From NCBI RefSeq assembly GCF_039655775.1, contig NZ_JBBYXJ010000001.1:434001-498000 (forward strand): 64,000 nt of DNA, in the 5' to 3' direction. The notes below the pieces were generated by a model. It made no database searches and was not told where the DNA came from. It was given only the letters and a program-made list of their open reading frames with translations. The number at the start of each line of letters is the position of its first letter. The first letter of the stretch is position 1. The stretch comes from Iodidimonas sp. SYSU 1G8. GTDB lineage: Bacteria > Pseudomonadota > Alphaproteobacteria > SMXS01. This document shows positions 1 to 64,000 of the stretch, piece after piece. Both the position numbers and the translations under genes were made by a program.

Positions 1-340
1 TCCCGCGGTGATGGCACACATTGTAGAACGCCGCGATATCCCCGGGCCCGTCCCCCGTGCGGACGACGATCACGCTCTCCTTGCCGATGTCGAAGCGGAA
101 CCAGTCGCCTTTGCCGGGGATGTCGGCGGCGCGCCCGGCGATCAGCCAGACCCGCGTCCAGAGCCTGTCCCACTCGCGCGCGGCGACGGAAGCGTCGTAA
201 TAGCGTGCGGCGTCGATCCTGCCGGTGCCATTGTCCACATAGGGCAGTTTGCGCTCGGGCGCGTTCTCACCGGCATCGGGATTGATGTGCCAGCCGACCT
301 GATGGTCATAGGAACGTTCGGCGAAATTGGCGAATTTCAT
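1..340 (-). CDS. Rieske [2Fe-2S] oxygenase alpha-subunit-like protein, N-terminal part only
   Basis: The reading frame starts at the ATG complementary to 338-340 and runs off the left edge, so only about 113 residues are visible. After a polar N-terminus comes a typical entry to a Rieske fold (AREWDRLWTRVWLIAGRAAD, then a GDW and an ESVIVVR strand). The last residues read NVCHHRG, the first cysteine-histidine half of the cluster-binding motif. Aromatic-ring-hydroxylating oxygenases and related Rieske non-haem iron oxygenases have this layout; the catalytic domain that would show the substrate lies outside the window. Transcribed divergently from the carboxyltransferase gene at 454, with about 110 bases between the two starts. 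Family assignment is good, function unknown. Confidence 0.75.
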   Translation of the reverse strand, partial: MKFANFAERSYDHQVGWHINPDAGENAPERKLPYVDNGTGRIDAARYYDASVAAREWDRLWTRVWLIAGRAADIPGKGDWFRFDIGKESVIVVRTGDGPGDIAAFYNVCHHRG

Positions 341-453
341 GGTCTCCGCGTCCTCCCCAGGCCCGTTTACCGGCCGGTATCCTAGCGCGGTTGGCGCGTG
401 CGCCCAAGCGCGGCGTTCTGCTAGGCTCGGGTCGGAAACCAAGGGGAGAAATC

Positions 454-1980
454 ATGAATTTCGACGACAAGCGCGACGAGCTGCGGCGGCGTCAGGACAA
501 GGCTCGGGCAATGGGCTCGCCCAGGATCCTCGACAACATGGCGGCCGCCGGCCTGCTCAACGCGCGTCAGCGGATCGACGGCCTGCTGGATCCGGGCAGT
601 TTCTCCGAAGTGGGCTTGCTCGCCGTGGCCGACAGGCCGGAGATCCGCGCCAAGTCGCCCGCCGATGGCGTGGTCAGCGGATTCGGGACCATCGACGGAC
701 GAAGGGTCGGCGTCAGCGCGTCGGATTTCTCCGTGCTCGGCGCGTCCTCGGCCAACATCGCGGGCAAGAAGCACAATTACGTCAAGAAGGCAGCGCAGCG
801 CGGCGGCTTTCCGCTGGTCGAGCTGGGGGAATGCTCGGGCTCGCGCATTCCCGACGCCATGGGCGCGCGCGGCATGGCCGACACCATCGTCAGCTTCGCC
901 AATGGCGGCTATCAGAAGGACAGGCACGTTCCCTGGGTCTCGGCCATTCTGGGCCAGAGCTTTGGCGGCTCCACCTGGCAGGCGATGGTGTCCGACTTCG
1001 TGGTGCTGCGCAAAGGCGCGATCATGGGCGTGGCCTCGCCGCGCGTCACCGAACTGGCGATCAGCGAGCCGGTGGATGCCGAGGAACTGGGCGGCTGGCG
1101 CGTCCATGCCACGGAAACGGGCATGGCCGATGCCATCGCGGCAAGCGATGCCGAGGCCCTGTCGCTGGTACGCCGCTTCCTGTCCTATCTGCCGTCCAAC
1201 GCGGACGAGTTGCCGCCGCGCGCACCGGTTCCGGACGGCGCCGGTCTGGATCAGGAACGGCTGCTCGGGATCGTTCCAGAACAGCGCAACCGCGTCTACG
1301 ACATGCGCAAGGCCATCGACATCATCGTCGACCCCGGTTCCTGGTTTCCGCTCAAGGACGGCTTCGCCAAGGTCGCCGTGACCGGCTTCGCGCGGCTGGA
1401 CGGGCAGAGCGTGGGCATCGTCGCCTCCAACCCCATGTTCAAGGGCGGCGCGTTCGATGCCCAGGCCTGCGACAAGATCCTGCCCTTCATCGTGCTGTGC
1501 GACAGCTTCAACATTCCGCTGGTCTTCCTGGCCGACACGCCGGGCTTTTTCATCGGGCGCGCCGGCGAGAGGGAGCGGCTGGGCGGCAAGATCATGAACT
1601 GGATCCTGGCGCTGGATCAGGTCACCGTGCCGACCGTGACCGTCGTGCTTCGCAAGGCGTTCGGCATGGCGCTGCACAACATGAATGTCGGCCGCTCCAG
1701 CGAAACCGCCATCTGGCCGGGCGGCGAGATCAGCTTCATGGATCCGGCGACGGCGGTGAACGTGGTCCACGGCGTCAAGCACGACGACGATCCGGAAAAA
1801 TTCGCGGCCCTGCTGGGCGCCGTTTCCGGCGAAACCTCGGCCTTCGATTTCGCCGAAGCCTTCGCCGCCCAGGCGGTCATCGATCCGATCGAAACCCGCG
1901 ATTTCATCATCCGGGCCCTGAGGACGCACGCCCGCAGCGTTGGCAAGCACAGGCTGGCGAATTGGCCAGTCAAGTTCTGA
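454..1980 (+). CDS. Acyl-CoA carboxylase carboxyltransferase subunit (508 aa)
   Basis: Carboxyltransferase of the acetyl/propionyl-CoA carboxylase beta-subunit family, which moves CO2 from biotin to an acyl-CoA. The N-terminal half contains the first crotonase-like fold (GECSGSRIPDAMGARGMADT region) and the C-terminal half the second, with ADTPGFFIGRAGE followed by KAFGMALHNMN, typical of the acyl-CoA and biotin sites. The ATG at 454 is chosen because AAGGGGAGAA ends four bases before it; an in-frame extension back to 391 has no such signal. No biotin carboxylase or biotin carrier gene lies beside it, so the acyl-CoA substrate (propionyl, methylcrotonyl, geranyl or other) cannot be told. It stands alone, followed by a REP-like palindrome. 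Confidence 0.85.
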   Translation: MNFDDKRDELRRRQDKARAMGSPRILDNMAAAGLLNARQRIDGLLDPGSFSEVGLLAVADRPEIRAKSPADGVVSGFGTIDGRRVGVSASDFSVLGASSANIAGKKHNYVKKAAQRGGFPLVELGECSGSRIPDAMGARGMADTIVSFANGGYQKDRHVPWVSAILGQSFGGSTWQAMVSDFVVLRKGAIMGVASPRVTELAISEPVDAEELGGWRVHATETGMADAIAASDAEALSLVRRFLSYLPSNADELPPRAPVPDGAGLDQERLLGIVPEQRNRVYDMRKAIDIIVDPGSWFPLKDGFAKVAVTGFARLDGQSVGIVASNPMFKGGAFDAQACDKILPFIVLCDSFNIPLVFLADTPGFFIGRAGERERLGGKIMNWILALDQVTVPTVTVVLRKAFGMALHNMNVGRSSETAIWPGGEISFMDPATAVNVVHGVKHDDDPEKFAALLGAVSGETSAFDFAEAFAAQAVIDPIETRDFIIRALRTHARSVGKHRLANWPVKF

Positions 1981-2010
1981 AGGGGATGGCGGCACGTATC
2001 AAAGGCCGTC

Positions 2011-2030
2011 ATCCCGCCGAAGGGCGGGAT
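2011..2030. repeat. REP-like intergenic palindrome
   Basis: ATCCCGCC (2011-2018) and GGCGGGAT (2023-2030) form an 8-bp inverted repeat around a GAAG loop, flanked by GTC and CCAGAC. The arrangement GTC-ATCCCGCC-loop-GGCGGGAT-CCAG looks like the short dispersed palindromes common between genes of alphaproteobacteria. It sits between a plus-strand stop at 1980 and the converging minus-strand gene ending at 2081, so it could also help end transcription, though there is no T-run. I found only one copy in the window. Confidence 0.5.
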
Positions 2031-2080
2031 CCAGACAATGCCGGTCTTCCAACATCCGGATAGTGACTGTTTGGCGCTCG

Positions 2081-2479
2081 CTACGGGTCCAGGCTCAGGT
2101 GCCGCAATGAGTCGCCATGGACTTCCCAGTTCGCACCGTCGAAGGGTTCGATCACGATACTCTCAAAGGTGGAACGGTTTACGCAGCGTAGATTCACTGA
2201 GAATCCATCGGGATTCGACCGGGGCACATAGAATGACTTGATGCCGCAACGCTTGCAGAACAGGTGCCTGGCCGTGCCGGTGTTGAACGTATAAGTGAGC
2301 AGGGCGTCTTCTCCGCGCACCAGCCGGAAGCGCGATGCTGGCACGATCAGGTGGAGATACCCGGTCATCCGGCAAAGCGAGCAGGTGCAGTCCTGGACGA
2401 CGACGTCGGCCGGAGCATCCACCTCGAACGCCACCGCGCCGCAGTGGCAGCCACCATTATGCGAGATTGTATCCGTCAT
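2081..2479 (-). CDS. GFA/CENP-V-fold zinc protein (132 aa)
   Basis: Small cysteine-rich protein of the glutathione-dependent formaldehyde-activating enzyme (GFA) family. Visible zinc ligands are CHCG near residue 11, CTCSLC near residue 34 and CKRCGIK around residue 75, the usual three-cluster pattern of this fold. Length is normal for single-domain members. The start is the ATG complementary to 2477-2479, preceded by GGAAGGAA at good spacing; a longer reading frame upstream would run into glcD. Most family members have no proven activity and a link to formaldehyde should not be assumed. It is divergent from glcD with only 40 bases between start codons, so the two promoters must overlap. Confidence 0.85.
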   Translation of the reverse strand: MTDTISHNGGCHCGAVAFEVDAPADVVVQDCTCSLCRMTGYLHLIVPASRFRLVRGEDALLTYTFNTGTARHLFCKRCGIKSFYVPRSNPDGFSVNLRCVNRSTFESIVIEPFDGANWEVHGDSLRHLSLDP

Positions 2480-2519
2480 CCGCGTTCCTTCCATGCGAGG
2501 CGGGCAGTATAGTGGCGGC

Positions 2520-4004
2520 ATGAACATCGCCACGCCAGAGTTGCACACGCCCGATCTCGGCGCCCTCGCGGAACGCTTCCGTCAGGTGCTGCGTCCCGAA
2601 TGCGTCGTGACGGACGAGATCTCCCGCAAGCCGTTCGAAACGGACGCCCAGACCATGCACCGGCAGATGCCCGGCATCGTCGTGCTGCCCGAGAACACGA
2701 TCCAGGTGGCCGAAGTGCTCAAGCTCTGCAGGGAGTTCGGCGTTCCCGTCGTGCCGCGCGGGGCGGGGACGGGCCTGTCGGGCGGCGCGACGCCGGTGGC
2801 CGGCGGCGTACTCCTTGCGATGACCAAGTTCAGCCGCATCCTCGACATCGACTATGGCAACCGTGCCGTGGTCGCCCAGCCGGGCGTGACCAATCTGGGG
2901 ATCACCCGGGCCATCGAGGATGACGGGTTCTATTACGCGCCCGACCCCTCGAGCCAGATCGCCTGCACCATCGGCGGCAACGTGGCGCAGAACTCCGGCG
3001 GCGTGCATTGCCTGAAATATGGCCTGACCGTGAACAACATCCTGGGCGTCGAGCTGGTCACCATGGAGGGCGAGATCCTGCGGATCGGCGGCAAGTTCCT
3101 TGATCCCGTCGGCTACGACCTGCTCAGCATCATCACCGGATCGGAAGGATTGCTCGGCGTCATCACCGAGGTCACGGTTCGTATCCTGCCAAAACCGGAA
3201 ACGGTCCGCGCCCTGCTGGTATCCTTCGACAGCATCGAGGCGGGCGGCGCCTGTGTCGCCGACATCATCGCGTCGGGCATCATTCCGGCCGGCATGGAAA
3301 TGATGGACCGCATCACCATCGACGCGGTCGAGGAATATTGCGCGCCGGGATATCCCGCCGATGCGGCGGCCATCCTGATCTGCGAACTGGACGGCCCGGC
3401 AGCAGAGGTCGATCACCTGATCGAGCAGGTCAGCCTGATCGCCGCCCGCAATGGCGCGATCGGCGTCCGGGCATCCGAATCGGAAGAGGAACGTCTGCTG
3501 TTCTGGCTGGGCCGCAAGTCAGCGTTCCCTGCGGCGGCCAAGATGAAGCCGGACTATTACGTGCTCGATGGCACCATTCCGCGTAACCGTTTGGCCGAGG
3601 TGCTCGCGCGGATCGGCGAGCTGTCCCGCGAATCGGGGCTGACCATCGCCAATGTCTTCCATGTCGGCGATGGCAATCTGCACCCGCTGATTCTCTACGA
3701 TGCCAATATTCCCGGCGAAATGGAGGCGGCCGAGCATCTCGGTCACGATATCCTGCGGCTCTGCGTGGCGGTGGGAGGCGTCCTCACCGGCGAACATGGG
3801 GTCGGGACCGAAAAACGCGACCTGATGCCCGAAATGTTCACCGATATCGACATGCAACAGCAGCAGCGGCTGAAATGCGCGTTCGACCCGGGGCAGCACC
3901 TGAATCCAGGCAAGGTGTTTCCGACCCTGCACCGGTGCGCCGAATTGGGTGCAATGCACGTTCATCGGGGGCAAACCGCCTTTCCGGATTTGCCTCGATT
4001 CTGA
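2520..4004 (+). CDS. glcD: Glycolate oxidase FAD-linked subunit GlcD
   Basis: FAD-binding flavoprotein (494 aa) of the GlcD/D-lactate dehydrogenase family, which oxidises glycolate to glyoxylate and passes electrons to GlcE and GlcF at the membrane. The PCMH-type FAD domain is clear: PRGAGTGLSGGA near residues 78-89, then PDPSSQIACTIGGNVAQNSG and a GSEGLLGVITE segment; the C-terminal cap holds NVFHVGDGNLHP and GEHGVGTEK, the usual active-site histidine motifs. The ATG at 2520 gives a normal family length. It is followed by glcE and glcF on the same strand, which supports glycolate over lactate as substrate. An unusual AT-rich 143-base gap separates it from glcE. Confidence 0.93.
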   Translation: MNIATPELHTPDLGALAERFRQVLRPECVVTDEISRKPFETDAQTMHRQMPGIVVLPENTIQVAEVLKLCREFGVPVVPRGAGTGLSGGATPVAGGVLLAMTKFSRILDIDYGNRAVVAQPGVTNLGITRAIEDDGFYYAPDPSSQIACTIGGNVAQNSGGVHCLKYGLTVNNILGVELVTMEGEILRIGGKFLDPVGYDLLSIITGSEGLLGVITEVTVRILPKPETVRALLVSFDSIEAGGACVADIIASGIIPAGMEMMDRITIDAVEEYCAPGYPADAAAILICELDGPAAEVDHLIEQVSLIAARNGAIGVRASESEEERLLFWLGRKSAFPAAAKMKPDYYVLDGTIPRNRLAEVLARIGELSRESGLTIANVFHVGDGNLHPLILYDANIPGEMEAAEHLGHDILRLCVAVGGVLTGEHGVGTEKRDLMPEMFTDIDMQQQQRLKCAFDPGQHLNPGKVFPTLHRCAELGAMHVHRGQTAFPDLPRF

Positions 4005-4147
4005 TGTGGCTTGATAGGTATCGTCTGTAACCCAATGAACTAGAATAATTAAATTATACTTACAATTCGAAATATAAAAATGCATTTGTGACGTTCTTGC
4101 GCATGCAAACACTTGTGCAGTGCGGCAAAACGCAGTCTTATCTGTGC
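4005..4147 (+). promoter_or_regulatory. AT-rich spacer between glcD and glcE
   Basis: 143 bases without a convincing gene. The core 4040-4083 is strikingly AT-rich (stretches such as AATAATTAAATTATA and AATATAAAAATG) in an otherwise GC-rich region. No hairpin terminator is visible. In-frame start codons of glcE exist inside it (GTG 4088, ATG 4103) but lack a ribosome-binding site and precede the conserved N-terminus. It may hold a separate promoter for glcEF; which factor would act there is not visible. Confidence 0.35.
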
Positions 4148-5386
4148 ATGGCGAGCGCATACAAACCATCGGACGAGAAAGAACTGGCCGAGCTCATCTC
4201 CTGGGCGTCGGGCGAATCCCTGGCCCTGGAACTGGTCGGCGGCGGCACCAAACGGGGCCTCGGCTGCCCGGTGTCCTGCAACGGACAGGGTGCGCCCGCA
4301 CGCGTCGATCTCTCGGGCATCGCCGGCGTGGTCTTCTACGAACCGGAAGAGCTGGTGATCTCTGTCCGGCCGGGAACGCCTCTGGCGGAAGTGAACCGGC
4401 TATTGGCGGAACGTCATCAGATGCTGGCCTTCGAGCCGCTCGACTGGGGCTGGTTGCTCACCGGCCAGAGCGCGCCGGGCACCATTGGCGGCGCGATCTC
4501 GGTCGGCAGTTCGGGGCCGAGGCGGGTGAAGGCCGGCGCGGCGCGTGATTTCGTCCTGGGCGCCCATGCGGTCAACGGCCGCGGCGAGTGCTTCAAGTCC
4601 GGTGGCCGGGTCGTCAAGAACGTCACCGGCTATGATCTGCACAAGCTGATGACCGGCGCGTTCGGCACCCTCGGCGCCTTCACCGAGATTACCTTGAAGG
4701 TGCTGCCGGCGCCGGAAAAGACCCATACCCTGCTGATCCATGGCCTCAGGCCGGAACGGGCGGTGGAGGCGATGGGCATCGCGGCGAACAGTCCCTACGA
4801 GGTCTCCGGCCTGGCCCACGTGCCGTTCGGCGAGGCGTCCCGGTCGCAGGTGGCCTATGTGGGCCGGGCCGGGCGCGCGATCACCGCGCTGCGCGTCGAA
4901 GGCCCGGCGGTCTCCGTCGCCCACCGCATGGAGGAATTGAAGAAGCTGCTGGCGCCTTTCGGGCCGCTGGACGAGCTTCACAGCACCAACTCCAGCCGCT
5001 TCTGGGCGGAACTGCGCGATGCATGGCTGTTGCCGCCCGATCATCAGGTTGTCTGGCGAGTGTCGGTGCCGCCCACCGATGGCGCCGCGATCGTCGAGGC
5101 GTCCGGAGCGGATTCCTACCTGATGGACTGGGCCGGTGGCCTCGTCTGGCTGGGCTATGAAACGGCGACCGCAGGGCAGGGCGCGCGGATTCGCGCGGCG
5201 ATGACCCAGGGCGGCCATGCCATGCTGGTGCGCGCCCCGGAATTCCTGCGCCGCGAGGAGGCGGTGTTCCAGCCGCAGGCGGAAGGGCTTGCCAAACTGT
5301 CGGCGCGTGTTAAGGCTGGGTTCGATCCCAGCGGCATCTTCAACCCCGGCCGGATGGGAGCTGTTCCACTGTCCGGCGCCGCCTGA
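4148..5386 (+). CDS. glcE: Glycolate oxidase FAD-binding subunit GlcE
   Basis: Second flavin-domain subunit of glycolate oxidase (412 aa). It has the FAD-binding half only: LELVGGGTKRGLG near residue 25, GTIGGAISVGSSGPRR in the middle and GGRVVKNVTGYDLHKLMTGAFGTLG cut into the typical GlcE order, with a C-terminal FNPGRMG. The start at ATG 4148 is chosen because the recognisable family N-terminus (YKPSDEKELAELISWA) begins just after it; it lacks a strong Shine-Dalgarno sequence and two upstream in-frame starts (4088, 4103) remain possible. The stop codon abuts the ATG of glcF with no gap, so the two are probably translated together. Confidence 0.9.
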   Translation: MASAYKPSDEKELAELISWASGESLALELVGGGTKRGLGCPVSCNGQGAPARVDLSGIAGVVFYEPEELVISVRPGTPLAEVNRLLAERHQMLAFEPLDWGWLLTGQSAPGTIGGAISVGSSGPRRVKAGAARDFVLGAHAVNGRGECFKSGGRVVKNVTGYDLHKLMTGAFGTLGAFTEITLKVLPAPEKTHTLLIHGLRPERAVEAMGIAANSPYEVSGLAHVPFGEASRSQVAYVGRAGRAITALRVEGPAVSVAHRMEELKKLLAPFGPLDELHSTNSSRFWAELRDAWLLPPDHQVVWRVSVPPTDGAAIVEASGADSYLMDWAGGLVWLGYETATAGQGARIRAAMTQGGHAMLVRAPEFLRREEAVFQPQAEGLAKLSARVKAGFDPSGIFNPGRMGAVPLSGAA

Positions 5387-6667
5387 ATGCGTACACTTTT
5401 TTCTGAAGACCAGCTTGCCGATCCGCACGTGCGGGAGGCGGAAAAGGCGCTGCGCACCTGTGTCCATTGCGGCTTCTGCCTGCCCCAGTGTCCGACCTAC
5501 ACGGTGTTGGGCGATGAACTCGACAGCCCTCGCGGCCGAATCTACCTGATGAAGGAGATGCTGGAAGGCGGCAAACCGGCCGACGCCAGCACCGTCCAGC
5601 ATATCGACCGATGCCTGTCCTGCCTGGGATGTCAGGCCGGCTGCCCGTCCGGCGTGAACTACATGCATCTGGTCGACCACGCCCGGGTCCATATCGAGGA
5701 GACCTATGAACGGCCTTTGCCGGACCGGTTGCAGCGTCGCCTGCTCGGCTGGCTGCTGCCCCGTCCGGCCATGTTCGGCTGGGCGCTGCGGCTGGCCAAG
5801 ATCGCCAAGCCCATGGCCGATCTGCTGCCGCGGAAACTGCGCGACATGGTCGACATGGCGCCGGATGGACCCATCGCCGCGCCGCTCGAGCGGAACCGCA
5901 CGGTGGCCGCGCAGGGCGACCGGCGCGCCAGGGTCGGCTTGCTCATGGGCTGCGTGCAGCAGGCGATCGGTCCGGAGATCAACGACGCGACGATCCGCGT
6001 CCTGACGCGGCACGGCTGCGAGGTGGTCATTCTGCACGAGGCCTATTGCTGCGGCGCGGTGACCCACCATCTGGGACAGGAAAGCGCGACCCTCGAACGG
6101 GTCAAGGCCAATATCGCCATCTGGGAAGGCGAGATCGGCCGCGGCGGGCTGGATGCCATCATCATCAACGCCTCTGGCTGCGGCACCATGGTGAAGGATT
6201 ATGGCTTCGTCCTGAGCGGCGAGGCGGACTGGACGCAGCGGGGCGCCCGCATCGCCGGCCTCGCGCGGGACATATCCGAATATCTCGCCGAACTGGGCGT
6301 CATGCCGCCGGAGCAGCCGTCGGGCTTGCGGGTGACCTATCAGTCGCCCTGCTCGCTGCAGCATGGCCAGAAGATCGCGCGTCAGCCGGTCAACCTGTTG
6401 CGGGCGGCCGGATTCCAGGTCAACGAGCCGAAGGAAGCCCATCTCTGCTGCGGATCGGCGGGGACCTACAACATCCTGCAGCCCGAGATCGCCGGCAAGT
6501 TGCGCGATCGCAAGCTCGAGCGTCTGGCGGCCACGTCGCCGCAGGTCATCGCCAGCGGCAATATCGGGTGCATGACACAGCTGCGGGCTGGCGCCGGCGT
6601 GCCGGTCGTCCATACTGTGGAGTTGCTGGACTGGGCCACGGGAGGGCCCAGGCCGCGAGGCCTTTAG
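5387..6667 (+). CDS. glcF: Glycolate oxidase iron-sulfur subunit GlcF
   Basis: Iron-sulfur subunit (426 aa) that takes electrons from the GlcD/GlcE flavins. The N-terminus has two [4Fe-4S] ferredoxin motifs, CVHCGFCLPQCP near residue 25 and CLSCLGCQAGCP near residue 75. The C-terminal part has the two cysteine-rich CCG domains (AYCCGAVTHHLG and HLCCGSAGTYN), as in GlcF, heterodisulfide reductase and LutA. Starts directly after the glcE stop. Together with glcD and glcE it gives a full glycolate oxidase, consistent with recycling 2-phosphoglycolate or using environmental glycolate as a carbon source. Confidence 0.93.
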   Translation: MRTLFSEDQLADPHVREAEKALRTCVHCGFCLPQCPTYTVLGDELDSPRGRIYLMKEMLEGGKPADASTVQHIDRCLSCLGCQAGCPSGVNYMHLVDHARVHIEETYERPLPDRLQRRLLGWLLPRPAMFGWALRLAKIAKPMADLLPRKLRDMVDMAPDGPIAAPLERNRTVAAQGDRRARVGLLMGCVQQAIGPEINDATIRVLTRHGCEVVILHEAYCCGAVTHHLGQESATLERVKANIAIWEGEIGRGGLDAIIINASGCGTMVKDYGFVLSGEADWTQRGARIAGLARDISEYLAELGVMPPEQPSGLRVTYQSPCSLQHGQKIARQPVNLLRAAGFQVNEPKEAHLCCGSAGTYNILQPEIAGKLRDRKLERLAATSPQVIASGNIGCMTQLRAGAGVPVVHTVELLDWATGGPRPRGL

Positions 6668-6684
6668 TTTCCTGGGGAGGAAAG

Positions 6685-7713
6685 ATGAGCGCGACCGGCC
6701 GCTATCAGGTCATCGGATCCTTGTCGTCGCCGTTTTCGGTGAAGATGCGCGCGATCATGCGCTACCGGCGCCTGCCGCATGACTGGATACTGAACACCAA
6801 GGCGGTGCAGGAGCGAACCCGCCACATCAAGCCGCCAATCATCCCGAAGATTCACTTTCCGGGCGAGCCGGACGATGTCTGGCACGTGGATTCCAGTCCG
6901 ATGGCCTATCTGCTCGAGGAACGGCACAAGGAGCGCTCGATCCTGCCGCCCGATCCGGCCCATGCGTTCCTGGCGCACCTGCTCGAGGATTTCGGTGACG
7001 AGTGGGGCACGAAGATGATGTTCCATTACCGCTGGGTCGGCGAGGACAAGGGCGGCGACACCGATTACGTCGCTCATCTGATGCTCTATCCGGGCACCGG
7101 ACCCGCCAGCGACGACGCGCTGCGCGAGACGGCGCACAAGTTCCGCGACTGGCAGGTGCCGCTATGGCCCGTCGCCGGCATCGAGCCCCAGAACGTGGCG
7201 CTGATCGAGCACATGTTCGGCCGCATCGTCTCCGCCTGGGATCTGGTGCTCAGGGATCAGGAATATCTCTTCGGCTCGCGCCCATCGCTCGGGGATTTCG
7301 GCTTCTACGGTCAGCTCTATCAGTGTTTCTGGAACCCTGCCTCGTTCAGAACCATGGTCCAGCTCTCGAAGCGCCTGGTGCCCTGGCTGACGATCATCGA
7401 CGATGCCTCTGGCGTCGAGGGCGACTGGATCGACGCCGACGCCCCGCTCTGCGACGGAGTCAGGGAGTTGCTCTGGCTGGCGGGCGAAGTCTATCTACCC
7501 TATCTCGACGCGACGCTGAAGGCCATTGAATCCGGAGCCGATCGCCTCGAGATCACGGTTCTGGACGGCATGGTTCATTCGCAGAAACCCATGAAGTACC
7601 ATGCCCGCTGTTTGCAGGTGATGCGCGAGAAGCTTGCCGGCATGGCCGAGGCCGACAGGGCCAGGGTGAAGCACCTGCTGGCCGGCACCGACGCGTACCG
7701 GTATCTCGCCTGA
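6685..7713 (+). CDS. Glutathione S-transferase-like protein (342 aa)
   Basis: The N-terminus (QVIGSLSSPFSVKMRAIMRYRR) has the thioredoxin-like beta-alpha-beta start of glutathione S-transferases with an SPFS in the usual active-site place, followed by the IPKIHFPGE segment and DSSPMAYLLEER, which corresponds to the glutathione-contacting serine motif. The C-terminal two thirds is all-helical and longer than in classic GSTs of about 210 residues; GSRPSLGDFGFYGQLYQ matches the GST helix containing the conserved aspartate. ATG 6685 follows GGGGAGGAAAG. It begins 17 bases after glcF and may be cotranscribed with the glc genes. Substrate unknown; it meets the next gene tail to tail with a 10-base gap. 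Confidence 0.75.
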   Translation: MSATGRYQVIGSLSSPFSVKMRAIMRYRRLPHDWILNTKAVQERTRHIKPPIIPKIHFPGEPDDVWHVDSSPMAYLLEERHKERSILPPDPAHAFLAHLLEDFGDEWGTKMMFHYRWVGEDKGGDTDYVAHLMLYPGTGPASDDALRETAHKFRDWQVPLWPVAGIEPQNVALIEHMFGRIVSAWDLVLRDQEYLFGSRPSLGDFGFYGQLYQCFWNPASFRTMVQLSKRLVPWLTIIDDASGVEGDWIDADAPLCDGVRELLWLAGEVYLPYLDATLKAIESGADRLEITVLDGMVHSQKPMKYHARCLQVMREKLAGMAEADRARVKHLLAGTDAYRYLA

Positions 7714-7723
7714 TCGGCGCGGC

Positions 7724-8143
7724 TCAGGCGCCGCGCCTGAGCCAGATGCCGTAGGTGAGGCTGCCGGCGATCATCGCCGCGACGAAGAAGTAGATTTTCG
7801 CCAGGCCGAAGGCCAGCCCGGTCAGGGCCGGGCCGGGACACAGCCCGGCAAGACCCCAGCCGATGCCGAACAGCACCGCCCCGCCGACGAGCCTGGGGTC
7901 GATATCGCGGCGTGTCGGCACTTGGAACGCGTCGGCGAAGAACGGCCTGGCGCGGCGCTGGGTCAGCGGAAAGCCGATGGCGAAGACGGCAAGGCCGCCG
8001 CCCATGACCAGGGCCAGACTCGGGTCCCATTGCCCCGTGACATCGAGGAAGCCGAGGACCTTGGCGGGGTTGACCATGCCGGAGACGGCCAGGCCCACGC
8101 CGAAGATCAGGCCGCAGATCAGCGCGGAAAGGATGCGGGTCAT
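7724..8143 (-). CDS. YeeE/YedE-type half-transporter, second component (DUF6691-like, 139 aa)
   Basis: Membrane protein with about four hydrophobic segments, from ALICGLIFGVGLAVSGMVNP at the N-terminus to FFVAAMIAGSLTYGIWL at the C-terminus. The motifs SGMVNPAKVLGFLD and GIGWGLAGLCPGPAL, with its single conserved-looking cysteine, are those of the C-terminal half of YeeE/YedE (TsuA) proteins, which carry sulfur compounds such as thiosulfate. Here the transporter is split in two genes: this one starts two bases after the stop of the partner at 8146-8574. Family known; the actual cargo in this organism is inferred only from family and operon context. Confidence 0.85.
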   Translation of the reverse strand: MTRILSALICGLIFGVGLAVSGMVNPAKVLGFLDVTGQWDPSLALVMGGGLAVFAIGFPLTQRRARPFFADAFQVPTRRDIDPRLVGGAVLFGIGWGLAGLCPGPALTGLAFGLAKIYFFVAAMIAGSLTYGIWLRRGA

Positions 8144-8145
8144 GG

Positions 8146-8574
8146 TCAGGCTCCGATCAGATGACGGGTGACGAAAACCGTTACCATGGCGACGGCCATG
8201 AAGATGACGGTCGCGACGATGCCGCGCGGCGACAATCGACCGATGCCGCAGATACCATGCCCGCTGGTGCAGCCCGATCCCATGCGCGTTCCCACGCCCA
8301 CCAGCAGTCCCGCGACGATCAGCAGGGGCACTTCCGCCTCGATGACGATGGTCGAGACGCCGCCGAACGCGGCGAACCCGAGTCCGCCGAGGACCAGTCC
8401 GGCGATGAAGGCGAGCCGCCACGGGATGTCGCCTTTCGTAGGCGGCAACAGGCCGCCAAGGATGCCGCTGATGCCGGCGATGCGGCCGTTGAGGGCCATG
8501 AGCAGCACGGCCGCGAGGCCGATCAGCATGCCGCCGATCAGAGCGGGCAGGGGCGTGAAATTGACGATCTCCAT
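8146..8574 (-). CDS. YeeE/YedE-type half-transporter, first component (142 aa)
   Basis: Four-helix membrane protein and partner of the gene at 7724-8143. It carries LLMALNGRIAGISGILGG and the signature GVGTRMGSGCTSGHGICG, whose two cysteines lie in the pore region of YeeE/YedE family sulfur transporters. A single-chain YeeE protein has roughly the length of these two products together, so both are probably needed. It lies 12 bases downstream of the SulP permease stop and belongs to the same minus-strand operon led by an SqrR-type repressor. Inferred role: uptake of thiosulfate or a related reduced sulfur species across the inner membrane. Confidence 0.85.
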   Translation of the reverse strand: MEIVNFTPLPALIGGMLIGLAAVLLMALNGRIAGISGILGGLLPPTKGDIPWRLAFIAGLVLGGLGFAAFGGVSTIVIEAEVPLLIVAGLLVGVGTRMGSGCTSGHGICGIGRLSPRGIVATVIFMAVAMVTVFVTRHLIGA

Positions 8575-8586
8575 GACGGATCTCCC

Positions 8587-10335
8587 TCAGATGTCGGCGG
8601 CATAGGAATCGGCGTAGAGTCGCTCGCGCAGGGTCCGGACGGCGTCGTGGGTCGACAGGAAAATCCGGCCCGGCGCCAGATCCCGCGTGAAGTCGGTGGC
8701 CTGCAGCCGGTCCATGACCGGGCCCTTGACCTCGGCCAGATGCAGCGTGACGTCGGCGGCGCGCAACGTGTCGCGCAGCTCGGTCAGCGTCTCCAGCGCG
8801 CTGGCGTCGATCAGGCTGACCGAACTGCAGATGAGGACCACGTGCCGGACCTCCGGATTGGCCGCCACCTCCGCGCGGAGGTGTTCCTCCAGATAGCCGG
8901 CATTGGGGAAGTAGAGGTTCTCGTCGATCCGGAACAGCAGGATGGCCGGATCGGTGCGGACATGATGGCGCTTGACGTTGCGATAGTGTTCGCTGTTATC
9001 GACCTGGCCCACGATGGCGAAGTGGGGCCGGCTGCTGCGCCACAGATACAGCGTGAGCGACAGCACGATGCCCGTCATGATTCCGGCTTCCACGCCGATG
9101 CCCAGCACCACCATGAAGGTCCCCGCCTGCGCGGCGAAGTCCGCCTTATTGTAGTGCCAGGTGCGTACGAAGCTGGCACCGTCGATCAGCGCCACGACCG
9201 CGACGACGATGGTCGCCGCGAGCACCGCCTGCGGCAGGTAATGGAAGAACGGGGTGAAGAACATCACCGATATGGCGAGCAGCAAGGCCGTCAGGATCGA
9301 GGCGAGCGGCGTATTGGCGCCGGCGGCGAAGTTCACCATCGAACGGGCGAAGCCGCCGGCGACCGGACTGGCCCCGGTGAAGGCCGCCGCCAGATTCGCC
9401 GCGCCCAGACCGATCAGCTCCTGGTCGGCATCGACCTTCTGCCGTTTCCTGGCCGCCAGCGCCTTGGCGACCGACACGCTTTCCAGATAGCTCACGAAGG
9501 CGATCAGCGCCGCCGATGGCAGCAGCGCCTGCCAGATGCCGAGATCGAGACTGGGGACTGTGAAGGATGGCAGGCCGCTGGGAATGGCCCCCACGATGGC
9601 GACGCCCGCGCTTTCGTCGAGGCGCCAGGCCGAAGTGACGACGACGGACAGGATGACCACCAGCAGGGGGCTCGACCGGGTCAGCAACTGCACCGTGAAC
9701 GGACTGAGACGAAGCCGCTGCAGCAGCGCGGTCAGGGGCGCCCGCATGGCGAGGAGAATGACGAGGGAACACGCGCTGATCGCCAGCGTGACTCCATTGG
9801 CCCCGCTGAGACCGCGGGCGAGATTGACCAGGGTCGCCACCGACTCGCCGCGCGGGATGTCGATGCCGAGAAGATGCTTGAGCTGGCTGATGACGATCAG
9901 GATCGAGGCGGCGCTGGTGAACCCGGCGATGACCGGATGGCTGAGAAAATTCACGAGGAAGCCCGCGCGGGCGATGCCCAGGCCCAGCAGCATCAGCCCG
10001 ATCAGCAGCGAGAGGACGAGCGCGTTGGCGATATAGTCAGGGCTGCCGGCCGGCGACAGGGCCGACAGCGCGGTCGCGGTCATCAGCGAGGCAATCGCCA
10101 CGGGACCAACGGCGAGGGCTCGGCTCGATCCGAAAATACCGTATAGAATGGGCGGCGCGATGCTCGCGTAAAGGCCGACTTCCGGCGGCAGGCCGGCGAG
10201 CATGGCGTAGGCCATGGCCTGCGGCACCAGCATGATCGCGGTGATGCTGCCGGCCATGAGGTCGCCGGGCAGGTCGCGGCGGGAATAGGCGCGTCCCCAG
10301 TCCAGGATAGGAACGAAACGCGTCAGCCGGCTCAT
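8587..10335 (-). CDS. SulP-family anion permease with STAS domain (582 aa)
   Basis: Inner-membrane anion transporter of the SulP/SLC26 family, which includes sulfate and bicarbonate carriers. The N-terminal motif DLPGDLMAGSITAIMLVPQAMAYAMLAGLPP is cut into the usual family order (here residues about 22-52), followed by GLYASIAPPILYGIFGSSRALAVGP. Around eleven membrane spans follow, and a C-terminal cytoplasmic STAS domain (about residues 450-570) contains HVVLICSSVSLIDASALE. The start overlaps the end of the upstream repressor gene by four bases. With the SqrR-type regulator upstream and the YeeE genes downstream, export or import of sulfate or sulfite is plausible; bicarbonate cannot be excluded by sequence. 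Confidence 0.88.
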   Translation of the reverse strand: MSRLTRFVPILDWGRAYSRRDLPGDLMAGSITAIMLVPQAMAYAMLAGLPPEVGLYASIAPPILYGIFGSSRALAVGPVAIASLMTATALSALSPAGSPDYIANALVLSLLIGLMLLGLGIARAGFLVNFLSHPVIAGFTSAASILIVISQLKHLLGIDIPRGESVATLVNLARGLSGANGVTLAISACSLVILLAMRAPLTALLQRLRLSPFTVQLLTRSSPLLVVILSVVVTSAWRLDESAGVAIVGAIPSGLPSFTVPSLDLGIWQALLPSAALIAFVSYLESVSVAKALAARKRQKVDADQELIGLGAANLAAAFTGASPVAGGFARSMVNFAAGANTPLASILTALLLAISVMFFTPFFHYLPQAVLAATIVVAVVALIDGASFVRTWHYNKADFAAQAGTFMVVLGIGVEAGIMTGIVLSLTLYLWRSSRPHFAIVGQVDNSEHYRNVKRHHVRTDPAILLFRIDENLYFPNAGYLEEHLRAEVAANPEVRHVVLICSSVSLIDASALETLTELRDTLRAADVTLHLAEVKGPVMDRLQATDFTRDLAPGRIFLSTHDAVRTLRERLYADSYAADI

Positions 10336-10658
10336 GAGGGATCCGATGTCCCGCAGAAAACGGCGTATAGCGCCTCGATGACCGGCACGACTTCACGACG
10401 CTCCAGCGAGTAGAACACCATCGTGCCCTCGCGCCGCGCCGCCAGCAGGCCTTCCGCCTTGAGGCGGGCGAGATGTTGCGAGAGGGTGGATTGTCGCATG
10501 TCGAGCAGTTCAGCGAGCTCGCCCACGGATCGTTCGCCCTGGGACAGCTGACACAGCACGAGCAGACGCTGCGGATGGGCGATGGACCTGAGGAAATCCG
10601 ACGCCCGGCCGGCGCTCGCTTTCATCTGGTCGATGGGTATGGCATGAGATATATTCAT
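10332..10658 (-). CDS. ArsR-family repressor of the SqrR/BigR persulfide-sensor type (108 aa)
   Basis: Winged-helix repressor. The recognition region reads MRQSTLSQHLARLKAEGLL and the wing RREGTMVFYSL. It has exactly two cysteines, C36 in LLVLCQLSQGERSVGEL and C102 in ALYAVFCG, spaced 66 residues apart. That is the same spacing as the dithiol pair of SqrR (C41/C107) and BigR (C42/C108), which form a polysulfide bridge when cells meet sulfide and then leave DNA; classic metal-binding ArsR motifs are absent. It heads the minus-strand operon with a SulP permease and two YeeE/YedE genes. A matching operator-like palindrome overlaps its start codon, suggesting autorepression. The sensing role is inferred from family features. 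Confidence 0.85.
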   Translation of the reverse strand: MNISHAIPIDQMKASAGRASDFLRSIAHPQRLLVLCQLSQGERSVGELAELLDMRQSTLSQHLARLKAEGLLAARREGTMVFYSLERREVVPVIEALYAVFCGTSDPS

Positions 10659-10670
10659 GAATTTGAATAT
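10651..10670. promoter_or_regulatory. Candidate SqrR/BigR operator overlapping the repressor start codon
   Basis: ATATTC (10651-10656) and GAATAT (10665-10670) form an inverted repeat with an 8-base spacer, containing ATTC-N8-GAAT, the motif described for SqrR in Rhodobacter. The repressor's ATG is complementary to 10656-10658, so bound protein would cover the translation start. A further GAATAT half-site lies at 10681-10686 in the same AT-rich stretch, between the repressor and dapA. Confidence 0.65.
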
Positions 10671-10714
10671 ACGACTTTAAGAATATAATAAGCAAGCGCC
10701 TTATTGCGTGCCGC

Positions 10715-10743
10715 TTGCCGTGTGACCCTTCGGTGACTATGTT
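10715..10743 (+). promoter_or_regulatory. Candidate sigma70-type promoter for dapA
   Basis: TTGCCG at 10715-10720 and TATGTT at 10738-10743 are separated by 17 bases and lie 35 bases before the dapA ATG. The match is moderate; no transcript evidence. Confidence 0.35.
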
Positions 10744-10777
10744 CCCGCGACGGCACATCATCACCCGGTAGCACAGC

Positions 10778-11650
10778 ATGTTCAGAGGTTCGATCACGGC
10801 GCTGATCACCCCGTTCAAGGACGGTCAGGTCGATCAGGCGGCGTTTCAGGCTTTCGTCGATTGGCAGATCGTCGAGGGCACTCATGGGCTGGTGCCCACC
10901 GGCACGACGGGCGAGTCGCCGACGCTGAGCCACGCCGAGCACAAGCGTGTCGTCGAGCTTTGCATCGAGGCCGCCGCGGGCCGGGTGCCGGTCATGGCCG
11001 GAACGGGCTCCAACAGCACGGACGAGGCGATCGCACTGACGCGCCACGCGAGGGAAGCCGGTGCCGATGCGGCGCTGGTCGTGACGCCGTACTACAACAA
11101 GCCGACCCAGGAAGGCCTGTACGCCCATTTCAAGGCCGTCGCCGAAGCGGTCGAGATCCCGATCTACATCTACAATATTCCCGGCCGCTCGGTGGTGAAC
11201 ATGAGCGTCGAGACCATGGCCCGGCTCGCCGAGCTGCCCAACATCGTCGGTGTCAAGGACGCGACGGGCGACCTGACGCGCCCCAGCCTGCAGCGCTGGA
11301 AGTGCGGCAAGGATTTCATCCAGCTGTCCGGCGAGGATGGCACGGCGCTCGCCTTCAACGCCCATGGCGGTGTCGGCTGTATTTCGGTCGCCGCCAACGT
11401 GGCGCCGCGCCTGTTGTCCCGGTTCCAGAATGCCACGCTGCAGGGCGACTACGCCATGGCGCTGCAATTGCAGGATCAGTTGATGCCGCTGCATCACGCG
11501 CTGTTCGTCGAGACCAACCCCGGGCCGATCAAGTACGCCGCCAGCCTGCTGGGCAAGTGCACGCCCGATCTTCGCCTTCCGCTCGTTTCGGTGAGCGACG
11601 CAACCCGTCAAACCGTTCGCGCGGCGATGGACCATGCCGGGCTGCTCTGA
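10778..11650 (+). CDS. dapA: 4-hydroxy-tetrahydrodipicolinate synthase
   Basis: Condenses pyruvate with aspartate semialdehyde in the first committed step of lysine and diaminopimelate synthesis (290 aa, normal length). The TIM-barrel motifs are complete: [11 protein letters not shown] near residue 43, [13 protein letters not shown] near residue 131 with the catalytic tyrosine, [10 protein letters not shown], and the Schiff-base lysine K160 in [12 protein letters not shown]. Its stop overlaps the ATG of smpB by one base, an arrangement common in alphaproteobacteria. Upstream it faces the sulfur-module repressor divergently across a 119-base spacer. Confidence 0.97.
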
Positions 11651-12129
11651 TGGCGGGCAAGAAAAAAGCCGAGCCGGTCCGCAAGCTCGTCGCCGAGAAC
11701 CGTAAGGCCCGGCACAATTACTTCATCGAGGAGACGCTGGAGGCCGGTATCATGCTGCACGGCTCCGAAGTGAAGTCGCTGCGGCTCGGCCAGTCCAACA
11801 TCGCGGAATCCTATGCCGAGGTGAAGGATCGGGAGATGTTCCTGGTGAACGCCTATATCCCCGAATACAACCAGGCCAGCTACATGAATCACGAGACCCG
11901 CCGGCCGCGCAAGTTGTTGCTGAAGCGGCGCGAGATCGACAAGTTCGGAATCGCCATCAAGCGGGGCGGCATGACCATCGTGCCGCTGAAGCTCTATTTC
12001 AACGACCGCGGCATGGCCAAGCTCGAGCTGGGACTGGCCAAGGGCAAGAACGTCGTCGACAAGCGAGAGACGGAAAAGGCCCGCGACTGGCAGAAGCAGA
12101 AAGCGCGCCTGCTGCGCGCGCGGGGTTAG
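11650..12129 (+). CDS. smpB: SsrA-binding protein SmpB
   Basis: Small basic protein (159 aa) that carries tmRNA to stalled ribosomes. Characteristic segments are [19 protein letters not shown] near the N-terminus, [32 protein letters not shown] and a basic tail [14 protein letters not shown]. The ATG at 11650 shares its A with the dapA TGA stop (ATGA-type overlap), so translation is probably coupled. It ends just before a strong hairpin terminator. Confidence 0.97.
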
Positions 12130-12138
12130 ACATTAAAA

Positions 12139-12168
12139 AGCCGGCATGGCCTCGCGACCATGCCGGCT
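12139..12168. terminator. Hairpin terminator between smpB and the converging lipoprotein gene
   Basis: AGCCGGCATGG (12139-12149) pairs with CCATGCCGGCT (12158-12168) around an 8-base loop. The left flank has AAAAA, giving a U-run for minus-strand transcripts; the right flank is CTTCGG on the plus strand. It probably acts in both directions, more strongly on the minus strand. Confidence 0.8.
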
Positions 12169-12187
12169 CTTCGGAAAAACCGAGGGG

Positions 12188-12601
12188 TTAACGGCAGCGA
12201 ACGTTGCCGCGATCGACCTCGTTGCCGATGACCGCGCCGGCGCCCGCGCCGATGATGGCGCCCAGCGCCTTGGAATCACCCGGCGCGATGATGGCGCCCA
12301 GCGCGCCTCCCGTCACACCGCCAACGATCAGGCCGGTGGTGCCATCCGAGCGGCGGCAGTAATAGCGCCCGTCACGGCCGCGATAGAGGCGGTCGTTGCG
12401 GCTCATGCGATACTCCTTGTAGCGCCGATTGTCGTCCCGGTAGTAGCGGCCGGCATCATAATAGCCATACCGCGGATCTGGACGATTGTAGTCGTACTGT
12501 TGATATTCGTAGTAGCCCCCGGCGCGGCGGTCATAGCCGTCACTGGCGCAACCGGCGAGCAGGGTGGCTGTCGCGGCGGCGGCGAGAAGAATGGTGCGCA
12601 T
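12188..12601 (-). CDS. Glycine-zipper outer-membrane lipoprotein (137 aa)
   Basis: Probable lipoprotein: the signal sequence MRTILLAAAATATLLAGC ends in a lipobox (LAGC) with the acylated cysteine near residue 18. The mature part is very rich in tyrosine, arginine and aspartate (YYEYQQYDYNRPDPRYGYY), followed by a C-terminal glycine-zipper segment (TTGLIVGGVTGGALGAI and ALGAIIGAGAGAVIG) like those of Rick_17kDa/SlyB-type surface proteins. ATG 12601 is favoured by AAGGAGGA just upstream; a longer frame to 12679 would bury the signal peptide. Function unknown; envelope structural role inferred. Confidence 0.85.
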   Translation of the reverse strand: MRTILLAAAATATLLAGCASDGYDRRAGGYYEYQQYDYNRPDPRYGYYDAGRYYRDDNRRYKEYRMSRNDRLYRGRDGRYYCRRSDGTTGLIVGGVTGGALGAIIAPGDSKALGAIIGAGAGAVIGNEVDRGNVRCR

Positions 12602-12684
12602 GGCGTCCTCCTTGTATTCAGCCCCTCGTTGCTGAGAACGCCGGCTTCGGACGGTGGTTCCATACCGCGACGCTGACAAAGCTG

Positions 12685-13185
12685 TCAGCTTGTCCGACGC
12701 ACCATCATGCGGGCTTCGCCGCCATAGCCTTCCAGTTTGCCGGCAAGGGCAGGATCGTCATGCGCATTGAAACCAAGCCGCGTCCAGAACGGCGCCGCGT
12801 CATAGACGGCGATCAGGGACAGGCTCGGCAGGCCACGCTGCGCGGCATGGGCGGCAAGGCAGCCGGCGATGGCCGATCCCGCGCCGGTCCGCCGGGCCTC
12901 CGGCAACAGGGCCAGGTCGTGAATGTAATAGGTGTCCGCATCGCCGGGGATTCGACCGAGCAGGCTGTTCAGCGCGGGCGGCTGGCCGAAATGCCATGGA
13001 TGGCTCAGGATGTATCCGACGGTCACGTCATCGATCGCCAGCACGCAGCATCCGTCGGGGTAGAGGCGTAGCCGTTCGGCGAAGATGTCCACATGCTCGG
13101 GCAGGGCGGCATGAATCTGGCCGGCGATACGATCGACGGCGGGCAGATCGGTTTCGGTCATGGGCCGCCAGATGGCGTTCTGCAT
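12685..13185 (-). CDS. GNAT-family N-acetyltransferase (166 aa)
   Basis: Single GNAT domain. The order is typical: an N-terminal strand-helix (IWRPMTETDLPAVDRI), central strands, the acetyl-CoA loop in DLALLPEARRTGAGSAIAG near residues 97-115, and a C-terminal SLIAVYDAAPFWTRLGF segment. Start placed at the ATG complementary to 13183-13185, after GGGGAA; a longer version to 13245 adds a basic, unconserved tail. Substrate cannot be predicted. It lies 83 bases upstream of the lipoprotein gene on the same strand and may share its transcript. Confidence 0.8.
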   Translation of the reverse strand: MQNAIWRPMTETDLPAVDRIAGQIHAALPEHVDIFAERLRLYPDGCCVLAIDDVTVGYILSHPWHFGQPPALNSLLGRIPGDADTYYIHDLALLPEARRTGAGSAIAGCLAAHAAQRGLPSLSLIAVYDAAPFWTRLGFNAHDDPALAGKLEGYGGEARMMVRRTS

Positions 13186-13312
13186 GGCATTCCCCGAAAG
13201 CGGCGAGTGTCGGCTCAGGGTACGCCAGCGGCGACCGGCTGTCATTCCTTACCCCGTGTGACGAACGGCGATTTCGCGCTAGGATATGCGCGACAACAAG
13301 GTGGGAGCTCTC

Positions 13313-13987
13313 ATGGCGGACGATGACGGCATCGAGATGCGCGGCGAGATCAAGGAAAAGCTGATCCGGCGCAAGCAGGAATGGGCGCGCGATGGCCGTC
13401 TGTTGACCGGCAACCAGAAAATGGAGGACAGGACGGAACGGCTGCCGCCCGGACAGCGGCTCACGCGCGACTGGCCGGTGCTCGACCTGGGGATACAGCC
13501 CGACGTTCCGCTCGACAGCTGGAAACTGGTGGTGGACGGACTGGTCGAGAAACCGCTGGAGTGGCGTTGGCGGGACTTCATCGAACAGCCTGTGTTCGAG
13601 GACATCTCCGACATTCACTGCGTCACTACCTGGTCGCGCTACGACAATCATTGGGAAGGCGTCAGCACGGCGCATGTGCTGGAACTGGTGCGGCCCAAGG
13701 CCGACGCCAGGCATGTGATCATGCACTCCTATGACGGCTACACCACCAATGTGACCCTGGAGGCCTTCGCCGCGCCTGATGCGCTGCTGGCCCATCGCTG
13801 GGAAGGGCAGCCCATCTCGCGCCAGCATGGCGGACCGGTGCGGCTCGTGATCCCGCAGTATTATTTCTGGAAGTCGCCGAAATGGATCAAGCGGATCGAG
13901 ATCAGCGCCCGGGACAAACCCGGATTCTGGGAGGTCCGCGGTTACAACAACGAGGGCGATCCCTGGAAGGAAGAGCGGTATTCGTAG
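13313..13987 (+). CDS. Sulfite-oxidase-fold molybdopterin oxidoreductase, cytoplasmic type (224 aa)
   Basis: Oxidoreductase with the molybdopterin-binding fold of sulfite oxidase/YedY (MsrP). The Mo-coordinating cysteine is expected in DIHCVTTWSRYDNHWEGVS near residue 104; a second conserved block is GGPVRLVIPQYYFWKSPKW, followed by the C-terminal GFWEVRGYNNEGDPW. No twin-arginine or Sec signal is visible and no C-terminal dimerisation domain is present, so this is the short, probably cytosolic group of unknown substrate. ATG 13313 follows GTGGGAG; an in-frame ATG at 13286 is less likely. It converges with the uracil-DNA glycosylase gene with 6 bases between stops. Confidence 0.85.
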   Translation: MADDDGIEMRGEIKEKLIRRKQEWARDGRLLTGNQKMEDRTERLPPGQRLTRDWPVLDLGIQPDVPLDSWKLVVDGLVEKPLEWRWRDFIEQPVFEDISDIHCVTTWSRYDNHWEGVSTAHVLELVRPKADARHVIMHSYDGYTTNVTLEAFAAPDALLAHRWEGQPISRQHGGPVRLVIPQYYFWKSPKWIKRIEISARDKPGFWEVRGYNNEGDPWKEERYS

Positions 13988-13993
13988 CCGCCG

Positions 13994-14656
13994 CTAGCGC
14001 CGGGCCCAGTCCCGCGCCTCGGTCATCACCGAGATGAACATCGCCTCGGTCAGGCGGCGGGTATTGGTGTTGTAGCGGCTGCAGTGATAGCTGTCGAACA
14101 GACGAATGCCGCCCGGTAGGTCATGAACGGCGCCGTGGGCGAAGGGAAAATCCTTCAGGCGTCCGCCATGGGCGCGTACGACGCTTTCGTGGGCGACCCG
14201 GCCGAGCGCCAGGATCGCCCGTACGGCCGGCAAGGCCTCGATCTGTCCCGAGAGGAAGGGGCGACAGGTGTTGATTTCCTCAGGCGTCGGCTTGTTGGCC
14301 GGGGGCAGGCAACGGACCGCATTGGTGATAAGGCATCCGTTCAGGACCAGCCCGTCATCGGGCCGCGCTTCGTATTCGCCGGACGCCAGGCCCAGGTCGA
14401 TCAATGTCCGATACAGCAGGTCGCCGGCGTAGTCGCCGGTGAAGGGCCGACCGGTCCGGTTCGCGCCATTGAGGCCGGGTGCCAGACCGACAATGGCAAG
14501 CCGCGCGTGCGGATCGCCGAATGACGGGACGGGTGCATTGAACCAGTCGGGATGCTTGCCGCGAAGCGACAGGCGCAGCGCGACCAGCCGGGGACAATAG
14601 GGACAGTCCTTCGGTGGGCCGCTATCTGCGCCTGTCTGTATCTGCTCGTCCGCCAC
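13994..14656 (-). CDS. Family-5 uracil-DNA glycosylase (UDGb type)
   Basis: DNA repair glycosylase (220 aa) with an iron-sulfur cluster. Cysteine ligands are visible in DCPYCPRL near residue 18 and in NAVRCLPPANKPTPEEINTC around residues 114-131. The active-site segment GLAPGLNGANRTGRPFTGD (about 57-75) is the family-5 form, with alanine instead of the catalytic aspartate or asparagine of family 1. The C-terminal motif is SYHCSRYNTNTRRLT, near the usual HPS-x-N-x-NTxRLT, with Cys in place of Pro. Family members remove uracil and hypoxanthine from DNA. It lies just downstream of the NYN-domain gene with three bases between them. Confidence 0.85.
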   Translation of the reverse strand: MADEQIQTGADSGPPKDCPYCPRLVALRLSLRGKHPDWFNAPVPSFGDPHARLAIVGLAPGLNGANRTGRPFTGDYAGDLLYRTLIDLGLASGEYEARPDDGLVLNGCLITNAVRCLPPANKPTPEEINTCRPFLSGQIEALPAVRAILALGRVAHESVVRAHGGRLKDFPFAHGAVHDLPGGIRLFDSYHCSRYNTNTRRLTEAMFISVMTEARDWARR

Positions 14657-14659
14657 GTG

Positions 14660-15274
14660 TCAGGCGCGAACGGTCTCTTCTTCATCGGCGGCGGTGGCGG
14701 CCTGTTCACGCGCGGCGCGGTTGGCCTGCGACGCGGCGCGGGCCGCCGGATCGCGGGCGATCATCGGCGCCAGATCGGCCAGCTCGATGAAGCTGTCGGC
14801 CTGACGGCGCAGTTCGTCGGCGACCATGGCCGGCTGGGTCTGCAGCGTGCTGACGACGGACACGCGCTTGCCGCGGCGCTGCACGGCTTCGATGAGACGG
14901 CGGAAATCGCCATCACCCGAGAAGAGAACCACATGGTCGAGGTGATCGGACAGGCTCATGATGTCCACCGCGATCTCGATGTCCATGTTGCCCTTGATCT
15001 TACGGCGGCCGGTGGAATCGATGTATTCCTTGGCCGGCTTGGTGACCACGGTGAAACCGTTGTAGTCGAGCCAGTCGACCAGCGGGCGGAGCGGCGAGAA
15101 ATCCTGGTCTTCCAGAATCGCCGTGTAGTAGAGAGCGCGGACGAGGTGTCCCTTGCTCGAGAACGTGTTCAGCAATGCCCGGTAATCGATGTCGAAGCCG
15201 AGCGTGCGTGCGGCTGCGAACAGATTGGAACCGTCGATGAAAAGGGCAATGCGTTCACTTGGGTAGAAGATCAT
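14660..15274 (-). CDS. NYN-domain (LabA/PIN-like) protein (204 aa)
   Basis: Predicted metal-dependent ribonuclease fold of the NYN/LabA group. Acidic residues of the PIN-like active site are in ALFIDGSNLFAAARTLG near the N-terminus, GNMDIEIAVDIMSL in the middle and VVLFSGDGDFRRLIEAVQRRG. The last 40 residues are alanine/arginine/glutamate rich and probably flexible. ATG 15274 is preferred because AGGAG lies 11 bases upstream; a GTG at 15286 would sit inside that signal. Homologues are widespread in alphaproteobacteria next to folK and rpoZ. Its RNA target is unknown. Its upstream region holds an 18-base-period direct repeat and a hairpin. Confidence 0.82.
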   Translation of the reverse strand: MIFYPSERIALFIDGSNLFAAARTLGFDIDYRALLNTFSSKGHLVRALYYTAILEDQDFSPLRPLVDWLDYNGFTVVTKPAKEYIDSTGRRKIKGNMDIEIAVDIMSLSDHLDHVVLFSGDGDFRRLIEAVQRRGKRVSVVSTLQTQPAMVADELRRQADSFIELADLAPMIARDPAARAASQANRAAREQAATAADEEETVRA

Positions 15275-15304
15275 GTTAAATGGCACTCCTAGAAAAAACG
15301 TCTT

Positions 15305-15336
15305 GGCTGATGCGTCTTCGTGGGCTGATGCGTCTT
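15305..15336. repeat. Tandem 14-bp direct repeat upstream of the NYN gene
   Basis: GGCTGATGCGTCTT occurs at 15305-15318 and again at 15323-15336, an 18-base period (with TGGGCTGATGCGTCTT nearly repeated). Two copies on the same DNA face at about two helical turns could be a regulator site for either divergent gene. Confidence 0.6.
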
Positions 15337-15347
15337 AGTGGCGGTCT

Positions 15348-15368
15348 GAAAGCCATATTCAGGCTTTC
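15348..15368. other. Small hairpin in the NYN-folK spacer
   Basis: GAAAGCC (15348-15354) and GGCTTTC (15362-15368) form a perfect 7-bp stem around ATATTCA. Neither side has a T-run, so a terminator is unlikely; operator or leader structure are possible. Confidence 0.45.
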
Positions 15369-15435
15369 GGTCGAAAAATAGGCGGCGGCACGGCCGTTTG
15401 GAAGAGCAATTTTGACATCGGGATCAAAGGATCGC

Positions 15436-15951
15436 GTGATTGTGACACCGGGAGACAAGTCTATCTACATTGCCTTGGGCGCCAACCTTCCCACGCCGCG
15501 GTATGGATCGCCAAGATCTAGTCTGGAAGCGGCTTTGATAATGCTGGAGAATTCCGGCATTCTTGTGGCGGAATCCTCATCCTGGTACGCGACAGCTCCC
15601 GTTCCAAAGTCCGAACAGCCGGATTTTGTTAATGGTGTTGTCCGCGTGGTAACAACACTCGACCCCACGTCGCTGCTTCTTCTATTGCACCGGATCGAAG
15701 ACGACTTTGGCCGCGTCCGGATGAACCGGAACGAGGCGCGGGTGCTCGACCTCGATCTCATCGATTACGACGGACGGGTTGAATCCGCCGAGGGCGGCCC
15801 GATTCTGCCGCACCCGCGCGTCCATGAACGGGCCTTCGTGCTGGTGCCGCTGCACGAGATCGCGCCGGGGTGGCGGCATCCGGTGACAGGGGTCGGGATC
15901 GATGCTCTCATACGAGACCTGCCCGATGCGAATGACGTAAAACGGCTGTAA
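15436..15951 (+). CDS. folK: 2-amino-4-hydroxy-6-hydroxymethyldihydropteridine diphosphokinase
   Basis: Transfers pyrophosphate from ATP to hydroxymethyl-dihydropterin in folate synthesis (about 171 aa). Motifs: YIALGANLPTPRYGSPRSSL at the N-terminus, SSWYATAPVPKSEQPDFVNGV, then the ATP/Mg site RNEARVLDLDLIDYDG and LPHPRVHERAFVLVPLHEIAP. No ATG precedes the conserved start; I place it at GTG 15436, which has AAAGGA five bases upstream, though GTG 15442 and TTG 15412 are in frame. Divergent from the NYN gene and followed by rpoZ after 72 bases. Confidence 0.92.
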   Translation: MIVTPGDKSIYIALGANLPTPRYGSPRSSLEAALIMLENSGILVAESSSWYATAPVPKSEQPDFVNGVVRVVTTLDPTSLLLLLHRIEDDFGRVRMNRNEARVLDLDLIDYDGRVESAEGGPILPHPRVHERAFVLVPLHEIAPGWRHPVTGVGIDALIRDLPDANDVKRL

Positions 15952-16023
15952 ATGTTGCTTTCGGGACAGTATGTCCCTATGTAACGTTCCTTCGTCCGAG
16001 ACCCGCGTTGCAGGAGTGGCTGA

Positions 16024-16428
16024 ATGGCCCGCGTTACCGTTGAAGATTGCGTCCAGAAAGTCCCCAGCCGTTTCGAGCTCGTGTTGCTCGCGGCCCAGCG
16101 CGCCCGTGAGATTTCCTCCGGCGCGCCGTTGACCATCGACCGCGACAACGACAAGGATCCGGTCGTCGCCCTGCGCGAAATCGCGGACGGTACGATCACG
16201 CCCGATGAACTGCGCGAGGCGCGCATCCGTACGATGCAGCGTTATGTCGAACGGGACGAGCCGGAAGAAGACGAACTGAGCCTGGAATTCGCCGGCCGCC
16301 AGATGTCCGCCGTCCACGAGGAATTGTCCGACAAAATGTTTGCCGACATTGGCGGCGACGAGGTCGAGCAGGAAATGAACATCGATGGCGCTGACGACCT
16401 GGATGTCGACGGAGAAGAAGACCTCTGA
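16024..16428 (+). CDS. rpoZ: RNA polymerase omega subunit
   Basis: Omega subunit (134 aa) that helps assemble and stabilise RNA polymerase and forms part of a ppGpp site. The N-terminus [30 protein letters not shown] is the family signature (shown here across residues 1-30 in order), followed by [12 protein letters not shown]. The C-terminal 60 residues are strongly acidic and longer than in E. coli, as usual in alphaproteobacteria. It lies 42 bases before spoT, a conserved neighbour that fits a shared stringent-response theme. Confidence 0.96.
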
Positions 16429-16470
16429 CACCCGGCATAGCCATGGCCGGATATCGCGGGAGGTCGCGGC

Positions 16471-18594
16471 GTGATCCGGCAGTATGAGCTTGTCGAGCGC
16501 GTCCGCGCCTACGATCCTAATGTAGACGAGTCCCTGCTGGACCGCGCCTATGTGTTTTCCATGAAAGCACACGGGTCGCAAAAGCGTGCCTCGGGCGACC
16601 CGTATTTCCTGCATCCCCTTGAAGTCGCCGCGATCCTCACGGACATGCGTCTGGACGACGCGACCATCGTCACCGGCCTGCTGCACGACACGCTCGAGGA
16701 CACGGTCGCGACCTATGAAGAGGTCGAGGCACTGTTCGGCAACGAGGTGGCCCAGCTCGTCGATGGCGTCACCAAGCTGTCGCAGCTGGAGCTGTCCTCC
16801 GAAGACGCCAAGCAGGCCGAGAACTTCCGCAAGTTCGTGCTGGCCATGTCCAACGATATCCGCGTGCTTCTGGTCAAGCTGGCGGACCGGCTGCACAACA
16901 TGCGGACGCTGCACTTCATCAAAAATCCCGACAAGCGCCGGCGCATCGCCCTGGAGACCGTCGAGATCTACGCGCCGCTGGCCGAGCGGATCGGCATGCA
17001 GGCGATGAAGACCGAACTGGAGGACCTCTCGTTCCTCTATCTCAATCCCGACGCCCGCGAATCCATCGTGACCCGGCTGAACTTTCTCACCGAAAAGGCG
17101 GGCAATGTTCAGGAACGGGTCACGCGCGAGCTGGAGGAGACGCTGAAGCGCGCCGGGATCATCGCCGAGGTGTTCGGCCGGCAGAAGCAGCCCTATTCCA
17201 TCTGGCGCAAGATGCAGCGGGACAATGTCAGCTTCGAGCAGCTCAGCGACGTGATGGCGTTCCGGGTCATCGTCGATGACGAAGATGCCTGCTACCGCGC
17301 CATCGGGGTCGTGCATGGCGCCTGGCGCGCGGTGCCTGGCCGGTTCAAGGACTACATCTCGAACCCGAAGCCGAACAATTACAGCTCGCTGCACACGACC
17401 GTGCTGGGACCGGAGCGGCAGCGCATCGAGATCCAGATCCGTACCCGCGACATGCATGCCATCGCTACCTTCGGCGTCGCGGCGCACTGGCGCTACAAGC
17501 AGGACGCGCACAAGATCGACGGCCTGCAATATGGCTGGCTGCGGCACATGGTCGAGATGCTGGAGAACGCGGAAAGCCCCGAGGAATTTCTCGAGCACAC
17601 CAAGATCGACCTCTACAGCGACCAGGTTTTCTGCTTCACGCCCAAGGGCGACCTGATCACGCTGCCGCGCGGCGCGACGCCCATCGATTTCGCCTACATG
17701 GTGCATACCGACGTTGGCCATACCTGCGTCGGCGCCAAGGTCAACGGCACCATGGTGCCGCTGTCGACGCCGCTGAACAATGGCGATCAGGTCGAGATCG
17801 TCCGTTCGCGGGCGCAGACGCCGTCGCCCATGTGGGAGAACATCGTGGTGTCGGGCAGGGCCCGTGCCGCGATCCGCCGGTTCCTGCGCATGCAGGGCAG
17901 GGGCGAGTACCACGAACTGGGTCTGAAGCTGGTCGAGCGCGCCTTCATCCGCGCCGGCTACAATCTCAGCGACCAGACGCTGGAGCCTGCCTGCAAGGTG
18001 CTCTCCATGAAGACGGTCGACGACCTGCTGGTCGAGGTCGGGCGCGGCAACATCACCGTGCGCCAGGTGCTCGAGGCCGAGTTCCCTGGCGAAAAGAACC
18101 GCAAGGACCGGCGGTCCAACATCATGCCGGTTGATGGCACCTATGCCATTCCGGTCAGCGGCGCCAATCCGGGCGTGGCCATGACCCTGGGATCATGCTG
18201 CCATCCGGTGCCAGGCGACAGGATCGTCGGCGTGGTGACACCCGGCAAGGGCGTGATTGTCCACACCATCGATTGCGAAGCCCTCGGCACCGTGACCGAG
18301 GATCCGGATGCCTGGTTGAACCTGTCCTGGGAGGCGGACGCGGCCCAGCACGGTTTCCACCTCGCCTCCATCGAGATCCGTTCCCACAACGAGCCGGGCG
18401 CGCTCGGCAAGATCTCGACGCTGATCGGCAAGAACCATGGCAACATCACCAATCTGAAGCTGACCGAACGCAGCCTCCGGCTTTTCACCATATTGATCGA
18501 ACTGGAAGTTCAGGACGTGAAGCATCTGACGGAGATCATCGCCGCGCTCAGGACGCTTACGGTGGTCGAGTCCGTCGACCGCGTGCGGAGCTGA
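16471..18594 (+). CDS. spoT: Bifunctional (p)ppGpp synthetase/hydrolase (Rel/SpoT)
   Basis: Stringent-response enzyme of 707 residues. The N-terminal HD hydrolase domain is intact (HPLEVAAIL near 48 and LLHDTLEDT near 70). The synthetase domain holds RQKQPYSIWRKMQ, GRFKDYISNPKPNNYSSLH near 290-308 and IEIQIRT. A TGS domain (ITLPRGATPIDFAYMVHTDVG) follows, and the C-terminus has an ACT domain. Keeping both catalytic sites is typical of the single Rel of alphaproteobacteria. GTG 16471 follows GGGAGG. It ends two bases before the GTG of pdxJ. Confidence 0.95.
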   Translation: MIRQYELVERVRAYDPNVDESLLDRAYVFSMKAHGSQKRASGDPYFLHPLEVAAILTDMRLDDATIVTGLLHDTLEDTVATYEEVEALFGNEVAQLVDGVTKLSQLELSSEDAKQAENFRKFVLAMSNDIRVLLVKLADRLHNMRTLHFIKNPDKRRRIALETVEIYAPLAERIGMQAMKTELEDLSFLYLNPDARESIVTRLNFLTEKAGNVQERVTRELEETLKRAGIIAEVFGRQKQPYSIWRKMQRDNVSFEQLSDVMAFRVIVDDEDACYRAIGVVHGAWRAVPGRFKDYISNPKPNNYSSLHTTVLGPERQRIEIQIRTRDMHAIATFGVAAHWRYKQDAHKIDGLQYGWLRHMVEMLENAESPEEFLEHTKIDLYSDQVFCFTPKGDLITLPRGATPIDFAYMVHTDVGHTCVGAKVNGTMVPLSTPLNNGDQVEIVRSRAQTPSPMWENIVVSGRARAAIRRFLRMQGRGEYHELGLKLVERAFIRAGYNLSDQTLEPACKVLSMKTVDDLLVEVGRGNITVRQVLEAEFPGEKNRKDRRSNIMPVDGTYAIPVSGANPGVAMTLGSCCHPVPGDRIVGVVTPGKGVIVHTIDCEALGTVTEDPDAWLNLSWEADAAQHGFHLASIEIRSHNEPGALGKISTLIGKNHGNITNLKLTERSLRLFTILIELEVQDVKHLTEIIAALRTLTVVESVDRVRS

Positions 18595-18596
18595 CC

Positions 18597-19334
18597 GTGC
18601 CCCACCATCTGCGTCTTGGCGTCAATGTCGATCACGTCGCCACCCTGCGCAACGCGCGCGGCGGTCTCCATCCCGATCCGGTGAAGGCGGCCGAACTCGC
18701 GGCCGCGGCGGGCGCCGACGGCATCACGGCGCATTTGCGCGAGGACCGGCGCCATATTCGCGACGCCGACATGTATGCCCTCAAGGATGTCGGGCTGCCG
18801 CTCAATTTCGAGATGGCGGCCACGACCGAAATGCTGGCCATCGCCTCGGATGTGCTGCCGCACGCCTGCTGTCTCGTGCCCGAAAAGCGCCAGGAACTGA
18901 CCACGGAAGGTGGCCTCGCGGTCCATGCCGGTCAGAACCATCTGAAACCGTTCATCGCCCGGCTTCAGGATCAGGGTATTCGCGTCTCGCTGTTCATCGA
19001 TCCGGAGACGGTCGAACTGGAAGCGGCCCGCCATCTGGGCGCTGATATCGTCGAACTCCATACCGGTCCCTATACCAAGGCGACCGGCGCCGAGAGAGCG
19101 ACCGAGTTGCGCCGGCTCCGCGATGCCGCCGCGCTGGCGCAGCGCCTGGGGCTGGAGTGCCATGCCGGCCATGGACTGACCTTCGACACGGTCGAGGCCG
19201 TGGCGGCCATTCCCAACATGGTCGAGCTGAACATCGGCCATTTCATCGTCGGCGAAGCCGTCTTCATCGGGCTGGACGCGGTCATTCGGCGGATGCGGGC
19301 GCTGATGGATGCCGGCCGGCGGAGCATTCCATGA
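18597..19334 (+). CDS. pdxJ: Pyridoxine 5'-phosphate synthase
   Basis: Ring-closing enzyme of the DXP-dependent vitamin B6 pathway (245 aa TIM barrel), joining 1-deoxy-xylulose 5-phosphate and 3-amino-2-oxopropyl phosphate. Visible motifs: [51 protein letters not shown] and [15 protein letters not shown]. It starts with GTG two bases after spoT and overlaps acpS by four bases (ATGA), so spoT-pdxJ-acpS-lepB probably form one transcript. Confidence 0.96.
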
Positions 19335-19753
19335 TCGTTTTGGGCCTCGGTAACGACCTCATCGACATCCGCCGCGTGGAAAAGTCGCTGGAACGCTTCG
19401 GCCAGCGTTTCGTCGACCGCGTCTTCACCGAGGTCGAACAGCGCAAGTCCGATGGCCGCATGAACCGCGCCGCCAGCTACGCCAAGCGCTTCGCCGCCAA
19501 GGAGGCGTGCTCCAAGGCGCTCGGTACCGGCATCAGGCGGGGCGTTCACTGGCGCACCATGGGTGTGGTAAACCTGCCCTCGGGCCGTCCGACCATGGAA
19601 TTGATCGACGGCGCCCGGATTAGGCTGGAACAGATGACGCCGCCGGGTATGGTGGCGCAGGTTCATTTGACCATTACCGACGATTTTCCGCTGGCCCAGG
19701 CCATCGTCCTGATCACCGCGGTGCCGGCCGAGATGGCCGCGCTGCTGAAATAA
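19331..19753 (+). CDS. acpS: Holo-[acyl-carrier-protein] synthase
   Basis: Transfers 4'-phosphopantetheine from CoA to acyl carrier protein (140 aa). The family motifs are [20 protein letters not shown] near the N-terminus, with the Mg-binding aspartate, and [17 protein letters not shown] with the conserved glutamate. Overlaps the stop of pdxJ and is followed 33 bases later by lepB. Confidence 0.95.
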
Positions 19754-19786
19754 TCGTCCCGCAGACGACACGAGAGTAAAAGCCAC

Positions 19787-20623
19787 ATGTCCGAACCGTT
19801 GAGCCCGAGCGCGGCGACGCCCAAGCCGGCCAAGGAAGAAAAGAAGCAGGGGGCGTTCTCCGAGTTCATCTCGACGATCGTCGTCGCGGTGCTGATCGCG
19901 CTGACCTTCCGGACCGTGGCTTATGAGCCGTTCAACATCCCGTCCGGGTCCATGTATCCGACTCTCTGGGTGGGCGACTACTTGCTGGTTTCGAAGTTTT
20001 CCTATGGCTACAGCCAGCATTCTTTGCCCATGAGCATCATCCCGTTCAAGGGTCGCGTGCTTGAGCAGCCCGTGGAGCGGGGCGATGTGGCCGTGTTCAA
20101 ATGGCCTGCCGACAACAAGACCGATTACATCAAGCGCATCATCGGCCTGCCGGGCGATACGCTGCAGACCATCGACGGCGCGCTGTACATCAACGGCAAG
20201 GCCGTCGAGCGCCGCCAGATCGAGGATTTCGTCATGGAAGGCACCGGCCAGCGCTTCCGTCAGATGCGCGAGACCCTGCCGAACGGCGTCAGCTACAACA
20301 CCCTGGACTGCGAATATTATGAGGGCAGCAGCGACTGCATTCCCTCGCAGGGCGACAATCGCGGTCCGTTCACCGTTCCGGCCGAACACTATTTCGCCAT
20401 GGGCGACAATCGCGACAACTCCACGGACAGCCGCTTTCCCGTGACCTCCGGCTTCGGCGGCATGCAGACCGGCGTCGGCTTCGTGCCCGCCGAAAACCTG
20501 GTGGGCCGCGCGGATATCCTGTTCTTCTCGACCTGTGGCAGCATGTGCGACGCGCCATTGTTCAAGCCGTGGAACTGGTTCAGCGCGATGCGCTACAGCC
20601 GCTTCTTCAATATCATCGAGTAA
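19787..20623 (+). CDS. lepB: Signal peptidase I
   Basis: Inner-membrane serine protease that removes Sec signal peptides (278 aa). One membrane helix (about residues 25-42, ISTIVVAVLIALTFRTV) anchors it. The catalytic serine is S55 in IPSGSMYPTL and the general-base lysine K116 in DYIKRIIGLPGD; the box MGDNRDNSTDSR follows near residue 205. The N-terminus is lysine rich. Located upstream of rnc by six bases, the usual lepB-rnc-era order. Confidence 0.96.
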   Translation: MSEPLSPSAATPKPAKEEKKQGAFSEFISTIVVAVLIALTFRTVAYEPFNIPSGSMYPTLWVGDYLLVSKFSYGYSQHSLPMSIIPFKGRVLEQPVERGDVAVFKWPADNKTDYIKRIIGLPGDTLQTIDGALYINGKAVERRQIEDFVMEGTGQRFRQMRETLPNGVSYNTLDCEYYEGSSDCIPSQGDNRGPFTVPAEHYFAMGDNRDNSTDSRFPVTSGFGGMQTGVGFVPAENLVGRADILFFSTCGSMCDAPLFKPWNWFSAMRYSRFFNIIE

Positions 20624-20629
20624 GGCCCG

Positions 20630-21301
20630 GTGCCGGCCGATTCCGACATCCTGCGCGACCTTCTGGGCTACTCGTTCGCCGATCCGGACCTGCTGCAGCA
20701 GGCGCTGACCCATCCCTCCTGTACGGGCCAGCCCAACTATCAGCGACTGGAGTTCGTGGGCGACCGGGTCCTGGGCGCGATCATTTCGCAGCGTCTTTAC
20801 CGCGATTATCCAACCTTCAAGGAAGGTGAGCTCGCCATCCGTTTCAACGAGCTGGTGCGCAAGGAAACGCTGGCGCGCATCGTGCTTCAGACCGGTCTCG
20901 ACAGGTTCATCCGACTGTCGCCGGGCGAGGAGGATAATGGTGGCCGCCAGAAGCCGGCGATCCTGGCCGATTGCTGCGAGGCGGTGATCGGCGCCATGTT
21001 CATGGACAGCGGCTTCGACGCGGCGCACGCTTTCGTCGAGAAGCACTGGCACGATCTGGTCGCGAGCGTTGCCCGCAAGGAGAAGGACGCCAAGACCTTG
21101 CTGCAGGAATGGGCGCAGGGCAGGGGCCTTGCCGCGCCAACATATCGGGAGACGGGCCGCGAAGGCCCGCCCCATGAACCGGAATTCACCGTGAGCGTCG
21201 CCATCGGCAAGCACGAGGCGGCGGGCAAGGGAAACTCGAAACGGATTGCCGAGCAGGCGGCGGCACGCGTCCTGCTGAACAAATTGACTGGAGCGGAATG
21301 A
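20630..21301 (+). CDS. rnc: Ribonuclease III
   Basis: Double-strand-specific endoribonuclease (223 aa) for rRNA processing and mRNA turnover. The catalytic signature RLEFVGDRVLG lies near residues 38-48 and the second acidic pair in LADCCEAVIGAMFMD near 113-127. A C-terminal double-stranded-RNA-binding domain (about residues 150-222) ends in GKGNSKRIAEQAAARVLL. The GTG start at 20630 lies six bases after lepB. Its stop overlaps the era ATG by four bases. Confidence 0.96.
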   Translation: MPADSDILRDLLGYSFADPDLLQQALTHPSCTGQPNYQRLEFVGDRVLGAIISQRLYRDYPTFKEGELAIRFNELVRKETLARIVLQTGLDRFIRLSPGEEDNGGRQKPAILADCCEAVIGAMFMDSGFDAAHAFVEKHWHDLVASVARKEKDAKTLLQEWAQGRGLAAPTYRETGREGPPHEPEFTVSVAIGKHEAAGKGNSKRIAEQAAARVLLNKLTGAE

Positions 21302-22200
21302 CCGAAACAACCACACGTTGCGGCTTCGTCGCGTTGCTGGGGGCGCCCAACGCGGGCAAGTCCACCTTGCTCAACGCCTTGGTCGGACAGAAGATTTCCA
21401 TCGTCACCCAGAAAGTGCAGACGACCCGTACGCGAATTCGCGGCATCGCGATCGAGGGCGATGCCCAGCTGGTCTACGTCGATACGCCCGGCATCTTCAC
21501 GCCGAAGCGGCGCCTCGACCGGGCCATGGTCGCGGCCGCCTGGGGCGGCGCGTCCGATGCCGATGTGGTCTGCCTGCTGATCGACGCCAAGAAGCGGGTC
21601 GACGCGGAAGCCCAGCATGTCATCGACGGACTGAAGGAAGGCGGCCGCAAGGCGGTGCTGATCCTGACCAAGGTCGATCTGGTGCGCCGCGAGTCGCTGC
21701 TGTCGCTGGCGGACGAGCTGAACCAGACGGGCCTCTTCAGCGACATCTTCATGATCTCGGCGGTCAATGGCGACGGCATCGAACAGCTGAAGACCCACTT
21801 CGCGCAGAAGGCGCCGCTCGGCCCGTGGCTCTATCCGGAAGACCAGCTCTCGGATATTCCCATGCGGCTGATGGGCGCCGAGATCACCCGCGAGAAGCTA
21901 TTCCTGCGCGTGCACCAGGAACTGCCCTACGCGGCGACGGTCGAAACCGAGCAATGGGACGAACGCAAGGATGGCTCGGTGGCGATTCACCAGGTGATCT
22001 TCGTCGAGCGGGACAGCCAGAAGCCCATTGTCATCGGCAAGGGCGGCCGCACCATCAAGGAGATCGGCGAGGCGGCGCGGCGGGAACTGGAAGAGATCAT
22101 GAGCCGCAAGGTTCACCTCTTCCTCAACGTCAAGGTCCGCAAGGGCTGGGGCGACGAGCGCGAGCGGTACCGCGAAATGGGGCTCGACTTCAGCGATTGA
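21298..22200 (+). CDS. era: GTPase Era
   Basis: Ribosome-assembly GTPase (300 aa) that binds 16S rRNA. GTPase motifs are complete: G1 GAPNAGKST (residues 16-24), G3 DTPG, G4 TKVD and G5 SAVNG. A C-terminal KH RNA-binding domain carries GKGGRTIKEIG near residues 247-257. Overlaps rnc by four bases and is followed six bases later by recO, the standard rnc-era-recO order. Confidence 0.97.
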   Translation: MTETTTRCGFVALLGAPNAGKSTLLNALVGQKISIVTQKVQTTRTRIRGIAIEGDAQLVYVDTPGIFTPKRRLDRAMVAAAWGGASDADVVCLLIDAKKRVDAEAQHVIDGLKEGGRKAVLILTKVDLVRRESLLSLADELNQTGLFSDIFMISAVNGDGIEQLKTHFAQKAPLGPWLYPEDQLSDIPMRLMGAEITREKLFLRVHQELPYAATVETEQWDERKDGSVAIHQVIFVERDSQKPIVIGKGGRTIKEIGEAARRELEEIMSRKVHLFLNVKVRKGWGDERERYREMGLDFSD

Positions 22201-22206
22201 GGCCCC

Positions 22207-22959
22207 ATGGAATGGACGGATGAAGCCTTGGTGCTCGGCGCCGCCAAACACGGCGAATCCTCCGTCATCGTCGATCTTCTGACCCGCGATCGCGGCCGCC
22301 ATCGCGGCCTTGTCCGGGGCGGCGCCTCTTCGCGCATGCGCGGCGTCATGCAGGCCGGGAACCGGGTCGCCGTCGTCTGGCGCGGCCGGCTGGCGGAGCA
22401 TCTCGGCACGGTGACCGTCGAGTTGCTGGATGCCAACGCGGCGTCGGCCATGGCCGATCCCGAAAGGCTGCTGGCGCTTGCCGCGCTGTGTGCCGTCGCC
22501 GCTGGCGCCTTGCCCGAGCGCGAGGCGCATCCGGAAGTCTTCCTCGCGTCCCTGCCGGTGATCGCGCTGCTGCGCGACGACAGCGCCAGCCTCGCCGATG
22601 TCGCCGCCGCGCTGGTTCACTGGGAACTGGGCGTGCTGGGGGCGCTGGGCTATGGCCTCGACCTTTCCGCCTGCGCCGTCACCGGACAGACCGATGCGCT
22701 GGCGTTCGTCTCGCCGCGCACCGGCCGCGCCGTGAGCCGCGAGGGCGCGGGCGCCTATGCCGAGCGTCTCCTGGTCCTGCCCGGCTTCGTGACGGGGCGC
22801 GGCCCGATCGACCGGGACGACGTGATCGCGGGCTTCGATCTCAGCGGGTATTTCCTCGAACGCAGTGTGTTCGTCCCAAACCGCCAGCGCCTGCCGCCGG
22901 CGCGGATGCGCTTCGTCGATATGCTCGCCCGCATGGCACCCGTTCACCGGCCAGGGTGA
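22207..22959 (+). CDS. recO: DNA repair protein RecO
   Basis: RecF-pathway mediator (250 aa) that loads RecA on SSB-coated DNA. The N-terminal OB fold shows EALVLGAAKHGESSVIVDLLTRDRGR and a basic GLVRGGASSRMRG loop; the rest is helical, with HWELGVLGALGYGLDL and CAVTG near residue 155. The C-terminal zinc cysteines of some RecO proteins are reduced here to a single CAVTG cysteine. Starts six bases after era. Confidence 0.92.
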   Translation: MEWTDEALVLGAAKHGESSVIVDLLTRDRGRHRGLVRGGASSRMRGVMQAGNRVAVVWRGRLAEHLGTVTVELLDANAASAMADPERLLALAALCAVAAGALPEREAHPEVFLASLPVIALLRDDSASLADVAAALVHWELGVLGALGYGLDLSACAVTGQTDALAFVSPRTGRAVSREGAGAYAERLLVLPGFVTGRGPIDRDDVIAGFDLSGYFLERSVFVPNRQRLPPARMRFVDMLARMAPVHRPG

Positions 22960-23011
22960 AAATTACACATCATCTGGTGGCGGCCCGGCGCCCGCCTGCT
23001 ATATTCGCCCC

Positions 23012-25243
23012 ATGAACGAAATTACCCCGCCCAGCGGCGACAACGTCCGCGACATCCCCTTTGGCGACGCCCTCAGCGAGCGCTACCTGTCCTACGCCCT
23101 GTCCACCATCATGGCGCGCTCGCTGCCGGATGTGCGCGACGGCATGAAGCCGGTGCACCGGCGGCTGCTATATGCCATGCAGCAGCTCCGGCTCGACCCC
23201 AATGGCGGCTACAAGAAATGCGCCCGCGTCGTCGGCGACGTCATGGGCAAGTTTCACCCGCATGGCGACCAGTCCATCTACGACGCGCTGGTGCGCCTGG
23301 CGCAGGACTTCGCCGTCCGCTATCCGCTGATCGACGGGCAGGGCAATTTCGGCAATATCGACGGTGATAACGCCGCCGCCATGCGATACACCGAATCGCG
23401 GCTGACCCATGTGGGCGAGGCGCTGCTCGAGGGCCTCGATCAGGACGCCATCGATTTCCGGCCGACCTATGACGGCCTCGACGAGGAGCCGCTCGTCCTG
23501 CCCGCCGGATTCCCGAATCTGCTGGCCAATGGTTCGCAGGGAATCGCCGTCGGCATGGCGACCAGCATCCCGCCGCACAATGTGGACGAACTCAGCCTCG
23601 CCATGCAGCACCTGCTGGCCCATCCGGACGCGAGCGTCACCGAACTGCTGGTCCATGTGAAGGGACCGGATTTCCCGACCGGCGGCATCTGCGTCGAGCC
23701 CGCCGACAGCATCGCCCGCGCCTATGAGACCGGCCGCGGCGGCTTCCGCCTGCGCGCCCGGTGGGAGATCGAGGATCAGGGACGCGGCACCTACGTGCTG
23801 GTGGTCACCGAGATTCCCTATCAGGTGCAGAAGTCCAAGCTGATCGAGAAGATCGCGGACCTGATCAATAACCGGAAGCTGGCCGCGCTGCTGGCCGATG
23901 TGCGGGACGAGTCGACGGACAAGGTGCGCATCGTGCTGGAGCCGCGCTCGCGCACCGTCGATCCCGACGTGCTGATGGAGAGCCTGTTCAAGCTGACCGA
24001 CCTGGAAACCCGCGTCTCGCTCAACCTCAATGTGCTCGACAAGGACCAGACGCCAAGGGTGATGTCCCTCAAGGAAGCGCTGCAGGCCTATATCGACCAC
24101 CGGATCGAGGTTCTGGTCCGCCGGTCGCGGTTCCGCTTGGGGAACATCGAACGGCGCATGGAAATCCTGCGCGGCTATCTGATCGTCTTCCTGAACCTCG
24201 ACGAGGTGATCGCCATTATCCGGCGCGAGGACGAGCCGAAGCCGGTGCTGATGAGCCAGTTCGAGCTGTCCGACCTGCAGGCCGAGGCGATCCTCAACAT
24301 GCGGCTGCGTTCGCTGCGCCGGCTCGAGGAAGAGGGGATCATCAAGGAGTATTCCGGTCTCGAGGGCGAGCAGGCCGATCTGACCGCGCTGATCGACAGC
24401 CCGGTCCTGCAGCGCAAGGCGATCGGCAAGGAACTGGACAGCCTGCGCCAGCGCTTCGGCAAGACGACCGAACTGGGCGCGCGGCGCACCACCTTCGCCG
24501 AAGCCGGCGAGGCGGTCGTGGTATCGGCCGAGGCGCTGATCGAGAAGGAGCCGGTCACCGTGATCCTGTCCCGCATGGGCTGGATTCGCGCCATGAAGGG
24601 CCACATCGACCGCGGCGCCGAGATCAAGTTCAAGGATGGCGACGGCCCGGCCTTCGCGGTCCACGCGCAGACCACCGACAAGCTGCTGCTGTTCGCCAGC
24701 AATGGGCGCTTCTACACGCTGGGCTGCGACAAGCTGCCGGGCGGGCGCGGCATGGGCGAGCCCGTACGCCTGATGATCGACCTGCCGGCGACCGATGACA
24801 TCGTCGTGGCCATGACCTATGTACCGGACATGAAGCTGCTGGTGGCGAGCTCCGACGGACGCGGCTTCATCGTCGATGCCGCCAGCGTCCTGGCCCAGAC
24901 CAAGAACGGCAAGCAGGTGCTGAACGTCGATGCGCCGACGCGGGCCAGGATCTGCATCCCGGCCGCCGGCGACTCCGTGGCCGTGGTCGGCGAGAACCGG
25001 AAAATCCTGATCTTCGCCCGCGACGAGTTGCCGGAAATGACCCGCGGCAAAGGCGTCGCCCTGCAGAAATATCGCGGCGGCGGGTTGAGCGACGTGAAGG
25101 TGTTTAACCTCTCGGAAGGTCTCACCTGGGCCTCAGGCGAGCGGACCCGCACGGAAACCGACGTCACCGAATGGATCGGCCGGCGCGGCCAGAGCGGCCG
25201 GATGGCGCCGCGCGGTTTCGCGGCGAACAACCGGTTCTCCTGA
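23012..25243 (+). CDS. parC: DNA topoisomerase IV subunit A
   Basis: Breakage-reunion subunit of topoisomerase IV (743 aa), which decatenates daughter chromosomes. The N-terminal block YLSYALSTIMARSLPDVRDG is followed by GKFHPHGDQSIYDALVR (quinolone-determining region) and the catalytic tyrosine Y126 in AAMRYTESRL. A coiled tower region and a C-terminal beta-pinwheel domain (about residues 500-740) follow. The C-terminal domain lacks a canonical GyrA box of the QRRGGKG type, which favours ParC over GyrA. ATG 23012 is the first start after recO. It meets the next gene tail to tail four bases later. Confidence 0.92.
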   Translation: MNEITPPSGDNVRDIPFGDALSERYLSYALSTIMARSLPDVRDGMKPVHRRLLYAMQQLRLDPNGGYKKCARVVGDVMGKFHPHGDQSIYDALVRLAQDFAVRYPLIDGQGNFGNIDGDNAAAMRYTESRLTHVGEALLEGLDQDAIDFRPTYDGLDEEPLVLPAGFPNLLANGSQGIAVGMATSIPPHNVDELSLAMQHLLAHPDASVTELLVHVKGPDFPTGGICVEPADSIARAYETGRGGFRLRARWEIEDQGRGTYVLVVTEIPYQVQKSKLIEKIADLINNRKLAALLADVRDESTDKVRIVLEPRSRTVDPDVLMESLFKLTDLETRVSLNLNVLDKDQTPRVMSLKEALQAYIDHRIEVLVRRSRFRLGNIERRMEILRGYLIVFLNLDEVIAIIRREDEPKPVLMSQFELSDLQAEAILNMRLRSLRRLEEEGIIKEYSGLEGEQADLTALIDSPVLQRKAIGKELDSLRQRFGKTTELGARRTTFAEAGEAVVVSAEALIEKEPVTVILSRMGWIRAMKGHIDRGAEIKFKDGDGPAFAVHAQTTDKLLLFASNGRFYTLGCDKLPGGRGMGEPVRLMIDLPATDDIVVAMTYVPDMKLLVASSDGRGFIVDAASVLAQTKNGKQVLNVDAPTRARICIPAAGDSVAVVGENRKILIFARDELPEMTRGKGVALQKYRGGGLSDVKVFNLSEGLTWASGERTRTETDVTEWIGRRGQSGRMAPRGFAANNRFS

Positions 25244-25247
25244 CCGA

Positions 25248-25640
25248 CTAAGGCGTCGGGGCTTTCGGAACGGCCTTCAGGCTGGTGGCGCTCTCGAGGC
25301 AGACCGTCGTCAGCCGGTTTGGCCGGGCTGCATCGAGCGGGCAGACCTCGAACTTGCCGTTGATCTCGGCCGGATCAGTTGCCAGTAGCGCCTGAAGATC
25401 CTCGGGCACGGCGACCGTCTCCGGCGAGTTGTCCGTGTCGGCGACGCCGAGCAGGCGCTTCGTGCCGGTCGGCCAGATTCGCAGCGCCGGCGCGCCGCTG
25501 TGGACGGTCATGCGGCCATAGAAGGTGAAGCACTCTCCGACCACTTTGGGGCTACCCTTGCACAGGGGCGCCGATGATTGGGCAGCGGCCGGAAGCGCGA
25601 CGAGCGACATCAGGGCCGCGCACACCATGGGTCTGATCAT
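25248..25640 (-). CDS. Small exported protein of unknown function (130 aa)
   Basis: Begins with a Sec signal peptide (MIRPMVCAALMSLVALPAAAQ, cleavage likely after AAA near residue 20). The mature part has three to four cysteines (LCKGSPK, GECFTFYGRM, EVCPLD, TVCLES) that could form two disulfides, and a conserved-looking CFTFYGRMTVHSGAPALRIW strand region. Probably periplasmic. No family recognised with certainty. Starts 15 bases downstream of the bpt stop on the same strand and may be cotranscribed. Confidence 0.7.
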   Translation of the reverse strand: MIRPMVCAALMSLVALPAAAQSSAPLCKGSPKVVGECFTFYGRMTVHSGAPALRIWPTGTKRLLGVADTDNSPETVAVPEDLQALLATDPAEINGKFEVCPLDAARPNRLTTVCLESATSLKAVPKAPTP

Positions 25641-25655
25641 GAAACAGGCCTTCCG

Positions 25656-26402
25656 TTAGATCTTCATCTTGCGCCAGGCGTCGTCCGCGTACATCTCGAG
25701 CGGCTGGAACTTGGCCTTGTAGGCCATCTTCTCCGACCCGGCGATCCAGTATCCCAGATAGACATAGGGCAGCCCGAGCTTCCTTGCCCAATCGATATGG
25801 GACAGGATCATGTGCGTGCCCAGGCTGCGATCGGTCTGGGACGGATCGTAAAAGCTGTAGATCATCGAGACGCCGTCATCGAGCACGTCGCTCAGGCACG
25901 TCGCGATCAGCGGATCGCCGGCATTGAGCGGCTCCAGATCCCGGCGGCGATACTCGACCAGATAGGTGGTGACCGGCGTTTCCTCGACCATGGTGGCATA
26001 GTCGATGGCGGTCATGCCGGCCATGCCGCCATTGGAGTGGCGCGAGTTCAGGTACCGTGTCAGCAGCTCGTATTGCTCCAGTGTCGCATGCGGCGGCACC
26101 GCCGTCCGGATCAGGTCGCCATTGCGCCGCGCCACCCGGCGCATGGTCCGGTTCGGTTCGAAATCCTTCACCGGGATGCGCACCGAGATGCAGGCGTGGC
26201 AGCCATCGCAGGCCGGTTTGTAGGCGACCTTCTGCGACCGGCGGAAGCCGACCTTGGACAGGCTGTCGTTCAGGTCCTGCGCGTGCGGTTCCTTCAGTTC
26301 GGTGAAGATTTTCTGTTCCAGCCGCCCCGGCAGGTACGGGCACGCGGAGGGCACCGTCAGGTAGAAGCGGGGAAAGCGGATGAACTGGTCGGTCACGAGC
26401 AC
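25656..26402 (-). CDS. bpt: Aspartate/glutamate leucyltransferase (bpt, ATE family)
   Basis: Aminoacyl-tRNA-protein transferase (248 aa), attaching leucine to proteins with N-terminal Asp or Glu so that ClpS/ClpAP degrades them. The cysteine-rich N-terminal motif VAYKPACDGCHACISVRIP near residues 57-75 and FRRSQKVAYKP are those of the ATE/Bpt family; the C-terminal block YVYLGYWIAGSEKMAYKAKF is also typical. No ATG is available at the N-terminus; translation begins at GTG 26402 or GTG 26396. Downstream lies the small exported protein. Confidence 0.92.
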   Translation of the reverse strand: MLVTDQFIRFPRFYLTVPSACPYLPGRLEQKIFTELKEPHAQDLNDSLSKVGFRRSQKVAYKPACDGCHACISVRIPVKDFEPNRTMRRVARRNGDLIRTAVPPHATLEQYELLTRYLNSRHSNGGMAGMTAIDYATMVEETPVTTYLVEYRRRDLEPLNAGDPLIATCLSDVLDDGVSMIYSFYDPSQTDRSLGTHMILSHIDWARKLGLPYVYLGYWIAGSEKMAYKAKFQPLEMYADDAWRKMKI

Positions 26403-26511
26403 GCAACGTTACAAGGAGAAGTCACCAAGCATGGCACGAACAGGGGGAACGTCAATACGGGTTGTGTGACGCTGGCCTCGCTTCAACTTCTTGTAGTCTG
26501 GGTCCCGGCGC

Positions 26512-27525
<1,014 letters not shown>

Positions 27526-28422
27526 TCAGGTGCGGCCCATCAGCAGGGCCTGGTTCTGGTGCAGCAGTTGGGTGAGAAAGTCGCATACCGCTTCCACGCG
27601 TGCAACATGGCGCAGGTCCTCATGCACCACCAGCCAAAATTCACGTCTGACTTCAACTTCTTCCGGTAGAATTCGGACAAAATTGGGATCGGGTTCCGCC
27701 GCGAAGCAGTGCAGGAACGCCATGCCGAGCCCGGACAGGGCCGCGTTGAAATGCGCGACGACGCTGGTGGATTCGAAGACGATGTTCGGGTCCTTGATGA
27801 AGTCGTCGAGGAAGCGAAGCTGGGGCAGGGTGACGAGGTCATCCACGTACCAGATCAGGTCGTGCCTGTTGAGGTCCCGCTTGTTCCTGATCGGCGGCAT
27901 CCGATCCAGATAGGCGCGCGTCGCATAAAGCCCGAGCGCGTAGTTCGCCACCTTCCAGGCGATCAGCCGGCCGGACTGGGGGCGTGACAGGGTCAGCGCC
28001 AGGTCCGCCTCGCGCCGGGACAGGTCGAGCAGAGGCGTGCTGGCCACCAGTTCGATGACGATGCCCGGGTGCCGTTCGCGAAATTTCACCATCTCCTTGG
28101 CCAGGAATTCGATGGCGAGCCCCTCCGTGGCGGCCATGCGCACGGTGCCATGCAGCGTTGCGTCCTGCCCGGAGACTTCTTCGTAGAGTTTGATCGACTG
28201 AGCCTCGATCCGCTCCGCATGGGACAGCAGAGCCTGGCCGGCCTTGGTGACCACATAGCCGCGCGGCGTACGGTCGAACAGGCGGGTATTCAGGGATTCT
28301 TCGAGCGCGGCGACGCGCCGGGCCACCGTGGTGTGATCTACCTGCAAGGCCCGTGCCGCCGCGGCAAGCCGGCCTCGCCGAGACAATTCGAGGACGTAAC
28401 GAAGATCATCCCAATTATACAT
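27526..28422 (-). CDS. LysR-family transcriptional regulator (298 aa)
   Basis: Winged helix-turn-helix at residues 3-62 (YVLELSRRGRLAAAARALQV, then DHTTVARRVAALEESLNTRL) followed by a periplasmic-binding-like effector domain. Start placed at ATG 28422, where the conserved N-terminus WDDLRYVLELS begins. It is divergent from the sulfoacetaldehyde-dehydrogenase-like gene across a 164-base spacer, the classic arrangement for LysR control of the neighbour, and it lies nine bases upstream of hemB on its own strand. The inducer is unknown; a sulfonate or its CoA derivative is an inference from the neighbour. Confidence 0.88.
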   Translation of the reverse strand: MYNWDDLRYVLELSRRGRLAAAARALQVDHTTVARRVAALEESLNTRLFDRTPRGYVVTKAGQALLSHAERIEAQSIKLYEEVSGQDATLHGTVRMAATEGLAIEFLAKEMVKFRERHPGIVIELVASTPLLDLSRREADLALTLSRPQSGRLIAWKVANYALGLYATRAYLDRMPPIRNKRDLNRHDLIWYVDDLVTLPQLRFLDDFIKDPNIVFESTSVVAHFNAALSGLGMAFLHCFAAEPDPNFVRILPEEVEVRREFWLVVHEDLRHVARVEAVCDFLTQLLHQNQALLMGRT

Positions 28423-28465
28423 TTTCTCGCCATATCTGTGGATTTTCGCAGAGTAACGGCGAGTA

Positions 28466-28486
28466 ATTTCGCATGGCAACGCAAAT
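28466..28486. promoter_or_regulatory. Imperfect palindrome, candidate LysR site
   Basis: ATTT (28466-28469) and AAAT (28483-28486) face each other with CGC on both inner flanks, in the spacer between the divergent LysR and dehydrogenase genes. Only the outer four and the central pairs are symmetric, so support is weak. Confidence 0.3.
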
Positions 28487-28586
28487 ATGTCTTGTGTAGA
28501 GTCCACTGCGTAATTTCGGGTGAGGTTCACCCATGGTCCCGCGTCCGGTCTGGAGAGAGTCGGGCGCTCAAACGGGGAGAAGACAG

Positions 28587-30029
28587 TTGCAGAAGCAGAT
28601 GACGCAGTTGGTGTCGGACGAAGAACTGACGCCCGCCCTCGAGATCAAGGCCCTTGTCGAACGCTCGCGCGCCGCGCAGGCCCAGATCGAAAACTATACC
28701 CAGGAACAGGTCGATGCCCTGATCCGCGCCATGGTCTGGGCCGTTGCCAAGCCGGGCGTCGCCGAGAAGATCGCCCAGTTCACCGTCGACGAGACCCAGT
28801 TGGGCAATTATGACGGCAAGTTCCTGAAGATTTCGCGCAAGACCCGCGCCACCCTCATGGACATCATCGACGACAAGTCGGTCGGTATCCTGGAAGAGGA
28901 CAAGGAACGGAACATCATCAAGATCGCCAAGCCGGTCGGTGTCATCGGCGCGCTCGCGCCGTCGACCAACCCGGAAGCGACGCCGGTCATCAAGGCGATC
29001 CACGCCGTGAAGGGCCGCAACTCCATCATCGTGGCGCCGCACCCGCGCGCCAAGCTGACCAACAAGATGATCTGCGACCTGATGCGCGAGGCCATCGTCG
29101 CCATGGGCGCGCCGGCCGATCTGGTGATCGGTATCGATACGCCGTCGCTGGAAAAGACCAACGAGCTGATGAAGCAGTGCGACCGCATTCTGGCCACCGG
29201 CGGCGGCGCCATGGTCACCGCGGCCTATTCCTCGGGCACGCCGGCTCTGGGCGTGGGCGTGGGCAACGCGGTCATCACCGTCGACGAAACCGCCGACCTG
29301 GATGACGCGGCCGAGAAGATCCGCATTTCCAAGACCCTCGATCTGGCCGCCTCGTGCTCGTCCGACAACTCGGTCGTGCTGGTCGACAAGATCTACGACC
29401 AGATGGTTTCCAAGCTCGAAGGCAAGGGCGGCTACGTCGTCAATGCCGCCGAGAAGGACAAGCTGCAGCACACCATCTGGCATGACGGCCACCTCAACAC
29501 GGCCATCGTCGCCCAGCCCGCCACCAAGATCGCCGAAATGGCCGGTATCGACCTGCCGGAAGGCAAGACCTTCTTCATCGTGCCGGAAACCGGCTATGGC
29601 CCCGATCACCCGTTCTCGGGCGAGAAGCTGTCGGTCGTCATGGCGCTGTACCGCGTGAAGGACATCGACGAGGCGATCCTGAAGACCAACCAGATCCAGT
29701 CCTACCAGGGTCAGGGCCACTCGTGCGGCATCTACTCGAACAGCGACGAGAACATCCTGAAGCTGGCCAACGCGACCAAGACCTCGCGCGTCATGGTCAA
29801 CCAGCCGCAGGCCGCGTCGAACTCGGGCAATCTGTGGAACGGCATGCGTCAGACCTTCTCGCTGGGCTGCGGCTCGTGGGGCGGCAACGGCACGAACAAC
29901 AACATCTCGTGGCGTGACCTGATCAACGAAACCTGGGTTTCCAAGCCGCTGGCCGTGACCAAGGTGATCCCGTCGGACGAAGATCTGTTCGGCAAGGACA
30001 TCATCGAGAAGTTCGCCAAGGCTGGCTGA
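28587..30029 (+). CDS. Acylating aldehyde dehydrogenase, sulfoacetaldehyde dehydrogenase (SauS)-like
   Basis: CoA-acylating aldehyde dehydrogenase of about 480 residues. The catalytic cysteine lies in LDLAASCSSDNSVV; cofactor-binding blocks are PVGVIGALAPSTNPEAT and ATGGGAMVTAAYSSGTPALGVG, and the C-terminus has SLGCGSWGGNGTNNNISW, which resembles acylating enzymes such as SauS. SauS reduces sulfoacetyl-CoA to sulfoacetaldehyde in sulfoacetate breakdown. I start at TTG 28587 because GGGGAGA lies six bases upstream; ATG 28599 (476 aa) is the alternative. No xsc, sulfoacetate-CoA ligase or exporter is nearby, so the substrate is uncertain. Divergent LysR regulator; strong terminator downstream. 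Confidence 0.75.
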   Translation: MQKQMTQLVSDEELTPALEIKALVERSRAAQAQIENYTQEQVDALIRAMVWAVAKPGVAEKIAQFTVDETQLGNYDGKFLKISRKTRATLMDIIDDKSVGILEEDKERNIIKIAKPVGVIGALAPSTNPEATPVIKAIHAVKGRNSIIVAPHPRAKLTNKMICDLMREAIVAMGAPADLVIGIDTPSLEKTNELMKQCDRILATGGGAMVTAAYSSGTPALGVGVGNAVITVDETADLDDAAEKIRISKTLDLAASCSSDNSVVLVDKIYDQMVSKLEGKGGYVVNAAEKDKLQHTIWHDGHLNTAIVAQPATKIAEMAGIDLPEGKTFFIVPETGYGPDHPFSGEKLSVVMALYRVKDIDEAILKTNQIQSYQGQGHSCGIYSNSDENILKLANATKTSRVMVNQPQAASNSGNLWNGMRQTFSLGCGSWGGNGTNNNISWRDLINETWVSKPLAVTKVIPSDEDLFGKDIIEKFAKAG

Positions 30030-30078
30030 TCCGTTCTCCGGACGCCCTCGCGGCGTCCGGCACGTCGGAATACGTTCA

Positions 30079-30127
30079 CGCCCCGGATTTCAGGCCCAAG
30101 GTCCGAAGTCCGGGGCGTTTTCGTTTT
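30079..30127 (+). terminator. Rho-independent terminator after the SauS-like gene
   Basis: CGCCCCGGA (30079-30087) pairs perfectly with TCCGGGGCG (30109-30117), followed by TTTTCGTTTT. A second GC-rich hairpin (CCGGACGCC 30038-30046 with GGCGTCCGG 30052-30060) precedes it without a T-run. Confidence 0.9.
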
Positions 30128-30130
30128 CCG

Positions 30131-30382
30131 TCAGCGGCACTCGCGCGGGACCAGCCACTCGGCCTGGAAGGCGAGGGTCGCCCGGAATACCGGTTTTCCG
30201 CAGTGGTCCTTGACCGTGATCACGAAGTCGCGCCGATCCCCGTCGGGCAAAATATCGCGCGCGATGTTGGGTAACACGTCGATTGCCCGATCGCGCGCTT
30301 CCTGCAGGTCGCTGAATTCCACGCCTTCATCGTCTTCGGTCGAGGTGTCGCCATCGTCGATGTCGAAGAAATATCGAGGCAT
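30131..30382 (-). CDS. DUF6894-type small acidic protein (83 aa)
   Basis: Starts with PRYFFDIDDGD, the hallmark of a family of short rhizobial and related proteins, followed by DEGVEFSDLQEARDRAIDVLPNIARDILPDGDRRDF and a C-terminal VFRATLAFQAEWL strand pair. ATG 30382 is preceded by GGAGAG. It lies alone between the SauS-like gene and a divergent Crp/Fnr regulator. Function of the family is unknown. Confidence 0.8.
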   Translation of the reverse strand: MPRYFFDIDDGDTSTEDDEGVEFSDLQEARDRAIDVLPNIARDILPDGDRRDFVITVKDHCGKPVFRATLAFQAEWLVPRECR

Positions 30383-30492
30383 TCGTCTCTCCAGATCCGA
30401 TATGCATAAATGAATAGGGATCATCCTTGTTCCGCCTGGCGTTGTTAAAACACCAAGGCGTTGATCGGTGCCGAAACGGAAAGGCGATCCTC

Positions 30493-31224
30493 ATGGCCAT
30501 TAAGTCGGCCGCACTCGTTGCGAAGCTCGACCATCTCTATCCATTACCACAGACGGAGCTCGAGACTCTCCTCGGCGCCTTCAGCGCGACCATCGATTTC
30601 GGGGAAGACCGGGATATCGTCACCGAGGGGGACAGGCCAACCCAATGCAGCCTGCTGCTTGAAGGCTTCGTGCACCGGTACAAGATCCTCGCCGATGGCA
30701 GGCGGCAGATTCTGTCCTTCCATCTTCCGGGCGATATTTTCGATACGCAAAGCTTCCTGCTCGATGTCATGGACCACAGCGTGGCGGCGCTGACCCCGGC
30801 GCGGATCGCGATCATCACCCACGCGACCATGCGCGAGATTACCGAGAGCCATCCCCGTATCGCCCGCGCGCTCTGGAAGGAAACCCTGGCGGATGCCGCG
30901 ATCTTCCGGCAATGGCTGACCAGTGCGGGACGGCGGACCGCCTATCAGCGGATTTCGCACCTCATCTGCGAAGTCTATGTGCGCCAGCTCGCCATCAACA
31001 TGGCCGGTGGCCTCTCCATGCAGTGGCCGATCACCCAGGTCGAGATCGCGGATGCGCTGGGTCTGTCCCATGTGCACATCAACCGTACGCTGCAGGAGAT
31101 GCGCCGGGATGGGCTGATCCGTCTGCACGGCGCGAGCCTGGACATCCTGGACTGGAGCGCGCTGCGGGATGCGGGCGAATTCGATCCGACTTATCTGCAA
31201 CTCGGACAGCTCGCCGTGCCGTGA
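30493..31224 (+). CDS. Crp/Fnr-family transcriptional regulator (243 aa)
   Basis: N-terminal cyclic-nucleotide-binding-like beta-roll (about residues 10-125, with GDRPTQCSLLLEGFVHRYKIL and FHLPGDIFDTQSFLL) and a C-terminal HTH (PITQVEIADALGLSHVHINRTLQEMRRDGLI, about residues 175-205). It lacks the N-terminal cysteine cluster of FNR, so it is not the oxygen sensor that would bind the hemA box; the effector is unknown. ATG 30493 has GGAAAGG upstream. It is followed by the valine-catabolism genes after 135 bases, without an obvious terminator. Confidence 0.88.
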   Translation: MAIKSAALVAKLDHLYPLPQTELETLLGAFSATIDFGEDRDIVTEGDRPTQCSLLLEGFVHRYKILADGRRQILSFHLPGDIFDTQSFLLDVMDHSVAALTPARIAIITHATMREITESHPRIARALWKETLADAAIFRQWLTSAGRRTAYQRISHLICEVYVRQLAINMAGGLSMQWPITQVEIADALGLSHVHINRTLQEMRRDGLIRLHGASLDILDWSALRDAGEFDPTYLQLGQLAVP

Positions 31225-31310
31225 GCGCGGCGGCTTTTGTCGCCCAAGGCTTTTTCAGACTTTTGCCGGCCCGACCGCATAGGGTATGAATTGCGGCGCA
31301 ATCCGGCCGG

Positions 31311-31325
31311 TGTACGCCGCGTACA
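31311..31325. promoter_or_regulatory. Perfect 15-bp palindrome upstream of the valine-catabolism genes
   Basis: TGTACGC-C-GCGTACA is a perfect inverted repeat with seven-base arms and a single central base, 34 bases before the isobutyryl-CoA dehydrogenase start. Outer bases GG and ACC extend the symmetry loosely. Position and form suit a dimeric repressor of the branched-chain catabolic genes; which one is not known. Confidence 0.55.
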
Positions 31326-31359
31326 ACCGGTAGCGGCCCAGAAACATCTCGCGGAGACC

Positions 31360-32505
31360 ATGATGGACTTTCAGCTCAACGAAGATCAGCGCCTGTTCCA
31401 GGATACGGCGCGCGCGTTCGCCAAGGACGTCATGGAGCCGAAAGCCGCCCACTGGGACGAAGAGTCCATTTTCCCCATCGACGAATTGCGCCAGGCGGCC
31501 GAACTGGGTTTCGCCGGGATTTATGTGCGCGACGATGTCGGCGGCGTCGGTCTGGGCCGACTGGAATCCACCATCATTTTCGAGGAATTGTCCTCGGCAT
31601 GCCCGTCTACCGCGGCGTTCATCTCGATCCACAACATGGCCTCGTGGATGATCGACAATTGGGGCGGCGAGGAACAGCGCCAGAAATGGCTGCCCCGCCT
31701 GACCACCATGGAATTGATCGCATCCTATTGCCTGACCGAGCCGGGTGCTGGCTCGGACGCGTCCAGCCTGCGCACGCGCGCGGTGCGCGATGGCGATCAC
31801 TACGTGCTGAACGGATCGAAGGCGTTCATTTCCGGCGGCGGTCATTCGGACATCTACGTGGTGATGGTACGGACGGGCGAAGACGGACCGAAAGGCATCT
31901 CCTGCGTCGTCGTCGAAAAGGGGACGCCCGGCCTGTCGTTCGGCGCCCAGGAAAAGAAGATGGGCTGGAAGTCGCAGCCGACCTCGGCGGTCATCTTCGA
32001 CAATTGCCGCATTCCTGTCTCCAATCTGCTCGGCAAGGAAGGCGAGGGTTTCAAGATCGCCATGATGGGCCTTGATGGCGGCCGCCTGAACATCGCCGCC
32101 TGCTCGCTGGGCGGCGCGCGTGCGTGCCTGGAGCGCGCCATCGCCTACACCAAGGAGCGCAAGCAGTTCGGTCAGGCCATCGCCGATTTCCAGGCGACCC
32201 AGTTCAAGCTGGCCGACATGGCGACCGACCTCGAAGCTGCTCGCCTGATGGTGCATTCCGCCGCGGTCGCGGTGAACGAGAAGCTGCCGGGCGCGACCAC
32301 CAAGGCCGCCATGGCCAAGCGCTTCGCGACCGACGTATGCTTTGACATCGTCAATCACGCCCTGCAGCTGCATGGCGGGTACGGCTACATCAAGGAATAC
32401 CCGATCGAGCGTTTCCTGCGCGATCTGCGCGTTCACCAGATCCTCGAGGGCACCAACGAGATCATGCGGGTGATCATTTCGCGCCAGATTCTCAAGGATG
32501 CCTGA
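31360..32505 (+). CDS. Acyl-CoA dehydrogenase, probably isobutyryl-CoA dehydrogenase
   Basis: FAD-dependent acyl-CoA dehydrogenase (381 aa). The substrate/FAD motif [20 protein letters not shown] lies near residue 125 and the C-terminal block is [19 protein letters not shown] with [12 protein letters not shown], where the catalytic glutamate is expected. Isobutyryl-CoA specificity is inferred from the two following genes, 3-hydroxyisobutyryl-CoA hydrolase and 3-hydroxyisobutyrate dehydrogenase, which act later in valine breakdown. Two adjacent ATGs (31360, 31363) follow GCGGAGACC. Confidence 0.9.
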
Positions 32506-32528
32506 TCCATTCCAGCAAAGGGGGAACC

Positions 32529-33608
32529 ATGACCGACGAAGCTGAAGTCCTTTTCGAAAAGCGGGGAGGGCTCGGAGTCATCACCCTCAATCGTCCCAAG
32601 GCGCTCAACGCGCTCAACCAGCCCATGGTGCTGGCGATCCACCCGAAGATGATCGAGTGGGCCAGCGACGACGAGGTGCAGGCGGTGCTGATCGTCGGCG
32701 CGGGCGAGAAGGCGTTCTGCGCCGGCGGCGACATCCTGTGGCTGCGCAACAACGGGCTGGAGAACCGGCCGAAGGCGCTCAGCTTCTACTGGGACGAGTA
32801 TCGGCTGAACCAGTACATCAAACACTATCCCAAGCCCTACATCGCCTTCATCGACGGCATTACCATGGGCGGCGGCTGCGGCCTGTCGGTGCATGGCGAC
32901 TTCCGCGTCGCCACCGAGCGCACCATGTACGCCATGCCCGAAACCGGCATCGGCCTGTTCCCCGACGTGGGCGGCAGCTATTTCATGCCGCGGTGCCCGG
33001 GCGAGACCGGCATGTATTCGGCGCTGACCGGCGACCGGCTCAAATCCGCCGACAGCCTGCATCTTGGCATCGCCACCAGCTACACGCCGGCGGCGCGTCT
33101 TCCTGACCTTCAGAGGGTGCTGGAAGAGGCGGATCTGAAGGACAAGGACACCATCGCCGGAATCCTCCAGAGCTTCCATGAAGACCCGGGCACCTCGGAC
33201 ATCAAGCTGCTCGAAGGGCAGATCGACGTGGTGTTCCGCGAGGACTCCGTCGAGGCCATCCTGGAGACGCTGAAGCTCAACGGCTCCAACTGGGCGCTGA
33301 AGACACTCGATACGCTGGGCAAGAAGTCGCCGACCAGCCTCAAGCTGACATTCCAGCAAATGCGCCGGGGCGCCCAGCTGAATTTCGATGACTGCATGCG
33401 GATGGAATACCGTATGGTCACCCGCACCATGGACGGGCACGACTTCTATGAGGGCGTGCGTGCCGTGATCGTCGACAAGGACAATGCGCCGAAATGGGTG
33501 CCGGACTCGCTGTCCGCCGTTTCCGACGCGGAAATCGACGCCTATTTCGAGACGCTCGGGAACAGCGACCTCCATTTCGAAGGCGCGCCCGGCGACCGCG
33601 CGAACTAG
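32529..33608 (+). CDS. 3-hydroxyisobutyryl-CoA hydrolase-like enoyl-CoA hydratase/isomerase family protein (359 aa)
   Basis: Crotonase-fold enzyme of the long HIBYL-CoA hydrolase group. The oxyanion-hole segments are GEKAFCAGGDILWL near residue 60 and DGITMGGGCGLSVHGDFRVAT near 110; the catalytic glutamate is in MPETGIGLFPDVGGSYF. The C-terminal helical extension (about residues 230-355, including LKLTFQQMRRGAQLNFDDCMRMEYRM) separates it from short crotonases. It would hydrolyse 3-hydroxyisobutyryl-CoA in valine degradation. Lies 23 bases after the acyl-CoA dehydrogenase and 89 before mmsB. Confidence 0.9.
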   Translation: MTDEAEVLFEKRGGLGVITLNRPKALNALNQPMVLAIHPKMIEWASDDEVQAVLIVGAGEKAFCAGGDILWLRNNGLENRPKALSFYWDEYRLNQYIKHYPKPYIAFIDGITMGGGCGLSVHGDFRVATERTMYAMPETGIGLFPDVGGSYFMPRCPGETGMYSALTGDRLKSADSLHLGIATSYTPAARLPDLQRVLEEADLKDKDTIAGILQSFHEDPGTSDIKLLEGQIDVVFREDSVEAILETLKLNGSNWALKTLDTLGKKSPTSLKLTFQQMRRGAQLNFDDCMRMEYRMVTRTMDGHDFYEGVRAVIVDKDNAPKWVPDSLSAVSDAEIDAYFETLGNSDLHFEGAPGDRAN

Positions 33609-33697
33609 GATTTCATTCAGGGCGGATCTCTCCCGGCAGAGGAGGGGCCGCCGCGCTGGCATAGCGAGGGACGCGGTCCCTCAAACGGGAGAGATAC

Positions 33698-34588
33698 ATG
33701 GCTAAGATTGGATTCATCGGCCTCGGCAACATGGGCGGCCACATGGCCAACAACCTGTTGAAGGCCGGACACAGCCTCAAGGCGTTCGACCTGTCGAAGG
33801 AAGCGCTCGACCGTGCGGTGGCCAATGGCGCCGTCGCCGTCGGCACCGCCCAGGAAGCCGGGACCGACGTGGACGTGATCGTCAGCATGCTGCCCGCGGG
33901 CAAGCACGTGCGCAGCGTTTACGCGGACGCCGGCGGTGTCATCGACGTGGCGGCGCCCGGCACCCTGATCATCGACAGCTCGACCATCGACGTCCAGTCG
34001 GCCCGCGACGTGATCGCCGTGGCCGCAAAAAAGGGCATCGAGATGGTCGACGCGCCAGTCTCCGGCGGCGTTGGCGGCGCCCAGGCCGGCACGCTGACCT
34101 TCATGGTGGGCGGCTCGCAGGAAGGCTTCAACCGGGCCAAGCCGATCCTCGACCTGATGGGCAAGAAAATCTTCTACGCCGGCGGTCCCGGCAATGGCCA
34201 GGCCGCCAAGATCGCCAACAACATGCTGCTCGGCATCGGCATGATCGGCACCTCCGAAGCCTTCAATCTCGCCGAGAAGCTGGGCCTCGATGCAAAGACT
34301 TTCTATGACATCTCGTCGGTGTCGTCGGGTCAGTGCTGGGCCATGACCTCCTATTGCCCGGCGCCGGGCCCGCTGCCCACGTCGCCGGCCAACAACGACT
34401 ACAAGCCGGGCTTCGCCGTCGACATGATGCTGAAGGATCTGCGCCTCGCCAAGGAAGCCGCCGAAAGCGTCGGCGCCGAAACACCGCTCGGCCACCAGTC
34501 GGAAGAGCTGTATTCCAAGCTCTCGGCCGATGGTCATGGCGGCCTCGACTTCTCCGGCATCATCAAGATGCTGGCCGGCCGCCTGTAA
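33698..34588 (+). CDS. mmsB: 3-hydroxyisobutyrate dehydrogenase
   Basis: NAD-dependent beta-hydroxyacid dehydrogenase (296 aa) oxidising 3-hydroxyisobutyrate to methylmalonate semialdehyde. The Rossmann motif GFIGLGNMGGHMANNLLKAGH opens the protein; the substrate motif DAPVSGGVGGAQAGTLTFM lies near residue 120 and the catalytic lysine in AAKIANNMLLGI near 172. Third enzyme of the valine cluster; methylmalonate-semialdehyde dehydrogenase and the enoyl-CoA hydratase step are not in the window. Followed by a good terminator. Confidence 0.93.
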   Translation: MAKIGFIGLGNMGGHMANNLLKAGHSLKAFDLSKEALDRAVANGAVAVGTAQEAGTDVDVIVSMLPAGKHVRSVYADAGGVIDVAAPGTLIIDSSTIDVQSARDVIAVAAKKGIEMVDAPVSGGVGGAQAGTLTFMVGGSQEGFNRAKPILDLMGKKIFYAGGPGNGQAAKIANNMLLGIGMIGTSEAFNLAEKLGLDAKTFYDISSVSSGQCWAMTSYCPAPGPLPTSPANNDYKPGFAVDMMLKDLRLAKEAAESVGAETPLGHQSEELYSKLSADGHGGLDFSGIIKMLAGRL

Positions 34589-34598
34589 GCCTTTCTCG

Positions 34599-34636
34599 AA
34601 GCCGCCATTCCGCGAGGCCGGAATGGCGGCTTTGTC
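34599..34636 (+). terminator. Hairpin terminator after mmsB
   Basis: AAGCCGCCATTCC (34599-34611) pairs with GGAATGGCGGCTT (34620-34632) around an 8-base loop, followed by TTTGT. It separates the valine genes from the methionine-salvage genes. Confidence 0.85.
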
Positions 34637-34703
34637 ATGTCTGGAGCACGCGTCTTTCCATTGATCGCCGACATGGTAAGAATGTGGGCATGAGGTGCGG
34701 CCA

Positions 34704-35318
34704 ATGACCTTGTCCTACGATCAGGCGATCGAAGAACTGCTCCATGCGGGCGTCCGTCTTCACGCGCGCGGCTGGGTGGCGGCGACAGGCGGCAACCTGT
34801 CGCATCGCCTCGATGATGGCAGTGTCGCCATCACGGTCTCCGGCCGTCACAAGGGCGAACTGGTCGCTGACGACATCATGCGGGTCGGCATGGATGGCGC
34901 GCCGCTGGACGGCAAGAAGCCGTCGGCGGAGACGCCGCTGCACACCGGGCTCTATCGATTGAGGCCCGAGGTCAACGCGGTACTGCACACTCATCCCCGC
35001 GCCAGCGTGGTCTTGAGCTTCGTGCGGGCCGATGCGGCGTCGGTGACGCTGACCGGATATGAATTTCTCAAGGTATTTCCGGGCATCGAAAGCCATGACG
35101 CGCGGGTCACTTTCGCTATTTTTCCGAACACCCAGGACATGGCGGCGCTGCAGCGGCAGGTGAATTCCTGGTACGCGGCCAATCCCGCGTCGCCGCCCGT
35201 CTATCTGGTGCGCGGGCACGGCCTGACCGTGGGTGCCGCGACGGTTGACGCCGCGCGTTACACCACGGAAGCTGTCGAGGAATTGCTGGCCTACGAATTG
35301 GAACGCGGGAGGTTTTAG
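34704..35318 (+). CDS. mtnB: Methylthioribulose-1-phosphate dehydratase
   Basis: Class II aldolase-fold, zinc-dependent enzyme (204 aa) of the methionine salvage pathway. Diagnostic parts are GWVAATGGNLSHRL near the N-terminus, VLHTHPRASVVLSFV with two zinc histidines, and VRGHGLTVGA with a third. ATG 34704 has GAGG eight bases upstream. Its stop is immediately followed by the GTG of mtnD, and mtnC overlaps mtnD, forming a compact three-gene operon. Confidence 0.92.
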   Translation: MTLSYDQAIEELLHAGVRLHARGWVAATGGNLSHRLDDGSVAITVSGRHKGELVADDIMRVGMDGAPLDGKKPSAETPLHTGLYRLRPEVNAVLHTHPRASVVLSFVRADAASVTLTGYEFLKVFPGIESHDARVTFAIFPNTQDMAALQRQVNSWYAANPASPPVYLVRGHGLTVGAATVDAARYTTEAVEELLAYELERGRF

Positions 35319-35873
35319 GTGGGCATCCTGACTGTCTACAACGATAGCGATCCGGCGACGCCGCTTTTCCATTCGGCGGACGCGGCCGTGATCGCGGCGA
35401 GGCTGGGCGAGGCGGGCATCCGCTTCGAACGCTGGCAGGCCCTGCGCGACATTCCCTCAGGCGCGGATGATGCCGCGGTGTTCGACGTCTACAAGGCGGA
35501 TATCGACCGCCTTGTCGCCGAGGAGGGCTACCGATCCTTCGACATCGTCCGCATGCTTCCCGACAACGAGCGGCGCGCGGAGATGCGCGGCAAGTTTCTC
35601 GACGAACACACCCATGCCGAGGATGAAGTCAGGTTCTTCGTCGAAGGCTCCGGCATGTTCTACCTGCACCTTGGCGACCAAGTCTGCATGGTCCGCTGCG
35701 AGGCCGGCGACTTCATCGGTGTCCCGGCCGGCACCCCGCACTGGTTCGACATGGGACCGGCGCCCCGGTTCACCGCGATCCGTCTGTTCATGTCGCCGGA
35801 TGGCTGGGCGGCCAGGTTCACCGGGCGTCCCTACAGCGAGCGGTTTCCCCGATACGAGACGGCCGCCGGGTGA
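35319..35873 (+). CDS. mtnD: Acireductone dioxygenase
   Basis: Cupin-fold metalloenzyme (184 aa) that cleaves acireductone to 2-keto-4-methylthiobutyrate and formate (Fe form) or, with Ni, to methylthiopropionate and CO. Metal ligands are in EHTHAEDEVRFFVEG near residues 93-107 and in PAGTPHWFDMG near 140. Starts with GTG directly after the mtnB stop; ends overlapping mtnC by four bases. Confidence 0.94.
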   Translation: MGILTVYNDSDPATPLFHSADAAVIAARLGEAGIRFERWQALRDIPSGADDAAVFDVYKADIDRLVAEEGYRSFDIVRMLPDNERRAEMRGKFLDEHTHAEDEVRFFVEGSGMFYLHLGDQVCMVRCEAGDFIGVPAGTPHWFDMGPAPRFTAIRLFMSPDGWAARFTGRPYSERFPRYETAAG

Positions 35874-36574
35874 ACGGCGACATTCGCGTCATCCTGACCG
35901 ATATCGAGGGCACCACGACGCCGGTGTCCTTCGTCTACGATGTCCTGTTTCCCTATGCGCGCGCCCGGATCTCGGCCTATGTCCGCGATCACCGGAAGGA
36001 TCTAACGGTCCTGCTCGCCGAGGTCCGCCAGGCAGGGCAGGGCGCCGATCTCACGGTCGATGAGTGTATCGACTTGCTGCTCCGCTGGATGGACGAGGAC
36101 CGCAAGATCGCGCCGCTCAAGACCGTTCAAGGCATGATCTGGCGCGAAGGCTACGAGACCGGCCGCTACGCGGGACAGATGTTTCCGGATGTCGCGCCCG
36201 CGCTGCGGTCGTGGACGCAGCGCGGCTGCCGCGTCTGCATCTATTCTTCCGGCTCGGTCGACGCGCAGGAGTTGCTGTTCCGGCATTCGGACGCCGGAGA
36301 TCTGACGCCGTTCATCTCGGGCTACTTCGATACCCGGATCGGCGACAAGAAGGAGGCCGTCTCATATAGCCGCATCGCCCGGGAAATCGGTGTCGCCCCA
36401 TCGTCGGTGTTGTTTCTGTCGGATCATCCGGACGAACTGGACGCGGCGGCGCGCGCGGGCATGACGGCATTGGGGCTGTGCCGGCCCGGGAATCTCTTTC
36501 CGCTGGAGGACCGCGCCGCCGTCAACGGATTTGACGAGATCGATCTTACGGTCCTCCCCAGCGCCATTCGTTAG
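35870..36574 (+). CDS. mtnC: Enolase-phosphatase E1
   Basis: HAD-superfamily enzyme (234 aa) that enolises and dephosphorylates 2,3-diketo-5-methylthiopentyl-1-phosphate, feeding acireductone dioxygenase. Motif I is LTDIEGTTTPVSFVYDVLFPY near residue 10, with D-x-E typical of E1; motif II IYSSGSVDAQELLF and motif III/IV GDKKEAVSYSRIAREIG and FLSDHPDELDAA follow. GTG start inside the mtnD stop. mtnA and mtnK/mtnP must lie elsewhere. Confidence 0.94.
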   Translation: MNGDIRVILTDIEGTTTPVSFVYDVLFPYARARISAYVRDHRKDLTVLLAEVRQAGQGADLTVDECIDLLLRWMDEDRKIAPLKTVQGMIWREGYETGRYAGQMFPDVAPALRSWTQRGCRVCIYSSGSVDAQELLFRHSDAGDLTPFISGYFDTRIGDKKEAVSYSRIAREIGVAPSSVLFLSDHPDELDAAARAGMTALGLCRPGNLFPLEDRAAVNGFDEIDLTVLPSAIR

Positions 36575-36608
36575 ACCCGGACCATAAGGTTCCTATATCC
36601 TTAGGCAT

Positions 36609-37145
36609 GTGAAGTCCGGGGGCGGTTTCGTGCGTGTGTTGTTCGTGACATTCCTGCTGATGCTGGTGGCCGTGCCTTCGGTGCGCGCCGACGAGACCGA
36701 TTGCTTCGGTCCCGAGCAGCTCTGGTGCGCATGGACGATCGAGCAGACCGGCCCGGACGCCGGCTGGCGGGTCGTCCACACCTCGCGTCTCGAGACTACG
36801 ACGATCGAGACCGTCATCGACTCTCCGGGCAATCGTCCGCGCCTCGGCATCCGGGTGCTTCCGGCGACCGAGAGCCATACCGGGCAGGCCATCATCTCGC
36901 TGCGCCCGGATGATCGGCCCCAAGGCTGGTCGCAATATGTCGGGCGCAATCGCGAGTTCGCCGACGGCGCCATGCGTTTTTCGCTGGGCCGCCGGGCGCT
37001 GGAAGCCGTCCTGCAGGCGCCGGCATCGGCGATGCTGTTCATCTTCGTCGAGGTGCGTACTCCCGGATCTTCCGAGAAAATCAGCCACAAGATCCCGCTC
37101 CGCGGCCTCAGCGACGCATTGCGCTACGCCCGATTGGGGCGCTAA
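36609..37145 (+). CDS. Exported protein of unknown function (178 aa)
   Basis: Signal peptide FVRVLFVTFLLMLVAVPSVRA with likely cleavage before DETDCFG near residue 28. The mature protein has two cysteines (TDCFGPEQLWCAW) likely forming a disulfide and a WTIEQTGPDAGWRVVHTS strand, giving a beta-rich fold faintly like invasion-associated locus B proteins, but similarity is too weak to name. Start at GTG 36609 or the later GTG 36630. Sits between mtnC and hemA; no obvious pathway link. Confidence 0.65.
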   Translation: MKSGGGFVRVLFVTFLLMLVAVPSVRADETDCFGPEQLWCAWTIEQTGPDAGWRVVHTSRLETTTIETVIDSPGNRPRLGIRVLPATESHTGQAIISLRPDDRPQGWSQYVGRNREFADGAMRFSLGRRALEAVLQAPASAMLFIFVEVRTPGSSEKISHKIPLRGLSDALRYARLGR

Positions 37146-37219
37146 CGGGACCGACTGGCGGCGGTCCGAGGGCGGCGCGCGTAGCCCGGGGGTTCCCCCG
37201 GCCCCGGTTTCGTCCTAGA

Positions 37220-37233
37220 TTGATCTTGATCAG
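37220..37233. promoter_or_regulatory. FNR-type box upstream of hemA
   Basis: TTGATCTTGATCAG matches the FNR consensus TTGAT-N4-ATCAA at nine of ten fixed positions. It lies 68 bases before the hemA GTG, a position like that of FnrL boxes at hemA in Rhodobacter. Oxygen-dependent control of haem synthesis is the expected consequence. Confidence 0.65.
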
Positions 37234-37245
37234 GGACTTGGCGGG

Positions 37246-37288
37246 GAGCCTTCCATAGAGTAAGCATCCCGCAGGTCGAGGAAGGCTC
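37246..37288 (+). other. Leader hairpin next to the hemA ribosome-binding site
   Basis: GAGCCTTCC (37246-37254) and GGAAGGCTC (37280-37288) form a perfect nine-base stem with a 25-base loop. AGGAG, the likely Shine-Dalgarno sequence, starts directly after the stem at 37289, so the structure could affect translation of hemA. Confidence 0.5.
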
Positions 37289-37300
37289 AGGAGCGTCATC

Positions 37301-38512
37301 GTGGACTATGAGGCCAGATTCCGTCAGGCCATCGATTCATTGAGAACCGAAGGCCGCTACCGTGTGTTCATGGATATTGCACGCTCGCGTGGCAATTTCC
37401 CGCGCGCGCGTCACTATGGAGAGACTGGCGAGCGCGATATCACGGTCTGGTGCTCCAACGATTATCTCGGCATGGGACAGCACCCGGACGTCATCGCGAC
37501 GATGGAGAAGGCGCTGCATGAGTGCGGCGCCGGCGCCGGCGGCACCCGGAACATCAGCGGCACGAACCATTACCATGTGCTGCTGGAGGAAGAACTGGCC
37601 GACCTGCACGGCAAGGAAGCCGCGCTGCTGTTCACCTCGGGCTACATCTCCAACGAGGCGACGCTCAGCACCATCGGCCGCATTCTACCGGGCTGCATCC
37701 TGTTCTCCGACGAACTCAATCACGCCTCGATGATCGAGGGCGTGCGCCATTCGGGCCAGACGAAACGCGTGTTCCGCCACAATGACGTCGCGCATCTGGA
37801 AAGTCTGCTGAAGCAGTCGGATCCCGACGCGCCCAAGGTCATCGCTTTTGAATCCGTCTATTCCATGGATGGCGACATCTCGCCCATCCATGCGATCTGC
37901 GATCTCGCCGACAGGTACAACGCCATCACCTATCTGGACGAGGTTCACGCGGTCGGCCTCTATGGCGAGCGGGGTGGCGGCGTCGCCGAACGTGATGGCG
38001 CCATGGACCGTCTGACCATTATCGAAGGCACCCTTGCCAAGGCATTCGGCGTGATGGGTGGCTATATCGCCGGCTCGGCGACCATGGTCGATGTGGTGCG
38101 CTCCTATGCGGCCGGTTTCATTTTCACCACGTCGCTCGCGCCCGTGCTCGCGGCGGGTGCCTGGGCCAGCATCCGGTATCTGAAGCAGGCGAACGATTTG
38201 CGCGTCCGCCATCAGGAGCGTGCGGCGCGCCTGAAGCAGTTGTTCCGCGACGCCGGGCTGCCGGTCATGGAGTCCGCCAGCCATATCGTCCCGCTCTGGG
38301 TCGGCGAGGCATCGCTGTGCAAGCAGGTGTCGGACGAGCTGATGGAAGAGTTCGGCATTTACGTCCAGCCGATCAACTATCCGACGGTGCCGCGCGGCAC
38401 CGAGCGTCTTCGCTTCACGCCCAGCCCGTTCCACACGGACGAGATGATGGACGATCTGGTCAAGGCGCTGAACATCGTGTGGGAACGACGCAAGATCAGC
38501 CGCGCTGCCTGA
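37301..38512 (+). CDS. hemA: 5-aminolevulinate synthase
   Basis: PLP enzyme (403 aa) condensing glycine and succinyl-CoA, the first step of haem synthesis by the C4 route of alphaproteobacteria. Characteristic blocks: [15 protein letters not shown] near residue 49, [26 protein letters not shown] and [17 protein letters not shown]; the PLP lysine is K247 in [15 protein letters not shown] start at 37301 follows CAGGAGCG. An FNR-type box and a leader hairpin lie upstream. Together with hemB at 26.5 kb it covers the first two pathway steps. Confidence 0.96.
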
Positions 38513-38769
38513 AGACCGTCGAGGTCGTCAGTTAATTTTACGCGCTGACTTAGTACCCGTTTTGTGCAATCGGCCCGACATGCCTTGTGGCGCCGGTTGT
38601 CGCGCGGGTGTAACTTCATGTCTTGAGACGTTGGGTCAGGCGTGATGAGGGGCTCTGGGGGGCTTATTCTCGCCGCGGCGCAGTCGTTCGCTTAAGAGAA
38701 AAACGGATTTACTGTACTGAAGCCACGTCTATTTGCCTTTGCAAGGATGTGGTGATTGAGGGCCACCAA
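38513..38769. other. Spacer between hemA and the histidine kinase
   Basis: 257 bases with no convincing gene, hairpin terminator or clear promoter. An open frame runs in phase into the kinase from 38623, but its composition is not protein-like and the kinase start at 38770 has a good ribosome-binding site. The promoter of the kinase-kaiC-kaiB operon probably lies here. Confidence 0.4.
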
Positions 38770-41043
38770 ATGTCTCCGAAACTATTTGGCCCCGGGGCGC
38801 CTGGTTGGCTGCTGGCCGGTCTCGTCACGGTGTGCTTGGTAGGAACCCTTGACTTTCTTACGCCTATAGACACTGGCGGGACGCTTTACTTATTGGCGGT
38901 CTTGATTGCGGCGGTGGGCCGTCGTCCTCGGCATGTCGCACTGGTCGCAAGCCTCGGACTAGTCCTGTTGTGGCTTGGCTTTTGGGGCATCGGCCCGCCT
39001 GACGCCAACGTACTGATCCCGGCCGGAGTGACGGCAGCTACCTTGGCGTTGGTAGTGCTCCAGTTCATGACCCGCAACGAGCGAACCAGCCTCGAGTTCG
39101 GTTCCCCGACGAGGGTCTTCGACGCGATGGGCGAAGTCATCGTCGCGGTCGACCGCGACTGGCGCGTTCGTTACGTCAACCCGGCGGTCGAGACCATTTC
39201 GGGCCTTCGTATCGCCGATGTCCAGAACCAGTCGTTGTGGCAAGCCTTTCCCGCTCTCCTTGGCGGAGAGTTTCACCGCCGCTACGTCGAGTCCATGGAT
39301 AGCGGCCGGGAACTGGATTTCGAAGCATACTATGACCGGGCTGATCGCTGGCTGCGCGTTCGCACATTCCCAAGCGCCGATGGATTGACCGTCATGCTGG
39401 CTGATCACACCAGCGAGCATGAGAGAGTGACAAGGATTGCCGTCGGAGAGGCGGCTCTGCGCCGCCAGACGGATCTCTTGGGTCGCGTCATAGAAGGCAT
39501 GCGGGACGGGCTGGTGGTCCGGGATGCCACCGGCCATGTCATGTTCGCGAACTCCATCACGCGCCAGTTTCTGGGGCAGGCTGTTGCCGGCGACGGCAGC
39601 GACTTTTCGGCCGAAGGCGTCGTCTTCCATGATCCCCTGACGGGCGAGGTGGTGCCTGCCGATGCGCTTCCCTCATCGAAGGCCTTGCGCGGGCAGAGCG
39701 TGGATGACGCGGAAATGCTCCTGACCTCGCCCGGGCGGCCGAAGCCGCTTCTGGTTCAGGTGAGCGCTCAGCCATTGCTCAATGAAACCGGCGAAGTCGA
39801 TGGATGCATGACGTGGTTTCGGGACATCACGGACATACGCGAAGCCGAACTTGCGCGCAGCGAGACCGAGGCCCGGCTGCGCCAGGCGCAGAAAATGGAG
39901 GCCGTAGGCCAACTGGCTGGCGGAATTGCGCACGATTTCAATAATTTGCTCACGGTGATCGTGGGCAGCGGCGAGATGTTGTTGGAAGAGCTCGCCACAG
40001 CGGAGGCGGACGTCAAGCGGCTCGCCGAACAGATATCGGCCGCGGCGAACCGGGGCGCGGAATTGACCCAGCGCCTTCTGGCCTTTTCACGCCGACAGCC
40101 TCTCAAGCCAACCGTCGTGAACGTCAATGCATTGGCCTCGGGAATGTTACCCCTGATCCGGCGGGCGTTGGGCGAAGCCATCGCCATCGTCGAGCTTTTC
40201 GATGCTCAGGAGTGCACGACGCTGGCCGATGCGAGCAACCTGGAAAATGCGCTGCTGAACCTGGCGGTGAATGCACGAGATGCCATGCCGGCTGGCGGCA
40301 CGCTCACCATCGAAACGCGCAACATCCTGCTGGCCGATGGCCGTCATGACGTACCGGCCGGCGAGTACGTGATCCTCAGCGTAACCGACACGGGGAGCGG
40401 AATGAGCCCCGAAGTCCAGGCCAAGGCATTCGAGCCGTTCTTCACGACCAAGGACGCGGGCAGGGGCAGCGGACTTGGTCTCGCGACAATCTATGGATTT
40501 GTGCGACAGTCGGGTGGTTTCGTCGATATTGAAAGTAAGCTTGGCGTAGGCACGACGGTGGTGATCGGCCTGCCCCGGGTATTCGTGAGCGGGGTTTCGG
40601 AAGCCGAGGTCGTCCAGCCACCAGCTAAGCGTGGGCACGGAGAACTCATTCTGGTCGTCGAAGACGATGAATTCGTGCGGGCCACCGTCGTTCGTCTTCT
40701 GGGCGACATGGGATATCGGGCGCTCGCGGCTTCCGATGCCAGAGAGGGGCTCTCCGTGTTGATCGATCATGAAGACATCGCCTTGGTGTTCACCGATGTG
40801 GTGATGCCGGGGATGAGCGGATGGGATCTGGCCGCGGCGGTCAATGAGGTGCGTCCGCAGACACCCATACTGTTTGCCACCGGATATACGGATAACGTGC
40901 TTTTGCAGCGCCCTGGCCTCGACAGCCGGATTCTTGTTCTGTCGAAACCGTTCAAGGCCAATGATCTAGCCGATGCTCTGGAAACCTTGTTACATTCGCA
41001 TCCGGAAGAGTCGCGGCGGAAGACCCTCGACGTAATGCCTTAA
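38770..41043 (+). CDS. Membrane hybrid sensor histidine kinase with receiver domain, next to kaiC
   Basis: 757 residues. About four membrane helices fill residues 8-100 (WLLAGLVTVCLVGTLDFL, TLYLLAVLIAAVG, ALVASLGLVLLWLGFW and ATLALVVLQFM), with almost no periplasmic loop. Two PAS-like domains follow (about 110-220 and 235-365). The HisKA domain has H388 in GGIAHDFNNLLTVIVGSG; the ATPase domain shows NLAVNARDAM, DTGSGMS and GRGSGLGLATIYGFV. A C-terminal receiver domain has phosphoacceptor D676 in LVFTDVVMPGMSG. No output domain and no KaiB-like sensor domain as in SasA. ATG 38770 follows GAGGG. It ends 14 bases before kaiC, so it is the likely signalling partner of the Kai proteins. Confidence 0.9.
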   Translation: MSPKLFGPGAPGWLLAGLVTVCLVGTLDFLTPIDTGGTLYLLAVLIAAVGRRPRHVALVASLGLVLLWLGFWGIGPPDANVLIPAGVTAATLALVVLQFMTRNERTSLEFGSPTRVFDAMGEVIVAVDRDWRVRYVNPAVETISGLRIADVQNQSLWQAFPALLGGEFHRRYVESMDSGRELDFEAYYDRADRWLRVRTFPSADGLTVMLADHTSEHERVTRIAVGEAALRRQTDLLGRVIEGMRDGLVVRDATGHVMFANSITRQFLGQAVAGDGSDFSAEGVVFHDPLTGEVVPADALPSSKALRGQSVDDAEMLLTSPGRPKPLLVQVSAQPLLNETGEVDGCMTWFRDITDIREAELARSETEARLRQAQKMEAVGQLAGGIAHDFNNLLTVIVGSGEMLLEELATAEADVKRLAEQISAAANRGAELTQRLLAFSRRQPLKPTVVNVNALASGMLPLIRRALGEAIAIVELFDAQECTTLADASNLENALLNLAVNARDAMPAGGTLTIETRNILLADGRHDVPAGEYVILSVTDTGSGMSPEVQAKAFEPFFTTKDAGRGSGLGLATIYGFVRQSGGFVDIESKLGVGTTVVIGLPRVFVSGVSEAEVVQPPAKRGHGELILVVEDDEFVRATVVRLLGDMGYRALAASDAREGLSVLIDHEDIALVFTDVVMPGMSGWDLAAAVNEVRPQTPILFATGYTDNVLLQRPGLDSRILVLSKPFKANDLADALETLLHSHPEESRRKTLDVMP

Positions 41044-41057
41044 CTTCAGGAATACCT

Positions 41058-42773
41058 GTGACCGAGACCGGCGCTATCCCGACAATTCCCAAGGTCCTGA
41101 CGCGGATCGAAGGCTTCGACAACATGCTGCGAGGGGGGCTCCCGCAGGGCCGCGCGACAGTGGTTGTGGGCGCGACGGGCAGCGGCAAGACCATGCTGGG
41201 ATTGCAGTTTCTGGCCGATGGCGTGCACTCGGATGGCGAGACGGGCATTTTTGTCAGCTTCGAGGAATCCCGGGCCGATGTCCTGGCGTGTCTCGGAGCG
41301 CTCGGCTGGCCGGCACAGGCACCCGATGCCGAACTGCACATCATGGACGCCGACTTTCTGCCGAACGTGGTGCAGAGCGGTGCGTTCGATCTGAATGGGC
41401 TGCTTGCGGCTCTTTCCGCGCTGATCCGGGAGTCTGGCGCGAAACGCATCGTGTTCGACGCCGTCGACGTCCTTCTCGACCTTCTGGATGATCCCGCCGG
41501 TCAACGACGCGAGTTGCACCGGCTGTTCCACTGGGTCAGCACCGAGGGCATTACCGCGATACTGACCGCCAAGGCGGATGGCTTCGACCTCGGCAATCCC
41601 ATGCCGCGCCAGCCGCTGCTGGTGTATCTCAGCCACTGCGTGGTCATTCTTCGGTACAATCTCCAGGACGGCATCTGTGGCAGGAGCGTACGGCTTCTCA
41701 AATATCGCGGCACCAACCATTCCCTCAACGAATACCCCATGATGATCGGCGCGCGCGGTATCGCGGTCTACGGGATCCGGTCGTCGGATATGTCCTATCC
41801 GGTCTCCACGCGCCGCGTGTCGTCCGGTGTGGAACGGCTGGATACCATGCTGGGCGGCGGCTATTACGAGGGCTCCAGCATTCTGATCTCCGGCTCGCCG
41901 GGTACCGCCAAGACCACCTTCGGCGGCGCGTTCATCGAGGCTGCCTGCGCGCGCGGCGACAACGCCCTGCTGATTTCGTTCGACGAAGCGCCGGAGCAGA
42001 TCATTCGCAATCTGGCATCCGTGGGGATCGATCTCGCCAGCCATGCCGCCGCAGGTCGCCTGCGCATCCATGGCTACCGAGCCGCCGCCATCGAGACCGA
42101 GGCATTTCTCATGAAGGTCCTGGCCGAGCTGGATGAACACAACATCAGGGCGTTGGTGCTTGATCCCGTGTCGGCGCTGGCCAACCGGACCCAGTTCCGT
42201 GGCAAGAACGAGGCTGCGGCGCGCCTGCTCGACGAGGCGAAAGCACGAGGCATCACCGTTGTGGTTACGTCGCTCCTCGACAAGGCCACCCACGAGGCCG
42301 AAACGACGCAGGCGGCCGTGTCGACCATCGCGGATACCTGGATGGAACTGACGTTCCGGGCCGCGGGCGGAGAACGCAATCGGGCGATCACGATCATCAA
42401 GTCTCGCGGCATGAGTCACTCAAATCAGGTGCGTGAAGTCAGCCTGAGCCATGAAGGGGTGACGCTGTCGGATGTCTATTTCTCCGGTGGCGACGTGTTG
42501 ATGGGCACGGCGAGGATCGAGCGTGAACTTGCGGAACAGGCTTCCGAGAGCGCGCGCCGCGAGGAATTCGAGCGACGTCGGGTCGAACTCGAGCTGACTG
42601 AACAGCGTTTGTCCATGCAGCGGATGGAGCTTGAAGCCGAGATTGCAGCGAGAAGAAGCGAGCTGAAGAGCCTTCAGGACTCCGAAGATCGGCGCTTGGG
42701 GCGCAAGCAGAAGAGTCTGGATGCGGTGCTGAACAACAGGCGTGCGGATGATGGTGTCCGCGACGGGGATTAG
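41058..42773 (+). CDS. kaiC: KaiC-family circadian-clock-type ATPase (571 aa, two RecA-like domains)
   Basis: Double-domain KaiC. CI (about residues 10-245) has Walker A GATGSGKT at 38-45 and the catalytic glutamate pair in FVSFEESRADV; CII (about 250-490) has GSPGTAKT at 279-286 and FDEAPEQI, with D-E in place of E-E. CII keeps the phosphorylation-site dyad S422-T423 in AVSTIADT, aligned with S431/T432 of cyanobacterial KaiC. The domain ends KYRGTNHSLNEYP (CI) and KSRGMSHSNQVRE (CII) are conserved. A C-terminal tail of about 70 residues is a charged coiled coil (RREEFERRRVELELTEQRL). GTG start 41058. Between the hybrid kinase and kaiB. Confidence 0.93.
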   Translation: MTETGAIPTIPKVLTRIEGFDNMLRGGLPQGRATVVVGATGSGKTMLGLQFLADGVHSDGETGIFVSFEESRADVLACLGALGWPAQAPDAELHIMDADFLPNVVQSGAFDLNGLLAALSALIRESGAKRIVFDAVDVLLDLLDDPAGQRRELHRLFHWVSTEGITAILTAKADGFDLGNPMPRQPLLVYLSHCVVILRYNLQDGICGRSVRLLKYRGTNHSLNEYPMMIGARGIAVYGIRSSDMSYPVSTRRVSSGVERLDTMLGGGYYEGSSILISGSPGTAKTTFGGAFIEAACARGDNALLISFDEAPEQIIRNLASVGIDLASHAAAGRLRIHGYRAAAIETEAFLMKVLAELDEHNIRALVLDPVSALANRTQFRGKNEAAARLLDEAKARGITVVVTSLLDKATHEAETTQAAVSTIADTWMELTFRAAGGERNRAITIIKSRGMSHSNQVREVSLSHEGVTLSDVYFSGGDVLMGTARIERELAEQASESARREEFERRRVELELTEQRLSMQRMELEAEIAARRSELKSLQDSEDRRLGRKQKSLDAVLNNRRADDGVRDGD

Positions 42774-42783
42774 GACGGGCAGG

Positions 42784-43089
42784 GTGGTGACGGAACAGGA
42801 CAAGCAGGGCACGAGCACCGGATTGCCGGTAGCGCTCTCGCTTTATATCGCGGGAGGCGCGAACCCGTCCGAGGCGGCACGGGAGAACCTCGCGGCTGCG
42901 CTCCGAGAGTTGATGATCGATGATTCCTCGCTGGAGATCGTCGATGTGCTGCTCCGTCCCGATCGTGCGCTGAGCGACCACATCTATGTGACGCCCACCC
43001 TGATCCGCGTCGAGGCCGGTGCGCGCAAGATTCTCATCGGCGATCTTCGTGATGTCGCGGTGCTCAAGCGTTTCATCAGCGGCCCCTGA
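42784..43089 (+). CDS. kaiB: KaiB-family protein
   Basis: Thioredoxin-like, fold-switching clock protein family (about 101 aa). LSLYIAGGANPSEAARENL opens the domain, followed by LEIVDVLLRPDRALSDHIYVTPTL with the cis-proline P-T-L, and KILIGDLRD near the C-terminus, as in KaiB. In cyanobacteria KaiB binds KaiC after CII phosphorylation. I start at GTG 42784 (or the adjacent GTG 42787), after AGGACGG; an upstream ATG at 42742 would overlap kaiC by 32 bases. Last gene of the kinase-kaiC-kaiB operon; no kaiA is visible. Confidence 0.9.
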   Translation: MVTEQDKQGTSTGLPVALSLYIAGGANPSEAARENLAAALRELMIDDSSLEIVDVLLRPDRALSDHIYVTPTLIRVEAGARKILIGDLRDVAVLKRFISGP

Positions 43090-43190
43090 TCACCGTTTTC
43101 CCAACCGATTCCGCATGGCAGGGTCCAGTTCCACGACACCTAGGGCGTGCTTGGCGGGGATATTCGATATATGGTAGGAACGCCGCGCGC

Positions 43191-43215
43191 GGAGCCCCGC
43201 TTCGGGTGACGCTCC
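43191..43215 (+). other. Nested hairpin in the rpiB leader
   Basis: GGAGC (43191-43195) pairs with GCTCC (43211-43215), enclosing a CCCG/CGGG inner stem with a TGAC bulge, 24 bases before rpiB. It could be a structured leader of the rpiB-glyA operon; I do not recognise a known riboswitch. Confidence 0.35.
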
Positions 43216-43238
43216 GGCTCTAACCAACGGCGGTGCGG

Positions 43239-43691
43239 ATGACGGATTCCTCGTCGAACCGGCTGGTCGCGCTAGGCGCGGATCATGCGGGATTCGAGTT
43301 AAAAAATGTCTTGAAGGCCGACCTGATCGATCAGGGCTACGAGGTCCTCGACCTTGGTACATCTGGTCCTGCGTCAGTCGATTACCCCGACTTCGGCGCG
43401 GCCGTCGCCGAGGCGGTCGCCTCCGGACGGGCAGGTCTGGGTGTGGTGGTGTGCGGCACCGGGATCGGTATATCGATCGCGGCCAACCGCAATCCCGGCG
43501 CCCGCGCCGCATTGGTTCACTCAGGTCTCGAAGCCCGTCTGGCCCGCGAGCACAACGATGCGAACATCCTGGCGCTCGGTGCCCGGGTGATCGGCGTCGA
43601 GGTCGCGCGCGACGCCCTCAAGGCCTTTCTGACCACGGATTTCGCCGGCGGCCGCCATGCGGGCCGTGTCGCCAAGCTTTCGCAGTTATAA
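43239..43691 (+). CDS. rpiB: Ribose-5-phosphate isomerase B
   Basis: Interconverts ribose-5-phosphate and ribulose-5-phosphate (150 aa, RpiB/LacAB fold). [15 protein letters not shown] near residue 10 holds the phosphate-binding aspartate and histidine; the active-site cysteine and the anion hole lie in [16 protein letters not shown] near 70, and [14 protein letters not shown] follows near residue 108. Starts at ATG 43239 (GTG 43233 also in frame). Eleven bases before glyA, a frequent pair in alphaproteobacteria. Confidence 0.94.
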
Positions 43692-43702
43692 GGGGTTCGG
43701 CC

Positions 43703-45007
43703 ATGTCGACCGATACGCTAACCAAATCAGTACGTTCCAGTGGATTCTTCAGCGCCGGCCTGGCCGAGAGCGATCCCGAGGTTCTTTCGTCCATCCGCGG
43801 TGAACTGAAGCGCGAACAGGACCAGATCGAACTGATCGCCAGCGAGAATATCGTCTCGCGCGCCGTACTCGAGGCCCAGGGGTCGGTCCTGACCAACAAG
43901 TACGCCGAGGGCTATCCGGGCAAGCGCTACTATGGCGGCTGCGAATATGTGGATATCGCGGAACAGCTGGCCATCGACCGCGCCAAGCGCCTGTTCGACT
44001 GCAAGTACGTCAACGTCCAGCCCCATTCCGGCGCCCAGGCCAATGGCGCGGTCATGATGGCGCTCGTCAAGCCGGGCGAGACGATCATGGGCATGTCGCT
44101 GGCCGCGGGCGGTCATCTGACCCACGGTGCGCCGCCGGCCCAGTCGGGCAAGTGGTTCAACGCGGTCCAGTACGGCGTGCGCCAGCAGGATCATCTGATC
44201 GACATGGATGAGGTCGAGGCGCTGGCCAAGGCGAACAAGCCGAAGCTGATCATCGCGGGCGGTTCGGCCTATCCGCGTATCATCGATTTTGCCCGTTTCC
44301 GCGCCATTGCCGACAGCGTCGGCGCCTATTTCATGGTGGATATGGCGCATTTCGCCGGTCTGGTCGCCGGCGGTGTCCATCCGAGCCCGCTGCCTCATGC
44401 GCACATCGTCACGACGACGACTCACAAGACCCTGCGCGGTCCGCGCGGCGGCATGGTGCTGTCCAATGACGAGGACCTGGGCAAGAAGATCAATTCGGCG
44501 GTGTTCCCCGGTCTCCAGGGCGGCCCGCTGATGCATGTCATCGCGGCCAAGGCGGTGGCCTTCGGCGAGGATTTGCGTCCGGAGTTCAAGCTCTACGCGC
44601 AGCAGGTGGTGACCAACGCCAAGGCGCTGGCCGACAAGCTGTTGTCGCGCGGCTTCGACATCGTCTCCGGCGGCACGGATACCCATCTGATGCTGGTCGA
44701 CCTGCGCCCGAAAGGCGTGAAGGGCAACACGGCCGAGCATGCGCTGGAGCGGGCCAACATCACCTGCAACAAGAACGGCATTCCTTTCGATCCGGAAAAG
44801 CCCACCGTCACCTCGGGCATCCGCCTCGGGACGCCGGCCGGTACCACGCGCGGCTTCGGCGTCGCCGAGTTCCAGAAGATCGGCGACCTGATCGGCGACG
44901 TGCTGGAAGGGCTCGCCGCCAATCCGGATGATAACAGCGCGGCGGAAGCCGAAGCCCGCGCGCAGGTCGCCAAGCTGTGCGAGGCGTTCCCGATCTACAA
45001 TTCCTGA
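43703..45007 (+). CDS. glyA: Serine hydroxymethyltransferase
   Basis: PLP enzyme (434 aa) converting serine and tetrahydrofolate to glycine and methylene-tetrahydrofolate. Blocks: [40 protein letters not shown], and the PLP lysine K242 in [18 protein letters not shown] 43703 follows AAGGGG. Glycine from this step feeds hemA, and one-carbon units feed purine and riboflavin precursors downstream in the same cluster. nrdR follows after 25 bases. Confidence 0.97.
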
Positions 45008-45032
45008 GCGGCTCTCGAAGGGAGGGGGACCC

Positions 45033-45494
45033 ATGCGCTGTCCGTTCTGCGGAAATGAAGAAACCCAGGTGAAGGACTCGCGGCCGAGCGAAGATGGCTC
45101 GGCCATTCGCCGCCGGCGGCATTGCCCGGCCTGCGGCGCCCGCTTCACCACGTTCGAGCGGGTACAGCTGCGCGAGTTGACGGTGGTGAAGAAGACCGGA
45201 CGGCGGGTGCCCTTCGATCGTGACAAGCTGGCACGGTCGATCAATATCGCGCTGCGCAAGCGGCCGGTGGAACCGGAGCGGGTCGAGCGTCTGATCAACG
45301 GTCTGGTGCGCCGCCTCGAGAGCATGGGCGAGAGCGACGTTTCGTCCGATCTGGTCGGCGAACTGGTGATGGAAGGTCTCGCCGGCCTGGATCAGGTCGC
45401 CTATGTGCGCTTCGCCTCGGTCTACAAGAACTTCCGCGAAGCCAAGGATTTCGAGGAGTTCATCGGTAATCTGGATGGCGATCCCGAAGACTGA
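45033..45494 (+). CDS. nrdR: Transcriptional repressor NrdR
   Basis: Zinc-ribbon/ATP-cone repressor of ribonucleotide reductase genes (153 aa). N-terminal zinc cysteines are MRCPFCG and HCPACG near residues 3-6 and 31-34; the ATP-cone follows from about residue 49 ([16 protein letters not shown]). GGAGGGGG precedes the ATG. It overlaps the start of ribD by 20 bases, the common glyA-nrdR-ribD order. Confidence 0.96.
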
Positions 45495-46599
45495 CGCGTC
45501 CACCGACATGCGGCACATGCGGGCCGCGCTGGGCCTGGCCTCGCGCGTGCTCGGACAGGTGGCACCCAATCCGGCCGTGGGCTGCGTCATCGTCGGCGAG
45601 GGTCGGGTCGTCGGACGCGGCCATACCATGCCGGGTGGCCGCCCCCATGCGGAAACCGAAGCGTTGCGGCAGGCGGGCGAGGCGGCCCGCGGCGCGACGG
45701 CCTATGTGACGCTCGAGCCCTGTTCCCATCATGGACGGACCGCGCCTTGCGCCGATGCACTGATCGAAGCGGGTATCAGCCGGGTGGTCGTGGCGCTGAC
45801 CGACCCTGACCCGCGCGTGTCGGGCCGCGGCATCGCGCGGTTGCGGAACGCCGGCGTTTCCGTCACCGAAAACGTGCTCGAAGCCGCCGCCCGCGAGATC
45901 AACGAAGGCTTCCTGCGCCGCGTCACCGAGGGTCGGCCCATGGTGACCCTCAAACTGGCGACCACGCTCGACGGCATGATCGCCGCGTTCGGCGGCGACA
46001 GCCAATGGATCACCGGCGAGGAGGCCCGGCGTTATGGCCATCTTCTGAGGGCGCGGCATGACGCCGTCCTGACCGGCATCGGCACCGTGCTGGCGGATGA
46101 CCCGGTGCTGAACTGCCGGATCGACGGACTGGATCATGCCAGCCCGGTACGGATCGTGCTGGACAGCAACCTTCGCACGCCGCTGGACAGCAAGCTGGTA
46201 CGAGGCGCCGCGCAGCTTCCCCTTTGGCTCGTCACCACGGAGGCGGCGGCACGCGCCCATGGTCGGCGCTTCGAAGCGGCGGGTGTCGATGTTCTGGCCT
46301 TGGAGGCGAACGAGGGCGGCGGCATCGACGTCCAGGCTGTCCTTGCGGCGCTCGCCTCGCGCGGGATCACCCGCGTCCTCGCGGAATCGGGGCGCGCCGT
46401 CGCCGGCAGCCTGTTGCGGGCCGATCTCGTGGACCGCGTCGCCTGGTTCAGGGCGCCGGCCGTCATGGGCGGCGACGGGCTGACGGCCCTCGAATCCCTC
46501 GGCGTGGTGAAGGTCAGCGCGCTCCGGCGCTTTCACTGTGTCGAGACAGTGCGGCTGGGCCAAGATGTGCTGGAAACCTACCGTCGCACGACCTATTAA
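45475..46599 (+). CDS. ribD: Bifunctional diaminohydroxyphosphoribosylaminopyrimidine deaminase/5-amino-6-uracil reductase
   Basis: Second and third steps of riboflavin synthesis (374 aa). The deaminase domain has zinc ligands in [11 protein letters not shown] near residue 57 and [17 protein letters not shown] near 81-97; the reductase domain starts near 150 with [15 protein letters not shown] and includes [21 protein letters not shown]. The ATG at 45475 overlaps nrdR by 20 bases; an inner ATG at 45508 is possible. Followed eight bases later by ribE. Confidence 0.94.
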
Positions 46600-46606
46600 T
46601 GGCGCC

Positions 46607-47194
46607 ATGTTTACTGGCATCATCACCGACATCGGCCATGTCCGTCTCATCAAGCCGCGCGGCGACACGCGGTTCGAGATCGGCACCTCCTATGACACCG
46701 CGACCATCGAGATGGGCGCTTCCATCGCCTGTTCCGGCGCCTGTCTGACCGTCGTCGACAAGGGCGAGGGATGGTTTGCCGTGGATGTCTCCGCGGAAAC
46801 CCTGGCCAAGACCAATCTGGGTGACTGGCGTGAAGGCACGTCGATCAATCTCGAGCGCTCGCTTCGCCTTGGCGACGAATTGGGCGGTCACATCGTGCTG
46901 GGGCATGTCGACGGTGTCGGCACCATTCGCAGCATTACGCCGGAGGGCGATTCCCTGCGTTTCCTGTTCGAGGTGCCGCAGTCACTGAAGTCCTTCATCG
47001 CGCCGAAAGGCTCGGTCTCGGTCAATGGCGTGTCCCTGACCGTCAACGAGGTCGAAGGAAATGTTTTTGGCGTGAATATCATTCCGCATACGCAACAGAT
47101 GACGACTTTCGGCAAAAACAGCGCCGGCGACCGGATCAATCTGGAAGTCGATGTGCTGGCGCGCTATGTAGCGCGCCTCAATGATCGGGAGTAG
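46607..47194 (+). CDS. ribE: Riboflavin synthase alpha chain
   Basis: Dismutates two 6,7-dimethyl-8-ribityllumazine molecules to riboflavin (195 aa). Two homologous lumazine-binding halves: MFTGIITDIGHV with ACSGACLTVV in the first, and GGHIVLGHVDGVG with VSVNGVSLTVN in the second. Its end overlaps the next gene by 14 bases. Confidence 0.95.
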   Translation: MFTGIITDIGHVRLIKPRGDTRFEIGTSYDTATIEMGASIACSGACLTVVDKGEGWFAVDVSAETLAKTNLGDWREGTSINLERSLRLGDELGGHIVLGHVDGVGTIRSITPEGDSLRFLFEVPQSLKSFIAPKGSVSVNGVSLTVNEVEGNVFGVNIIPHTQQMTTFGKNSAGDRINLEVDVLARYVARLNDRE

Positions 47195-48320
47195 GCGATT
47201 GGACCGTCATCCGGGGCTATCGGGTATCGAAGAGGTCATCGACGACGCGCGCAACGGCAGGATGTTCATCCTGGTGGATGACGAGGATCGTGAGAACGAA
47301 GGCGATCTCGTGATCCCGGCGCAGATGGCCACGCCGGATGCCGTGAATTTCATGGCCACCCACGGACGAGGCCTGATCTGCCTGTCGCTGACCCGCGAGC
47401 GTATCGAAACGCTCGGCCTGCCCATGATGACGACCGAGAATCTGTCGCGCCATGAAACCGCGTTCACGGTTTCCATCGAGGCGCGCCAGGGCGTGACCAC
47501 CGGCATCTCGGCGCGGGACCGGGCGCGGACCATTTCCGTCGCCATCGATCCGACCAAGGGACAGGCCGATATCGCCGTTCCGGGTCACGTCTTTCCCCTG
47601 ATGGCCCGCGACGGTGGCGTGCTCGTGCGCGCCGGTCATACGGAAGCCGCGGTGGACGTGGCCCGTCTCGCCGGACTGATTCCGGCCGGCGTCATCTGCG
47701 AGATCATGAACGACGATGGCAGCATGGCCCGCCTGCCGGATCTGATCGCCTTCGCCCAGCGGCACAATCTCAAGGTCGGCACCATCGCCGACCTGATCGC
47801 CTACCGCCGCAAGCATGACAGTCTGGTCAAGTGCATCTCCGAGACGCATATCGACAGCGTGCACGGCGGCGACTGGCAGATGAAGATCTACGCCAATACG
47901 GCGGAATATGCCGAGCATGTGGTGCTGATCAAGGGTGACATTCGCGGCGATGAACCGGTCCCGGTCCGCATGCACCTGCTGGACATGTTCTCCGACATCG
48001 TCGGCGACGTATCGGCTCGCCCTGGTCAGTTGCATGACGCCATGCGCAAGATCGGCCAGATCGGCCGGGGTGTCGTGGTGATCCTGACCAATATCCAGCC
48101 GACCGTCCTTTCCCGGGCGGTCGCCGCGCGGTCCATGCGGCAGGGCTCGCAATCAGGCCGGCTGCTGGATTACGGGATCGGCGCCCAGATCCTGCTCGAC
48201 GTGGGCGTCAAGGACATGATCCTGCTCTCGAATACCCATCATACGATCGTTGGCCTGGAAGGCTATGGCTTGACCGTCGTCGACCAGCTGCCTCTGGAGA
48301 TCGAAACCGCTCATGTCTGA
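47181..48320 (+). CDS. ribB: 3,4-dihydroxy-2-butanone-4-phosphate synthase with degenerate GTP cyclohydrolase II domain (RibBX type)
   Basis: The N-terminal RibB domain (residues about 12-205) is intact: FILVDDEDRENEGDLVIPA with acidic Mg ligands, FMATHGRGLICLSLT, and GHTEAAVDVARLAGL. The C-terminal domain (about 210-379) keeps the GCHII fold (RLLDYGIGAQILLDVGVKDM and GLEGYGLTVVDQLPL) but has lost the three zinc cysteines; the equivalent segment is RMHLLDMFSDIVGDV near residues 263-277. Such RibBX proteins are known in Proteobacteria and lack cyclohydrolase activity, so a separate ribA is expected elsewhere. Overlaps ribE and ribH. Confidence 0.92.
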   Translation: MIGSRRLDRHPGLSGIEEVIDDARNGRMFILVDDEDRENEGDLVIPAQMATPDAVNFMATHGRGLICLSLTRERIETLGLPMMTTENLSRHETAFTVSIEARQGVTTGISARDRARTISVAIDPTKGQADIAVPGHVFPLMARDGGVLVRAGHTEAAVDVARLAGLIPAGVICEIMNDDGSMARLPDLIAFAQRHNLKVGTIADLIAYRRKHDSLVKCISETHIDSVHGGDWQMKIYANTAEYAEHVVLIKGDIRGDEPVPVRMHLLDMFSDIVGDVSARPGQLHDAMRKIGQIGRGVVVILTNIQPTVLSRAVAARSMRQGSQSGRLLDYGIGAQILLDVGVKDMILLSNTHHTIVGLEGYGLTVVDQLPLEIETAHV

Positions 48321-48753
48321 CAAGCCGCATCTGCTCGTGATCCGGGCGCCGTTTTACGAGGACATCATCGCCGAACTGACGCGCGGCGCGACCTTGGCGC
48401 TCGACGAGGCGGGCGCGACCTATGATGTACTGGATGTGCCGGGCGCCTTCGAAATTCCCGCGGCGGTCGCCATGGCGGCGGCATCCCGCAAGCGCTATGA
48501 CGGCTACGTCGCGCTCGGTTGTGTCATCCGCGGTGAAACCACCCATTATGATTACGTGTGCGCCGAAAGCGCCCGCGGCCTGCAGGAACTGGCGTATCGT
48601 GACCGCCTCGCCATCGGCTTTGGCGTGCTGACGGTCGAGAACGACGAGCAGGCCTGGGCCCGGGCGTCCGTCGACCGGAAGAACAAGGGTGGCGAGGTGG
48701 CGCACGCGGCGCTGCGCATGATCGCCGTGAAACGGGAGTTCGGTCTCGCATGA
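48313..48753 (+). CDS. ribH: 6,7-dimethyl-8-ribityllumazine synthase
   Basis: Penultimate step of riboflavin synthesis (146 aa). Family blocks: VPGAFEIPAAVAMAA near residue 43, ALGCVIRGETTHYDYVC near 67-83 with the catalytic histidine, and FGVLTVENDEQAWARA. Overlaps ribB by eight bases and nusB by four, so the rib-nus genes are tightly coupled. Confidence 0.96.
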   Translation: MSDKPHLLVIRAPFYEDIIAELTRGATLALDEAGATYDVLDVPGAFEIPAAVAMAAASRKRYDGYVALGCVIRGETTHYDYVCAESARGLQELAYRDRLAIGFGVLTVENDEQAWARASVDRKNKGGEVAHAALRMIAVKREFGLA

Positions 48754-49235
48754 TGACCGAAAGCAAGGCTCAACCGAAGGACAAGGCTGGCTCGCGCAGC
48801 GCCTCCCGTCTCGCGGCCGTTCAGGCTCTCTATCAGCTGGCCTCCAGCGAGGAAGCGGTGCCCGCCCTGGTCATCTCGGAGTTTCGCGCCTGGCGTCTCG
48901 GCAAGGAAGTGGACGGCGATGTCTACACCCCGGCCGATGAGGAACTGTTTTCGGACATCGTCATGGGAGCCTGGGACCGTCGCGGCGAGATCGACGCCCA
49001 TATCGGCGCGGCGCTGACCGGCAGCCGCACGATCGACCGCCTGGAGCGTCTCGTTCTCGCCGTTCTCAGGGCGGGGGCCTACGAAGCCATGGCGCGCCCC
49101 GATGTTCCCACGCCAGTCATCATCAACGAGTATATGGACGTAGCGCACGCCTTCTTCACCGGGAAGGAGCCTGCCTTCGTCAACGGTGTTCTCGACAATG
49201 TCTCGCGCCAGGTCCGTTCCGGATCGGGTCGCTGA
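48750..49235 (+). CDS. nusB: Transcription antitermination protein NusB
   Basis: All-helical RNA-binding protein (161 aa) that joins NusE at boxA for rRNA antitermination. SASRLAAVQALYQL near residue 17 and the C-terminal TPVIINEYMDVAHAFFTGKEPAFVNGVLDNV are the family signatures. Usual partner of ribH. ATG 48750 overlaps the ribH stop. Confidence 0.95.
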   Translation: MMTESKAQPKDKAGSRSASRLAAVQALYQLASSEEAVPALVISEFRAWRLGKEVDGDVYTPADEELFSDIVMGAWDRRGEIDAHIGAALTGSRTIDRLERLVLAVLRAGAYEAMARPDVPTPVIINEYMDVAHAFFTGKEPAFVNGVLDNVSRQVRSGSGR

Positions 49236-49247
49236 CGGGCCGGCGTC

Positions 49248-50225
49248 ATGCCGGGCCAGACGGGGCTGGGCGAATTCGAGCTCATCGCTGAGCTGTTCGC
49301 GCCCCTGAGCGCCGAAGCGCCTGGCGCGTTCGGTCTGACCGACGACGCCGCCACGATCCCGGTACCGCCGGGCCATCAGCTGGTGATGACCAAGGACATG
49401 ATGGTCGCCGGGGTACATTTCCGTCCCCAGGATCCACCCGCGCTCGTCGCCCGCAAGCTTCTGCGCGTCAACCTGTCCGATCTCGCGGGAATGGGCGCGT
49501 CGCCCTACGGCTATGCGCTCGGTCTGAGCCTGTCTCCGGATCAGGACGATGACTGGCTACGCGCGTTCGCGGCCGGTCTTGCCGAGGATCAGCGAACATA
49601 TGGCGTGGTCCTCCTGGGCGGCGACACCACGTCGACGCCGGGGCCGCTGACCCTGTCGCTGACGGCGTTCGGTCTTACGCCCACCGGCCGGATTCTGCGC
49701 CGGAATGGCGCCCGCCCGGGCGAGGCGGTATGCGTCTCCGGGACCATCGGCGACGCGGCGCTGGGGCTGCTGGCCCTGAACGGCGAACTCGATGATCCCA
49801 CCGGGTTTCTCGCTGACCGCTATCTGCTGCCCCGGCCGCGCGTTGCGCTCGGCCCCCTGTTGCCCGGATGCGCCAGCGCGGGCCTCGACATCTCCGATGG
49901 ACTTGCCGCCGATATCGGTCACCTGTCGCGGGCCTCGGCGGTCGGCGTGGTGCTGGAGATGGACGCGATCCCGCTGTCGGACGCGGCGCGCGCCCAGCTC
50001 GAGCGACGCCCCGATCTGGGCGAGCTGGTTCTGTCCGGGGGCGACGACTACGAAATTGCCTTCACCATCCCGCCAGAGAGGCTTGCGCCCTTGCTCGAAC
50101 AGGCGGCGCAACTCGGTATTCCCGTGACCCGGATCGGCACTGTGACGGAGGGGCAGGGGGTGCGGGTGCTCGACGCCGCCGGCACGCCGGTGGTCCTGCA
50201 CCAGACCGGTTATCGTCACCGGTAG
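49248..50225 (+). CDS. thiL: Thiamine-monophosphate kinase
   Basis: AIR-synthase-fold kinase (325 aa) forming thiamine diphosphate. LGEFELIAELFAPL opens the protein, then DDAATIPVPPGHQLVMTKDMMVAGVHF with the ATP/Mg aspartates, RVNLSDLAGMGASPYG, LLGGDTTSTPGPL and DISDGLAADIGHL; the end GDDYEIAFTIP is also typical. Terminal gene of the rib-nusB-thiL run, 12 bases after nusB. Confidence 0.95.
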   Translation: MPGQTGLGEFELIAELFAPLSAEAPGAFGLTDDAATIPVPPGHQLVMTKDMMVAGVHFRPQDPPALVARKLLRVNLSDLAGMGASPYGYALGLSLSPDQDDDWLRAFAAGLAEDQRTYGVVLLGGDTTSTPGPLTLSLTAFGLTPTGRILRRNGARPGEAVCVSGTIGDAALGLLALNGELDDPTGFLADRYLLPRPRVALGPLLPGCASAGLDISDGLAADIGHLSRASAVGVVLEMDAIPLSDAARAQLERRPDLGELVLSGGDDYEIAFTIPPERLAPLLEQAAQLGIPVTRIGTVTEGQGVRVLDAAGTPVVLHQTGYRHR

Positions 50226-50466
50226 AATATTTCAAATTTCTATTATCGAGTCGAGATGATCGCCGGATTTTTGAAGTTTCCAGGTGGTATTTCCGGCCTG
50301 AATAGGGGCGCTTCGCTCGGCGAAAACCGGAAACCCGTTCCGTTGACCGGATTTGTGCCGGAATTTGCTGTCCCGGTGCATTCATTTCGGTCATGAGACA
50401 TTGTGCGGCTGCGAATTCATCCCTATTATCCACCGCGTGTGGGACCGGGTTCATAAAGAACAGGTA

Positions 50467-51111
50467 ATGACAGAGTACGAGCAGGTAGGCGAACTGGAAG
50501 GGATCAAGCGCAAGTTCGGGGCGTTCGTGCGTACCCGTGGCTTCGCGCATTTTGGCTTCCACCTCTACACCGTCTGGAATGACGGTGAGTGCCCTGATAT
50601 CACCCTCACGAGCATGTCCATCGTGGATCAGCCGGGTTATCTGGCCCGCATGGCGACCGTCCTGGCGCCCCTGTCCATCGGCGAGTCGATGGGACGGGGT
50701 GCGTTCTGGTGGTCGGACCCCGCCGGAAGCCAGTCGCCGGTCCTCGTGCTGCCCTATCGCGGCGCCGATGATGAGAAGGCGCTGCTGACCTTGATGCCGC
50801 ACGCCTTGGGCGAGGTCGCCACCGGCGATCTGCTGGATCGTGGCCGCGAATTCTATTCTCAGGCCTCCCAGGCGCTGAAGGCCTACGGATTTATTCCGCC
50901 GGTGCCGCAGCTCTCCGAGGAAGAGAAGTGCTGCCTCCGGCTTCAGGCGGAAGGGGCCGTTACCCAGGCGCGTCTGAGCGCCTACGGCATGTCGCCGGAT
51001 GATTTCCGCCGGCACATGCGCACCTCGACCAAGAGTCTTCGCGCGCAGAACGAAGTCCACGCGGTCGTGATCGCGCTTCGTCTGCACCTGATTTCTCCAG
51101 AGATCGGGTAG
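50467..51111 (+). CDS. LuxR-family regulator with degenerate ligand pocket (214 aa)
   Basis: N-terminal domain resembles autoinducer-binding domains (FGAFVRTRGFAHFGFHLYTV), and the C-terminus has a LuxR-like HTH (LSEEEKCCLRLQAEGAVTQARL, then SPDDFRRHMRTSTKSL, residues about 150-210). The AHL pocket signature is missing: where the next gene has P-x-W-x3-Y and D-P it reads DQPGYLARMATVLAPL; only a W near residue 85 (FWWSD) remains. AHL binding is therefore unlikely. Start ATG 50467 (GTG 50440 also in frame). Four bases upstream of the intact LuxR gene, so probably cotranscribed; a partner or modulator role is inferred. Confidence 0.75.
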   Translation: MTEYEQVGELEGIKRKFGAFVRTRGFAHFGFHLYTVWNDGECPDITLTSMSIVDQPGYLARMATVLAPLSIGESMGRGAFWWSDPAGSQSPVLVLPYRGADDEKALLTLMPHALGEVATGDLLDRGREFYSQASQALKAYGFIPPVPQLSEEEKCCLRLQAEGAVTQARLSAYGMSPDDFRRHMRTSTKSLRAQNEVHAVVIALRLHLISPEIG

Positions 51112-51115
51112 GCCC

Positions 51116-51838
51116 ATGGAAATTCTCGATTACATCGAACGGTCGAATGCCGCCGGATCGCGTGACGAGGCGCTGGTTCTGTTCCGTCAGGCCGTGGGCC
51201 AGTACGGCTTCGACCGGGTGATGTACCACAGCACCCGCGCCGTCGGCGAGGGCGAGGAAGAGGGCTCCTCGGTGGTCCTGACCAATTATCCCAATGAGTG
51301 GCTGGGCCAGTACGCGGCCAAGCGCTGGGACAAGTTCGATCCGGTCGTGCGGTATGGCATCGTGGCGCCGCGCCCCTTCTGCTGGGACGCGCTGCCCAAG
51401 CACATGCACCTGACCAAGCAGCAGCAGAACCTCATGGGTGGCGCGGTGGATGCCGGCCTCAATGATGGTGTCGGCATTCCGCTGCATGGTCCGCGCGGTG
51501 AGAGCTCGGGTGTCGGCCTGGCGAGCAGCATCGGTCAGACCGACGCCGCACGTCATCTCGGCGTCCTCAACGCGCTGGTTCACCAATTCCACCTCAACTA
51601 CTGGTCCTTCGAGGAGCCAGGCAGCCGCGATCAGATCGTCGTGTCGCTGACCGCCCGCGAACGGGAAGTTCTGCACTGGTGCGCCCAAGGCAAGAGCAAC
51701 TGGACCATCGGCGAGATCATCGGCATCTCCGAGCACGGCGTCGAGTTCCATGTCCGCAACATTCTCAAGAAGCTGGACGTGGATTCCCGCATCACCGCGG
51801 TCGTCAAAGCGCTGCATCTCGGCCTTATTCTTCCCTAA
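51116..51838 (+). CDS. LuxR-family quorum-sensing regulator (AHL-binding type)
   Basis: 240 residues. The autoinducer-binding domain keeps all six signature residues: W and Y in PNEWLGQYAAKRW, D-P in KFDPVV, W in FCWDAL and G in DGVGIPLHGPRG. The HTH (residues about 175-238) reads LTAREREVLHWCAQGKSNWTIGEI then SEHGVEFHVRNILKKL, with invariant E, L and G. It precedes luxI by about 195 bases containing a hairpin terminator and a lux-box-like palindrome. It should bind an acyl-homoserine lactone made by the downstream LuxI. Confidence 0.93.
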   Translation: MEILDYIERSNAAGSRDEALVLFRQAVGQYGFDRVMYHSTRAVGEGEEEGSSVVLTNYPNEWLGQYAAKRWDKFDPVVRYGIVAPRPFCWDALPKHMHLTKQQQNLMGGAVDAGLNDGVGIPLHGPRGESSGVGLASSIGQTDAARHLGVLNALVHQFHLNYWSFEEPGSRDQIVVSLTAREREVLHWCAQGKSNWTIGEIIGISEHGVEFHVRNILKKLDVDSRITAVVKALHLGLILP

Positions 51839-51863
51839 TTCCGTCTTTACCCGTGTTCGGGCG

Positions 51864-51900
51864 AGGGCCGCGACAGGCACTGTCGCGGCCCTTCTTATTG
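51864..51900 (+). terminator. Hairpin terminator after the LuxR gene
   Basis: GGGCCGCGACAG (51865-51876) pairs perfectly with CTGTCGCGGCCC (51880-51891) around GCA, followed by TTCTTATT. It separates the luxR pair from luxI, so luxI needs its own promoter. Confidence 0.85.
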
Positions 51901-51950
51901 GCCTGCGCGGAACCATCTGTGAATTCAATGAGCTAGTCACATTTCGCAAA

Positions 51951-51972
51951 ACCCTACGGAGTACCGTAGGTG
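51951..51972. promoter_or_regulatory. lux-box-like palindrome upstream of luxI
   Basis: CCTACGG (51953-51959) and CCGTAGG (51964-51970) form a perfect inverted repeat with AGTA between them; total size 18 bases, about 63 bases before the luxI ATG. Form and position suit a LuxR binding site at the luxI promoter and positive feedback. Confidence 0.75.
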
Positions 51973-52033
51973 TGGGAGGTGCGTCAGCGGGGTAACGTCA
52001 TCAGGCTTCAACCAGCAAACTGATGACAGAGCC

Positions 52034-52678
52034 ATGATCGATTGTATTACCTGCGAGACCGCTCACATGTTCGGCGACGCGATCGCGTCGCAGCATCGCC
52101 TTCGTTATAAGGTTTTCATCCAGCAGCAGAGCTACGATGTCCCGAGCTACCGGGGCATGGAGTTCGACCAGTTCGATACGCCTGCGGCGACCTACCTGAC
52201 CTACAGGGACAAGCACAACGTCGTCCGGGCCGTGACGCGCGTCAGCCCCACCACCATGCCTTACATGCTCGAGGAAGTATTCCCCGACATGGTCACCTTC
52301 GCGCCGCTGGTCAAGTCCGAGCGCGTGTGGGAAGGCACCCGCCTCGCGGTCGATCCCGACCTTCCGGAGCACGAGCGCCTGCGCGCCGTCGGCGAGATGA
52401 TGTGCGCCTACCTGGAGTTTGGCATCCGCGAGGGGATCGACGAGTTCTACATCCTGATGCCGGTCGCGCTGCAGACCATCCTGATGGAGCGCACGGGCTG
52501 GCCGGTCACGGTTCTGGGCGAAACCCGCATGATCGGCGGCGAGGCCGTCCGCGCGGTCGCCCCGAAGGTTTCCGCCGAAATCCTGGCGCGCGTCCGCGGC
52601 AAGCTCGGCATCACGTACTCCGTACTTCAGACTGCGGACGACCTGGTCGCTCGCGAAACTCAAGAGAAGGTGGCTTAA
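52034..52678 (+). CDS. luxI: Acyl-homoserine-lactone synthase (LuxI family)
   Basis: Autoinducer synthase (214 aa) making acyl-homoserine lactones from S-adenosylmethionine and an acyl donor. Conserved residues seen: R and F in RLRYKVFIQQ, D-x2-D in GMEFDQFDTPA, R in VVRAVTRV, and E-x2-R in VWEGTRLAV. The invariant tryptophan expected after the first block is tyrosine here (QQSYDVP). Acyl chain cannot be predicted. It starts downstream of a lux-box-like palindrome and ends one base before the ATG of a 61-residue ORF. Confidence 0.93.
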   Translation: MIDCITCETAHMFGDAIASQHRLRYKVFIQQQSYDVPSYRGMEFDQFDTPAATYLTYRDKHNVVRAVTRVSPTTMPYMLEEVFPDMVTFAPLVKSERVWEGTRLAVDPDLPEHERLRAVGEMMCAYLEFGIREGIDEFYILMPVALQTILMERTGWPVTVLGETRMIGGEAVRAVAPKVSAEILARVRGKLGITYSVLQTADDLVARETQEKVA

Positions 52679-52679
52679 C

Positions 52680-52865
52680 ATGACCCCGGAAATGCGTATC
52701 AGTGGTTTGGTGGCCGAAACCGCTCAGGAGAATGCCCAGTCGCTTCTTCCCGGCCTCCAGTATCTGGCCCGTGAAGCGCGTTGGGCCGAGCTGAGCGAAG
52801 TGGCTCAGATCCTCGACGAAGCGATCAACGATATCTCGAAGTGGATTCGCGGCAGCGCGAACTGA
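52680..52865 (+). CDS. Small helical protein coupled to luxI (61 aa)
   Basis: Begins one base after the luxI stop (TAACATG), so translation is probably coupled. The product is predicted nearly all helix, with two amphipathic stretches (VAETAQENAQSLLPGLQYLA and ARWAELSEVAQILDEAINDI) and no cysteine, signal or membrane segment. No family recognised. The location suggests a modulator of the quorum-sensing system, but this is inference. Ends before a long hairpin. Confidence 0.65.
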   Translation: MTPEMRISGLVAETAQENAQSLLPGLQYLAREARWAELSEVAQILDEAINDISKWIRGSAN

Positions 52866-52940
52866 ACAAAGGCCGTAACCGCTTCATTTACCGGGCGGAT
52901 TACGCAGAAGGTTTTTGCCGGATATACTTGGGCCGGCATC

Positions 52941-52986
52941 AGCGCCGGGCTTTCGACAGGCATTTTCCCTGTCGAGGCCCGGCGCT
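52941..52986 (+). terminator. Long hairpin downstream of the luxI operon
   Basis: AGCGCCGGG with TCGACAGG (52941-52960) pairs with CCTGTCGA and CCCGGCGCT (52968-52985) across a small internal loop, giving a stem of about 17 base pairs with a CATTTTC-type loop. Right flank is TGCGTTTGG, a weak T-tract. Likely terminator between the luxI transcript and hppA; a structured leader of hppA is the alternative. Confidence 0.55.
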
Positions 52987-53121
52987 TGCGTTTGGGGATA
53001 CGATAGGTCACAGTTTTTTTCGAACCAAACGTCCGAAAAAGGACGGCACCATAGAGCCTTCCAAGGTTTTTCAACTGAAACGAGGGCCAATCAGAACAAA
53101 ACGAAACGAGGGAAGTCACTA

Positions 53122-55218
<2,097 letters not shown>

Positions 55219-55240
55219 TCCACGGCGGCGATAAACGTCA

Positions 55241-55275
55241 AAGGCCCCGGCGGGTGACCGCCGGGGCCTTTTTCA
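55241..55275 (+). terminator. Terminator after hppA
   Basis: AAGGCCCCGGCGG (55241-55253) and CCGCCGGGGCCTT (55258-55270) form a 13-bp perfect stem with GTGA loop, followed by TTTCATT. Left-flanking AA also allows function for the converging bamE gene. Confidence 0.92.
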
Positions 55276-55297
55276 TTCCATCAGGCGTCAGAGCCGA

Positions 55298-55762
55298 TCA
55301 GTTGCCGGGCGAAGCCGGGCCGGGACCGCTGAAACGGCCGATATTACTGAAGATCTGCTCGAAGAAGCCCAGTTCCTTGCCGCGTGTCGGCGTCTTGGCG
55401 CCGACCGGATTGACTTCGCGGGCGGCTTCCATGCCCGCTCTCGTGATTTCCTTCACGTTGCCGCTCGGGTCGAACGAAACCTGCAGCACCTGGTTGTCCA
55501 CCGTGTCGGGCCGGAAGAACGCCCAGCTCTCATGGGTGCGCGAGACGTAGTACCAGTTCTCGTCGTCGAACGTGCCCGGAACGGTCGGCGTGCCCAGCGC
55601 GGCGAGGACCGAGGCCCGGTTGTCGACGCCGGGGCGGATTTCCTTGATCAGCTCCTCATCCATCAGATAGCCGCGCTGATCCACGGTCTTGGCGCAGCCC
55701 GGCAGTCCGACCGTAACGGTCACCGCCAGACCCAACGCAACGAAAAGAGTCTGTTTCTTCAC
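55298..55762 (-). CDS. bamE: Outer-membrane assembly lipoprotein BamE/SmpA
   Basis: Lipoprotein (154 aa) of the beta-barrel assembly complex. The signal peptide MKKQTLFVALGLAVTVTVG runs to a lipobox (LPGC) with the cysteine near residue 23. The SmpA/OmlA domain shows DEELIKEIRPGVDNRASVLAALGTP and WYYVSRTHESWAF; a proline/glycine-rich tail ends the protein. Divergent from the cytochrome bc1 chaperone gene, as is common in alphaproteobacteria. Confidence 0.92.
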   Translation of the reverse strand: MKKQTLFVALGLAVTVTVGLPGCAKTVDQRGYLMDEELIKEIRPGVDNRASVLAALGTPTVPGTFDDENWYYVSRTHESWAFFRPDTVDNQVLQVSFDPSGNVKEITRAGMEAAREVNPVGAKTPTRGKELGFFEQIFSNIGRFSGPGPASPGN

Positions 55763-55903
55763 CGTGTCTCTCTAACTGGATATGACGCCCGCCGGTTGAC
55801 GGCGCGCGACCAAGGGCCTATCTCGCTGGGCTAGAAAATGGCATCGCACCCCGGCACTGTCAACGTCGCGCGCCGGTCGGCGATGGACCAAGCGGAACAA
55901 GTG

Positions 55904-56467
55904 ATGCTGCAGTTCATCAGAAGCCTACGCAGGATGTTCGTCCCAACCCCGGACCAGCTGGTCGCGAACGCGCTGTATAACACGCTCGTGGGCCAGTCGC
56001 GCCAGCCTGCCTTCTATCTGGACGGCGGCGTGCCCGATACGCTGGACGGACGCTTCGACATGATCGTGTTGCACGCGTTTCTCGTCATGCGCCGTCTCCG
56101 GGACGGCGGCGAGCGGGGCGAGACCTTGTCCCAGGTGCTGTTCGATGAGATGTTTTCCGACATGGACCGCTCGCTGCGCGAGATGGGCGTGGGCGACATG
56201 GGGATCGGCAAGAGGGTGAGGGCCATGGGCAAGGCTTTCATGGGCCGGGTCAAAGCCTATGATGAGGGCCTCGATACCGGCGGCGACGCCCTGGAACAGG
56301 CTTTGCTGCGCAATCTTTACCGCTCGGCGCCGCCGTCGGATGAAAGCCTGGCGTCCATGGTGGCCTATGCCAGACGGGAAGCGGCGCATCTGGGCGAGCA
56401 GCCTCTTGATCGATTGATGGCGGGCGAGGTGACCTTCGGACCCGCGCTGGGAGAACCAAAGCCATGA
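55904..56467 (+). CDS. Ubiquinol-cytochrome c chaperone (CBP3-like)
   Basis: Helical protein of about 187 residues. The motif ANALYNTLVGQSRQPAFYLDGGVPDTLDGRFDMIVLHAFLV is the family core (residues about 22-62), followed by LSQVLFDEMFSDMDRSLREMGVGDMGIGKRV. Family members help assemble cytochrome b of the bc1 complex. Start uncertain: ATG 55904 gives MLQFIRSLRRM, like the usual N-terminus; ATG 55883 and 55838 are in frame. Its stop overlaps the next gene by four bases. Confidence 0.87.
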   Translation: MLQFIRSLRRMFVPTPDQLVANALYNTLVGQSRQPAFYLDGGVPDTLDGRFDMIVLHAFLVMRRLRDGGERGETLSQVLFDEMFSDMDRSLREMGVGDMGIGKRVRAMGKAFMGRVKAYDEGLDTGGDALEQALLRNLYRSAPPSDESLASMVAYARREAAHLGEQPLDRLMAGEVTFGPALGEPKP

Positions 56468-56985
56468 GCGAGATGCATCGTCCCATCGATATCGGCGCGC
56501 TGACCGACAGCGGCCGCGCCATCGATTTCGTCGCCAGTCCCGAGGAATGCGCCGCCATCGCCACGAGGCTCGAAATCGTGGCCGTCCGCGATCTGCGCGT
56601 TCTCGGCCGGCTCGATCCCGTTCGCAAGGGTGCCACCGCGCGGTTCGAGGCTCGGATGACCGCGGCCGTGACCCAGCGCTGCGTCGTCAGCCTCGATCCG
56701 GTGGAGGCCGATATCGATGAGATGCTTCATATCCGGCTGGTGACCGAAGAGCAGGAGCAGACCTCCGCCGAACTCGATCTTCAACCGGACGAGGAGGATG
56801 TGGAGGTCGTCGGTGCCGGACTGGTTGATCTGGGCGACATCTGCGTCCAGTATTTGGCGCTGGCTCTCGATCCCTATCCGCGCCGCGCCGATCTGGCCGA
56901 TACGGAAGTCGCGCTGCCCGAAGAGATCGCGGAAGATGTTTCCAACCCGTTCGCTGTTTTAAAGAAACTGAAAGACAAAGCTTGA
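56464..56985 (+). CDS. YceD/DUF177-family protein
   Basis: 173 residues of the YceD (DUF177) family, found beside rpmF in most bacteria and linked to 23S rRNA or L32 biogenesis. ARFEARMTAAVTQRCVVSLDPVEADIDE around residues 60-88 is the family core; the C-terminus has the DLGDICVQYLALALDPYPR motif. Starts in the stop of the bc1 chaperone and is followed by rpmF, the expected order. Confidence 0.9.
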   Translation: MSEMHRPIDIGALTDSGRAIDFVASPEECAAIATRLEIVAVRDLRVLGRLDPVRKGATARFEARMTAAVTQRCVVSLDPVEADIDEMLHIRLVTEEQEQTSAELDLQPDEEDVEVVGAGLVDLGDICVQYLALALDPYPRRADLADTEVALPEEIAEDVSNPFAVLKKLKDKA

Positions 56986-57022
56986 AGCGCGTAGAATTCT
57001 GAGTATGTTCTGGCGCCTAAAC

Positions 57023-57048
57023 GCGGCCCCGGTGGTCGGGGCGCTTTT
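57023..57048 (+). terminator. Weak hairpin with T-run before rpmF
   Basis: GCCCC (57026-57030) and GGGGC (57038-57042) pair across a seven-base loop, followed by GCTTTTCT. It could end some transcripts from the DUF177 gene or act as an attenuator ahead of rpmF. Confidence 0.4.
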
Positions 57049-57068
57049 CTAGAATAAGAGATCGACAG

Positions 57069-57254
57069 ATGGCGGTACCGAAAAGAAAAACGACGCCCTC
57101 GCGGCGGAACATGCGCCGCTCGCACCACGCGCTGCCGGTGACCGGTTCGATCGAGTGCTCGAACTGCGGCGAAGTGAAGCTGCCGCATCACGTCTGCTCG
57201 GCGTGCGGCCATTATGATGGCCGTGAGGTTGTCGAGGCCACTGAGACCTTTTAA
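57069..57254 (+). CDS. rpmF: 50S ribosomal protein L32
   Basis: 61-residue ribosomal protein. [20 protein letters not shown] is the L32 N-terminus, and four cysteines in ECSNCGE and HVCSACGHY form a zinc ribbon. An AT-rich stretch with AGAATAAGAGA precedes the ATG. Followed by plsX, the standard rpmF-plsX-fabH order. Confidence 0.97.
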
Positions 57255-57278
57255 GGATCGGGTGCTGGGGATGTCGCA

Positions 57279-58331
57279 TTGGCAGGCGCCCTAACGATCG
57301 CCCTCGACGCCATGGGTGGCGATAACGCCCCCGGCGTCATTCTCGATGGCACAGAGCTCGCGCGGGAGCGGTATCCCCACGTCAAGTACCTGTTGTTCGG
57401 CGACGGGGAACAGCTGGAAGCCGCTCTTGCCAGCCGTCCCAAGCTGAAGGATTGCTGTACGGTCATTCACGCGGAAAGCGTGGTCGACGGTGGCATGAAA
57501 CCCAGCCAGGCGCTCCGCAAGGGGCGGGCGTCGAGTATGGGACTGGCGATCCAGGCAGTGAGCGACGGCAAGGCCCATGTGGCCCTGTCGGCCGGCAATA
57601 CGGGCGCGCTGATGGCGCTCTCCAAATTCATCCTGCGGACACTGCCCGGCATCGACCGGCCTGCCTTGGTGACCCTGCTGCCCAGCAAGCGTGGCGAGAG
57701 CGCCATGCTCGATCTCGGCGCCAATGTGGAATGCTCTGCCGATAATCTGGTCGAGTTCGCCGTCATGGGCGCCGCCTATGCGCGTCTGGTGCTCGGCGTC
57801 GAGCGTCCCAAGGTGGCGTTGCTGAACATCGGCACGGAAGAACTCAAAGGCAATGAAGAGGTCAAGGACGCGGCGGAGATTCTCCGCAAGCTCGACCTGC
57901 ATTTCGAGTTCACGGGCTTTGCCGAGGGCAACGATATCGGGCAGGGCAAAGCCGATGTCTTCGTGACCGATGGCTTTACCGGCAACGTGGCGCTCAAGAC
58001 CATCGAAGGCACCGCCACGCTGATTGCGGACCTGTTTCGCCGCGCGTTCCGGAACTCGCCGCTCTCCATGCTGGGATACATCATGGCGCGCGGCGGCCTC
58101 AGGACCTTGCGCGCGCATCTCGATCCCAATACGCACAATGGCGGCATGTTCGTCGGCCTGAACGGTCTCGTCGTGAAAAGTCACGGCGGCGCCAACGCGG
58201 CCGGCATCGCCAGCGCCATCGGCGTCGCGAAGGATCTGGCGGAAGGCGATCTGAACGCCCGCATCGCCGAAGACATGGCCAGGTTCGGCAGCCAGAGGCC
58301 GGCTGCACCAGCAGAGGTGATGATACCGTGA
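57279..58331 (+). CDS. plsX: Phosphate acyltransferase PlsX
   Basis: Makes acyl-phosphate from acyl-ACP for phospholipid synthesis (350 aa). [20 protein letters not shown] opens it, [19 protein letters not shown] lies near residue 105 and [16 protein letters not shown] near 235. No ATG is in frame at the conserved N-terminus; I use TTG 57279, which has GGGGA seven bases upstream. Overlaps fabH by four bases. Confidence 0.94.
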
Positions 58332-59296
58332 GTGGCACCAGGACAGTGGTCAAGGGAGTCGGCGCCTATCTGCCGGCCCGTATCGTCACCAATGCCGAGA
58401 TGGCGAAGATCGTCGATACCACCGACGACTGGATTGTCGAGCGTACCGGCATCATGCAGCGCCATATCGCCGCCGAGGGAGAGTATACCTCGGACCTGGC
58501 GACCGCGGCGGGGCGCGCCGCGCTCGAGAACGCCGGCATGGATGCATCGAGCATCGACATGGTGCTGGTCGCCACCGCGACTCCCGACGAGACCTTTCCC
58601 GCCACGGCGGTGACGGTGCAGGCCAAGCTGGGCATTACCGGCGGCGCGGCATTCGATCTTCAGGCGGTGTGCTCCGGCTTCGTCTACGGCTTTGCCGTCG
58701 CTGACAATCTCATCCGCGGCGGGCTGGCAAAAAACATCCTGCTCATCGGCGCCGAAACCTTTTCCCGAATCCTCGACTGGGAAGACCGCACGACCTGCGT
58801 GCTGTTTGGCGACGGTGCCGGAGCGGTTGTCCTGAGTGGCGAAACGGACGCGGGCGACCGTGGCATCATCGCCAACAAGTTGCGTAGCGACGGCACCAAG
58901 CACGACCTGCTCTATGTGGATGGCGGACCATCCACGACCCAAACCGTCGGCAAGCTTCGGATGCGCGGCAAGGATGTCTTCAAGCACGCCGTGACGAATT
59001 TGGCCGACATTGTTGAAGCCGTGCTTCAGGATACTGGTCTAAGCCCTTCTGATATAGACTGGATTGTCCCTCATCAGGCCAACCGGCGCATTCTCGACGC
59101 CACGGCGAAGAAGCTCGGCGTGGATCCTGACAGGGTCGTCGTCACGGTTCACGACCATGGCAACACATCCGCCGCTTCTGTGCCGCTGGCGCTCGAGCGG
59201 GCCGTCCGGGATGGTCGCATCAAGCGCGGGGATCTGGTTCTGCTCGAAGCGATGGGCGGCGGCTTTACCTGGGGTGCCAGCCTCGTCCGCTGGTAG
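58328..59296 (+). CDS. fabH: Beta-ketoacyl-ACP synthase III
   Basis: Starts fatty-acid synthesis by condensing acetyl-CoA with malonyl-ACP (322 aa). Catalytic triad: C115 in [12 protein letters not shown], histidine in [13 protein letters not shown] and asparagine in [17 protein letters not shown]-terminal [18 protein letters not shown] and [13 protein letters not shown] are standard. GTG start in the plsX stop. Confidence 0.96.
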
Positions 59297-59338
59297 CGCG
59301 CTCCGCCATCCGGCATAGCGGCGGAATTTCCTTTTATA

Positions 59339-59367
59339 TTGACTGGTTTAACGCACGTGTCTAACCT
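59339..59367 (+). promoter_or_regulatory. Candidate sigma70-type promoter for ihfA
   Basis: TTGACT (59339-59344) and TAACCT (59362-59367) with a 17-base spacer, 33 bases before the ihfA ATG, which itself follows AGGGGAACAGGGG. Good spacing, moderate match. Confidence 0.5.
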
Positions 59368-59399
59368 TTTCCCTTCCACTAGGGGAACAGGGGCGTGCG

Positions 59400-59708
59400 A
59401 TGAGCGGCAAAACCGTGACGCGAGCGGATCTCAGCGAGGCCGTGTACCAGGAGGTAGGTCTCTCGCGCAACGAGTCCGCCGAACTGGTCGAGAAGGTACT
59501 CGACATCATTTCTGATAAATTGGTTGAAGGCGAAAGCGTAAAGATTTCGTCCTTTGGCAGTTTCGTCGTGCGCAGCAAAGGCGGCCGCACGGGCCGCAAT
59601 CCGAAGACCGGAGAAGAGGTGCCGATCGGTCCAAGGCGCGTGCTGGTCTTCCGTCCCAGTCAGGTACTGAAGTCCATCGTCGCCAGCGCGACACGGGCGC
59701 CCAGTTGA
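59400..59708 (+). CDS. ihfA: Integration host factor subunit alpha
   Basis: DNA-bending protein (102 aa) of the HU/IHF family. [42 protein letters not shown] with the DNA-intercalating proline arm, and [21 protein letters not shown] match IhfA, with the RGRNP-type arm given here as GRTGRNP. Followed 11 bases later by a MerR gene, the usual alphaproteobacterial order. Confidence 0.95.
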
Positions 59709-59719
59709 GCAGAGCGTGA

Positions 59720-60202
59720 ATGACGACGTCCACCGACAATGACGAGGGCCGTGCCCCCATTCGTAAATCGCCTGACGCCTTTCGTACTATCAGTGAGGTA
59801 TCGGACGATCTTAACGTGCCGCAGCATGTCTTGCGGTTCTGGGAAAGCAAGTTCACTCAGATCAGGCCGCTGAAGCGGGGCGGACGCCGCCGGTATTATC
59901 GTCCCGAGGATGTGCTGCTGCTGCGCGGTATTCGCCGGCTGCTCTATGATGATGGCTATACCATCAAGGGCGTGCAGAAGGTCCTCAAGGAACGTGGTGT
60001 CCGGTCGGTCGCCGATGGCGGCCGGGAGCCCTCCGACGAGGCCGTCACGCCATCATACACCGACGAGAGGCCAGCCGAGGAGGCCATTGTCGCCGTCGCG
60101 GCGGCCGGGACCGAGCCGCTCGCGGATGACGGCCCCGACCGTGCCGAGCTCGAGCGCCTGCTGGATGAACTCGGCACCATCAGGTCGCTCCTGGTACAGT
60201 GA
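59720..60202 (+). CDS. MerR-family transcriptional regulator (160 aa)
   Basis: Winged HTH at residues about 22-90: [25 protein letters not shown] followed by [30 protein letters not shown]. The rest is acidic and low-complexity, ending in a short helix ([18 protein letters not shown]) for dimerisation. This ihfA-linked MerR group has no known ligand or target. Overlaps the next gene by four bases. Confidence 0.9.
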
Positions 60203-60918
60203 GCGGCCGCCCGCCGGTACTCGCTCACGAACGCTTCGTTCAGCACGCCGCGACGCTGCGCAAGCTCGGCCTCCGCGATCGGTTCGACTACATCTTCGAC
60301 CGGAACATGTGGGGCGCCAGCGAGTCGCGTTCGGGTCTGGGATCATCAGCGGAAGAGACGGAAATCCTGCGCCGCGAAGTGCCAGCCTTGCTGCGCGCGC
60401 TGTGCGTCGGCACGCTCCTCGACATCCCCTGCGGCGACTTTTCCTGGCTTCGTCAAACCGATCTCGCCGGCATCGAGTACATCGGCGCCGACATCGTCGA
60501 TGGAATTGTCGAAAACAACATAAATGAATGGGGGCAGCGCCCCGGCATTCGATCCTTCCTGACGCTTGACCTCACGCAGGATCCGTTGCCCAAGGCGGAT
60601 CTGATCCTGTGCCGGGATTGCCTGGTTCATTTTTCCTTCGCGCGTATTGGCGAGGCGCTGGACAATCTCGGCAAGAGCGGCAGCGTGTATCTGCTCGCGA
60701 CGACCTTTCCAGAGCACCAGGTGAACGAGGATATCGAGGACGGCGACTGGCGTTTGCTCAATCTGACCAGGCCGCCGTTCAACTTCCCGCCACCCTTGCG
60801 TCTTGTCGTCGAGGGATGCCGCGAAGGCGAGGGTGCCTACGCGGACAAATCCCTGGGCCTCTGGCGGATCGCGGACATTCCCTTGCCTGCATGGCACGCA
60901 GGGAACATTCCCGAATAA
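60199..60918 (+). CDS. Class I SAM-dependent methyltransferase (239 aa)
   Basis: Rossmann-fold methyltransferase. SAM-binding motif I is [12 protein letters not shown] at about residues 73-84, an acidic end of strand 2 in [11 protein letters not shown], and [15 protein letters not shown] is the post-motif segment. Substrate unknown. GTG start overlapping the MerR stop suggests cotranscription with ihfA and merR. It ends 76 bases before the tRNA gene. Confidence 0.82.
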
Positions 60919-60994
60919 TAGGGCTGGCATCCCGTCGCGCGCTCGCATTATAGTGCGCCCGCTTTCGACGGGGTAACCGGTCGAGACGCTTTAT

Positions 60995-61071
60995 CGGAGT
61001 GTAGCGCAGTCTGGTAGCGCACCACACTGGGGGTGTGGGGGTCGTCGGTTCAAATCCGGCCACTCCGACCA
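60995..61071 (+). tRNA. tRNA-Pro (anticodon GGG)
   Basis: A complete cloverleaf: acceptor CGGAGTG pairs with CACTCCG, the D-stem is GCGC/GCGC, the anticodon stem CCACA/TGTGG carries loop CTGGGGG with anticodon GGG, and the T-arm contains GGTTCAAATCC. The encoded 3' end is ACCA. Reads CCC codons, common in this GC-rich genome. Confidence 0.96.
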
Positions 61072-61126
61072 GTTCCGGGGCCGGCTTTCGAGCCGGCCCC
61101 GTTTCCTTGAGGAGCACCTTCGCATC

Positions 61127-62146
61127 ATGGCGATAGGCACGTCCTTCGGCCTGATATCCCAAGACCGCAACCGCATCGTTCGCTGGCTTTTCACGGTCGC
61201 CGCTCTCATCTTCTTCATGGTCCTGCTCGGCGGCGTCACCCGACTCACCGAATCCGGCCTGTCCATCGTCGACTGGCGTCCCGTCACGGGAACCCTGCCG
61301 CCACTCACCGACGAGGCTTGGCAGGTGGAGTTCGACAAGTACCGCACCTCGCCGGAGTTCGAGAAGAAGAACAGCGATTTCTCCGTCGCCGACTTCAAGA
61401 CCATCTTCTGGTTCGAATATCTCCACCGGTTGCTCGGCCGCCTGATCGGCCTGGCCTTCGCCGTGCCGTTCTTCTGGATGCTGTGGCGCGGCCAGATACC
61501 AGCGCCTTTGAAGCCACGTCTCTGGCTGTTGCTCGGGCTGGGTGGCCTGCAGGGCTTCATGGGCTGGTACATGGTCGCCAGCGGCCTCGTCGATCAGCCC
61601 TATGTCAGCCAGTACAGGCTGGCCGCCCATCTGGGCCTCGCCTTCGCCATCTACGGCTACATCGTCTGGCTGCTTCTGGCCTTGACGCGGCCAGCGCAAG
61701 GGCGCCTCGAGCCCTTCACGGCGGGGCTCGCGCTCGTGATCTTCGCCCAGATCCTGCTTGGCGCCTTCGTCGCGGGCCTGGATGCCGGCTTCATCTACAA
61801 CACGTGGCCGGCGATGTCGGACGGCTACATCGTGCCGCCGGATATCTACAGCAATCCGCCGCTGTGGCCCGGCATGTTCGAGGATCACCGGATCGTCCAG
61901 TTCAACCACCGCATGCTGGCCTACCTGATCACCGTGCTCGTCGCGGTCTGGTGGTGGCTGCACCGCCGGGCGGGCAAGCCTGCCCATCTGCTTGCGGCGG
62001 CAACATTGTTCCAGGTCGTGGCGGGCATCGTCACGCTGGTGCTGTTGCCCTACATCCCCGCATGGCTGGCGGTATTCCACCAGGCCGGCGGACTGATCCT
62101 GTTCACGGCCGCGCTCTATGCGCTCCACATGGTGCGCCGGCCCTGA
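61127..62146 (+). CDS. ctaA: Haem A synthase (CtaA/Cox15)
   Basis: Eight-span membrane enzyme (339 aa) oxidising the C8 methyl of haem O to haem A for cytochrome aa3 oxidase. Haem-ligand histidines are in FEYLHRLLGRLIG, RLAAHLGLAF, QFNHRMLAYL and VFHQAGGLIL; GGVTRLTESGLSI near residue 38 is the family motif. Downstream of the tRNA, possibly with its own promoter. Confidence 0.95.
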   Translation: MAIGTSFGLISQDRNRIVRWLFTVAALIFFMVLLGGVTRLTESGLSIVDWRPVTGTLPPLTDEAWQVEFDKYRTSPEFEKKNSDFSVADFKTIFWFEYLHRLLGRLIGLAFAVPFFWMLWRGQIPAPLKPRLWLLLGLGGLQGFMGWYMVASGLVDQPYVSQYRLAAHLGLAFAIYGYIVWLLLALTRPAQGRLEPFTAGLALVIFAQILLGAFVAGLDAGFIYNTWPAMSDGYIVPPDIYSNPPLWPGMFEDHRIVQFNHRMLAYLITVLVAVWWWLHRRAGKPAHLLAAATLFQVVAGIVTLVLLPYIPAWLAVFHQAGGLILFTAALYALHMVRRP

Positions 62147-62402
62147 GCCGGTTCATCTCGGTCTGCGTCACGGTGGCGTCCGCGGGCGGGAAATGCCGCT
62201 TACCTCGTGGGGATCGGTACCGAAGCGGGGAGTGATCGTGAAAAATCGGTCAAACAGTGTGGTATATAAATACCGTATTTTTAAGCCATTGTTTTATATA
62301 GGGTATTTTTAACGTCCTCCTGTTGACTTGCATTTGGAAATCGCCATACTCCGCCGCCGAAGCTCCAGAGGCGCGTCGTGCCTCGCATTCAGGAACCGAC
62401 CG
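62147..62402 (+). promoter_or_regulatory. rplM leader with promoter and AT-rich repeats
   Basis: 256 bases without a gene. A promoter-like pair TTGACT (62323-62328) and CATACT (62345-62350, 16-base spacing) lies 53 bases before rplM. Upstream is an AT-rich block with the palindrome AAATACCGTATTT (62268-62280) and a direct repeat GTATTTTTAA at 62275-62284 and 62303-62312, which could act as an UP-element or regulator site. Confidence 0.5.
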
Positions 62403-62867
62403 ATGAAAACCTATTCCGCCAAACCCTCCGAGGTTGAGGCAAAGTGGCTGGTGATCGACGCTGAAGGCGTCGTTCTCGGCCGTCTGGCCTCCGAAGTCGC
62501 GAAGATCATTAGAGGCAAGCACAAGCCGACCTACACCCCGCACATCGATTGCGGCGACCATGTCGTCATCATCAATGCCGACAAGGTGGCCCTGACCGGC
62601 CGCAAGCGCGAGCAGAAGGTGTACTACTGGCACACCGGTCATCCGGGCGGCATCAAGGGCCGTACCGCGGCCAAGATCCTGGACGGCGCCCATCCGGAGC
62701 GCGTCATCGAAAAGGCCGTCGAGCGCATGGTGCCCCGCGGTCCGCTCGGCCGCGACCAGATGCGCAAGCTGCGCGTCTATGCCGGCCCCGAGCATCCGCA
62801 CGAGGCGCAGCAGCCGGCGGTCTTCGATTTCGCCAGCCGTAACCCGAAGAACAAGAGGGACGCGTAA
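62403..62867 (+). CDS. rplM: 50S ribosomal protein L13
   Basis: Early-assembling large-subunit protein (154 aa). [21 protein letters not shown] opens it, followed by [27 protein letters not shown] and [30 protein letters not shown], both diagnostic segments in order. Ends two bases before rpsI, the universal rplM-rpsI pair. Confidence 0.97.
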
Positions 62868-62869
62868 TC

Positions 62870-63343
62870 ATGTCCGAGACCATCACCGACCTGAAGGGTC
62901 TGGGCGCCGCGACCTCGCAGGACACCGCGCCCAAGTATGAGCCCGAAATCGACGCGCAGGGCCGTTCCTACGCCACCGGCAAGCGCAAGAACGCCATCGC
63001 CCGCGTCTGGATCAAGCCGGGTTCCGGCAAGGTCATCGTCAATGGCCGCGACCAGGACGAGTATTTCGCCCGTCCGGTGCTGCGCATGATCCTGCGCCAG
63101 CCGTTCGAAGTCGCCAACCGCAAGAACCAGTACGACGTGGTCGCCACGGTCGTCGGCGGCGGTCTGTCCGGCCAGGCCGGCGCGGTGCGGCACGGCATCT
63201 CCAAGGCGCTGACGCTCTATGAGCCCTCGCTGCGCAAGCCGCTGAAGGAAGTGGGCTTCCTGACCCGCGATCCGCGCGTCGTCGAGCGCAAGAAGTACGG
63301 CAAGGCCAAGGCCCGCCGCAGCTTCCAGTTCTCGAAGCGCTAA
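62870..63343 (+). CDS. rpsI: 30S ribosomal protein S9
   Basis: Small-subunit protein (157 aa) whose basic C-terminal tail reaches the decoding site. [19 protein letters not shown] near residue 41, [21 protein letters not shown] near 102 and the end [17 protein letters not shown] are typical. The N-terminal 35 residues form a variable extension. Followed by a terminator. Confidence 0.97.
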
Positions 63344-63369
63344 GCGCAAGGCCAGACTGTTTGGATTGG

Positions 63370-63405
63370 GGGCCTTCCGCGCTGGCGGGAGGCCCTTTTT
63401 CTTTG
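63370..63405 (+). terminator. Terminator after rpsI
   Basis: GGGCCTTCCGC (63370-63380) pairs with GCGGGAGGCCC (63385-63395), with one T-G wobble, then TTTTTCTTT. Clear rho-independent signal. Confidence 0.9.
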
Positions 63406-63477
63406 TGTCACGGCGTTGCGCTTGATTACCCGGGCCGACGCTCCTAGGTTTCGCGCAACCCTAAACAGGATAATTCC

Positions 63478-64000
63478 ATGACCACGCAGACCATCAGGGC
63501 GGCCATCCTCGGCGCGAGCGGCTATACGGGCGCGGAACTCGTCCGCCTGCTGAGCCGCCATCCCAATGTGGAGATCGTCGTTCTGACCGCCGACCGGCGC
63601 GCCGGCGAACGGCTTGAAACCGTGTTTCCCCAGTTCGGCGCGCTGGACCTGCCGGTGCTGATGAGCATCGAGGAAGTCGAGTGGGCGGGCGTCGAGGTTG
63701 ACGTGGTCTTCTGCTGCCTGCCGCATGGCACCACCCAGGACATCATCCGCGGGCTGATGCACAAGAGCGGCCACACCCTGATCGACGAACTGATCGTCGA
63801 GCAGCGCGAGGATTACGTCGCCGAAATCTCCAAGCCCGTGAAGATCATCGACCTGTCCGCCGATTTCCGGCTGGAAGACGTCGGCACCTACGCCGAATGG
63901 TACGGGCACGATCATCTGGCGCCGGCGCTGCAGGAGGTCGCGGTCTATGGCCTGACCGAGCTGGCGCGCGACGCCATCCGCCAGGCCGATCTGGTGGCAT
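63478..64000 (+). CDS. argC: N-acetyl-gamma-glutamyl-phosphate reductase, N-terminal part
   Basis: NADPH-dependent third step of arginine synthesis, cut by the right edge after 174 residues. The dinucleotide motif AAILGASGYTGAELVRLL lies at the N-terminus, then VFCCLPHGTTQDII and IIDLSADFRLEDV near residue 125. The catalytic cysteine motif, expected right after the last visible residues (QADLVA), is outside the window. ATG 63478 follows ACAGGATAA. Confidence 0.93.
   Translation, partial: MTTQTIRAAILGASGYTGAELVRLLSRHPNVEIVVLTADRRAGERLETVFPQFGALDLPVLMSIEEVEWAGVEVDVVFCCLPHGTTQDIIRGLMHKSGHTLIDELIVEQREDYVAEISKPVKIIDLSADFRLEDVGTYAEWYGHDHLAPALQEVAVYGLTELARDAIRQADLVA

Follow-up and report, generated by a model that had tools for sequence, protein, structure and literature searches.

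A hybrid histidine kinase gene, kaiC and kaiB form a genuine set of a known kind in the 64,000-nucleotide stretch of Iodidimonas sp. SYSU 1G8 DNA analysed here (the window). The set is a variant of the hourglass timers of purple bacteria, distinguished by the order of its genes, its class of kinase and a changed active site in KaiC. Operons of this type are known; what is useful in this locus is its KaiC clade, its upstream CckA-like kinase, a missing protein module and a presence/absence series among relatives. The interpretation favoured here, held at roughly even confidence, is a KaiA-independent coiled-coil (KaiC2-like) KaiBC module that acts as a state switch tied to a CckA-like hybrid kinase, and not as a self-sustained clock.

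The kinase-kaiC-kaiB locus and its genomic site

The features of the locus are as follows.

38770..41043, + strand: hybrid histidine kinase, ATG start, 757 aa (open reading frame and translation)
41058..42773, + strand: kaiC, GTG start, 571 aa (open reading frame and translation)
42787..43089, + strand: kaiB, GTG start, 100 aa (PF07689)
42504..42752, + strand: kaiC segment encoding the single long C-terminal helix (residues 483-565), which corresponds to the coiled coil of the R. sphaeroides dodecamer (AlphaFold2 and Foldseek)
38513..43105, no strand: optional insert, from hemA to rpiB (comparison with sister genomes)

The sequence-only reading had described three co-oriented genes with short gaps, and all three open reading frames and their domains were confirmed, with 14 bases between the kinase gene and kaiC and 13 between kaiC and kaiB. 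An alternative kaiB start, an in-frame GTG at 42742 inside kaiC, was judged less likely. The three genes are probably read as a single transcript; a promoter and terminator scan gave no signal exceeding chance.

Searches with rpiB located the matching locus in nine of ten genomes of the family. Besides the window, one of the six congeners searched (G002) carries kinase-kaiC-kaiB between hemA and rpiB. Between these two genomes the flanking hemA, rpiB, glyA and nrdR are 80-97% identical and the insert genes 59-63%. As the three genes recur together at the matching position of a second genome, the set is not a chance arrangement, and since they are present or absent together at one site, the kinase is part of the unit. 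A kinase that did not travel with kaiC-kaiB in related genomes would have counted against the sequence-only reading; instead, the whole block is shared with G002. On the right, the insert ends just after kaiB, where the conserved rpiB leader starts (~43106); its left edge falls somewhere from the hemA stop to the kinase start. In three other congeners (G003, G005, G007) and in G001, of another genus, the same site holds a DUF1287 gene (Pfam), and in G004 the site between hemA and rpiB is empty. No kaiBC remnants were found at the empty sites. The window clusters with congeners that lack the kai set, and G002 falls outside this cluster (87/90). Such a grouping fits either a set present in the ancestor and later lost, or one exchanged by way of the conserved flanks, and the DUF1287 gene, being common to other lineages, counts against simple ancestral replacement. 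The DUF1287 gene and the kai set look like alternative occupants of one site (L138, L139, L141, L142).

KaiC architecture and active sites

The window KaiC contains two KaiC ATPase domains (PF06745 twice, exceeding the cut-off) and scores 489 bits against the NCBIfam model PRK09302 'circadian clock protein KaiC' (cut-off 408). It is the one strong double-domain KaiC of the genome; the other proteins matched by that Pfam family gave only weak, partial hits. Its nearest solved relatives are the R. sphaeroides structures 8dba and 8fwi, and the alignment to 8dba runs through the tail.

Active sites were read from alignments with solved KaiCs and from 100 KaiC rows. The CI domain has a GSGKT P-loop and the pair E69-E70. 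In CII, the P-loop reads GTAKTT and D309-E310 are the counterparts of E318-E319, while T417-S422-T423 correspond to the phosphosite triad T426, S431 and T432, and K448 and R450 are kept. The active-site residues are intact except for the change of E318 to Asp. A canonical autokinase carries Glu pairs in both CI and CII, and here the CII Asp replaces E318, the catalytic Glu for KaiC phosphorylation (PMC2777353). In S. elongatus rhythm is lost with either engineered change, E318D or E318A, and phosphoryl transfer is missing in E318A (PMC2777353). Given the CII Asp and the loss of rhythm in E318D, phosphorylation of the window KaiC may be weak or absent.

The C-terminus was predicted as one 83-residue helix (483-565; AlphaFold2, model built from 16 relatives), with mean pLDDT in 10-residue blocks of 80-91 up to residue 540 and then of 78, 68 and 53. 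This matches the coiled-coil type of KaiC, in which a C-terminal extension of ~50 residues forms a long helix. The top Foldseek matches for the model are 8fwi, 8fwj and 8dba, all R. sphaeroides dodecamers. In R. sphaeroides the KaiC tail holds two hexamers together (PMC10076222), and judging from the model this joining tail is very probably present in the window KaiC. Where the R. sphaeroides type has two serine phosphosites, the window protein has S422-T423.

Two clades of KaiC

In an unrooted tree of 36 KaiC proteins, a 100/100 branch parts the KaiC of R. sphaeroides, Sinorhizobium and Falsirhodobacter and others from that of the window and its relatives. The window KaiC is thus outside the R. 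sphaeroides clade, a result that, in an unrooted tree, amounts to separation only. The window and G002 proteins are sisters (100/100), and the earliest branching order in their clade is not settled by the tree. The CII domain differs between the two sides: GK[ST], EE and mostly SS on the R. sphaeroides side, and [AS]K[ST], Asp for E318 in all but two cases, and ST or an altered second site on the window side. Among the 100 surveyed KaiCs, Asp replaces E318 in 79, with S or T at the next position in most of those; in 21, A, K, M or E occupies the second phosphosite. Most of the window-side clade was found with a GTAK pattern, so the P-loop motif is biased; the Asp formed no part of that search. 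Within the window-side clade (L046-L125), Asp at E318 is accompanied by a frequently changed second phosphosite. From these residue patterns, a whole proteobacterial KaiC group may lack a running phosphorylation cycle.

KaiB, KaiA and SasA in the genome

The window KaiB is identified by PF07689 at 48.5 bits (cut-off 27), by matches among the KaiB structures of the PDB and by alignment. Neither window protein attained the score threshold of the NCBIfam cyanobacterial models circ_KaiC and circ_KaiB. The absence of kaiA, noted earlier from the window, extends to the entire genome (3.9 Mb in two contigs, listed as 100% complete), in which PF07688 found no KaiA although it recovered the S. elongatus control. 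Likewise, Pfam detected no SasA-type N-terminal KaiB-like sensor domain on the kinase, as the sequence-only reading had held, and, with a single KaiB-domain protein in the entire 3.9-Mb genome, there is no SasA. A circadian clock in the sense of S. elongatus was rejected because the genome has neither KaiA nor SasA. A link to photosynthesis was also rejected: the whole-genome search returned no type-II photosynthetic reaction centre gene, and the host is a non-photosynthetic alphaproteobacterium.

The hybrid kinase

Two PAS stretches, HisKA, HATPase_c and Response_reg were all detected in the kinase above the curated Pfam cut-offs. Its parts are N-terminal helices (~12-108), PAS (115-217), a further PAS (~245-352), HisKA with H388, HATPase_c (487-603) and REC (627-737) with D676 and K726. 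A low-confidence structure model places four helices at the N-terminus (12-29, 35-49, 53-71 and 79-108), three of which are hydrophobic enough for clear membrane segments. Across the kinase alignment H388, N501, D540, G542, G544 and D632 are invariant and D676 and K726 nearly so, and the catalytic His, the N- and G-boxes and the receiver Asp and Lys of a hybrid kinase are all intact. The architecture, PAS-PAS-HisKA-HATPase-REC behind N-terminal membrane helices, is that of CckA, and one of the closest solved folds is the CckA DHp-CA, at 40% identity. However, the protein scores only 345 bits against the CckA family model, far under the cut-off of 1000, and is termed CckA-like here.

The G002 orthologue is a soluble PAS-HisKA-HATPase-REC protein of 533 aa that aligns to residues 230-741 of the window kinase at 59% identity and has neither the membrane part nor the first PAS. 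The membrane anchor is thus a private addition of the window kinase. A third upstream hybrid kinase, with GAF and PAS, occurs in a marine MAG (L047) whose KaiC is 45% identical. Together, the G002 and L047 kinases indicate that the core is kept and the sensor part changes. It had been argued that a membrane-bound kinase obliges KaiC to communicate with it differently; with a soluble orthologue in G002 this does not hold, the membrane part cannot be a requirement of the KaiBC link, and membrane attachment as the key to that link was rejected.

In a tree of kinase cores, the window and G002 proteins pair at 100/100, and the other kai-linked kinases are scattered among the genome's own paralogues, with most deep forks open. 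A single ancestral kaiBC kinase is unsupported by this tree, whose pattern fits repeated recruitment. The genome (G000) holds 22 further HisKA-HATPase-REC matches (L146-L167; 34-51% identical), a large family for 3.9 Mb.

Partners of kaiC-kaiB in related loci

Across ~95 loci the adjacency of kaiC and kaiB is nearly universal, and a PAS signalling protein usually lies in the same gene run. Downstream of kaiB, a PAS protein was found in 55 of 57 examined loci, the partners including GGDEF (26), EAL (25), HisKA (17) and HWE (3) domains; these counts rest on simple ORF calling, which missed some partner genes and misplaced the starts of others. They agree with a 2011 survey, in which the gene right behind nearly every non-cyanobacterial kaiC-kaiB cluster encoded a histidine kinase or GGDEF/EAL protein (PMC3164672). 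The system had been called little-described, which overlooks that survey of kinase-linked kaiBC clusters (PMC3164672). New here is a kinase that is CckA-like and upstream of kaiC, in contrast to the usual downstream partner.

Also new is that the window kinase lacks a conserved, unnamed N-terminal module of the usual partners. This module of 45-70 residues (GEVD module) was found in 74 of the 83 loci whose sequence extends far enough beyond kaiB, 64 in one form and 10 in the other, by profiles built from the N termini of partner proteins. The two forms, LIxTLHxTxQRLEELTAGEVDAVAD.. and LxEAEETLRAIRxGEVDALVV.., occur irrespective of the output domain (for example at the start of the gene that follows kaiB in L049, L055, L062, L075 and L113, and at L169:6973-7140). 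By eye, the kai-linked kinase of R. sphaeroides begins with the second form, its sequence having been used in that profile. The profiles gave no hit on the kinases of the window, G002 and L047, or in the paralogue stretches fetched from the loci's own genomes, some of which may stop short of the N terminus. The module belongs to no Pfam family, and a search of 398 genomes of the phylum and of plasmids, run without a positive control, returned no match. These results do no more than suggest that the module is specific to kai loci; it is proposed as a candidate docking module. Another upstream partner, also module-less, was seen in L043 (G507), where a PAS-GGDEF-EAL protein is encoded directly upstream of kaiC-kaiB.

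Proposed mechanism and alternative explanations

In the proposed switch, KaiC hexamers would pair via their C-terminal helices, and CI would hydrolyse ATP and, in the right state, bind fold-switched KaiB. The ATP/ADP ratio would set the KaiC state, giving a slow switch dependent on nucleotide and KaiB. This switch would act on, or listen to, the CckA-like kinase, which would integrate its own PAS signals with the KaiBC state. Phosphate could then pass from H388 to the kinase's own D676 and from there to a phosphotransfer protein or regulator encoded elsewhere, as in a CckA-like relay. Because KaiC resembles the R. sphaeroides protein in structure, pairing of hexamers, ATP hydrolysis by CI and binding of KaiB are probable properties.

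The nearness of KaiC to the R. sphaeroides dodecamer, the missing KaiA and the retention of the CI P-loop, E69-E70, T-S-T, K448 and R450 favour this switch, as do the occurrence of the genes as one unit in the genus, the adjacency of kaiC and kaiB across the related loci with a PAS signalling protein usually close by, the intact catalytic residues of the kinase and the 40% identity of its core to the CckA DHp-CA. Against it stand the Asp at E318 and the GTAKT P-loop of CII, the former lowering confidence in a phosphorylation cycle as the timer. The same two changes, an Ala for Gly in the CII P-loop and D309 for E318, lead to a somewhat less probable alternative, namely that CII is no longer a useful autokinase, so that the switch would depend solely on the ATPase of CI, the binding of KaiB and the coiled coil, while the kinase, not KaiC, would carry the phosphate signal. 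The spread of the Asp (79/100) and of altered second sites (21) gives the impression of phosphorylation decaying in the clade, and the arrhythmic E318D mutant of S. elongatus points the same way (PMC2777353). However, E310 and the full T-S-T triad are kept, so selection may still hold the phosphosites, and the KaiC survey was partly selected for GTAK through its search pattern. GTAK[ST] P-loops, moreover, are functional in other ATPases such as MCM and MoxR, which also counts against an inactive CII.

Co-location alone is no proof that the kinase contacts KaiC, and the kinase, one of a family that has 22 further matches in the genome, is sister only to the G002 protein among kai-linked kinases. 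It might instead be an independent sensor that shares a promoter with kaiC-kaiB while KaiBC acts elsewhere; this is considered unlikely. The scatter of kai-linked kinases outside one clade, the sensor parts differing between the two congeners and the missing module would suit such a sensor. Yet kinase and kaiCB have stayed together through divergence to 59-63% identity and are otherwise absent together, and an upstream hybrid kinase recurs in L047. For a true self-sustained circadian clock there are only KaiB and a KaiC with T-S-T sites. With no KaiA, no SasA and the E318D change, and with no robust free-running rhythm even in the better-preserved R. palustris system (PMC4794148), such a clock is very improbable.

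The locus may belong to a broader pattern, suggested here tentatively: a second large KaiBC class with a rebuilt CII site (E318 to Asp, GTAKT, often a lost second phosphosite), timing taken off the phosphorylation cycle and exchangeable PAS readers. In that class, the window would represent an early-branching lineage in which an upstream hybrid kinase serves in place of the usual downstream, module-bearing partner.

Comparison with known systems

A close parallel is the KaiA-independent hourglass of Rhodobacter (Cereibacter) sphaeroides, which is reset by ATP/ADP (8DBA, 8FWJ; PMC10076222) and likewise combines a double-domain KaiC with a long C-terminal helix, an adjoining KaiB and a kinase in the cluster. 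Its order is kaiC-kaiB-kinase with an HWE kinase downstream, whereas the window has a hybrid kinase upstream; its CII carries EE, SS and GKS, compared with DE, ST and AKT in the window, whose KaiC is of another clade. With the catalytic E318 changed to Asp in a KaiC outside the R. sphaeroides clade, the hourglass is not simply transferable. The proto-circadian timer of Rhodopseudomonas palustris (gene order kaiC-kaiB-PAS/HK; PMC4794148) shares the KaiA-less kaiBC, a PAS kinase and a longer KaiC tail but, by its published description, differs in its downstream kinase, TSS phosphosites, retained EE and phototrophic host (PMC4794148). Of the analogy drawn earlier with Rhodopseudomonas and Rhodobacter, the KaiA-less kaiBC with a kinase stands; gene order, KaiC clade (100/100) and the Asp for E318 depart from it. 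A kaiC-kaiB pair with a PAS signalling partner is also shared with the 'orange group' of clusters in many proteobacteria (PMC3164672), to which most of the related loci found here correspond. There the partner is downstream and carries the module in 74 of 83 loci, in contrast to the upstream, module-less hybrid kinase of the window.

The locus bears on the role of KaiA-less KaiBC outside phototrophs, the biochemistry considered here being of the EE/SS type. Its E318D KaiC lets the need for a phosphorylation cycle be tested directly, and the survey points to the conserved N-terminal module as a candidate docking element of the partners at other KaiBC loci. The window and G002 form a natural test pair, with one kaiBC set, two orthologous kinases of which one has a membrane sensor, and close kai-less relatives.
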